From an uncultured Marvinbryantia sp. (GTDB taxonomy: Bacteria > Bacillota > Clostridia > Lachnospirales > Lachnospiraceae), in contig CAKRVB010000029.1 in NCBI GenBank assembly GCA_934408725.1, positions 1 to 34,450 on the forward strand: a stretch of 34,450 nucleotides of DNA, read 5' to 3'. The position numbers and the translations under genes were made by a program. The notes under the pieces are model-generated. The model was given only the letters and a program-made list of their open reading frames with translations, had not been told where the DNA came from and did no database searches. Shown in pieces: positions 1 through 34,450 of this stretch (position 1 is the stretch's first letter; every line of letters begins with the position of its first letter).

Positions 1-74
1 GCAACACGAGGAGCTTCCACAACCATCTTGTAGATGTTGCCGGCAAGCTTACCTGCTTCTAAAATCTTGTACAT
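1..74 (-). CDS. NfnA-like FAD/NAD-binding oxidoreductase subunit, 5' end only
   Basis: Only the first 24 codons are in the window; the gene runs off the left edge. The peptide begins MYKILEAGKLAGNIY and continues to VVEAPRVA, which resembles the N-terminus of the sulfide/dihydroorotate dehydrogenase-like FAD/NAD-binding family (NfnA, small subunit of electron-bifurcating ferredoxin:NADP oxidoreductase). There are two in-frame ATGs, at 80 and 74. The GGAGG at 83-87 is 8 nt from the ATG at 74 and only 2 nt from the one at 80, so I chose 74. A sigma-A promoter lies at 130-158. NfnA would suit an acetogen that links NADH, NADPH and ferredoxin, but with so few residues the identity is tentative. 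A dihydroorotate dehydrogenase electron-transfer subunit is the alternative. Confidence 0.65.
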   Translation of the reverse strand, partial: MYKILEAGKLAGNIYKMVVEAPRV

Positions 75-129
75 ATACATTTCCTCCTTTATATTCTGCC
101 TTTATCAGGCTAAATTCCAAACTTATTTC

Positions 130-158
130 ATAATACTTCATTTCGTCATTTTCGTCAA
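130..158 (-). promoter_or_regulatory. sigma-A promoter for the left-edge gene
   Basis: On the minus strand TTGACG (153-158) is followed after exactly 17 nt by TATTAT (130-135). Both hexamers are 5/6 matches to consensus. The predicted leader of about 50 nt contains a small GCCT/AGGC hairpin before the ribosome binding site. The promoter lies just past the ftsK stop codon, so the left-edge gene is probably transcribed separately. Confidence 0.6.
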
Positions 159-173
159 TATTTTGTTCAGCTT

Positions 174-3134
174 TTAGACATTCTCGTCTATATACTGTTC
201 AAATTCTTCCATAGACATGAGTACTTTTCTCGGCTTTGTGCCTTCTTCCGGTCCAACAACACCAGCTTCAGAAAGCTGATCCATAATACGCGCTGCGCGA
301 TTAAATCCGATCTTAAATACACGCTGCAGCATGCCGATGGATGCTTTATCTTTTTCAATGATAAACTTACCAGCTTCTGCAAAATGGCTGTCCAGCTCAT
401 TGCCGCCTCCAGCTCCACCAGAAGAAACCGGTGAGCTCTGGGCCACGGTATTCATCCGTGCCTCCATCTGCTTATGGTAAACACTCATATCATTTTTCTG
501 TGTAAGGAACTCCGTCACCTTGCTGACTTCCGCATCTGAGACAAAAGATCCCTGGACACGAACCGGTTTGGAATAACCCTGCGGATAAAACAGCATATCG
601 CCCTTTCCAAGCAGTTTTTCCGCACCCGTCATATCCAGAATGGTTCTGGAATCCACACCACTGGTTACCGAAAATGCAATTCTGGAAGGCATATTTGCCT
701 TAATCAGTCCCGTGATGACATTTACGGATGGCCGCTGCGTTGCAATGATCAGATGAATGCCTGCTGCTCTTGCCAGCTGAGCCAGACGACAGATCGCATC
801 TTCTACTTCGCCAGGTGCTACCATCATCAGGTCTGCCAGCTCGTCTACGATAATCACGATCTGAGGCAGTTTCTTTGGCTTATTTGGATCATCGATATCG
901 CCCAGCTGTTCTACCCTGGCATTGTAACCCTTCAGGTCACGGACACCGGCATCCGCAAACTTCTGATAACGGTCTGTCATCTCTGCAACTCCCCAGTTCA
1001 GTGCACCGGAAGCTTTTTTCGGATCCGTGACAACCGGAATAAAAAGATGGGGAATGCCATTATAAACACTAAGCTCTACTACCTTCGGGTCAATCATGAT
1101 CAGCTTCACGTCTTCCGGATCCGCTTTATAGATGATGCTCATGATCAATGTGTTAATGCAGACCGATTTACCCGAGCCTGTAGCACCGGCAATCAACAGG
1201 TGCGGCATCTTGGCAATATCGGTAACTACCACCTTACCGGCAATGTCCTTCCCGACTGCAAAAGAAAGATCAGACCTGGCATTCTGGAATTCATCGGATT
1301 CCAGAAGTTCTCTCAGGTACACCGCGCTGTTCTCTTTATTTGGCACTTCAATACCCACAGCTGCCTTCCCGGGAATCGGTGCCTCAATACGAATATCTTC
1401 CGCTGCCAGATTCAGCTTAATATCATCGGCAAGGCTGACAATACGGCTGACCTTTACTCCCTGCTCCGGCTGAAGCTCATAACGGGTAACGGCAGGGCCG
1501 CAGCTAACATTCGTTACTGTAACATTCACCCCGAAACTGTGAAGTGTTTCCTGCAGCTTTCTTGCTGTTTCTGTCACTTCATCGTTGGAATTACCACCGG
1601 AAGATCCAGAAGGTTTTTTCAAAAGATCCAGTGGAGGAAATACATATTCCGCTTTTGGTGTTTCTTCATTTTGTTTAATCTCTTCTGCCACACTGTCCAG
1701 TGCCTGCTCCTGTTCTTCTTTAGAAGAATGGGGATTTTTCAGTTTCGTTTTTGCCGTAATCTCTCCTGTTCCCGGTGTTTCATCCACTCCTGCAGTCATC
1801 TCATCTGCTTCTGGCGGCTGAGCCGTCTCAGATACAGGCTTATCTGCAGCAATTTCTTTTTTCGTATCAACTGCCTGCTCTCTGGCGCTCTTTCTGGATG
1901 CAGCTTCCTGCAGAAATTCCGGCATTCCCAGTGACGGTTCTCTGGATACGGTTGCAGCCACTGGTGTTGCGGAAGAAATCACCTGGGAACTTCCGTTTCT
2001 CTGAATCGTAAAATTCAGCTTCGGAACTGTCTCCAGCTCTTTTTCCGGACTATTTTCCAGAATCGTTTCCGCTTTCGCAGCCTTTTTTGCAGTGACAGAC
2101 TTTATCTGCTCTGGTTCTGGAACGGCCTCCTCCGCTTTTTTGGCTTTGGAAGGATCCAGCACAGCAACAGTGCGTTTCTCACTGGTAATCTTTGGAACTA
2201 CTTCGTGTACTTCCTCAGGGGCAGGGAGATTCATGTCAAACGTTGTATTTTTACTGACACCCGTCACGATGCGTTCACGCCGGGGCTCTCGTATTTCTTT
2301 TGCAAGGCTGTGATTCGCCTGACGTATCTCTTCAATCTCCTGCTGCATTTTAGCCTGTTCCTGAAGCCGGCTTCGTCTCTTTTTCTGCTGATTCAGCTCA
2401 CGCTGCATCTGCTTGCGGGTTCTGGCCTGTCCCAGCGCATCACCGCCTTCGCTGCGAATATTGTCAAAGACAGAATAGCCGGTGAGCAATACCATACTGA
2501 TAATAAATAAAATAATATTGCAGATCCAGGTACCGATCTCTCCCACTCTTGGAGAAAACAGCAGATAAATCATTCCACCGGCCATACCTCCACCGTTTTT
2601 TTCTTCTCTGCAGGAGATATAATAGTCTCCCAGAGTCATAGAAGCAGAAAGCGGATGGGATACCAGCGTAAAGAAACAGCATAATGACACCACCAGCAGT
2701 GAAATAGCAAGCACCTTCATCCAGGCCTGCATACTTCCCCGATTTGCAATCAGAAAAGCCGTGATAAAAAATAAAATAAATGGCTGTGTATAAGCCAGCA
2801 GGCCAAAGACGCCAAAAAAGAATCCACTGATGGAACGTCCAATGATACCGCCTGCTCCAAACACCGTTCCTAAAAACAGAATGATGCAGAAAGCAAGCAT
2901 CACCCAGAGCAGTACTTCTGCCCATACAGGAGTTCCGTTTTTTTTGCTTCTCGAAATATCCGGTACCTCTACCGACTGGCGTTTTTTGCTGCTTTTGCCG
3001 GTGTTATTCTTCTGGCTGTCTGTTTTTTTGCCTGATGAAGTTTTTGTTCCTGTCTTTTTCGAAGTCGTTGTTCTTCCAGAAGAAGATTTTTTCTCTTTTG
3101 TCTGATCCGTTGCTGTTTTTTTCTTTGTTGCCAT
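174..3134 (-). CDS. ftsK: FtsK/SpoIIIE DNA translocase
   Basis: 986-aa membrane-anchored DNA pump that moves chromosomal DNA through the closing division or sporulation septum. After a Lys/Ser/Thr-rich cytosolic start (1-65) come hydrophobic helices between about 72 and 222. A charged, Pro/Glu-rich linker of low complexity follows (225-515). The motor domain has Walker A GATGSGKS at 650-657 and Walker B IVIIVDE at 759-765, and RPSVNVITG lies near 801-809. The C-terminal winged-helix gamma domain (about 915-986) reads KOPS/SRS-type DNA signals in this family. The ATG at 3134 has a GGGAGAG ribosome binding site. uppP ends 18 nt upstream, so the two are probably cotranscribed. The sequence does not settle whether it acts as SpoIIIE or as vegetative FtsK. 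Length is at the long end because of the linker. Confidence 0.96.
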   Translation of the reverse strand: MATKKKTATDQTKEKKSSSGRTTTSKKTGTKTSSGKKTDSQKNNTGKSSKKRQSVEVPDISRSKKNGTPVWAEVLLWVMLAFCIILFLGTVFGAGGIIGRSISGFFFGVFGLLAYTQPFILFFITAFLIANRGSMQAWMKVLAISLLVVSLCCFFTLVSHPLSASMTLGDYYISCREEKNGGGMAGGMIYLLFSPRVGEIGTWICNIILFIISMVLLTGYSVFDNIRSEGGDALGQARTRKQMQRELNQQKKRRSRLQEQAKMQQEIEEIRQANHSLAKEIREPRRERIVTGVSKNTTFDMNLPAPEEVHEVVPKITSEKRTVAVLDPSKAKKAEEAVPEPEQIKSVTAKKAAKAETILENSPEKELETVPKLNFTIQRNGSSQVISSATPVAATVSREPSLGMPEFLQEAASRKSAREQAVDTKKEIAADKPVSETAQPPEADEMTAGVDETPGTGEITAKTKLKNPHSSKEEQEQALDSVAEEIKQNEETPKAEYVFPPLDLLKKPSGSSGGNSNDEVTETARKLQETLHSFGVNVTVTNVSCGPAVTRYELQPEQGVKVSRIVSLADDIKLNLAAEDIRIEAPIPGKAAVGIEVPNKENSAVYLRELLESDEFQNARSDLSFAVGKDIAGKVVVTDIAKMPHLLIAGATGSGKSVCINTLIMSIIYKADPEDVKLIMIDPKVVELSVYNGIPHLFIPVVTDPKKASGALNWGVAEMTDRYQKFADAGVRDLKGYNARVEQLGDIDDPNKPKKLPQIVIIVDELADLMMVAPGEVEDAICRLAQLARAAGIHLIIATQRPSVNVITGLIKANMPSRIAFSVTSGVDSRTILDMTGAEKLLGKGDMLFYPQGYSKPVRVQGSFVSDAEVSKVTEFLTQKNDMSVYHKQMEARMNTVAQSSPVSSGGAGGGNELDSHFAEAGKFIIEKDKASIGMLQRVFKIGFNRAARIMDQLSEAGVVGPEEGTKPRKVLMSMEEFEQYIDENV

Positions 3135-3152
3135 GTTCTCTCCCTTAAACGA

Positions 3153-4031
3153 TTATCTCATAACCACATACCCGATAATGGAAATGCTTCCAAGAATCAG
3201 GCAGTAGATTGCAAATCCTCTGAATTTTTTCTTCCTGACAATTGTCAGCATTTTCCTGCAGCTGAAGTATCCCACAACTCCTGCTGTCACAGCACCCGCC
3301 AGATAAATAAAAAACTGTGACAGACTGACACTGCCGGAAAAGGCCTGTCCAATCTCCATACATGCTGCGCCTAAAATGGCCGGGATCGCCATAATAAAAG
3401 AATATTTCACTGCAAACCTTTTGTCATACCCACTGATCAGACAGGCTGCAATAGTAGTTCCTGATCGTGACAATCCTGGAAGTGTACTAATTCCCTGTGC
3501 AATTCCTATCAGGAACGAATTTGTAAAACTGATATCCTTCGGAATCTTTTTTCCGTTCTCCGATACATCTGCAATAATCAGAAAAACTGCAGTCAAAATC
3601 AGACCGATTCCAGGCGCAAGAAGAGAATCGGAAGCTAATGTAACCAGATCTCTGGCTGCATATCCGATCACTGCAGTGGGTATCGTGGCGCAAAGCACCA
3701 TAACGACAAAACGCCGATAATTATTGTGTAATATTTTTTTATACCGTCTGGCATCTTTCTCTTTCTTATTATGTATCAAAACAGACCCATTTGCCCAGAT
3801 ATCAGACACCATGCGGATGGTTTCTCCAATCATCCGCAGCACATCTCTGCGAAATACCACGCAGATTGCAATCACGGTTCCCAGATGTACCATTACATCA
3901 AAAAGCAGTCCGCCATCTGTCTGAATTCCGAAAAGATTTCGAAGAATGGACAGATGACCGGAACTGCTGACTGGCAAAAACTCAGTGATTCCCTGAATGA
4001 TGCCTAAAAAAACTGACTGTATGAATGTCAT
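3153..4031 (-). CDS. uppP: Undecaprenyl-diphosphatase (BacA family)
   Basis: 292-aa integral membrane enzyme that dephosphorylates undecaprenyl pyrophosphate to recycle the lipid carrier for peptidoglycan and other wall polymers. Overexpression of this family is known to give bacitracin resistance. Both signature segments are present: GITEFLPVSSSGH at 14-26, with the conserved Glu and Ser/His, and PGLSRSGTT at 185-193. Many hydrophobic segments fit a polytopic protein. The ATG at 4031 has AAGGAG six nt upstream. It lies 72 nt after the ClpP-like gene and 18 nt before ftsK on the same strand. The length is a little above the usual 265-280 aa because of a lysine-rich stretch near residues 85-105. 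Confidence 0.95.
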   Translation of the reverse strand: MTFIQSVFLGIIQGITEFLPVSSSGHLSILRNLFGIQTDGGLLFDVMVHLGTVIAICVVFRRDVLRMIGETIRMVSDIWANGSVLIHNKKEKDARRYKKILHNNYRRFVVMVLCATIPTAVIGYAARDLVTLASDSLLAPGIGLILTAVFLIIADVSENGKKIPKDISFTNSFLIGIAQGISTLPGLSRSGTTIAACLISGYDKRFAVKYSFIMAIPAILGAACMEIGQAFSGSVSLSQFFIYLAGAVTAGVVGYFSCRKMLTIVRKKKFRGFAIYCLILGSISIIGYVVMR

Positions 4032-4103
4032 ATCATTCTCCTTATCCGTGCATACCTATACATGATTTCAAATTATAACATAATTTTAAAATCAGTACAA
4101 ACG

Positions 4104-4817
4104 TTATCTGAAGGTCTCGTCTTCCCCTATCATTGCATAGATCTTTTTCAATGCCTGAGAGATTCCTCCCACTTCGTCAATAATATGCTCTTCCACTGCC
4201 TGCTGGCCTACCAGTATAGTCCCCAAATCCTTCGTCAACATGCCTGTATCCAGCATCAGTTCTTCCAGACGTTCTCTTTTGGCACCACAATGGGATGAAA
4301 TGAAGCCAAGGATCCGGTTCTGCATCTGCCGGAAATAATCATAGGTCTGTGGGGCTCCAATCACAGTTCCGCTCATACGAACCGGATGGATCACCATAGT
4401 ACCAGTCTCTACAATGAAAGAATAATCGGTGGAAACCGCAATCGGCACCCCAATCGAATGACTGCCGCCCAGCACCAGTGAAACAGTCGGTTTGCTCAAA
4501 GAGGCAATCATCTCTGCAATAGCAAGCCCGGCCTCCACATCACCGCCGACGGTATTCAGAAGCACCAGTACCCCCTGAATGTCCCGGCTGTCCTCGATCG
4601 CAGCAAGCTGGGGCAGCAGATGTTCGTATTTCGTAGTTTTACTTGCAGAAGGCAGACACTCATGTCCCTCTATTTCTCCAATAATCGAGATGAGATGAAT
4701 ATGGTGATCCAGAGATACCTGTCCGAAGTCCCTGATTTTCTTATCCTGACTGTTCCCTGCTTCTGTTGTTTCTTCTTCGTTTTTCTCTTCTTTCTCTTCT
4801 TTCTTTTCGCTTTCCAT
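4104..4817 (-). CDS. ClpP-family serine peptidase, TepA-like
   Basis: Serine peptidase of the ClpP/crotonase fold, closest in outline to TepA (YmfB) of Bacillus, which is encoded near spoIIIE as here. It starts with a very acidic/lysine-rich stretch (about 30 aa). The core has the likely nucleophile in GGSHSIG (Ser125, counted from the GTG at 4829) and the catalytic His in IHPVR (His148); an Asp near 201 may complete the triad. The C-terminal helix segment AVEEHIIDEVGG matches the ClpP handle end. Start: an in-frame GTG at 4829 gives 241 aa, but that codon lies inside the GTGAGG that serves as ribosome binding site for the ATG at 4817, so I chose the ATG (237 aa). The substrate cannot be inferred. 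Housekeeping ClpP is unlikely because its usual GQAAS and HQP motifs are altered. Confidence 0.82.
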   Translation of the reverse strand: MESEKKEEKEEKNEEETTEAGNSQDKKIRDFGQVSLDHHIHLISIIGEIEGHECLPSASKTTKYEHLLPQLAAIEDSRDIQGVLVLLNTVGGDVEAGLAIAEMIASLSKPTVSLVLGGSHSIGVPIAVSTDYSFIVETGTMVIHPVRMSGTVIGAPQTYDYFRQMQNRILGFISSHCGAKRERLEELMLDTGMLTKDLGTILVGQQAVEEHIIDEVGGISQALKKIYAMIGEDETFR

Positions 4818-4847
4818 GACATACCTCACATATAAATCTTATATATA

Positions 4848-4876
4848 TATAAACATAGTATGTCCGGTTCTGTAAA
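4848..4876 (-). promoter_or_regulatory. possible promoter for the ClpP-like gene
   Basis: On the minus strand TTTACA (4871-4876) stands 17 nt before TTTATA (4848-4853), inside a run of alternating TA. The -10 is degenerate and could be one of several overlapping TATATA registers. It follows the terminator of the upstream gene, so a promoter is needed somewhere in this 150-bp gap. Confidence 0.35.
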
Positions 4877-4926
4877 AGATCATCCCTGATTTTTTTTTCA
4901 TCCTGTCGGAACAAAACTTCTGCAGG

Positions 4927-4966
4927 AAAAGAAAATCCTCTGTCAGCTTTCCTGCTGACAAAGGAT
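4927..4966 (-). terminator. intrinsic terminator after the CFI-box gene
   Basis: A 13-bp stem with one G-U pair (4935-4947 with 4954-4966), a 6-nt loop and a following TTTTCTTTT on the minus strand, starting 13 nt after the stop codon at 4980. It separates the yebC/CFI-box genes from the ClpP-uppP-ftsK group. Confidence 0.8.
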
Positions 4967-4979
4967 CTCATGTTGCTCG

Positions 4980-5765
4980 TTATGATAATGGATAAGTATA
5001 AAAATACTCTTCCTCCAGATCATGCACCATCTGAATATAAAGATCTCTGCATTCCTGCATACGGTCAGACTCTATCATCTGAATACATGGATTCAAATAA
5101 GTCTCCCAGATATGCCGGTATACTTCCTCTTTTCGATCAGAATGATTAATATGTTTTACAATCGTCGGAGCCACATCATAATATTCATGAATAATGGCTT
5201 CTCCATCTTCCTGCTCCATCAGGTAGGTATCTCGGTAATTACGTAAAAGTGTCAGTTCATAGCAGTCATCCGGTTTACCGAACGTCTCGCAGACAGCTGT
5301 GGTAATATAACACCATTTGTGCTGGAAACCAGCCTGAATTTCTTCCACCCTGGCAGCTGAAATATTGCTCTCCGGGAACTTTTCTTTCCAGGAAATCAGC
5401 AGCCTGTCCGTCAGAGGCTTCACGCTTTCTCCGTCATATTTTCCAAGTGCCGGCAGTACATAGACAACCATAAACAGATTCAGATTCATGGCCACTGCGT
5501 TTTTTTTCGATTTTTTGGTAACACCCTGAAGTATATCATCTGCCTTACCGGCAACTGCATTTGCCATATTGGCAATAAACTGTTCCTTATCGATTGCATT
5601 ATGATATCCATCTTCCAGCGCCTGAAAAGCAACAAAACTGGATTCATAAAATTCAGAAAAAGCATCCATATAGAATTTTTTATGAAATCTCTCTAACAGA
5701 GGATCCATATGTTCAAAGACACCTTCCATTCCGTGCAGCGCTGTAAGATATGTATTTTCCATCAT
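4980..5765 (-). CDS. CFI-box domain protein of unknown function
   Basis: 261-aa soluble, acidic and mostly helical protein with no signal peptide or membrane segment. I do not recognise a function. The C-terminal half has CYITTAVCETFGKPDDCYEL (about 153-172) followed by LLRNYRDTYL and then an EYYDVAPTIV stretch. That order (Cys-aromatic-Ile box, LRxxRDxxL, YYxxxP) is the pattern of the CFI-box C-terminal domain. Here the box carries three cysteines, which could bind a metal or form a thiol site; that is inference. The N-terminal 145 residues form a separate helical region. The ATG at 5765 overlaps the yebC stop by one base (TAATG), so translation is probably coupled to yebC. A second ATG follows directly. 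A strong terminator ends the unit. Confidence 0.7.
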   Translation of the reverse strand: MMENTYLTALHGMEGVFEHMDPLLERFHKKFYMDAFSEFYESSFVAFQALEDGYHNAIDKEQFIANMANAVAGKADDILQGVTKKSKKNAVAMNLNLFMVVYVLPALGKYDGESVKPLTDRLLISWKEKFPESNISAARVEEIQAGFQHKWCYITTAVCETFGKPDDCYELTLLRNYRDTYLMEQEDGEAIIHEYYDVAPTIVKHINHSDRKEEVYRHIWETYLNPCIQMIESDRMQECRDLYIQMVHDLEEEYFYTYPLS

Positions 5766-6493
5766 TATTCCTCCAGATTGGTATATACGTTCTGTACATC
5801 ATCGTCTTCATCCAGAAGATCCAGTGTTCTCTGAAGATTTTTCAGCATAGTCTCATCTGTCAGAGCAACATAGTTCTGTGGGATCATGGTTACTTCTGCA
5901 GAAGCCATCGGAACACCTTCTTTTTCCAGTGCTTCTCTTACACTGCTGAAATCATCCGGATCTGTAATAATCTCAAAGCTGTCTTCTTCATCAGAAAAAT
6001 CTTCTGCGCCAGCATCCAGAGCCATCATCATCAGATCATCTGCATCGATCTCACATTCTTCTTTATCAATGATAATCTGGCCTTTTTTATCAAAGCTGTA
6101 AGAAACACATCCAGGAGTACCAATACTTCCGCTTCCCTTTGTGAATGCACTTCTGACATTGGCAGCAGTACGGTTCTTGTTGTCGGTCAGAGCATCCACG
6201 ATAATTGCGATTCCGCCTGGTCCGTATCCTTCATAAGAAACATATTCATAATTTACAGAATTGGCATCTCCTGCTGCCTTTTTAATACCACGGTCAATGG
6301 TATCATTTGGCATGTTGTTTGCCTTTGCTTTCGCAATTACATCACGAAGTCTGCTGTTATTAGCCGGGTCTGCGCCGCCCTCTTTTACAGCAACTGCAAT
6401 TTCACGTCCAATGATCGTAAAAATCTTTCCCTTTGCTGCATCATTTTTTTCCTTTTTGTGCTTGATGTTAGCGAACTTTGAATGTCCTGACAT
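5765..6493 (-). CDS. yebC: YebC/PmpR (TACO1) family protein
   Basis: 242-aa protein of the YebC/TACO1 family, long annotated as a transcriptional regulator; family members have more recently been tied to translation through proline stretches. The hallmark N-terminus [25 protein letters not shown] is followed by REI and [15 protein letters not shown] (about 72-86). The middle domain has [14 protein letters not shown] (about 101-114). The acidic C-terminus fits the three-domain fold, and the length is typical. The ATG at 6493 has AAAGGAG upstream. It overlaps the CFI-box gene by one base, so the two are likely cotranscribed. The CBS-domain gene ends 13 nt before its start. Confidence 0.95.
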
Positions 6494-6506
6494 AATCTTT
6501 TCTCCT

Positions 6507-7373
6507 TTATTCCTGTATTTCGTCAGCCACAGCTTCTTTCGGAAGCCGACTTACCCTCACTGTCTCAATCATCTTATTTGCGACCTTCTCAATCTGGAAC
6601 AGATATCCGCAGGCTTCTATTCTGGAGTGTTCATCCTCATCCGGAATCTTATCCAGTCTGGAAATCAGATAACCGTTCAACGTCTCAAACTCTGTCTCTT
6701 CAAATTCGATTCCCAGCTCTTCTGCCACCTTTGCCAGTGGTGCGAGACCGGAAATCAGATAGGTATCGTCATCAATTTTCTGAATGACAGGTTCATCATT
6801 ATCATATTCATCCTGAATGTTCCCAACGATTACCTCCAGAATGTCTTCCATCGCCACAAGGCCTGCCGTCTGTCCATATTCATCAGCAATAATCACCATC
6901 TGCAGCTTCTGTGACTGCATCATCTGAAACAGACTGGTCAGCTCCTTCGTCTCCGGAATGAATACGGCTTCTCTGAGAAGTCCCTTGATATCACGGATTT
7001 TCCAGTCAGCAAATCCGTGCTGAGTCATGCATCTCATTGCGTCTTTCAAAAACAGAATACCGATCACATTATCCATATTTTCCTCATAAACGGGAAATCT
7101 GGAATGGCTGTCATTCAGCATAAAATCCATTGCATCCTTCAGTGTCATTTCACAGTCAATTCCAACGATATGCCGCCTGTGAGTCATAACATCCTGTGCC
7201 TGCTGTCTGGCAAGATCAAATATATTCTTAATCATATCTGTCTCGTCTTCCCGAATGATTCCCTGCTGGCATCCTTCTTCTACCATAGAGACAATCTCTG
7301 CCTGAAATTCTTCTGTGCTGGGAGTGGAAATCCCGAACTGTTGGGCGAGACGCTCCATAAAAGATTTTGACAA
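6507..7373 (-). CDS. CBS-pair/CorC_HlyC protein (soluble hemolysin C/CorC type)
   Basis: Protein with a tandem CBS pair (starting at [13 protein letters not shown] and ending around [14 protein letters not shown]) and a C-terminal CorC_HlyC domain (from about [18 protein letters not shown]). The DUF21 membrane domain of full-length CNNM/CorB transporters is absent, so it is the soluble CorC-like form. This family is linked to Mg/Co efflux, with the CBS pair binding adenine nucleotides; the exact role here is inferred. Start: an ATG at 7424 gives 305 aa but has only a weak ribosome binding site. A TTG at 7373 has AAAGGAT about 10 nt upstream and gives an N-terminus ([14 protein letters not shown]) like those of relatives, so I chose it. 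mazF ends at 7440, just upstream. Confidence 0.82.
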
Positions 7374-7439
7374 TTTCGTACATCCTTTCTGTTTTATCTT
7401 AGATTCATCGTTTAAATATAACATTGATCTTTCATTTCG

Positions 7440-7796
7440 TCAAGACAGGTATGTACCTAAATCCAGACTGATCATCAGTGCCCGGTCAATCTTTTTCAGA
7501 ATTCCCTCATCCAGATGACAGACTTTATCTCTCAGACGTGATTTGTCAATCGTACGAAGCTGTTCCAGTAAAATAACAGAATCTTTTACAATATGATAGC
7601 TTGCCGCATCAATTTCGATATGAGTAGGAAGCTTTGCCTTATTCATTCTGGATGTAATGGCTGCTACAATCACGGTAGGACTGTGTTTATTCCCAACATC
7701 ATTCTGAATCACCAGAACCGGCCGGATACCGCCCTGCTCTGAGCCGATGACAGGTCTCAGATCTGCATAAAAAATATCTCCTCTGCGAATTATCAA
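7440..7796 (-). CDS. mazF: MazF/PemK-type endoribonuclease toxin (EndoA-like), TTG start
   Basis: Sequence-specific, ribosome-independent mRNA interferase. The start [13 protein letters not shown], then [37 protein letters not shown] and [14 protein letters not shown], matches Bacillus EndoA (NdoA) almost block by block. Conserved Arg in RGD and the segment with Thr in AAITS are the usual active-site region. A GTG at 7805 would give 121 aa, but it lies 1 nt from the GGAG (7807-7810). The TTG at 7796 is 10 nt from that GGAG and gives an N-terminus that aligns with EndoA, so I chose TTG (118 aa). Bacilli have the antitoxin (mazE) between alr and this gene; here the 176-bp gap holds no ORF of antitoxin size. 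The antitoxin may be elsewhere or missing. Confidence 0.92.
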
Positions 7797-7972
7797 AACA
7801 CTCACACTCCATTTTGATCGTTGTCGGAGCCGTCTGTCATGTTTATGTCTTTCAGAAATATGACAGTTCCTAAGTTTCTCCGATGGCTGGAGTATTTCCC
7901 TGTCTGACCGGAATTATGCAATGTTTTTATCGTTTCGTATTCCTTTTACTATATGCGGAAGATCTCTTTTGG

Positions 7973-9118
7973 TTACACCGGCATCCCATGGCGATAATAA
8001 ACACGGGGAACCCGCCTGCTAATATCACAGACAAATTCATACGGGAATCTCTGACACAGTTCCGATAATTCCTCCACACGCAATTCCTCTTCCCGGTCTT
8101 TCCCCATCAGGGTCACTTCTGTTCCCCTCTGAACATCCGGAATATCCGTGACATCTACCATAAACTGATCCATACATACACGTCCCAGTATCGGAGCCCT
8201 GTGCCCGTGAATCAGGACACAGCCCCGGTTCGAAAGCATACGCGGATATCCATCAGCATATCCCACCGGGATTGTTGCTACCAGCATTTTTTTTGGAGTG
8301 GTATAGACTCCTCCATAACTGATCTCTACTCCTGCTTCCACTTCTTTTACAAAAGAAACACGGGCTTTCCATTCCATGACAGGGCGAAGCGGTACTGTCA
8401 GCTTATCCACTTCATCCGATGGATAGATTCCATAAATCGTGATACCTGCCCTTACCACATCCAGATTCGCATATGGCATATCAATAATCCCCGCACTGTT
8501 GGAGCAGTGGCAGACAGGAATCTGGACACCTGCCTCCTGAAGGCGGTCCCGAAAAGCAAGATATCTGTGAAGCTGCCGGTTGGCACAGGTTTTATCTTTT
8601 TCATCTGCCCGGGCAAAATGTGTGAACATCCCCTCAATTCGAAAATTCGGAAGTTTGCTGATCCGAAGCACTTCTTCTACACTTTCTTCATTGTCTTTCA
8701 GTCCAATTCTGGTCATCCCGGTATCCAATGCCAGGTGAACCAGCGCTGTCAGATTCTTTTTTGCAGCTGTATCCGAAAGACATTTTGCTGTCGCATAATC
8801 AAAAACCGGAAAACGCACCTGATTTTCAATCAGATCTGCGTAATAGTCTTCAAAGACATAACCCAGAATCAGGATTGGTTTGTGAATACCGGCTTCACGG
8901 AGTTCCAGAGCTTCTTCCGCTGTAGCCACTGCATATCCCCAGATATAAGAATAAGGTTCCAGCAGTCTGGCAACAGGGACTGCTCCATGTCCATATGCAT
9001 CTGCTTTGATCACTGCAATCATACTGGTATCTTCCCGGATATTTTTCCGCATGGATTCAAAATTAAACACAACCGCATCCAGATCTACGGCTGCATAAGT
9101 TCTGCTATAACTGTTCAT
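7973..9118 (-). CDS. alr: Alanine racemase
   Basis: PLP enzyme that interconverts L- and D-alanine for peptidoglycan. The PLP lysine is in VIKADAYGHG (Lys38 from the start used here). The second catalytic base is the Tyr in SYGGVY (about residue 266), followed by VATIPVGYADGYPR and the VCMDQFMVDVTD block, all typical. Start: an ATG at 9133 overlaps the nnrD stop as ATGA, but AAAGG lies 8 nt before the ATG at 9118, and the product MNSYSRTYAAVDLDA aligns with known N-termini; I chose 9118 (381 aa). It sits between nnrD and mazF, an order close to that of Bacillus (alr then the EndoA locus). It is probably in one transcript with nnrD. Confidence 0.96.
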   Translation of the reverse strand: MNSYSRTYAAVDLDAVVFNFESMRKNIREDTSMIAVIKADAYGHGAVPVARLLEPYSYIWGYAVATAEEALELREAGIHKPILILGYVFEDYYADLIENQVRFPVFDYATAKCLSDTAAKKNLTALVHLALDTGMTRIGLKDNEESVEEVLRISKLPNFRIEGMFTHFARADEKDKTCANRQLHRYLAFRDRLQEAGVQIPVCHCSNSAGIIDMPYANLDVVRAGITIYGIYPSDEVDKLTVPLRPVMEWKARVSFVKEVEAGVEISYGGVYTTPKKMLVATIPVGYADGYPRMLSNRGCVLIHGHRAPILGRVCMDQFMVDVTDIPDVQRGTEVTLMGKDREEELRVEELSELCQRFPYEFVCDISRRVPRVYYRHGMPV

Positions 9119-9129
9119 GATATTACCTT

Positions 9130-9972
9130 TCATTCTATGCCATATAAAATATGTTCCACAATATCACTTGCCATCATGGAATAGGTCCCCCGTTCCTTTT
9201 TTGCATCATCCCCAGCCAGTCCATGTACATAGACCCCCAGCCGGGCTGCTTCAAAAGGCTCCATGTGCTGAGCGAGGAATCCGCCGATGATACCTGTCAG
9301 TACGTCACCGCTTCCTGCTGTCGCCATACCATGATTACCCGTATCATTTATATATTCATCCATTCCATCTGTAACAATAGTATGACTTCCTTTGAGTACC
9401 ATAATCACATGATGCATTTTGGCGTAGTCTTTTGCACAAGTACGCCTGTCTGCCTGAATGTCACTTACGGACATCTGATTTAAACGGCTCATTTCCGCCG
9501 GGTGAGGCGTCGCAATCACGAAACCATTTCTCTCTTCATACCAGGCAGGATGTTTTGCCAGAAGATTTAATGCATCCGCATCGACCACCTTGGGAAGCTG
9601 GCTTCTCAAAACGGCCTGCGTGATCTCTTCTGCGCAGTAGGACTGTCCAAGCCCCGGTCCGACTGCAATGGCTGTTTTTCCCTTCAGGATCTCCTGCAGC
9701 TGGTCTGCCTTCCAGTGCTCCGGTGAATAGGTATACAGTACCGCTTCCGGTATTCGTTCCTGTAAAATAATACGGTTGCACTCTTCCGTATAAATATAAA
9801 CAAGACCGGTACCTGCACGATAAGCTGCTTTTGCTGCCAGATAGGCTGCACCACACATATTACGGCTGCCTGCGATCAGCAACAGTTTCCCATAGTCACC
9901 CTTGTTGGATTCTTCCTGGCGATGAGGCAGTTTTTCTTTTAAATTTCCTCGCTGATATGATGTTATCTGCAT
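9130..9972 (-). CDS. nnrD: ADP-dependent NAD(P)H-hydrate dehydratase
   Basis: 280-aa ribokinase-fold repair enzyme that restores NADH and NADPH from their hydrated forms using ADP. Blocks present are GDYGKLLLIAGS, GAAYLAAKAAYRAGTGLV, ATPHPAEMSRL with the conserved NH-P-E type motif, VLKGSHTIVTD, and GSGDVLTGIIGGFLAQ with the catalytic Asp. Only the C-terminal half of the two-domain YjeF protein is here; the epimerase (NnrE) domain is absent, so it is the stand-alone dehydratase. The ATG at 9972 has a GGAGAG site. It lies between rex and alr on the same strand. Placing an NAD(P)H repair enzyme next to the NADH sensor rex is functionally neat, though the gap holds a hairpin. Confidence 0.93.
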   Translation of the reverse strand: MQITSYQRGNLKEKLPHRQEESNKGDYGKLLLIAGSRNMCGAAYLAAKAAYRAGTGLVYIYTEECNRIILQERIPEAVLYTYSPEHWKADQLQEILKGKTAIAVGPGLGQSYCAEEITQAVLRSQLPKVVDADALNLLAKHPAWYEERNGFVIATPHPAEMSRLNQMSVSDIQADRRTCAKDYAKMHHVIMVLKGSHTIVTDGMDEYINDTGNHGMATAGSGDVLTGIIGGFLAQHMEPFEAARLGVYVHGLAGDDAKKERGTYSMMASDIVEHILYGIE

Positions 9973-9990
9973 AGTCTCTCCAAAAGAAAT

Positions 9991-10038
9991 GCTGCCAAAA
10001 ATATTTCCGAAACAGGTTGCCCGGAATCTTCTGGCAGC
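9991..10038 (-). terminator. hairpin between rex and nnrD
   Basis: A 7-bp outer stem (9991-9997 with 10032-10038) plus an inner 5-bp stem (10005-10009 with 10022-10026) form an interrupted hairpin in the 76-bp gap. On the minus strand ATTTCTTTT follows. The T tract is weak, so it may be a leaky terminator or an RNA processing site that lowers nnrD/alr relative to rex. Confidence 0.45.
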
Positions 10039-10048
10039 GTCGCTTTTC

Positions 10049-10684
10049 TTATTTTCTGTTTTTTCTGTTGATATTATAGGATAACTGCATCAGGCTTTCT
10101 GACAGATGGACATTCTCCACTACCACATCCGGTGGAAGATCCAGATCTGTATGAGCGAAATTCCAGATGGCTTTTACCCCTCCCTTTACCAGTACCGGTG
10201 CAATTGCTTCCGCACCTGTCTTCGGAAGTGTCAGGGTCGCGATATCAATATCATGGGAAGAAAGGAACTCCGGCAACTGGTCATCCATCATAATCTGAAT
10301 TCCCCGAATTGTCTTTCCCTCCAGCTCTGGATTGGTATCAAAGATTCCAATAATTCGAAACCCACGTTTTTCAAATTTAACGTAATTCGCTAAAGCTTCA
10401 CCCAAATGTCCTGCACCGATAATGATCATGTTATATGTCTTATCTAGTCCAAGAATCTTTCCGATCTCATTATACAGATATTTTACATTATATCCATATC
10501 CCTGCTGCCCGAATCCGCCAAAATTATTCAAATCCTGACGGATCTGTGATGCAGTAACCTGCATTCTGTCACTTAATTCATTTGATGAAATACGTTCCAC
10601 TTTATGTTCCAGTAATTCGCCCAGGTATCTGTAGTAGCGTGGAAGACGTTTTATTACGGCTTTTGAAATTTCCCGTTCCTGCAC
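10049..10684 (-). CDS. rex: Redox-sensing transcriptional repressor Rex
   Basis: NADH/NAD-ratio sensor that represses fermentation genes when NADH is low. The N-terminal winged helix (about 1-75) includes ISKAVIKRLPRYYRYLGEL and the recognition segment QVTASQIRQDLNNFGGFGQQGYGY. The Rossmann domain has GAGHLGEALANY and the Asp of GIFDTNPE; the domain-swapped C-terminal helix ends LSYNINR. Start: a TTG at 10702 extends it, but GGGGGGTGA lies 7 nt before the GTG at 10684, and the product V(M)QEREISKAVIKRLP aligns with known Rex N-termini, so I chose GTG (211 aa). A consensus promoter and an overlapping Rex-like box (10734-10751) suggest autorepression. adhE, with similar boxes, is the likely target in this window. 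Confidence 0.96.
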   Translation of the reverse strand: MQEREISKAVIKRLPRYYRYLGELLEHKVERISSNELSDRMQVTASQIRQDLNNFGGFGQQGYGYNVKYLYNEIGKILGLDKTYNMIIIGAGHLGEALANYVKFEKRGFRIIGIFDTNPELEGKTIRGIQIMMDDQLPEFLSSHDIDIATLTLPKTGAEAIAPVLVKGGVKAIWNFAHTDLDLPPDVVVENVHLSESLMQLSYNINRKNRK

Positions 10685-10722
10685 TGCTTCGTCACCCCCC
10701 AAAAATTGATTTTGTCTTTTTT

Positions 10723-10751
10723 AGTATACAATACTGTTAAATACTTGTCAA
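10723..10751 (-). promoter_or_regulatory. rex promoter (sigma-A)
   Basis: On the minus strand a perfect TTGACA (10746-10751) is followed after 17 nt by TATACT (10723-10728). The predicted start near 10716 gives a leader of about 30 nt with the GGGGGGTGA ribosome binding site. The -35 touches the stop codon of the upstream aspartate kinase gene. Confidence 0.8.
10734..10751. promoter_or_regulatory. Rex-like operator at the rex promoter
   Basis: The 18-mer CTGTTAAATACTTGTCAA matches the Rex consensus TTGTTAA-N4-TTAACAA at 11 of 14 positions (6/7 and 5/7). It covers the -35 and most of the spacer, so binding would block RNA polymerase. It resembles the second box at adhE in having GTTAAA followed by TTGTCAA. 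Confidence 0.65.
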
Positions 10752-12071
10752 TTAATGGGTTGCAGTAATAAATGCATGATAGATCGCTTTTGTAGCTTTT
10801 TCAAAGTCTTTTTCATTCACCCCAATGATAATATTCAATTCACTGGAACCCTGATCGATCATACGAATATTGATATCTTCTTTTGCCAGTGCAGTGAATA
10901 ATTTCCCGGCAGTTCCCTCTGTAGACTTCATACCGCGTCCCACCACTGCAATCAGCGCAATGTTCGAGTGAATCTCAAGGAAATCAGGAACCACATTGCG
11001 ATGAAGACCTGCGAGAATTTTCTGTTCTTTTTCTTCAAAATCAGACTGCTGCACAAATACGCTCATGGTATCAATGCCGGATGGAATATGTTCAAAGGAT
11101 AAACCATTCTCTTCAAATACGCTTAATACTCTTCTGCCAAATCCAATCTCCGTATTCATACGGTCTTTTTCCAGATTGACGGATGCAAATCCCTTCTTAC
11201 CTGCAATACCGGTAATGGTATATTTTGGCTTTTTACAGGTGCTCTCCACAATCAGGGTTCCAGGTGCAGAAGGATCATTGGTATTCTTAATGTTAATCGG
11301 GATACCTTCTCTTCTCACCGGGAAAATAGCCTCATCATGCAGCACGGATGCACCCATATATGCAAGCTCACGCAGCTCTCGGTAGGTAATAATCTCAATC
11401 GGTTCCGGATTCTCTACAATACGTGGATCTGTAACCAAAAATCCGGATACATCTGTCCAGTTCTCATACAGATCCGCCTTCACAGCACGGGCTACAATCG
11501 AACCGGTAATATCGGATCCGCCTCTGGAAAACGTCTTAATTGTACCATTCGGCATCGCGCCGTAGAATCCAGGGATTACTGCGTGTTCCGTCTTCTCCAG
11601 ACGCATACTTAAAATATTGTTCGTCTTCTCAGAATCAAATTCACCTTTTTCATCAAAGAAAATCACTTCTGCCGCATCGATAAAATCAAAGCCAAGATAA
11701 TGCGCCATGATGATACCATTGAGATATTCTCCTCTGGATGCAGCATAATTCACGCCGGCCCCATTCTGAAAATATTCAAAAATCTTCTCAAATTCTTCAT
11801 CCAGTGAAAGATTCAGACGCAGACCGTCGATAATTTCCTGGTATCTTGCATGAATCTTGTCCAGCTTTTCTTCAAAATTCTTTCCGTTTACTGCTGTATC
11901 ATAACAATCGTATAACATATCAGTGACTTTGGTATCATCACTGAAGCGTTTGCCAGGAGCGGAAGGAATCACATATCTTCTGTGTGGATCCGCTGTAATA
12001 ATACTCTTTACTTTGTTAAACTGTTCGGCGCTTGCAAGTGAACTTCCGCCAAATTTCACTACTTTCTTCAT
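10752..12071 (-). CDS. Aspartate kinase
   Basis: 439-aa monofunctional aspartokinase, first step from aspartate to lysine, threonine and methionine. The N-terminal kinase domain starts KKVVKFGGSSLASAEQF (residues 2-18), with SRGGSDITGSIVARAVKADLYENWTDVSGFLVTDPR near 183-218 for ATP and aspartate binding. Paired ACT domains for feedback regulation occupy about 310-439 (TITGIAGKKGFASVNLE and ALIAVVGRGMK). The ATG at 12071 has AGGAGGAG upstream. The divergent ABC-F gene begins 134 bp away. I see no lysine riboswitch or T-box in that gap, so regulation is probably at enzyme level. Which effector (Lys, Thr) inhibits it cannot be read from the sequence, so I give no lysC/thrA symbol. Confidence 0.94.
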   Translation of the reverse strand: MKKVVKFGGSSLASAEQFNKVKSIITADPHRRYVIPSAPGKRFSDDTKVTDMLYDCYDTAVNGKNFEEKLDKIHARYQEIIDGLRLNLSLDEEFEKIFEYFQNGAGVNYAASRGEYLNGIIMAHYLGFDFIDAAEVIFFDEKGEFDSEKTNNILSMRLEKTEHAVIPGFYGAMPNGTIKTFSRGGSDITGSIVARAVKADLYENWTDVSGFLVTDPRIVENPEPIEIITYRELRELAYMGASVLHDEAIFPVRREGIPINIKNTNDPSAPGTLIVESTCKKPKYTITGIAGKKGFASVNLEKDRMNTEIGFGRRVLSVFEENGLSFEHIPSGIDTMSVFVQQSDFEEKEQKILAGLHRNVVPDFLEIHSNIALIAVVGRGMKSTEGTAGKLFTALAKEDINIRMIDQGSSELNIIIGVNEKDFEKATKAIYHAFITATH

Positions 12072-12204
12072 ACGAACTCCTCCTGTGTATCTGTTTCAAT
12101 GTTATATATTACTGCATTTTCTGCAAAAAAGCTAGAGTAAATTCAAGGAATATGATAAACTGTAGCAGGTAAATAAATGACAGAATAATGATAGGATGTG
12201 AATT
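12072..12204. other. divergent promoter region, aspartate kinase / ABC-F
   Basis: AT-rich 133-bp gap between divergent genes. It must hold both promoters, but no hexamer pair is close to consensus on either strand. Ribosome binding sites are clear: AGGAGGAG for the aspartate kinase and AGGATGTG for the ABC-F gene. No large leader structure is visible. Confidence 0.5.
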
Positions 12205-14127
12205 ATGATACTTTCATGTAACCATATAGACAAAGCCTTTGGCGTAAAACAGATTTTAAAAGACGTTTCTTTTCATGTGGAAGAACGGGAAAAAACAGCA
12301 ATCGTCGGCATCAACGGAGCCGGCAAATCCACTCTGCTGAAGATCATCATGAACCAGCTCTCTGCTGACAGCGGTGAAGTTACCCTTTCCAGAGGTGCTA
12401 CGATCGGATACCTTGCGCAGCATGAAGCAGTATCCGGGGAACATACTATATATGAAGAGCTTCTGGAAGTAAAAAAAGAGATTATCGAAATGGAAGAAAA
12501 GATTCGTTCCCTGGAACTGGATATGAAACACCAGCAGGGCGAAGAACTGACTGCCACCCTGGAGCTTTATCACCGTCTGAGCACCGAATTCGAGAACCAG
12601 AACGGATATGCCTATAAAAGTGAACTGATCGGTGTATTAAAGGGTCTTGGATTTGAAGAAAGTGAATTTGACAAATCTGTGGCTACTCTTTCCGGTGGGC
12701 AAAAGACCCGTGTAGCACTTGGTAAACTGCTGCTCTCCAAACCGGATATTATTCTGCTGGATGAGCCAACCAACCATTTGGATATGAATTCCATTGCCTG
12801 GCTGGAGACATACCTTCTCAACTATCAGGGTGCCGTGATAATTGTAGCGCATGACCGGTATTTCCTGAATAAAGTAGTCACTAAGGTAGTGGAACTGGAT
12901 AACGGGCATGCTACCGTTTTTCTCGGAAACTATTCCGATTATGCAGCGAAAAAAGCGATGCTGCGGGACGCACAGCTGAAAGCATGGATGAATCAGCAAC
13001 AGGAAATCAAACACCAGGAACAGGTGATCGCCAAGCTAAAATCCTTTAACCGGGAAAAAAGTATCAAACGGGCAGAAAGCCGGGAAAAAATGCTGGACAA
13101 AATTGATCGTCTGGAAAAACCGACAGAATTAAATTCTGAGATTCATCTTCAGCTCCATCCAAGGGTAGAAAGCGGAGAAGACGTTCTAAAAGTAGAACAT
13201 CTTTCCAAAGCCTTTGACAGCCAGCAACTGTTCTCTGACTTGAATTTTTCTGTGAAACGTGGCGAAAAAGTTGCGATTATCGGGAATAACGGAACCGGAA
13301 AAACTACGATCCTGAAGATTATCAATTCCGTCATTGAGGCAGATGCCGGATCCTTTACCCTGGGAAGCAAGGTGCACATTGGATATTACGATCAGGAACA
13401 TCATGTACTTCATATGGAGAAGACCCTGTTTGAAGAAATTGCTGACGATTATCCAACTCTGACCAATACCGAGATCCGAAACACCCTGGCCGCCTTTCTC
13501 TTTACCGGAGATGATGTCTTTAAACAGATCAAAGACTTAAGCGGTGGTGAACGTGGACGTGTTTCCCTGGCTAAACTGATGCTCTCAGAAGCCAACTTCC
13601 TGATTCTGGATGAGCCAACCAACCACCTGGATATTGTTTCCAAAGAGATTCTGGAGCATGCTCTGAATCAATACACAGGAACTGTACTATATGTCTCCCA
13701 TGACCGTTATTTTATCAATCAGACCGCCAGCAGAATTCTGGATCTGACCGGAAATACGCTGGTGAACTATATTGGTAACTATGACTATTATCTGGAGAAG
13801 CGAGAGGAACTGACCAGAATTTATGCCCCGGAGACTTCTGTCTCCTCTGTTGAGCAAAGTAATGCTGCCACTGCTGTCTCCAGCGGAAAAGATGAATGGC
13901 AGAAACGAAAAGAAGAACAGGCCCGTGAACGCAAACGCCAGAATGATCTGAAAAAAACAGAAGATCAGATTCAGAAGCTGGAAGCCAGAAATCAGGAAAT
14001 TGATGAACAGATGTGCCTGGAATCTGTCTATACAGACGTTGCAAAATGTATGGAGCTGAATAAAGAGAAAACAGAAAATGCCAACAAACTGGAAGCACTA
14101 TATGAAGTCTGGGAATCCCTTATGTAA
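12205..14127 (+). CDS. ABC-F family ATPase (YdiF-like translation factor)
   Basis: 640-aa protein with two ABC ATPase domains in one chain and no membrane segment, which defines ABC-F. These proteins act on the ribosome, as translation factors or by giving resistance to drugs that bind the exit tunnel. Domain 1 has Walker A GINGAGKS (35-42), signature LSGGQKTR (about 162) and LDEPTNHLD. The interdomain linker (about 240-315) is helical and charged. Domain 2 has GNNGTGKT (about 360), LSGGERGR (about 445) and a second LDEPTNHLD. A charged coiled-coil tail (about 560-640) follows, as in YdiF/Uup-type members. It is the only plus-strand gene in the window. I see no leader attenuator of the kind found before resistance ABC-Fs, so a housekeeping role is more likely. 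Confidence 0.92.
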   Translation: MILSCNHIDKAFGVKQILKDVSFHVEEREKTAIVGINGAGKSTLLKIIMNQLSADSGEVTLSRGATIGYLAQHEAVSGEHTIYEELLEVKKEIIEMEEKIRSLELDMKHQQGEELTATLELYHRLSTEFENQNGYAYKSELIGVLKGLGFEESEFDKSVATLSGGQKTRVALGKLLLSKPDIILLDEPTNHLDMNSIAWLETYLLNYQGAVIIVAHDRYFLNKVVTKVVELDNGHATVFLGNYSDYAAKKAMLRDAQLKAWMNQQQEIKHQEQVIAKLKSFNREKSIKRAESREKMLDKIDRLEKPTELNSEIHLQLHPRVESGEDVLKVEHLSKAFDSQQLFSDLNFSVKRGEKVAIIGNNGTGKTTILKIINSVIEADAGSFTLGSKVHIGYYDQEHHVLHMEKTLFEEIADDYPTLTNTEIRNTLAAFLFTGDDVFKQIKDLSGGERGRVSLAKLMLSEANFLILDEPTNHLDIVSKEILEHALNQYTGTVLYVSHDRYFINQTASRILDLTGNTLVNYIGNYDYYLEKREELTRIYAPETSVSSVEQSNAATAVSSGKDEWQKRKEEQARERKRQNDLKKTEDQIQKLEARNQEIDEQMCLESVYTDVAKCMELNKEKTENANKLEALYEVWESLM

Positions 14128-14147
14128 AAATCAATAACGCCAAAAAG

Positions 14148-14193
14148 AAACGCAGCGATGAGAAAGAGCACTCTTTTCCCGTCACTGCGTTTT
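14148..14193. terminator. bidirectional terminator, ABC-F / isocitrate dehydrogenase
   Basis: A long stem pairs 14148-14168 with 14172-14193, with a few G-U or mismatched positions. It has T runs on both sides: GTTTT on plus and TTTCTTTTT on minus. It lies between two convergent genes and would serve both. Confidence 0.85.
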
Positions 14194-14208
14194 CAATCTG
14201 TTTTTCCA

Positions 14209-15417
14209 TTAGTTATTTTGAGTCAGTGTCTCACGAATAGCCAGAATAAACTCTTTACTGTTCAGCACAGTTGGATGTTCTATGGTGGTAATCAAAGCAA
14301 GATCTTTGGTCATCTTTCCACTCTCAATCGTATCCAGGGTCGCTTTTTCCAGTTTATCTGCAAATGTCATTAGTTCCGGAATCTGATCCAGTTCGCCCCG
14401 TTTTCTTAAGGCCCCGCTCCATGCAAAAATCGTTGCAACTGAATTGGTGGAGGTCTCTTCTCCCTTCAGATGCTTATAATAATGTCTCTGTACCGTTCCA
14501 TGCGCCGCTTCATATTCATAGTTTCCTTCCGGTGAAACTAATACAGATGTCATCATAGCCAGAGAGCCAAATGCAGAGGAAATCATATCACTCATCACAT
14601 CACCGTCATAGTTCTTGCAGGCCCAGATATAGCCGCCTTCAGACTTCATAACCCGTGCTACCGCATCATCGATCAGTGTATAGAAGTAGGTAATGCCGGC
14701 TGCCTTGAACTTCTCTTCATACTCTTTTTCGTAGATCTCCTGCATAATGTCTTTAAACGTATGATCATATTTTTTTGAAATCGTATCTTTTGTTGCAAAC
14801 CACAGATCCTGTCTGGTATCCAGAGCATATGCAAAACAACTTCTCGCATAGCTTTCAATGGATTTATTCAGATTATGCATACCCTGAATAACACCCGCTC
14901 CCTTGAATTCATGAATCGTCTCTTTCATAACGGTTCCATCTTCTCCGGTAAACACCAGTTCTGCTTTTCCAGGACCAGGAACCTTCATCTCTACTGCTTT
15001 ATAGACATCCCCATAAGCATGTCGTGCAATCGTGATTGGCTTTTTCCAGGTACGGACATTTGGCTCAATCCCTTTTACGATGATCGGTGTACGGAAAACC
15101 GTACCATCCAGAATCGCACGAATCGTTCCATTTGGACTCTTCCACATTTCTTTCAAATGATATTCCTTCATGCGGGCAGCATTCGGTGTGATGGTGGCAC
15201 ACTTCACAGCTACCCCATATTTTCTGGTGGCCTCAGCACTGTCTATGGTCACCTGATCATTGGTCGCGTCTCTGTTTTCAAGCCCCAGATCATAATATTC
15301 TGTCTTCAGATCAATAAACGGAAGCAAAAGCTCCTCTTTGATCATGGCCCAGAGAATTCTGGTCATCTCATCTCCATCCATCTCTACCAGAGGTGTTTTC
15401 ATTGCAATTTTATCCAT
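14209..15417 (-). CDS. icd: NADP-dependent isocitrate dehydrogenase (eukaryote-like subfamily)
   Basis: 402-aa enzyme for oxidative decarboxylation of isocitrate to 2-oxoglutarate with NADP. The N-terminus [19 protein letters not shown] and the block [21 protein letters not shown] are hallmarks of the homodimeric subfamily shared with eukaryotic cytosolic and mitochondrial IDH, not of the E. coli type. [17 protein letters not shown] carries the metal-binding aspartates, and [14 protein letters not shown] the NADP-site segment. The ATG at 15417 has GGAGGAATAG upstream. It is the last gene of an operon with the GntR gene (21-nt gap) and the (Re)-citrate synthase gene. In an acetogen this branch supplies glutamate carbon and NADPH. 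No aconitase gene is in the window. Confidence 0.96.
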
Positions 15418-15438
15418 GTTCTATTCCTCCACTTTCTG

Positions 15439-16083
15439 TCAGGATTCATGTTCCAGCCGTATGTTCGCAATAGCATTCAGGATATGTCTGGTCGCCAGCT
15501 CATCTGCTCTTTTGGCATCCTTATCCTTAATGGCCAGCAGAATCTCTTCATGTTCCTGTGTTGATTTTTTGGCCCGCTCCTGACGCTTCAGGGAGCGCAG
15601 CCGGGCTTTCTGCACATACTGGTGGTAATCTTTCAACTGATGCTCCAGCATTTTACTTCCACAGGATTCAAACAACACTTCATGAAACTGACTGTCCATC
15701 TTCAGCAAATGTTCCATATCCTTTTTTTCTTCATAAAACTTGGAAAGTAAAATAATCTCATCTAATTTATCCAGTTGTTCATGGGTAATGGAAGAAACTG
15801 CCATCTCCGCGCAGAGGCCTTCCAGACGTGCACGGATACGAAAAATATCTTCCACATCTTTATAAGTGATGCCCTTTACGTAGGCTCCTCGATTTGGATA
15901 AATCTCCACCAGCCCTTCCTGTTCCAGCTGTCTGAGAGCCTCTCTGACAGGGGTCCGGCTGACCCCCAGTTTTTTAGCCAGGGCAATCTCCCGCAGTTCT
16001 GCTCCATTTTCAAATTCACCGGCGAGAATACTGTTTTTCAGCTGCTGAAACACTTTTCCGCCTAAAGAATAATGCTCTTCCAT
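15439..16083 (-). CDS. GntR-family regulator, FCD (FadR) subfamily
   Basis: 214-aa one-component regulator. The N-terminal winged helix (about 8-72) reads LKNSILAGEFENGAELRE, then KKLGVSRTPVREALRQLEQEGL and NRGAYV, a standard GntR domain. The helical C-terminal FCD domain (about 80-205) has the usual metal/ligand residues: D-x-x-F-H in MDSQFHEVLFE, H in HEEILLAI and H in ATRHILNAI. FCD domains often bind small organic acids. It sits between the citrate synthase and isocitrate dehydrogenase genes (gaps 12 and 21 nt), so it likely senses an intermediate of that branch and controls its own operon through the palindrome at 17506-17577. Both ligand and operator are inferred. Confidence 0.9.
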   Translation of the reverse strand: MEEHYSLGGKVFQQLKNSILAGEFENGAELREIALAKKLGVSRTPVREALRQLEQEGLVEIYPNRGAYVKGITYKDVEDIFRIRARLEGLCAEMAVSSITHEQLDKLDEIILLSKFYEEKKDMEHLLKMDSQFHEVLFESCGSKMLEHQLKDYHQYVQKARLRSLKRQERAKKSTQEHEEILLAIKDKDAKRADELATRHILNAIANIRLEHES

Positions 16084-16095
16084 GTTCCTCTCCTG

Positions 16096-17487
16096 CTAAA
16101 TAAGGTCATAATTTAATTTGGAGCAGCAGTCAGCGATCACATCCGTCAGTTCATCATCGGTAATGACTGTTACACGTCCTTCATCATATTCATGATCTAC
16201 CCACACTTTTACCATCTTCACCAGTTCACATTCCTTATCCAGCTTCTTTTCTGCCGGCAGTTTATAATAGGTATTGATCCAGTGGGCAATACCCGCAAGT
16301 CCGGAAGTGTTAGATACAGAAACCAGAACCGGTCTGTTCAGGAATTTTTCCGTATCAAAAATATTGTAGATTTCTTCATTTTTCAAAAGACCATCTGCGT
16401 GAATACCTGCACGGGTTACATTAAAGTTCTTTCCAACAAATGGTGTTCTGGACGGAACGGTATATCCGATCTCTTTTTCATAGTATTCCTTTAACTCTGT
16501 AATAACAGTCGTATCCATACCATCCAGAGTTCCTCTCAGCTGTGCATATTCAAATACCATTGCTTCCAGAGGAGTATTACCGGTACGTTCCCCAATACCG
16601 AACAGAGAACAGTTGACACCAGATGCCCCATACAGCCATGCCGTCGTAGAATTGCTGACAGCTTTATAAAAATCATTGTGTCCATGCCATTCAATCATTT
16701 CACTAGGTACACCTGCATGCGTCATAATACCGTAAATGATACCCTGTACGGAACGCGGAATCACAGCACCTGGATAATTTACTCCATATCCCATGGTATC
16801 ACAGCAGCGAACTTTTACCGGAATCTTATATTCTTCCGACAGCTTCATCAGTTCCAGACAAAATGGAATAACATAACCGTAAATATCTGCTCTGGTAATA
16901 TCCTCCAGATGGCATCTTGGACTGATTCCCATATCCAGACAGTCTCTTACGATACTCAGGTAATGGAACATGGCCTGAAAACGAGTCATCTTCATCTTAT
17001 AAAAAATGTGATAATCAGAACAGCTGACCAGAATACCGGTTTCTTTCAAGCCCATATCCTTTACAAGCTGAAAATCCTTTTTATTGGCACGAATCCAGCT
17101 GGTTACTTCCGGGAACTGATACCCTTTTTCCAGACATTTTTCAACAGCATCCCGGTCTTTTTTACTATACAGGAAAAATTCACAGGCACGGATCTTACCG
17201 TTTGGGCCACCCAGCTTATGAAAATAATCATAGATCCTTACGATCTGTTCTGTCGTATAAGGCTCTCTGGACTGCTGTCCATCACGGAATGTGGTATCCG
17301 TAATCCAGATATCATCTGGCATATGATGAGGTACAACTCGGTCATTAAATGCGATCTTCGGTACTTCATCGTAAGGAAAAAGGTTACGGAATACGTTCGG
17401 TGACTGTACGTCAACCAGTGGATACATATGTTCTTCCAATTCCAGTAAATTGGTCTTTTCATTCATTTTGACTTTTCTGTTTTCCAT
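16096..17487 (-). CDS. (Re)-citrate synthase-like condensing enzyme (homocitrate/isopropylmalate synthase superfamily)
   Basis: 463-aa DRE-TIM metallolyase. Metal and substrate motifs are DTTFRDGQQ (64-72) and HGHND (268-272). The length, the insertions around the N-terminal arm (1-60) and the lack of the LeuA C-terminal regulatory domain resemble the clostridial (Re)-citrate synthase of Clostridium kluyveri, which joins acetyl-CoA and oxaloacetate with Re stereochemistry. Databases often call such genes homocitrate or 2-isopropylmalate synthase. The operon with isocitrate dehydrogenase favours citrate as product; I see no lysine-aminoadipate or leucine genes nearby. The ATG at 17487 has GAGGAG 8 nt upstream. 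A perfect 72-bp palindrome with promoter elements starts 18 nt further up. Sure of the superfamily, fairly sure of the citrate assignment. Confidence 0.82.
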   Translation of the reverse strand: MENRKVKMNEKTNLLELEEHMYPLVDVQSPNVFRNLFPYDEVPKIAFNDRVVPHHMPDDIWITDTTFRDGQQSREPYTTEQIVRIYDYFHKLGGPNGKIRACEFFLYSKKDRDAVEKCLEKGYQFPEVTSWIRANKKDFQLVKDMGLKETGILVSCSDYHIFYKMKMTRFQAMFHYLSIVRDCLDMGISPRCHLEDITRADIYGYVIPFCLELMKLSEEYKIPVKVRCCDTMGYGVNYPGAVIPRSVQGIIYGIMTHAGVPSEMIEWHGHNDFYKAVSNSTTAWLYGASGVNCSLFGIGERTGNTPLEAMVFEYAQLRGTLDGMDTTVITELKEYYEKEIGYTVPSRTPFVGKNFNVTRAGIHADGLLKNEEIYNIFDTEKFLNRPVLVSVSNTSGLAGIAHWINTYYKLPAEKKLDKECELVKMVKVWVDHEYDEGRVTVITDDELTDVIADCCSKLNYDLI

Positions 17488-17505
17488 GATTGATTACTCC
17501 TCATT

Positions 17506-17577
17506 TTTTGTTTTGTTCTTGACAAGTTTTGTATAATTGTATACAATTATACAAAACTTGTCAAGAACAAAACAAAA
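17506..17577. repeat. perfect 72-bp palindrome, two 36-bp arms, no loop
   Basis: Every base from 17506 to 17541 pairs with its partner from 17577 down to 17542; I checked this pair by pair. The centre is ATTGTATACAAT (17536-17547), a TTGT-N2-ACAA form like operators of FCD-type GntR proteins. Each arm also has its own short inverted repeat, CTTGACAAG at 17518-17526 and its mirror CTTGTCAAG at 17557-17565. The next base pair outward is T:G, so the symmetry stops there. It lies directly upstream of the citrate synthase operon, which encodes a GntR regulator. Confidence 0.95.
17536..17564 (-). promoter_or_regulatory. promoter of the citrate synthase operon within the palindrome
   Basis: On the minus strand TTGACA (17559-17564) is 17 nt before TACAAT (17536-17541). 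The start would fall near 17529, giving a leader of about 42 nt. By symmetry the same promoter exists on plus (TTGACA 17519-17524, TACAAT 17542-17547), pointing toward the 3' end of adhE. A TATAAT 7 nt after each TTGACA is too close to be its -10. Confidence 0.6.
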
Positions 17578-17584
17578 GATTTCC

Positions 17585-17621
17585 AAAAATAAAAATCAGA
17601 GCTGCTTTCACAGCCCTGATT
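17585..17621 (-). terminator. adhE terminator
   Basis: An 11-position stem with one mismatch (17594-17604 with 17611-17621), a 6-nt loop and a TTTTTATTTT tract on the minus strand, 23 nt after the adhE stop. It should keep adhE transcripts from entering the palindrome. Confidence 0.85.
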
Positions 17622-17644
17622 CAATTTGATCAGATTAGTTCTGA

Positions 17645-20251
17645 TTATTTTCCATAATAGGATTTCAGATACAGTTCTTTGATTTCCGTAATCAATGGAT
17701 ATCTTGGGTTGGCACCGGTACACTGGTCATTAAAGGCCTGTTCGGACATCTCGTCCAAAGTATCCAGGAACTTCTTTTCATCGATGTTATACTCTTTGAT
17801 CGTTGGTTTGATCTCGATGGTACGCATCAGTTCATCCAGTTTTGCCAGAAGTTTTTCAAATACTTCCTGATCATTTTTACCGGTCAGCCCTACATATCTT
17901 CCGATTTCTGCATAGCGCTGAAGGGTATGTGGATACTGATACTGTGGGAAAGTACCCATCTTAGTCGGCACCTCAGCACTGTTATAGCGCATTACGTTTA
18001 ACAATACCAGAGCATTTGCAATACCGTGAGGAAGATGATGGAATGCTCCCAGCTTATGTGCCAGAGAATGGTTCAGACCCAGGAATGCATTGGCGAAAGC
18101 CATACCTGCCATACAGGAAGCATTTGCCATATGATCTCTTGCTTCTACATCATTACCATCTTTATAAGCTCTCGGAAGATAATCGAATACCAGCTTGATC
18201 GCACGAAGCGCAAGACTGTCCGTATAATCAGATGCCATAACGGAAACATAGGCCTCAATGGCATGGGTCATAACATCAATACCAGATGCACAGGTCAGAC
18301 CCTTTGGTGCACTCATCATATTGTCAGTATCTACAATGGACATATTCGGCATTAATTCATAATCAGCCAGCGGCCATTTGATTCCAGTCTCACGGTCGGT
18401 AATGATCGCAAATGGGGTCACTTCAGATCCGGTACCGGATGAAGTAGGGATTGCGATAAAATAAGCTTTCTTTCCCATCTTAGGATACGTGTAGACTCTC
18501 TTACGGATATCCATGAAATCCATGGACATTTCTGAGAAATCTGCATCTGGATTTTCATATAATACCCACATGATTTTTCCGGCATCCATAGCAGATCCGC
18601 CGCCCATTGCAATAATACAGTCTGGTTCGAAGGCTCTCATTGCTGCCGCCCCTGCTCTTGCACTTGCCAGAGACGGATCTGGTTCTACATCAGAGAAACA
18701 GGTATGTACAATACCCATCTGATCCAGTTTGTCTTCTATCTTCTTTGTAAAACCATTCTTATACAGGAAAGAGTCAGTAACAATAAAGCATCTCTTCTTA
18801 CCCATGACATTTTTCAGTTCATCCAGGGCAACAGGGGTACAGCCCTTCTTAAAATATACCTTTTCCGGAGTGCGCATCCAAAGCATGTTTTCTCTCCTTT
18901 CTGCAACGGTCTTAATATTGATCAGATGTCTGACACCCACGTTCTCAGAAACAGAGTTGCCACCCCAGCTTCCACATCCCAGTGTCAGAGACGGAGCCAG
19001 TCTGAAGTTGTACAGATCTCCGATACCACCCTGTGAGGAAGGAGTATTGATCAAAATACGGCAGGTCTTCATCATAGCTGCATGCTTTGCCATTTTTTCT
19101 TTTTCATTTACATTAATGTAAAGAGATGATGTATGGCCATAGCCGCCATCAGCTACCAGCTGAGCAGCTTTTTCCAGTGCTTCATCAAATGTCTTAGCCT
19201 TGTACATAGCCAGAACAGGAGACAGTTTCTCATGAGCAAATGGTTCACTGATATCTACAGAATCCACTTCACCGATCAGGATCTTTGTCTCTTCCGGTAC
19301 TTCTACTCCTGCCATCTTTGCAATGGTAGCTGCTTTCTGACCAACAATCTTGGCATTTAAAGCACCATTAATCAAGATCGTGGATCTTACCTTATCCAGT
19401 TCCTCTTTTTTCAGGAAATAGCAGCCACGGTACTTGAATTCTTCTTTTACTGCCTTGTATACACTTTCCAGAACTGTAACAGACTGTTCCGATGCACAGA
19501 TCATACCATTATCAAATGTCTTGGAATGAATAATAGAGTTCACTGCCATCTTCACATCTGCTGTGTCATCAATAATCACAGGAGTATTACCAGGACCTAC
19601 GCCCAGTGCAGGCTTTCCGGATGAATAAGCTGCCTTCACCATACCCGGACCGCCGGTAGCCAGTATACAGTCTGCTTCCTGCATCACTTTATTGGTCAGT
19701 TCCAAGGATGGAACATCAATGCATTTGATGATACCTTCCGGTGCACCTGCTGCTACTGCAGCATCCAAAACAATCTTTGCAGCTGCTGCGGTACAGTTCT
19801 TAGCCCGCGGATGTGGACTGATAATAATACCATTTCGTGTCTTCAGACAGATCAGCGTCTTAAAAATAGCGGTAGACGTAGGATTCGTGGTAGGTATCAC
19901 TGCCGCAATCACTCCAAGAGGTTCCGCAATTTTGGTAATACCATAGACAGGATCTTCTTCAATTACACCACAGGTCTTTGTATTCTTATAGGCATTGTAA
20001 ATATATTCTGCCGCATAGTGGTTCTTGATTACCTTGTCTTCCAGTACACCCATACCAGTCTCTTCTACAGCCATTTTGGATAATGGAATACGTGCCTTAT
20101 TGGCTGCTGTGGCAGCTGCCTTAAAAATGGCATCCACCTGTTCCTGTGTGTAGGTAGAAAAAATCTTCTGTGCTTCGCGAAGTTCCTTCATCGCAAGTTC
20201 CAGATCCTCCAGAGTTTCAATGGTGTTCTTTTTGATTGTTTTGTCAGCCAT
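17645..20251 (-). CDS. adhE: Bifunctional acetaldehyde-CoA/alcohol dehydrogenase
   Basis: 868-aa fusion that reduces acetyl-CoA to acetaldehyde and then ethanol, using two NADH; AdhE proteins form spirosome filaments. The N-terminal aldehyde dehydrogenase domain (about 1-440) has the catalytic Cys in DNGMICASEQS (near residue 252) and the GPGNTPVIID segment. The C-terminal iron-dependent alcohol dehydrogenase (about 450-868) has MGGGSAMDAGKIM for NADH and the Fe-binding histidines in LNHSLAHKLGAFHHLPHG (about 722-740). Full length, no disruption. ATG at 20251 with AAAGGAGG 8 nt upstream. It has its own promoter (20301-20329), two Rex-like boxes and its own terminator, so it is a monocistronic unit likely induced when NADH is high. 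A separate B12-riboswitch RNA ends 70 bp before its promoter. Confidence 0.98.
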   Translation of the reverse strand: MADKTIKKNTIETLEDLELAMKELREAQKIFSTYTQEQVDAIFKAAATAANKARIPLSKMAVEETGMGVLEDKVIKNHYAAEYIYNAYKNTKTCGVIEEDPVYGITKIAEPLGVIAAVIPTTNPTSTAIFKTLICLKTRNGIIISPHPRAKNCTAAAAKIVLDAAVAAGAPEGIIKCIDVPSLELTNKVMQEADCILATGGPGMVKAAYSSGKPALGVGPGNTPVIIDDTADVKMAVNSIIHSKTFDNGMICASEQSVTVLESVYKAVKEEFKYRGCYFLKKEELDKVRSTILINGALNAKIVGQKAATIAKMAGVEVPEETKILIGEVDSVDISEPFAHEKLSPVLAMYKAKTFDEALEKAAQLVADGGYGHTSSLYINVNEKEKMAKHAAMMKTCRILINTPSSQGGIGDLYNFRLAPSLTLGCGSWGGNSVSENVGVRHLINIKTVAERRENMLWMRTPEKVYFKKGCTPVALDELKNVMGKKRCFIVTDSFLYKNGFTKKIEDKLDQMGIVHTCFSDVEPDPSLASARAGAAAMRAFEPDCIIAMGGGSAMDAGKIMWVLYENPDADFSEMSMDFMDIRKRVYTYPKMGKKAYFIAIPTSSGTGSEVTPFAIITDRETGIKWPLADYELMPNMSIVDTDNMMSAPKGLTCASGIDVMTHAIEAYVSVMASDYTDSLALRAIKLVFDYLPRAYKDGNDVEARDHMANASCMAGMAFANAFLGLNHSLAHKLGAFHHLPHGIANALVLLNVMRYNSAEVPTKMGTFPQYQYPHTLQRYAEIGRYVGLTGKNDQEVFEKLLAKLDELMRTIEIKPTIKEYNIDEKKFLDTLDEMSEQAFNDQCTGANPRYPLITEIKELYLKSYYGK

Positions 20252-20276
20252 CTGTTTCCTCCTTTAAAATATTTAA

Positions 20277-20294
20277 TTGTTAATTATTTAACTA
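20277..20294. promoter_or_regulatory. Rex-like operator 1 at adhE
   Basis: TTGTTAATTATTTAACTA matches TTGTTAA-N4-TTAACAA at 13 of 14 positions. It lies just downstream of the adhE -10, over the predicted start site and early leader, where a bound repressor would block initiation. Confidence 0.78.
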
Positions 20295-20300
20295 TAATGT

Positions 20301-20329
20301 ATTCTACCCTATTGTTAAATGTTTGTCAA
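20301..20329 (-). promoter_or_regulatory. adhE promoter (sigma-A)
   Basis: On the minus strand a perfect TTGACA (20324-20329) is followed after 17 nt by TAGAAT (20301-20306), a 5/6 match. The start near 20294 gives a leader of about 42 nt. Confidence 0.78.
20312..20329. promoter_or_regulatory. Rex-like operator 2 at adhE
   Basis: TTGTTAAATGTTTGTCAA matches the Rex consensus at 12 of 14 positions (7/7 and 5/7). It covers the -35 and spacer, as the box at rex does. Its start is 35 bp from that of operator 1, so two Rex dimers could bracket the promoter. Confidence 0.68.
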
Positions 20330-20401
20330 TGTGCACTTTTCACATATATCCGGGATTGAAATCAAAAGAAATAGACAAATTGATAAAAAATAATCAAGAG
20401 T

Positions 20402-20438
20402 AAAAAAATCCCCGGCAGCTGCGGATCTGCCGGGGATT
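20402..20438 (-). terminator. terminator of the riboswitch RNA
   Basis: A perfect 12-bp GC-rich stem (20407-20418 with 20427-20438), an 8-nt loop and a run of seven T on the minus strand. It is the strongest terminator in the window. It lies about 175 nt after the last recognisable riboswitch element and upstream of the adhE promoter. Confidence 0.92.
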
Positions 20439-20524
20439 CATGCCGTTCTCTTGTTATGCGGATTAACAAGAATCTCCGGTATGAAGGAGGTATTTGTGTA
20501 ATCTCCTACTTGAGATTCATCCAT
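20438..20524 (-). CDS. possible 28-aa small ORF in the riboswitch RNA
   Basis: An ATG at 20524 opens 28 codons starting MDESQVGDYTNTSFIPE and ending NPHNKRTA, with its TGA abutting the terminator stem. It follows directly, in the same frame, the TGA of a 17-codon ORF (20525-20578, starting MGEQAHFCSND), forming a TGA-ATG junction. No Shine-Dalgarno stands before this ATG, so it would need stop-start reinitiation. I do not recognise the peptide. It may be chance in a structured RNA. Confidence 0.25.
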   Translation of the reverse strand: MDESQVGDYTNTSFIPEILVNPHNKRTA

Positions 20525-20578
20525 TCAAATCAAAAGTTCTAATTCATCATTAGAACAAAAATGTGCCTGCTCACCCAT
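20525..20578 (-). CDS. possible 17-aa leader ORF after the riboswitch
   Basis: ATG at 20578, 17 codons, TGA at 20525-20527. The start codon lies in the loop of the hairpin 20563-20586, and the ribosome binding site is poor (only GAG about 12 nt upstream). It begins 35 nt after the riboswitch P13 hairpin. Low-confidence coding call; it is listed because it shares a frame with the 28-codon ORF that follows. Confidence 0.2.
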   Translation of the reverse strand: MGEQAHFCSNDELELLI

Positions 20579-20612
20579 GCAGTCACGTCTCACAAACGAT
20601 GTCGTTTGGTTG

Positions 20613-20807
20613 GATGCTTGCGCTGTATCTGGAGCACATCTCATTTATTAAGCAGGTTTCCTGACTTACAGATCATCGTATGGTTCCGCCTTCTCACATC
20701 TTAGGGTTATGCAATGGCTGTTGGACCTACTCCCTGATTACAGTGACCAGTTCGCTTGGGATTCTCACCCAAATTCCCTTTTCATGATTGCTCATGCACT
20801 TAATAAA
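20613..20807 (-). promoter_or_regulatory. cobalamin riboswitch
   Basis: Minus-strand elements in order: P1 5' arm TTTATTAAG (20799-20807), a small P2-like hairpin, then GGGAATTTGGGTGAGAATCC as the conserved G-rich and GGTG-GAATC core. ACTGGTCACTGTAA follows as L5/P6, then the B12 box AAGTCAGGAAACCTGC. The P1 3' arm CTTAATAAA (20644-20652) pairs perfectly with the first. A P13 hairpin (20613-20640) has CCAG in its loop (20629-20632), complementary to CTGG in L5 (20747-20750), which fits the L5-L13 kissing interaction of cobalamin riboswitches. No terminator or ribosome binding site overlaps P13, so the output mode is unclear. It binds adenosyl- or methyl-/hydroxocobalamin; the subtype is not assigned. 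Confidence 0.88.
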
Positions 20808-20830
20808 GTAATATTCAATTACACACTCAT

Positions 20831-20859
20831 AGTATAGTGCAACACTACCAGTTTGTCAA
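20831..20859 (-). promoter_or_regulatory. promoter of the riboswitch RNA (sigma-A)
   Basis: On the minus strand a perfect TTGACA (20854-20859), 17-nt spacer and TATACT (20831-20836). Start expected near 20824, 17 nt before P1. It is one of the strongest-looking promoters in the window. Confidence 0.85.
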
Positions 20860-20905
20860 TTGAATTATGTAATTTTTTTAACAATTTTTTATTAAACCAG
20901 TTTTT

Positions 20906-21712
20906 CTACTTTTTTCGGAACAGATCTTTTAAGATCTGTTCGGCACTCTTCTTCCGGTAATGATCTGGATCTGTCATCACAGATTTGCCGGATATATCCC
21001 ACCGCATCTGATGATAGTCTGTCAGATAAGAAATGCCCCGACTGCAGTCACCGAACTTTTTATACCAGGCTGGATAGTATTTTTTCATATATTTCCTTGC
21101 CAGTTTTACTGCCTGGCTGTTGGTCTTTCCAGACGGAGTTGTGGTTCCGCACAAGGTCACACCAGGTGGACTGGAATGAAGGAAAACGACACTTCCATCT
21201 TTACAGGATCCAATCACCATATAAACATGACCGGCCGGAGTACTCATAATATCTCCTGCTTTATAATTCTTTACTTTCGATCGTTTCGTAAAAGTTCCCC
21301 ATCCACGACTGGCATAATTGCGTGCCATGTTCTGTGCATACAGCACATAACCTTTCTTTCCATCGGTTTCTTCCAGCACATTATAAATACACCATCCAAT
21401 ATACCCGGAACAATCCAGGCCTTTGGATGACTGATACAGATATTTACGATAGTTATAACCTTTTTTCTGCTTTTTGTAAAACTTTTTCCAGGATGTACTT
21501 ACTCCCAGACGTCTGGCTTCTTTGCTGGCACCATTTCTGCTCCATCCGCCACCCCATACATACATGGTACTTCCTACCGGCTGAAGTCCGGTCTGTAGCA
21601 GTTCTTTTATGGTTGTCTGTCTGCCTGCAGCCAACACAGAAGAAGAATTTATCATCAAAATACAGAAAAAACACAGACAACACCATGTTAATCTCTTTTT
21701 GCTTTGTTTCAT
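20906..21712 (-). CDS. Exported NlpC/P60-like cysteine peptidase or amidase
   Basis: 268-aa secreted protein. A signal peptide covers about 1-28: KQSKKR, a Cys/Leu/Ile-rich core, then SSVLAAG at the likely cleavage site. The mature part has YVWGGGWS early, the nucleophile in GLDCSGYIGW (Cys near 99) and the base in AGHVYMVIG (His near 162), then FLHSSPPGV. That is the NlpC/P60 layout (peptidoglycan gamma-D-glutamyl peptidases and amidases). The lysine-rich C-terminus is basic and may bind the wall. Start: an ORF extends up to 21802, but the ATG at 21712 has AAGGGAGAAG upstream and opens the signal peptide, so I chose it. It follows the folD terminator and precedes the riboswitch unit. The exact bond cleaved is not inferable. 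Confidence 0.78.
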   Translation of the reverse strand: MKQSKKRLTWCCLCFFCILMINSSSVLAAGRQTTIKELLQTGLQPVGSTMYVWGGGWSRNGASKEARRLGVSTSWKKFYKKQKKGYNYRKYLYQSSKGLDCSGYIGWCIYNVLEETDGKKGYVLYAQNMARNYASRGWGTFTKRSKVKNYKAGDIMSTPAGHVYMVIGSCKDGSVVFLHSSPPGVTLCGTTTPSGKTNSQAVKLARKYMKKYYPAWYKKFGDCSRGISYLTDYHQMRWDISGKSVMTDPDHYRKKSAEQILKDLFRKK

Positions 21713-21757
21713 CGCTTCTCCCTTATTTCTCTCTTTCCAATTGATCTTCCAAAAAGG

Positions 21758-21792
21758 ATAAAAGACAGTCAGGGGAATCCCGGCTGTCTCTT
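21758..21792 (-). terminator. folD terminator
   Basis: An imperfect stem pairs 21764-21770 with 21782-21788 (7 bp including a G-U) plus two further pairs past a mismatch. TTTT then TTTTT follow on the minus strand. It lies shortly after the folD stop. Confidence 0.6.
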
Positions 21793-21816
21793 TTTCCGTC
21801 ATTTCTTCATAAAGGC

Positions 21817-22668
21817 TTATGCTAAAGTTCTCATAGCTGCTTCCACTACATGTCCTACCAGCACGGAAGTGGTAACACTTCCTACTCCGCCAGGAACAGG
21901 TGTAATGGCATCTACGATTGGCTCTACTGTAGCATAATCAACATCGCCACATAATTTGCCCTCTGCATTGACATTGATTCCTACGTCGATGACTGTCTGG
22001 CCTTCTCTGACATATTCCGCACCAACTACACCGGCACGTCCGGCTGCAACAATAATGATATCTGCTTCACGTGCTACGGATGGCATATCTACGGTCTTTG
22101 TATGACAAATCGTTACGGTAGCGTTCTTCTTTACCAGCATCATAGCTGCAGGTTTTCCAACTACCAGGCTTCGTCCAATCACAACAGCCTTCTTACCGGT
22201 GCAGTCGATCTGATAGTGATCCAGAATCTCCATACAAGCCTGTGGTGTACAAGGAGGGAAACCAATCTTCTTTCCGGTGAATACGCCAGACATGGACAGA
22301 TCTGTCATGCAGTCTACGTCTTTCTCCGGTGCAAGTGCATTCTCGATTACTGCCTGATCCAGATGCTTTGGTAATGGACGGAATAACAGGACGCCATGAA
22401 TATGAGCATCTTTATTTACTTTATCGATCGTTGCAAGCAGTTCTTCCTGTGTCACATCTTCTGGAAGAAGAATCTTTTCACATGCAACTCCCAGTGTCTC
22501 ACAACGTTTGGTTGCACCTTTTTCATAGGAGATATCGCTTGGATTTTCTCCCACACGAATGATACAAAGAGTAGGATTTACTCCCTTTTCCTGGCATGCT
22601 GCCACATTAGCTTTAATTCTTTCGTTTAATGCTGCGGTAACCTCTTTACCTAATAACTGTTTTGCCAT
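21817..22668 (-). CDS. folD: FolD methylene-THF dehydrogenase / methenyl-THF cyclohydrolase
   Basis: 283-aa bifunctional enzyme of the methyl branch, interconverting formyl-, methenyl- and methylene-THF with NAD(P)H. The conserved SYEKGATKRCETLGV holds the Tyr and Lys of the cyclohydrolase site. ILLPEDVTQEELL, HGVLLFRPLPKHLD and PCTPQACMEIL are family blocks, GRSLVVGKPAAMML forms the nucleotide-binding loop, and the end has TPVPGGVGSVTTSVL. Start: an in-frame GTG at 22683 lies in the AAAGGAG that serves the ATG at 22668 (5-nt spacing), so I chose the ATG. It lies 23 nt after fchA. Since fchA supplies a dedicated cyclohydrolase, FolD here may act mainly as dehydrogenase; that is inference. Confidence 0.96.
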   Translation of the reverse strand: MAKQLLGKEVTAALNERIKANVAACQEKGVNPTLCIIRVGENPSDISYEKGATKRCETLGVACEKILLPEDVTQEELLATIDKVNKDAHIHGVLLFRPLPKHLDQAVIENALAPEKDVDCMTDLSMSGVFTGKKIGFPPCTPQACMEILDHYQIDCTGKKAVVIGRSLVVGKPAAMMLVKKNATVTICHTKTVDMPSVAREADIIIVAAGRAGVVGAEYVREGQTVIDVGINVNAEGKLCGDVDYATVEPIVDAITPVPGGVGSVTTSVLVGHVVEAAMRTLA

Positions 22669-22691
22669 AATAGCTCCTTTCACAACTCTTA

Positions 22692-23321
22692 TTATTTTAA
22701 ACGGCCTAATACACTGTCAAAAATCTGATCTGCTTTTGCTGTATAGTCTTCCAGCATCTTGTCACATTTTGCATTCAGCTGAGCTGCCAGTTCTTTATCT
22801 GCCATAGACTTGGTATTAATATATACGTTCAGGCTGGCACCTTTTAATGCTGCTTTTGCAAACGCCACACCAACTCCTGCATCACTGATTGCAAGAGTAG
22901 ATCCTTTTGCTGCAAACTCAGCAATGATATCAATGGCCTCACAGCATTTCTCCATGATCTCCATTGGAACAGAGCAGGCATCTTTTAATACAATGGCCAT
23001 TACACGTGCTTTCTCCGCCTTTTCTTCTTCTGTCTCTCTTGGCATACCATATGCTTTGGAAAGAGGCTCGAATACTTCTGCATCTCTTTCGATCAGACGA
23101 AGAAAGTCTTTCTGAAGCTGATCACATTTGCCTTTCAGTTCCCACATTTCTTCTTCTACTTCAGCATATTTTTTCTTACCAACGGTTAAGCTTCCAACCA
23201 TATTTCCAAGGGCTGTTCCGATCGCTCCAACCAGGGCAGAAGCGCCGCCGCCACCTGGAACAGGTGCCTTTGATGCTAATACTTCCACAAATTCATTACA
23301 TGGTACTGTAGAAAATCCCAT
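22692..23321 (-). CDS. fchA: Methenyl-THF cyclohydrolase FchA (cyclodeaminase family)
   Basis: 209-aa helical enzyme of the formiminotransferase-cyclodeaminase family. In acetogens it converts 10-formyl-THF to 5,10-methenyl-THF in the methyl branch. The N-terminal PVPGGGGASALVGAIGTALGNMV is the hallmark glycine-rich loop and helix, followed by KKYAEVEEEM, RDAEVF and the paired C-terminal helices. The length is right for the stand-alone form. The ATG at 23321 has GGAGGATGAATT upstream. It sits between the DUF3786 gene (14-nt gap) and folD, downstream of the acs genes. That context favours the one-carbon role over histidine degradation, since no formiminotransferase is nearby. Confidence 0.92.
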   Translation of the reverse strand: MGFSTVPCNEFVEVLASKAPVPGGGGASALVGAIGTALGNMVGSLTVGKKKYAEVEEEMWELKGKCDQLQKDFLRLIERDAEVFEPLSKAYGMPRETEEEKAEKARVMAIVLKDACSVPMEIMEKCCEAIDIIAEFAAKGSTLAISDAGVGVAFAKAALKGASLNVYINTKSMADKELAAQLNAKCDKMLEDYTAKADQIFDSVLGRLK

Positions 23322-23335
23322 AATTCATCCTCCAT

Positions 23336-23977
23336 TTACTGCATTTTTTTTAATGTGGTAATACTTATATCTCCAACTACTGCCAGATCATAGGTTTCAA
23401 ATGACAGCGGGAAATTATCAGAAAATAAGATCTGAGATGACGGTGGAAATTCGTCATCACCTGCCCAGAGAATAAATCTTACAAAATGACCATTGATAAA
23501 TTCGATCTCATAAGAAACATCTCCGTATGTCAGTTTTTTTGCCCCAAGGCGTTCAAAAATATCTGCAAATTTTTCCAGTTTGAATCCAAATCCATAGGCA
23601 AGCCGCATCAGACATCTTCCCTGGAACTGCTGGAAATACAGATCACCGCTTGGAAGTTCCCGATAGGTCAGATACTTTCCGGTGGAAGCTGACTGAACCC
23701 CATTTAATAAATAGCGAATGGCAAATATCTTTGCATCCACAGCCTCTTCCATTATTGCATAAGTATCTTCTGTCTTATCCAGACATATCACATTACAATC
23801 CGGCCAGCTAATCTCGTATGTCTTCTGCAGCATACGCATTGTAAAACACTTGCGCTCACTGTCATAAGGAATGCCCGTTCGTGTAGATGCTTCCTCCGGA
23901 TCCAGTGCCTGAAACTGCTCCAGATACTGACCGAAAGGTACCTCTTCTATACTATTCTTTGCATAATCTAAATTCAT
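23336..23977 (-). CDS. DUF3786 protein of the Wood-Ljungdahl cluster
   Basis: 213-aa soluble protein that fits the DUF3786 family. Visible blocks are FTMRMLQKTYEISWPD (about 45-60), LLNGVQSASTGKYLTYRELPSGDLYFQQFQGRC in the centre with FGFKLEKFADIF, then SYEIEFINGHFVRFILWAGDDEFPPSSQILFSDNFPLSFETYDLAVVGD near the C-terminus. No membrane segment or signal peptide. Members of this family are often found next to corrinoid/Wood-Ljungdahl genes, but the biochemical role is not established as far as I know. It begins a unit with fchA and folD and has its own possible promoter, behind acsV. A helper for corrinoid or one-carbon metabolism is a reasonable guess and no more. Confidence 0.8.
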   Translation of the reverse strand: MNLDYAKNSIEEVPFGQYLEQFQALDPEEASTRTGIPYDSERKCFTMRMLQKTYEISWPDCNVICLDKTEDTYAIMEEAVDAKIFAIRYLLNGVQSASTGKYLTYRELPSGDLYFQQFQGRCLMRLAYGFGFKLEKFADIFERLGAKKLTYGDVSYEIEFINGHFVRFILWAGDDEFPPSSQILFSDNFPLSFETYDLAVVGDISITTLKKMQ

Positions 23978-24015
23978 CTTTTATCCTCATTCATACTTCT
24001 TTACTCTTTTTGTCT

Positions 24016-24045
24016 ATTCTATCACAAAACCGATAGATAAAGCAA
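24016..24045 (-). promoter_or_regulatory. possible promoter for DUF3786-fchA-folD
   Basis: TTGCTT (24040-24045) and TAGAAT (24016-24021) on the minus strand with an 18-nt spacer. The -35 starts where the hairpin 24045-24076 ends. Confidence 0.45.
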
Positions 24046-24076
24046 CAGGATGTCAGACATTTATCCGACATCCTGT
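24045..24076 (-). terminator. hairpin after acsV
   Basis: A 10-bp perfect stem (24045-24054 with 24067-24076), 12-nt loop. On the minus strand it is followed by TGCTTTATC rather than a clean T run, so it is a weak terminator at best. It may instead stabilise the acs mRNA 3' end. Confidence 0.5.
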
Positions 24077-24104
24077 GAAAAAAATTACAAACTATTCATA
24101 CAAA

Positions 24105-26027
24105 TCATACAATGCTTGGAAACAGGGCAGAATCTGTATGTGGCAGGAAACATGCCCCCACAAATTCATCCATATAAGCATTAATATTACTCAATTCAAT
24201 ATACGTCATATTCTGAGCAATCTCGTATACTTTCTGTTCAGATTCTGTAGAATACAGCATTGCATAAGCTCCCACCAGAGAAGAATTACCAATATATTCG
24301 TATAATTCCAGTGGTACATCCGGGAACATTCCGATACGAACAGCATTCTGCATATTAATACCGCTTCCGATACCGCCTGCTACGTACACATGCTCAATCA
24401 TAGACACATCAAAATCACAATAGGACAACATAGTACGAATAGCTGAGAAGATAGCACCCTTAGCACGAATGAAGCTGTCAATGTCTACTTCTGTGATCTC
24501 AACATCTTTGACAGAACCAGCTTCTTCCTGGAATGCAATCACATAAGAGCCCATACCATGTTCATCATGACGAACTCTCTTACCTTCTCGGATAAATTTA
24601 CCCTTCGGACTGATAATTTTACAGCGGAACAGTTCTGCAATGATATCAATAATACCAGAACCACAGATACCAACCGGCTTTGTGCCTGGATCACCAACTA
24701 CAGAATAAGCAGGCTCCATTGTCTCTTCATCAATCGTACAAGCTTCAATTGCTCCATCTGTTGCACGCATACCACAGCTGATATCTCCACCTTCAAAGGC
24801 AGGACCTGCGGAACATGCACAGCTGAACATAAAGTCTGAATTGCCGAAAACAATCTCTCCATTTGTACCAAGGTCAATAAACAGGGAAAATTCCGGTTTA
24901 TTCCATACCATGCTTACAAAAGTGCCGGCCGTGATATCACCGCCTACATAACTGCCGATATTCGGAGCTAAAATAATATGTGCATCTGGATTCACCTTGA
25001 TTCCTATATTATAGGCGTAGACAGAATTTGTCTTAAAGAAAGACGGTACAAACGGCTCCATACGTACCGGATCTGCAAATACACCTAATAGCAGATGATT
25101 CATGGTAGTGTTGGACGCAATACACAGACGATAGAGCTGAGAATGATCCAGATGTGCCTGTTTACACATAGTATCGATCAAAGGATTAATCGTCTCATCA
25201 ATCACTGCTTTCTGCAATTTTTCGCGTCCGCCAGGTTTGCCGGATTCAATGATACGGTTGATAACATCCGCACCATAACGAATCTGACCGTTTCCAGCTG
25301 ATCCTTTGGCAAGGATCTCTCCTGTCAGCATATCGATAATAATTGCAGAGACAGTCGTAGTACCTATATCTACAGCCATACCACCTACAATTACATTTTT
25401 TTCTTTTTCAAAAACATCATACACAAACAGGTCCTTTTCAGTCTCACGCAACACAACCTGAATATCAAAATGACTTTCCCGCAATACAAAGGCAAGTTTA
25501 TTCAAAGCTGTATAGGATATTCGAATAACATTTACTCCTGTTTCTGCACGAAGTGCACGGGTGAAACGTTCGTTATCCGGCATCGTATCATCCAGAGTCG
25601 GTTCACTCATTTTTAATGATACAATTTTCATATCATTCTTCAGTGTAATACCGGCTTCTGTAACCTGTTTCTTTAAATCGTCAAATATCTTTATCTCGTC
25701 CGGTGAACTTAAATCAGCCACTTTCATTCGGCTCTTATAGGCAGATGCGATATCCGGAACCATTATCTCTACATCTGCGCATATCTTACTACAGCAGGCC
25801 AACCTCCAACCACCTGCATACTCTTCATCTGTAATATGATGAGTTTTCTTCGAATTCAGTTCGCCGCCAAGAAGACGTACCTTGCATTTTCCGCAGGCTG
25901 CATTTCCGTTACATGGGGCATCGATAGCTACGTTTGTTTTTCTCGCTACCTCAAGAAGGTTTTCACCAAGAGCAGCGAAGACGATCACGTCTTCGCTGTT
26001 CTCAAACTTAAATGTAACCTTATACAT
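24105..26027 (-). CDS. acsV: Corrinoid activation/regeneration protein AcsV (RACo)
   Basis: 640-aa reductive activator that restores Co(II) to Co(I) in the corrinoid iron-sulfur protein, driven by ATP. The N-terminal [2Fe-2S] ferredoxin domain (1-95) has CNGNAACGKCKVRLLGGE (Cys39, 45, 48) and the last ligand in LACCSKIC (near 78-83). A linker domain follows, then the ASKHA-type ATPase region from about 215: GGMAVDIGTTTVSAIIID as phosphate loop, LFIDLGTNGEIVFGN, CSAGPAFEGG and VAGGIGSG. The size and order match RACo. It starts 3 nt after acsE, with the ribosome binding site GGAGATC in the end of acsE, so the two are coupled. It ends the acs unit. Confidence 0.95.
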   Translation of the reverse strand: MYKVTFKFENSEDVIVFAALGENLLEVARKTNVAIDAPCNGNAACGKCKVRLLGGELNSKKTHHITDEEYAGGWRLACCSKICADVEIMVPDIASAYKSRMKVADLSSPDEIKIFDDLKKQVTEAGITLKNDMKIVSLKMSEPTLDDTMPDNERFTRALRAETGVNVIRISYTALNKLAFVLRESHFDIQVVLRETEKDLFVYDVFEKEKNVIVGGMAVDIGTTTVSAIIIDMLTGEILAKGSAGNGQIRYGADVINRIIESGKPGGREKLQKAVIDETINPLIDTMCKQAHLDHSQLYRLCIASNTTMNHLLLGVFADPVRMEPFVPSFFKTNSVYAYNIGIKVNPDAHIILAPNIGSYVGGDITAGTFVSMVWNKPEFSLFIDLGTNGEIVFGNSDFMFSCACSAGPAFEGGDISCGMRATDGAIEACTIDEETMEPAYSVVGDPGTKPVGICGSGIIDIIAELFRCKIISPKGKFIREGKRVRHDEHGMGSYVIAFQEEAGSVKDVEITEVDIDSFIRAKGAIFSAIRTMLSYCDFDVSMIEHVYVAGGIGSGINMQNAVRIGMFPDVPLELYEYIGNSSLVGAYAMLYSTESEQKVYEIAQNMTYIELSNINAYMDEFVGACFLPHTDSALFPSIV

Positions 26028-26030
26028 TTA

Positions 26031-26816
26031 TTAGATCTCCAGATAAGAATCTGCGTACAGAGTGTTTCCTCTGAATACATCACAGGATTTGATGGTTTCC
26101 ATCAGTCTCAGGTCGTTAGGGTTAACGATTGCAGAAGTAAGTCCCTGCATCATAGCCATAGCTACCAGAGCAGAGTCCATGATTGGACGGATGGTCTTTG
26201 GCATACCATTACTGTTGTTTGACAGACCACCTGTAGAGTTCAGACCCATATCAGACAGCATCTTGATAAATTCAAGAATCTGCATCTGTTTGTCCTGCAT
26301 TCCCTTTACAACCAGGAATAATGGGTCAAACCACAGATCTTCAGCTTCCATACCATGTTCCATACCTCTTTCCAGAAGAGTCTGGCAGTATCCCATACGT
26401 TCATCATTGTCTTTTGCAATACCTTCAGCGTTGCAAAGAGCGATAACGATAGCATCGTTTGCAGCTGCCAGGTCAACGTATTCGATACGGCTTCCTGCAT
26501 CAGCAGAGTTAACGATTGGTTTTCCTTTGGAACGGTTGTATACAGAAATACCAGCTTCGATCGCTTTCTTATTTGCTGTATCCAGTGCCAGAGGAACATT
26601 GTCGAAATTGCTCTGAAGTAACTGAACTGCCCATTTCATCAGATCTTCTCCATCGCTTTCAGCAGGTCCGATGTTTACATCCAGATAAACTGCTCCAGCG
26701 TCCAGCTGCTGTTTTGCTCTCTTCAGGATCGGTTCTTCATCTCTTTCTGTGAAAGCTTTATTTACTGCTGGTGCTGTAGTAGAAAGTCTTTCTCCGATTG
26801 TAATAAATTTTGCCAT
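26031..26816 (-). CDS. acsE: Methyl-THF:corrinoid iron-sulfur protein methyltransferase AcsE
   Basis: 261-aa TIM-barrel enzyme that moves the methyl group of 5-methyl-THF to Co(I) of AcsCD, joining the methyl and carbonyl branches. Pterin-binding family blocks are FITIGERLSTTAPAVNKAF at the N-terminus, AVYLDVNIGPAESDG, PLALDTANKKAIEAGI, PIVNSADAGSRIEYVDLA, VIALCNAEGIAKDNDERM and the C-terminal STGGLSNNSNGMP. The ATG at 26816 has AAGGAGG 9 nt upstream. It lies 69 nt after acsC and 3 nt before acsV. Other methyltransferases (MtrH, MetH) share the fold, but context fixes AcsE. Confidence 0.96.
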   Translation of the reverse strand: MAKFITIGERLSTTAPAVNKAFTERDEEPILKRAKQQLDAGAVYLDVNIGPAESDGEDLMKWAVQLLQSNFDNVPLALDTANKKAIEAGISVYNRSKGKPIVNSADAGSRIEYVDLAAANDAIVIALCNAEGIAKDNDERMGYCQTLLERGMEHGMEAEDLWFDPLFLVVKGMQDKQMQILEFIKMLSDMGLNSTGGLSNNSNGMPKTIRPIMDSALVAMAMMQGLTSAIVNPNDLRLMETIKSCDVFRGNTLYADSYLEI

Positions 26817-26885
26817 TTTTGTAGCCTCCTTATAGTTTAATTTTTATAACTATTTCATTGATTACTGCACAAATGTCAAATACTC

Positions 26886-28244
26886 TTAAGCTTCTCCGTT
26901 TGCCTGCATATCTTTCAGGAATTTAACCAGTTCTACTGCTTCTCTTGGAGCGATGATAACTTCCCATCCTGGCAGTTTTGCTTCGATTTCACCCTTCAGA
27001 ACTGCAACCTTACCTGGGATGATCAGCTTACGGTTCTTAATCTTGCCTTCGATATCAGCTTCTTTCCAGAATTTTTCGATAGAAGAAGAAGAAAGTTTTC
27101 CAGCTGCCCATGCAGTCAGTACAGAAAGTCCGCCTGCATCACTGATGATCAGGTTTACAGGTACTCCTGAACGTTCCAGTTCTCCGGATACCAGGAAGTA
27201 TGTAAGAGCGAAGTCAACAGTTGTCAGACAAATAGAGTTCTCATCTGCACCGTTCAGAGCGTAGATACCTGGTTCTACACGCATTGGCTTCTGAGGGTCA
27301 GTGAAGATATTCTGACGCAGACCATACAGAGGAAGTGCTTCAGAATAAGTAATTTCCTGCATAACAACGATAGAACCGTATTTGATTGTAAAGATAGCAG
27401 CCAGAGCAGCCTGCAGATGCAGATCATCTTTTGCTACTTTTACAAGGTTTACGATAGATGGGTAACCACATGTTCTGTCGCCATCTTTGATTGCAGCTTT
27501 ACGAAGTTGTACAGTATTTGCAAATGTTTCTTTTACAGTAGCGCCTGTGGTATCAATTACCAGGTTCTTGTTTCCAAGTCCTTCCAGTGCTTTTACTGTA
27601 TCATAGATTTCGTTCATATCAGCTCCGCTGACACCAAGAACAACACCTGCTTCTGTAGCAACTGCGTTCATATCAGCGTAGTTGGCTGGTGTAGCACCAT
27701 TCAGAACTGGTTTGCTGTCTTTACATACAGCCAGAGCAGCTTTTGCTACTTCTACATCTGTACATCCCAGTACCAGAGTTCTGCCAAGTGCAGCAGCTTT
27801 CTTTACAAGTTCTACATAATCATAAGAACCTTCTGCAGAGTAATTTACATAAATCAGTTCTGCATACATTCTCTCACCGATACGGTCATAATCAACCTTC
27901 GGAACTTCTGCAAGTTTTGCTTCAATGGTAGCTTCATCCATGCAGTTGCAAAGAGAATCTGCATATCTTGTTTTGTTAACGAATGTTTTTTCATGACGTT
28001 CCATAACGGTTTCTCCACCGAGAACCATTTCTTCTGCGCCAGTACCGATTTTGATGCTCTTCATTGGAGGTGCTGTAGCTTCAGATAACTGAGCCTTTGC
28101 ATCTTCTGAGAAGTAAGGGCATGCGCTGATATCAGCAGCACCCTGAGCAACCTTCATACAGAAAGCCATACATGTCGGGCTTCCACATTCTTTACAGTTT
28201 TTCTTTGGTGATAATTTAAAAATATCAAGACCTTTTAATGCCAT
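26886..28244 (-). CDS. acsC: Corrinoid iron-sulfur protein large subunit AcsC
   Basis: 452-aa large (gamma) subunit of the CFeSP heterodimer that carries the methyl group on a corrinoid cobalt. The N-terminal [4Fe-4S] domain has Cys17, Cys20, Cys25 and Cys42 (KNCKECGSPTC, then ISACPYF), which holds the low-potential cluster that re-reduces cobalt. A TIM barrel fills the middle (about 95-320), and the C-terminal Rossmann-like cobalamin domain (about 330-450) has LIISDAGGLSVLTAWAAGKL and KLIIPGKVAVLKGEIE. The AAGGAGG site is strong. It lies 26 nt after acsD; the partner subunit is made next to it. Confidence 0.96.
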   Translation of the reverse strand: MALKGLDIFKLSPKKNCKECGSPTCMAFCMKVAQGAADISACPYFSEDAKAQLSEATAPPMKSIKIGTGAEEMVLGGETVMERHEKTFVNKTRYADSLCNCMDEATIEAKLAEVPKVDYDRIGERMYAELIYVNYSAEGSYDYVELVKKAAALGRTLVLGCTDVEVAKAALAVCKDSKPVLNGATPANYADMNAVATEAGVVLGVSGADMNEIYDTVKALEGLGNKNLVIDTTGATVKETFANTVQLRKAAIKDGDRTCGYPSIVNLVKVAKDDLHLQAALAAIFTIKYGSIVVMQEITYSEALPLYGLRQNIFTDPQKPMRVEPGIYALNGADENSICLTTVDFALTYFLVSGELERSGVPVNLIISDAGGLSVLTAWAAGKLSSSSIEKFWKEADIEGKIKNRKLIIPGKVAVLKGEIEAKLPGWEVIIAPREAVELVKFLKDMQANGEA

Positions 28245-28270
28245 TGTCTTTTATCCTCCTTAAACAGTGA

Positions 28271-29212
28271 TTAAACTAATTCTTTGATCAGTTTGGAAAC
28301 AGTTGCTACGGATACAGGATGTTTTAAGATTACGGCATCAGAACCACAAGCTAAATCTGCTGCTGCAGTTTCAACTTCCATATCGATACCACGTCTTTCC
28401 TGATCTCCCCATTCTGGTGTATCTGCTTCTGCCTGTGTTGCTTCTTTTGTAGACCATGTCTCAGATGCAACTGGAGTAATGATAGGCATCTGAAGCTGTG
28501 CATCGTTCTGAGACAGAGCTGCAGATTTGATACGCTGCATGGTGGATGCAACATATTCATATCCGTATCCGGCTGCTGCTGTACCTACATTCATAACAAC
28601 AGATTCCGGTTTTACACCTAACTGACTTAATAATACGTTTAACTGTTTTGCAAGGTTGATATCAACAGATGATTCTGCACCAACTACCTGACTGTACGCA
28701 AGGCCTGCTGCTGCACCAACTGTTTTGTAGTTTTCTTCTTTTGCTGCAAGGATCAGAGCATTTTTACCCTGAACTGCTTCTGCTGCTTTACCAAGAAGTT
28801 CTGCATCTCTTTCTGCATTCTTGCTTCCGGAAATAACAAGTGGAAGATCCACTGCTTCTGCAACTTCTTTTACAAGACCGATCAGTTCTTCTGTGGATTT
28901 GTTTGCACCATTAGGATCTCCACCTTCCAGACGGAAGCTTAAGAAATCAACACCTTCAAAAGAAGCTGCTTTTTTAGCGATTTCTGCAATTGTTGAACAT
29001 CCTTCATAATACTTCTGAATGCATTCTGGCTCATGTTCCATACCAAAGTCTGTAATTTCAATACCTACTTTTGGAGCATTTGCAAATGGAGCATCGAAGC
29101 TCTGTAATGGAAGTGCATTTTCGCCACCAAGTGTGATCGCTTTGTCACCTGTTCCGATTGTAACAGTTTTAATGCTGGCATTAAATTTTCCTGATTTTGC
29201 TGTGAACGGCAT
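28271..29212 (-). CDS. acsD: Corrinoid iron-sulfur protein small subunit AcsD
   Basis: 313-aa small (delta) subunit of CFeSP, a TIM barrel that caps the corrinoid of AcsC. Blocks are KTVTIGTGDKAITLGGENALPLQSFD at the N-terminus, PKVGIEITDFGMEH, FLSFRLEGGDPNGANKSTEE, LPLVISGSKNAERDAELL and the PIITPVASETWSTKEA-TQAE-TPEWGDQERRGIDMEV segment near 245-280, all typical. The ribosome binding site CTGAAGGAGG is strong and complementary over 9 nt to the anti-SD-like segment of the riboswitch RNA. It is separated from acsB by 235 nt with its own promoter and a leader hairpin. Confidence 0.95.
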   Translation of the reverse strand: MPFTAKSGKFNASIKTVTIGTGDKAITLGGENALPLQSFDAPFANAPKVGIEITDFGMEHEPECIQKYYEGCSTIAEIAKKAASFEGVDFLSFRLEGGDPNGANKSTEELIGLVKEVAEAVDLPLVISGSKNAERDAELLGKAAEAVQGKNALILAAKEENYKTVGAAAGLAYSQVVGAESSVDINLAKQLNVLLSQLGVKPESVVMNVGTAAAGYGYEYVASTMQRIKSAALSQNDAQLQMPIITPVASETWSTKEATQAEADTPEWGDQERRGIDMEVETAAADLACGSDAVILKHPVSVATVSKLIKELV

Positions 29213-29243
29213 TTTTCAATTTCCTCCTTCAGTTTTCAACCGC

Positions 29244-29284
29244 CACAAACTGACCGCATATTGTTCTTATGCAGTCAGTTTGTG
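29244..29284 (-). promoter_or_regulatory. stable leader hairpin before acsD
   Basis: 11 perfect pairs (29244-29254 with 29274-29284), one mismatch, then 5 more pairs (29256-29260 with 29268-29272) and a 7-nt loop. No T run follows on the minus strand, so it is not a terminator. It lies in the leader, ending about 15 nt before the acsD ribosome binding site, where it could protect the 5' end or mark a processing point. Confidence 0.8.
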
Positions 29285-29309
29285 TCTATTTTAACAATAA
29301 TTCTTCCTT

Positions 29310-29338
29310 ATTATATACATATTTTCCCAGAAAATCAA
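29310..29338 (-). promoter_or_regulatory. internal promoter for acsD-acsC-acsE-acsV
   Basis: TTGATT (29333-29338) and a perfect TATAAT (29310-29315) on the minus strand, 17-nt spacer. It follows the acsB stop by about 110 nt. It would let the corrinoid protein genes be expressed apart from acsA-cooC-acsB. Confidence 0.72.
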
Positions 29339-29447
29339 GCATTTGTGCTACTTGCATTTCGATTTATGATTTTTGTATAAGAATCAAATGCAATTTGCAT
29401 CCTTTTCCGCAATATATGCCTGTTTTCCTTTGTGGAAAATATAGAAA

Positions 29448-31589
29448 TTACATCATTGGTTCCATGGTAAGAGCCGGATGTCCCTTTTCTTCCAGGAATG
29501 CCAGTAATGTTTCAGGATCTTCTGCAACTGTTTCATCACCGATCATATCTGTGAAGTTTTCAATTCCATAAAGTTCCTTAGCAGTTTCATTTAATCTTTC
29601 TGCTACTGTTTCTTTCAGTTCTTTTGGCATCCATACGATTCTTGCCACACCGCCTTCTGCCTTCATGAACTTCTTGGAAGCGATGAAGTGTTTACCATGA
29701 CCCATGAAACCAGGTGTCTGAACACCACCACCTGTCATAGATGCCAGTTCAGAGAATGTCATACCGATTGGTGTCATACCAGCGTATTCACGGTTAGCGA
29801 TACATACACCGTTGGAAAGTGGTTCAATACCACAGATACATTCGAAGCATCCACAGGATGTCATAGGTTTTTCAATGATGGAGTACAGTGATACGTCTTC
29901 CAGAGCACCCTGGGAGAACTTACGAACTGCTTCGTTAACATCTTCGTATTCACCGATTCTTTCATCGATTACTTTTTCTTTTGTGATGATCTGGCATGGT
30001 CCCTGAGGATCCAGCTCGTTTGTTGCTTTTGCATCCAGCCATGAAACAGCACCGCACAGACCCAGACGTTCCGGAGTAACAACACATACGTGACTTGGTG
30101 AGAATGCCTGGCACATGATACAGCTGTAATATACGTCTACAGATTCATCTGTCATGGATGTAAGACGTTCATCACGTTTGTCAAATGCAGGAATTGCAAG
30201 GTTGTGACGAAGTTCTGTACATTTTTCAGCGTCTGTGTATACCTTAACCTGGCATTTATCTACTACTGCAGCGAATTCATTCTTAACCTTTGCGTAAAGA
30301 ACTTCACCGATGTGTTTTGCTCTGAATCCAGCATTGAAAGTATCTTTGCTGATACGGATACGGATCATATCACGCTGACCTGTATGCATCATACCTTCTA
30401 CGCAGTTCAGGTAAGAGTGGAATTTACGTTCGAATACGGATTCGAAGTCTGCCTGCATGCTCTTTCCTGCTACTTCAACTACATAACCGATGGAATGTTT
30501 GCTTCCAACTTCAAATTCATCGATATCCGGTCCAATGACTTCGATCTTGTGGTCTTCGATCTCAGATGCTTCTTTGGTCTGAACAAGTTCGAAACAGTCA
30601 ACACGGGAACCATCGAATTCAACCTGCATATCACCACGACGGATAATTTCACCTTCAAATGCAGAAGCGAATGCTACAGGGATGTCAATGTTTGTAATCT
30701 TGATCTTGATATCTCTGGCTTCCAGAGAAGTTGCATTGAATTTGCTGATATCTTCCTGAACGATCAGGCTCTTCGGTACACGGCCGTTTACAGCATCTAC
30801 GGTAGGCTGGTCGTTTGTGATTACAGGGAATCCAAGAGCGATAGCGCCTGCACCACATGCTACGATAACTTCGTTCAGAGGAGCGAATGCATTTACGAAT
30901 GCAGGTACACGTTCCATTGTGTATTTCATCAGTCCTGCAGCATCTCCTGGCTGAATGTTACCGAAGATCAGAGCTGCTCTGACTGCTACAGATACAACAT
31001 GGATTACAGATGTAACGTCTTTTCCAAGAGGGATGACACGTACGTTAGCGCCTGTCTTGTATCCAAGTTCTTCACACTGGTCGATGATTCCGCCAACCAG
31101 AGTTACCAGAATACCCTGTGCCTGGTAAGATTTTACAAGGTCAACACCTTCCTGAGCTGTTGGAGCTGCGCCAAGGATAACAGCAACACCTGGGATATCT
31201 CCAGTTACAAGAGGTACACCAAGTTCACGGATAATGGCATCACCAAGATGGCCGTAGCAAGGTGCTTCGTATGGAGTTGCTCCATCCATATATTTCAGAG
31301 TTTCGATAAATTCTGCACAGAGAGCAGTAGCAACACCTGACATAAATACGTCATTCAGTCTTTTTTCTCTTGTCATCAGTGTCTTTACAACACCAAGAGC
31401 AGCTTTCATTTCTCCAAGATTTCCAACCTTTGTACCTGTTACAGCATAGTAGCATGGAAGGCTGTATGCAGTATCAGGAAGCGCAACGGCTTTATCAGCA
31501 CCGTTTGCTGCAATCGCATCATCGATTGCTTTTTCTGTCATTCCAAAGACAGCGTCATTTCCAGCAAATACAACATCAAATAATGTCAT
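29448..31589 (-). CDS. acsB: CO-methylating acetyl-CoA synthase AcsB
   Basis: 713-aa alpha subunit that builds acetyl-CoA from CO, the CFeSP methyl group and CoA at the Ni-Ni-[4Fe-4S] A-cluster. All six ligands are in place: Cys490, Cys493, Cys502 and Cys512 for the cubane, and Cys493, Cys579 and Cys581 around the nickels (the Cys-Gly-Cys motif in TSCGCFE). The spacings (3, 9, 10, 67, 2) equal those of Moorella thermoacetica AcsB (Cys506 to Cys597). The N-terminal domain (to about 300) forms the CODH contact and CO tunnel in the family. The C-terminus EEKGHPALTMEPMM is typical. Length is about 15 aa shorter than in Moorella, at the N-terminus. ATG at 31589 with AGGAGG. cooC ends 17 nt upstream. 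Confidence 0.98.
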   Translation of the reverse strand: MTLFDVVFAGNDAVFGMTEKAIDDAIAANGADKAVALPDTAYSLPCYYAVTGTKVGNLGEMKAALGVVKTLMTREKRLNDVFMSGVATALCAEFIETLKYMDGATPYEAPCYGHLGDAIIRELGVPLVTGDIPGVAVILGAAPTAQEGVDLVKSYQAQGILVTLVGGIIDQCEELGYKTGANVRVIPLGKDVTSVIHVVSVAVRAALIFGNIQPGDAAGLMKYTMERVPAFVNAFAPLNEVIVACGAGAIALGFPVITNDQPTVDAVNGRVPKSLIVQEDISKFNATSLEARDIKIKITNIDIPVAFASAFEGEIIRRGDMQVEFDGSRVDCFELVQTKEASEIEDHKIEVIGPDIDEFEVGSKHSIGYVVEVAGKSMQADFESVFERKFHSYLNCVEGMMHTGQRDMIRIRISKDTFNAGFRAKHIGEVLYAKVKNEFAAVVDKCQVKVYTDAEKCTELRHNLAIPAFDKRDERLTSMTDESVDVYYSCIMCQAFSPSHVCVVTPERLGLCGAVSWLDAKATNELDPQGPCQIITKEKVIDERIGEYEDVNEAVRKFSQGALEDVSLYSIIEKPMTSCGCFECICGIEPLSNGVCIANREYAGMTPIGMTFSELASMTGGGVQTPGFMGHGKHFIASKKFMKAEGGVARIVWMPKELKETVAERLNETAKELYGIENFTDMIGDETVAEDPETLLAFLEEKGHPALTMEPMM

Positions 31590-31606
31590 TATTTTATCCT
31601 CCTAAA

Positions 31607-32380
31607 TCATTTTATGGATCGTGCATCCATTTTTTCTTTGATCGCCCGTATTTCATCTACAGCTGTTTTGCTGAAGTCATACGGGGAACTACCCTTTCGA
31701 TCCGCATCAATCACTTCTTTATTATAGTGAATAAATCCAAGCAAGTCTTCTTCTGGTATCTGGCTTCTGATGAATTCTTCGTCTTCTTCGTCCCTGACTT
31801 TATTTGCGACAACATTCACCTTTTTTACACCCAGCTCATTTGCCAGACGCTTTACATTACGGTATGTCTGAATACTTCTTGCACCAGGCTCAATAACAAC
31901 AACAAACTGATCCATCCCCTCTGTAGTTCCACGTCCCAGATGCTCCAGGCCTGCTTCCATATCCAGAATGACTACATCATCGCTTCGTAATACGAGATGA
32001 TTGATGATTCTCTTCAAGATCACATGTTCCGGGCAGACACATCCGCTGTTAGCGGTATCTACAGTTCCCAGAACCAGAAGCTTAACGCCATTACATGTTT
32101 TTGCATATTTATCCGGAATGTCACTCACCATCGGGTTCAGTTTATAAAATTTATTGTCATCAGATGCTCCGGTACGTTCCTGTACCAGTTTACGCATTTT
32201 CGTAATGGGTACGATCTGATCGATTTCCTCCTGTGAAAAGCCAAGAGCCAGTCCAAGGTTCGCATCAGGATCGACATCTGCTGTCAGAACCTGTTTACCT
32301 TCATCTGCATACAGCCGCGCAAGCGTTGCAGCAAATGTTGTTTTTCCGACTCCACCTTTACCAGTTACAGCTATTTTCAT
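31607..32380 (-). CDS. cooC: CODH nickel-insertion ATPase CooC/AcsF-type
   Basis: 257-aa MinD/SIMIBI-class ATPase that matures CO dehydrogenase or acetyl-CoA synthase by helping insert nickel. The deviant P-loop GKGGVGKTT is at 7-15, with switch residues in TADVDPDANLG (33-43). The Cys-x-Cys motif in SGCVCPEH (Cys114, Cys116) binds metal at the dimer interface in CooC. VVILDMEAGLEHLGRGT and VVANKVRDEEDEEFI complete the fold. It lies between acsA and acsB, so it could serve either enzyme. CooC (for CODH) and AcsF (for ACS) cannot be told apart by eye. The ATG at 32380 has a weak, distant GGTGGATG. Confidence 0.9.
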   Translation of the reverse strand: MKIAVTGKGGVGKTTFAATLARLYADEGKQVLTADVDPDANLGLALGFSQEEIDQIVPITKMRKLVQERTGASDDNKFYKLNPMVSDIPDKYAKTCNGVKLLVLGTVDTANSGCVCPEHVILKRIINHLVLRSDDVVILDMEAGLEHLGRGTTEGMDQFVVVIEPGARSIQTYRNVKRLANELGVKKVNVVANKVRDEEDEEFIRSQIPEEDLLGFIHYNKEVIDADRKGSSPYDFSKTAVDEIRAIKEKMDARSIK

Positions 32381-32431
32381 TGTAATTCATCCACCTTTAT
32401 TTTCAGTCATTGTTTCGATCTAAACGGCAGT

Positions 32432-32450
32432 GCTCCGTTTTTAACGGAGC
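32432..32450 (-). promoter_or_regulatory. hairpin between acsA and cooC
   Basis: 8 perfect pairs (32432-32439 with 32443-32450) with a 3-nt loop in the 97-bp gap. On the minus strand the sequence after it is ACTGCCGTTTAG, without a T tract. It may set the level of cooC below that of acsA by protecting the acsA 3' end. Confidence 0.6.
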
Positions 32451-32477
32451 GCCTGTCCGTATTAAAGTTCCGGGAAA

Positions 32478-34370
32478 TTAGATTCCAAGAGCAGCACGTT
32501 TTTCTTCGATTCTTTCGATCATCAGATCGCCCAGTTTATCCAGGTCTTTTTCTACTGTGTAAGCAGCTTCAACCCAGTCTCTTACGCCGTTAGTAAGCAG
32601 TTCGCACATCTGATCAGAACCGGATACATAAGGATCAACACCAAGGAAGGTATCAAGACCTGTAGCCACTACGTAGTTTCCGATAGATACCGCTTTTTCA
32701 GACATCCATTCAGGAGCACATCCAACAACCGGAAGCTGAGAAATGTTCAGTCCGGAATCCTTGGACAGCTGAGCTGCCAGCATCATCATACGGCTGATAT
32801 CTACACAGGATCCCATATGAAGTACTGGAGGGATATCTGCCAGTTCACAGACTCTCTTCAGACCTGCACCACAGAGATCTTTTGCTGCCTTGTCCATCAG
32901 ACCGGCTTTTGCAGCAGCCTGAGCAGAACATCCAGAAGCAATGATCACGATATCATTTGCGATCAGCTTCTTCATCAGTTCTACATGCATGTAGTCTGGT
33001 CTTACTTTAGGGTTGTTGCATCCAACCATAGCAACTGCGCCACGAAGTACACCAGATGTTACACACTGCAGTAATGGTTTGGTTGTTCCAGTCTCATCAA
33101 CCTGAGAGTTGGTAACGCCATCCAGGGTCTTAACGATTGCTTCCAGAGAGTAACCAACAGTAGCTTTCTGTTTGGTATCTGGTATGTAAACAAGTTCTGG
33201 TTTTCTGTTTACGAAGTTGTCAATTGCCATCTTAACGATTGCTTTTGCATTCTCGCCTGCTGTATCAGCTTCGAATCTTACAAAATCAGAATCTGGCATC
33301 TGGCAGATCGGAGATGTGGTCACAAACTTGGTGTGGAAACATTTGCTCAGAGGTCCGAGTGCCGGGAAGATACACTGTACGTCAACAACGATGGCTTCAC
33401 AGGCACCTGTCAGAACAACGTTTTCCTGCTGTAAGAAGTTACCAGCCATTGGAATACCACGACGCATTGCAACTTCATTTGATGTACAACATACACCAGA
33501 TACGGTGATGCCTTTTGCACCTTTGGATTTTGCGTATGCGATCATTTCCGGATCATCTGCATATTCACAGATCAGTTCGGAAAGGCTTGGGTCATGTCCG
33601 TGTACAACAATGTTTACGTTCTCAGCAACCATAACGCCAAGGTTAGCTTCTGTTTCGATTGGAGTAGGTGTACCAAACAGTACGTCAGAGAATTCTGTAC
33701 CTGTCATAGATCCGCCCCATCCATCAGACAGACCGTTACGAAGAGCCTGACGAACCAGTGCTTCCGGTTTACATGTGTTACCCATATGAGTCATATGAAG
33801 AGCGCAGGATACTTCGCGGTCAACGGCACGTGGAGTGATCTCTGCTTTTTCCCACAGATCCTGTGTATGCTGTGGAGCTCTCTTAACCCAGTTCTGATAT
33901 CCGAATACTTTACCATATTCCTGCATAGCCATAAGAGCTACTTCATGAGCCAGATCATAGATATCTTTTCCTTCTGTCTCTACATCCCATTCTTTCGCAA
34001 TGCGGATCAGTTTCTCTGGATCTTTTACTTTGTAAGGACCTTCTGGTTTTGCATGATACAGAGTGTTACAGATTTCACGTCCATGATCAGAGTGAGTAGC
34101 TGCGCCACCTGCTGTAAATCTCAGGAAGTTACGTCCTACAATACCATGAGCATCGCAGCCGCAGATTCCGCGTGGAGCCTTTGGTGTAATACGACATGGT
34201 CCCATAGAACAGATACGGCAACATACGCCCTGTTCACCAAACTTACAGTGTGGAGTCTGGTTCTTTACTCTGAGCTGCCATGAGTCTGCGCCAACCTTTG
34301 CGCCAGTCTCGAGAAGTCGATTGGTAATCGCTTCGTTTTCTTCAATTGTGGTTAACTTAAAATCTCCCAT
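32478..34370 (-). CDS. acsA: Ni-CO dehydrogenase catalytic subunit AcsA/CooS
   Basis: 630-aa homodimeric CODH that reduces CO2 to CO for acetyl-CoA synthesis. The N-terminal cluster-binding cysteines are Cys42, Cys50, Cys51, Cys54 and Cys59 (HCKFGEQGVCCRICSMGPC), serving the D and B clusters. C-cluster segments follow: VVHGHDPSLSE with its His, GVCCTSNE, VDVQCIFPAL, MVGCNNPK, IIASGCSAQAA and GSCVDISRMM. The length is standard. ATG at 34370 with AAGGAGGT. It heads the visible acs genes and is followed by cooC and acsB. As acsB is adjacent it is the CODH of the bifunctional CODH/ACS complex; acsA and cooS names are both used. Confidence 0.97.
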   Translation of the reverse strand: MGDFKLTTIEENEAITNRLLETGAKVGADSWQLRVKNQTPHCKFGEQGVCCRICSMGPCRITPKAPRGICGCDAHGIVGRNFLRFTAGGAATHSDHGREICNTLYHAKPEGPYKVKDPEKLIRIAKEWDVETEGKDIYDLAHEVALMAMQEYGKVFGYQNWVKRAPQHTQDLWEKAEITPRAVDREVSCALHMTHMGNTCKPEALVRQALRNGLSDGWGGSMTGTEFSDVLFGTPTPIETEANLGVMVAENVNIVVHGHDPSLSELICEYADDPEMIAYAKSKGAKGITVSGVCCTSNEVAMRRGIPMAGNFLQQENVVLTGACEAIVVDVQCIFPALGPLSKCFHTKFVTTSPICQMPDSDFVRFEADTAGENAKAIVKMAIDNFVNRKPELVYIPDTKQKATVGYSLEAIVKTLDGVTNSQVDETGTTKPLLQCVTSGVLRGAVAMVGCNNPKVRPDYMHVELMKKLIANDIVIIASGCSAQAAAKAGLMDKAAKDLCGAGLKRVCELADIPPVLHMGSCVDISRMMMLAAQLSKDSGLNISQLPVVGCAPEWMSEKAVSIGNYVVATGLDTFLGVDPYVSGSDQMCELLTNGVRDWVEAAYTVEKDLDKLGDLMIERIEEKRAALGI

Positions 34371-34402
34371 ATTTACCTCCTTATAATTTTTTTGGTAGAT
34401 TT

Positions 34403-34450
34403 TTAGAGCTTTAATTTATCTATGATATCGTGAAGAGCCAGCTTCACAGG
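34403..34450 (-). CDS. 3' end of an upstream gene, unidentified
   Basis: The last 15 codons of a minus-strand frame that runs off the right edge read PVKLALHDIIDKLKL and end in TAA at 34403-34405, 32 nt before the acsA start codon. The amphipathic helix looks like a genuine C-terminus. The fragment is too short to name. Its closeness suggests that it is cotranscribed with acsA. A second open frame at the edge is shorter and less protein-like. Confidence 0.4.
   Translation of the reverse strand, partial: PVKLALHDIIDKLKL

Follow-up and report, generated by a model that had tools for sequence, protein, structure and literature searches.

A free-standing cobalamin riboswitch

What does a cobalamin riboswitch regulate when a terminator closes it off from the gene that follows? 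The question is raised by the minus strand of the window (the whole 34,450-nt stretch of DNA from an uncultured Marvinbryantia sp. analysed here), where positions 20402-20859 hold a promoter, a full cobalamin riboswitch, a non-coding tail and a terminator in one closed unit of ~420 nt. A reading made from the sequence alone had claimed the promoter, the riboswitch, the terminator and their closure into one unit, and these were borne out: the promoter fits its consensus at 11/12 positions, the Rfam cobalamin covariance model matched the minus strand over its full length (model positions 1-189 of 189) with 92.4 bits, well over the gathering score of 31.5, and the terminator stem, of 13 pairs here, is followed by T7. 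The features of the unit, and those outside it on which the argument turns, are the following.

20831..20859, minus strand: promoter TTGACA-17-TATACT (promoter scan, 11/12 positions)
20634..20818, minus strand: cobalamin riboswitch aptamer RF00174 (Rfam covariance model, 92.4 bits)
20557..20586, minus strand: attenuator-like hairpin GUGACUGC-AUGGGUGA-GCAGGCAC, then AUUUUUG, a candidate expression platform (sequence and predicted fold)
20483..20527, minus strand: conserved core with UCUC element, ACACAA and UACCUCCUUC (core model R1, 29.6 bits, the window being one of the 12 R1 training sequences)
20481..20499, minus strand: predicted seed ACACAAAUACCUCCUUCAU, anti-Shine-Dalgarno (pairing and covariation with the acsD site)
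20450..20470, minus strand: hairpin CUUGUUA-AUCCGCA-UAACAAG with UCCGCA in its loop (sequence and predicted fold)
20402..20439, minus strand: intrinsic terminator (13-pair stem 20439-20406, then T7)
20301..20329, minus strand: promoter-like site of adhE, TTGACA-17-TAGAAT, outside the unit (promoter scan)
28271..29212, minus strand: acsD, the predicted target gene (NF040759, 478.8 bits)
29223..29231, minus strand: UGAAGGAGG ahead of acsD, the predicted target site (best duplex of 26 window genes)

The attenuator-like hairpin at 20557-20586 was absent from the output of the terminator scan. The next gene downstream, on the same strand, is adhE (start at 20251; bifunctional acetaldehyde-CoA/alcohol dehydrogenase, NF010378, 1376 bits), and the earlier claim that it has its own promoter agrees with the promoter-like site at 20329-20301, past the unit's terminator; a single promoter match is weak evidence, since the scan gave 6 such sites here where shuffled sequence gave 4.8. 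Upstream of the unit, family matches identified a cluster for the acetate-forming Wood-Ljungdahl route (cooS, acsB, acsD, acsC, acsE, acsV, fchA and folD, with acsE named from its pterin-binding domain and its position in the cluster). Of these, acsD encodes the corrinoid iron-sulfur protein's small subunit. Also upstream of the RNA, at 20906-21802, is a gene for a 298-aa protein that matched neither Pfam nor NCBIfam families at E 0.001, a homologue of which (65% identity over 236 aa) is likewise upstream of the RNA in the sister stretch L127.

Occurrence and genomic context in relatives

We read 37 units, in the window and 36 other genomes, mostly of two genera: the window itself, 6 from genus A (the genus of the genome with the first-listed AdhE homologue), 28 from genus B (the genus of G008), and L110 and L111. 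These came from 40 inspected stretches after exclusion of L122, L136 and L142, which lacked a riboswitch plus motif. When the unit's DNA was searched in 22 genomes with AdhE homologues, 15 gave matches, most of which were to other B12 riboswitches; the genome whose AdhE was listed first carries promoter, riboswitch, tail and terminator at a place other than adhE (L081). A core pattern matched 6/8 genomes in genus A and 34/47 in genus B, while its reversed control gave no match on either strand in genus A and, in genus B, 3 on the forward strand and 1 on the other. Under strict filters the core model R1 matched 1/64 genomes of the genus to which the Blautia massiliensis record and G005 belong, and our first core pattern matched 17/397 genomes of the family, 4 of those places lying behind a B12 riboswitch. 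No plasmid relatives were found.

A promoter-like site of at least 9/12 was present in 34/34 units having upstream DNA (L126, L135 and L137, at contig ends, are outside this count), with a 17-nt spacer in 33 of the 34. Thirty of the sites with this spacer lie 164-186 nt ahead of the aptamer's AGGAAACC and three (L139-L141) lie 239-244 nt ahead of it; the scored site of L133 is located elsewhere. A conserved regulated gene directly downstream, as would mark a cis-acting leader, was not seen: the next genes vary, and the units whose neighbours were named have eight different ones, namely adhE (window), the L-lactate dehydrogenase gene ldh (L127), spoIVA (L131), cbiD (L158), and genes for a dipeptidase (L126), a GGDEF protein (L111), a TetR regulator (L155) and a peptidoglycan-binding domain protein (L124). 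L127 keeps the window's upstream gene but has ldh where the window has adhE. The other unit loci, searched up to ~1.5 kb per side, contained no adhE, and the riboswitch was seen upstream of adhE in 0 of the best 80 adhE loci, some of whose contigs (e.g., L018 and L007) end close by. We rejected a leader of adhE on these differing genomic contexts. The RNA and acsD are on one contig and one strand within 30 kb of each other in 13 genomes (G001, G224, G160, G172, G020, G477, G515, G516, G496, G484, G483, G495 and G512), the RNA being downstream by 7-30 kb; G471, on its single long contig, has the two 43 kb apart, and in many draft genomes the two are on separate contigs.

Conservation and structure of the tail

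Compared across relatives, the tail proved to be conserved and its hairpins to covary. Common to the tails are UCUC...CACA...UACCUCCUU, covarying hairpins and the terminator; UACCUCCUU is an anti-Shine-Dalgarno sequence and forms the predicted seed. Twelve diverse units share invariant blocks, including CUC and UACCUCC. In alignment A3, which holds 27 of the 28 genus-B units (L130, at a contig end, was left out), 97.6% of cells are paired in the named structure against 89.1% in shuffled alignments, and 15 pairs have double-sided change against 9.2, with 0/500 shuffles as high; when partners were slid, 29-48% of cells paired. The genus-B terminator hairpin encloses an invariant CCGCAA loop and covaries, with double-sided changes in 14/17 pairs. 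A hyperconserved hairpin of genus B, GUACAGA...UCUGUAC, which is lacking in the genus-A units, L110 and L111, has a loop strand that complements the upstream core GGAAUGUUGU; the core (A3 columns 2-11) and the loop (columns 118-128) could form a pseudoknot, a switch or an alternative fold, with one-sided changes only. An Rfam search of nine loci (E up to 0.5) identified, besides the aptamer, only three sub-threshold matches, all outside the tails.

A T-run of at least five follows the attenuator-like hairpin in 10/37 units (the window and nine others), so we rejected a clean attenuator in every unit. Nor is the seed clearly more exposed than the RNA as a whole: in predicted folds it has a mean unpaired value of 0.46 against 0.39 overall, is above the overall value in 22/37 units, and in several folds is partly closed by internal pairing. 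Hairpin loops with UCCGCA recur within one RNA, up to three times in the genus-B hairpins and twice in the window (20450-20470 and 20406-20439). As UCCGCA occurs in 3/1211 background hairpins, the window's own counted in, a generic terminator loop is ruled out by rarity.

A predicted seed matched to the acsD ribosome-binding site

The sequence-only reading proposed no function for the RNA, and one is supplied by the seed, which covaries with the acsD ribosome-binding site. Among predicted duplexes for 26 genes of the window that of acsD is the strongest (-16.2) and that of cooS the second (-13.8), and 0/22 other Shine-Dalgarno genes pair as well as acsD, whose match is 9 nt long. We found acsD in 27/32 genomes, and in 24/24 genomes its site pairs with the seed of its own genome over 8-12 Watson-Crick nt, where a bare AAGGAGG would give 7; the pairing, flank and exchange tests leave out G473, G476, G506, G006, G514, G515 and G516, for which no seed flank was available. 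Genus A has the seed CCUCCUUCAU with the acsD site AUGAAGGAGG (the match is exact in G471, G472 and G141, and partial in G474, G475, G001 and the window), much of genus B has CCUCCUUGUG with CACAAGGAGG, and in G477 the site UACAAGGAGGUA stands against the seed UACCUCCUUGUA. The RNA has a conserved seed that is complementary to a target ribosome-binding site and covaries with it, as well as the sequence signatures of its own promoter and intrinsic terminator, as expected of a base-pairing anti-Shine-Dalgarno sRNA of the FsrA/RyhB kind.

In the predicted duplexes we exchanged seeds between all 7 genus-A genomes (window included) and all 15 genus-B genomes with a seed in the set. The acsD sites of genus A pair at -16.9 with A seeds and -12.4 with B seeds (exchange cost 4.5 kcal/mol), those of genus B at -18.3 with B seeds and -12.7 with A seeds (5.7 kcal/mol), and for acsD the own seed was better than the other genus's mean in 22/22 genomes. 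The costs for other operon genes (A sites and B sites, respectively) were -0.3 and 3.2 for cooS, -1.8 and 4.0 for acsC, 1.3 and 0.5 for acsB, -1.8 and 0.8 for acsE, -0.7 and 0.8 for acsV, and -2.4 and 1.9 for cooC, so that no operon gene tested except acsD loses more than 1.3 kcal/mol in both directions. The genus-B sites of acsC and cooS prefer B seeds, and their genus-A sites prefer B seeds too; the costs across the operon indicate that B seeds are overall the stronger binders, with only acsD losing much both ways. As seed-specific targets we rejected the other operon genes: acsB, acsE, acsV and cooC for their little gain, and cooS and acsC because they show a gain in one genus, B, alone.

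At the three flank positions, 67/87 were matched in 29 genomes against 43 when permuted (p 5e-5), with 3/3 matched in 13 genomes, 2/3 in 12 and 1/3 in 4; the 15 unique flank combinations gave 30/45 matched against 19.8 (p 0.0026). These permutations are uncorrected for phylogeny, and their main contrast is that between the two genera. In front of 83 background AAGGAGG sites, CAC occurred 0 times and ATG 5 times. Within regional gene sets acsD was the best-pairing Shine-Dalgarno gene in 14/24, and in the remaining 10/24 one to four other genes equalled or outdid it. Each of seven genus-B genomes has 3-7 occurrences of CACAAGGAGG before an ATG, and acsD is the one such place that was seen in every one of them, whereas none of seven genus-A genomes has the sequence at acsD; ATGAAGGAGG matches acsD in 5/7 genus-A and 0/7 genus-B genomes. 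These 14 genomes were picked after their acsD sites were known and the other matches were named in part, so the searches show only how few other places carry the sequence. One such place, in L193 (G492), is a protein beginning MMKEISRRDFLKGSAAG with CACAAGGAGG before its start, and the same string occurs in G008 and G007; this protein is a possible further target of the RNA.

Controls bear on the pairing from both sides. The core model or pattern gave no RNA in 13 relatives (12 from the genus of G005, and G015) and a deviant one in G006; all 14 have acsD sites resembling UUUAAGGAGGC or UAAGAGGAGGC, with nothing but U and A in the flank. All of 7/7 further RNA-positive genomes have acsD with CACAAGGAGG and the seed CCUCCUUGUG, and are close relatives of genomes already used. 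Nine pattern-negative genus-B stretches near acsD, searched apart from the other contigs of their genomes, held the RNA in 2/9: that of G495 matches acsD over 12 nt, and that of G512 pairs with one mismatch and G-U pairs. A fitting acsD flank was also present in genomes where no RNA was found (G473 and G476 in genus A; G485, G486, G490 and G501 in genus B), and for now these weigh against the pairing model. In genus B, acsD is present in 30/34 pattern-positive and 10/13 pattern-negative genomes (four pattern-positive ones are without an acsD match), and we discarded an association by co-presence of RNA and acsD; at least two of the pattern-negative genomes carry the RNA. Moreover, the seed resembles the universal anti-Shine-Dalgarno sequence, so any strong Shine-Dalgarno sequence will pair with it to some degree. 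The deviant RNA of G006 (L088/L122) has the seed CAUACCUCCAUC, which does not fit its own acsD site, and may have another target.

Proposed role and alternative explanations

The unit almost certainly encodes a conserved riboswitch-linked non-coding RNA. Action by base-pairing on acsD is well supported by the covariation, short of proof, and B12-sparing repression is our best reading of it. Starting from what was computed directly (aptamer, promoter, terminator, tail conservation and structure, free-standing position and seed-acsD covariation), we infer a B12 response and its direction, pairing in the cell and repression, and consider it probable that this is a trans-acting sRNA under a cobalamin riboswitch that represses a corrinoid protein under B12 shortage. 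The full ~420-nt RNA would be made or become active while B12 (corrinoid) is scarce, and would be cut short or kept inactive while it is plentiful; analogy with EutX and Rli55, together with the attenuator-like hairpin and T-run in 10/37 units, leads us to expect the RNA without B12, and the units without a T-run would switch by another route, e.g., ligand-dependent folding. The tail would carry the anti-Shine-Dalgarno seed, ACACAA(n)AUACCUCCUU plus flanks, which would cover the acsD ribosome-binding site by pairing, and perhaps also those of acsC and a methyltransferase-associated corrinoid protein, blocking translation and sparing the cell a corrinoid apoprotein that it could not load. We lean, with slightly less assurance, towards the broader proposal of a B12-sparing sRNA in gut acetogens, whose own riboswitch and co-evolved anti-Shine-Dalgarno seed silence the corrinoid iron-sulfur protein, and perhaps others, with no protein sensor. 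If this is true, a central carbon route of gut acetogens would be tuned to B12 supply by a self-sensing RNA, acetogenesis would be tied to the competition for corrinoid in the gut, one riboswitch would act on distant mRNAs through base-pairing, and B12 would have a cofactor-sparing response like that for iron, with a riboswitch replacing the repressor protein.

The iron-sparing sRNAs FsrA and RyhB are switched by Fur and, when iron is scarce, repress the mRNAs of iron-using proteins at their ribosome-binding sites. The action proposed here is alike in that scarcity of a cofactor would induce an sRNA pairing at ribosome-binding sites; it differs in that the sensor would be the aptamer on the same RNA rather than a Fur protein, and the cofactor B12. 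In Listeria, the SAM riboswitches SreA and SreB act in trans, the terminated riboswitch itself acting on another mRNA; the unit shares with them a riboswitch RNA acting on another mRNA, but is a dedicated one with a long conserved tail. With RF00174 leaders it has the aptamer in common, but it lacks a conserved cis gene and has its own terminator and conserved non-coding tail. Further counterparts are EutX of Enterococcus faecalis and Rli55 of Listeria monocytogenes, described in PMC7602753 as sRNAs governed by a B12 riboswitch and made only without B12. Like them, the unit is a free-standing RNA with a 5' B12 riboswitch and its own terminator, and would act in trans; unlike them, it has no ANTAR pair in the predicted window fold, whereas they sequester the ANTAR regulator EutV. 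Its switch is of the EutX/Rli55 kind, yet it seems to act by base-pairing. Among papers listed by searches of an open-licence library, no title or abstract opening described a B12-riboswitch sRNA in acetogens or an sRNA against corrinoid proteins.

Given this precedent (PMC7602753), the hairpins, e.g., those with UCCGCA loops, might instead work as a protein sponge that sequesters an RNA-binding regulator such as an ANTAR protein at low B12. The recurrence of UCCGCA in loops of the RNA and its rarity in background hairpins speak for this, as does the G at position 4 of the loop, the base contacted by EutV according to PMC8934654. We nevertheless regard a sponge as unlikely: the loop has no A at position 1, several genus-A units (L123, L124, L125, L127 and L128) keep the seed without UCCGCA loops, and the covariation between seed and acsD would be left unexplained. 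The sequence-only reading had noticed no ANTAR pairs, and indeed no loop of six bases occurs in the tail as predicted to fold in the window, and inspection likewise gave no hexaloop with A1 and G4. Among the window genes scanned against families there was no eut or ANTAR gene.

Less likely still is an ordinary cis leader, in which the riboswitch would attenuate the downstream gene (adhE here) by read-through. It is true that adhE comes next on the same strand, that the gene after the unit in L158 (cbiD) belongs to cobalamin synthesis, and that in Blautia-type genomes a riboswitch of related type stands before a short Cys-rich frame common to them; set against these are the unit's terminator and the promoter-like site of adhE, the best 80 adhE loci with no riboswitch seen upstream, the adhE-free other unit loci, and the changing next genes (ldh, spoIVA, cbiD, and those for GGDEF, dipeptidase, TetR and peptidoglycan-binding proteins). 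The B12-responsive regulatory RNA suggested in the sequence-only reading, as opposed to an adhE leader, is supported by recurrence in 36 other genomes, by unrelated neighbours where these were named and by a conserved, covarying tail; the riboswitch-controlled micropeptide offered there as an alternative is unsupported. Short frames do exist (e.g., from AUGUUGUCU in genus B), but the frame in the window reads AUGAAUCUCAAG and stops after four codons, the length between CACA and UACCUCC changes by 1-2 nt, and by inspection the tail indels come in lengths other than multiples of three and the units have no start-to-stop frame in common, making a micropeptide very improbable. We give just as little credence to a remnant of a lost leader kept by chance, which would suit the varying contexts between genomes but not the covarying hairpins, the invariant UACCUCC or the promoter-like site in 34/34 units; purifying selection on tail and seed, which would argue against such a remnant, is already indicated.

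Other candidate targets and riboswitch types

Returning to the trans-acting sRNA, we examined nine B12-binding-domain matches in four genomes for pairing with the seed. Two of the nine represent one corrinoid protein (MtgC/MtbC-like below curated cut-offs) and paired at -20.5 and -18.0, while the other seven ranged from -9.4 to -16.2, including two more corrinoid proteins at -10.7 and -10.1. The match of this second corrinoid protein to the seed is 12 nt in G471 and 11 nt in G008. GGAGGUA is present in all of its homologues (identity of 72% or more) from 10 genomes with the RNA, and continues as GGAGGUAU in nine and, in G480, as GGAGGUAAU, fitting G480's own seed; among control copies in G005 and G011, 1/3 had GGAGGUA. 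Exchange of seeds changed the pairing little (own -18.1 against swapped -17.2), indicating little specificity, and a homologue was missing in 14/33 genomes searched. We treat this methyltransferase-associated protein as a lead only.

The searches also brought up other B12 riboswitches. One type, in Blautia-type genomes (L087, L089, L090, L091, L093 and L097), has a terminator-like hairpin and T-run after the aptamer, and a strikingly conserved element, GCCUGUUCGUAUGAAUUAUAC ... UUCCCUCCGC ..., before the shared short Cys-rich frame. We considered this type as a second regulator of acsD and rejected it, as by inspection the element CCCUCCGCA mismatches the Blautia acsD sites. A third type of riboswitch tail, in L083 and L084, has UUUCCUCCGCAACGGG and hairpins of its own.
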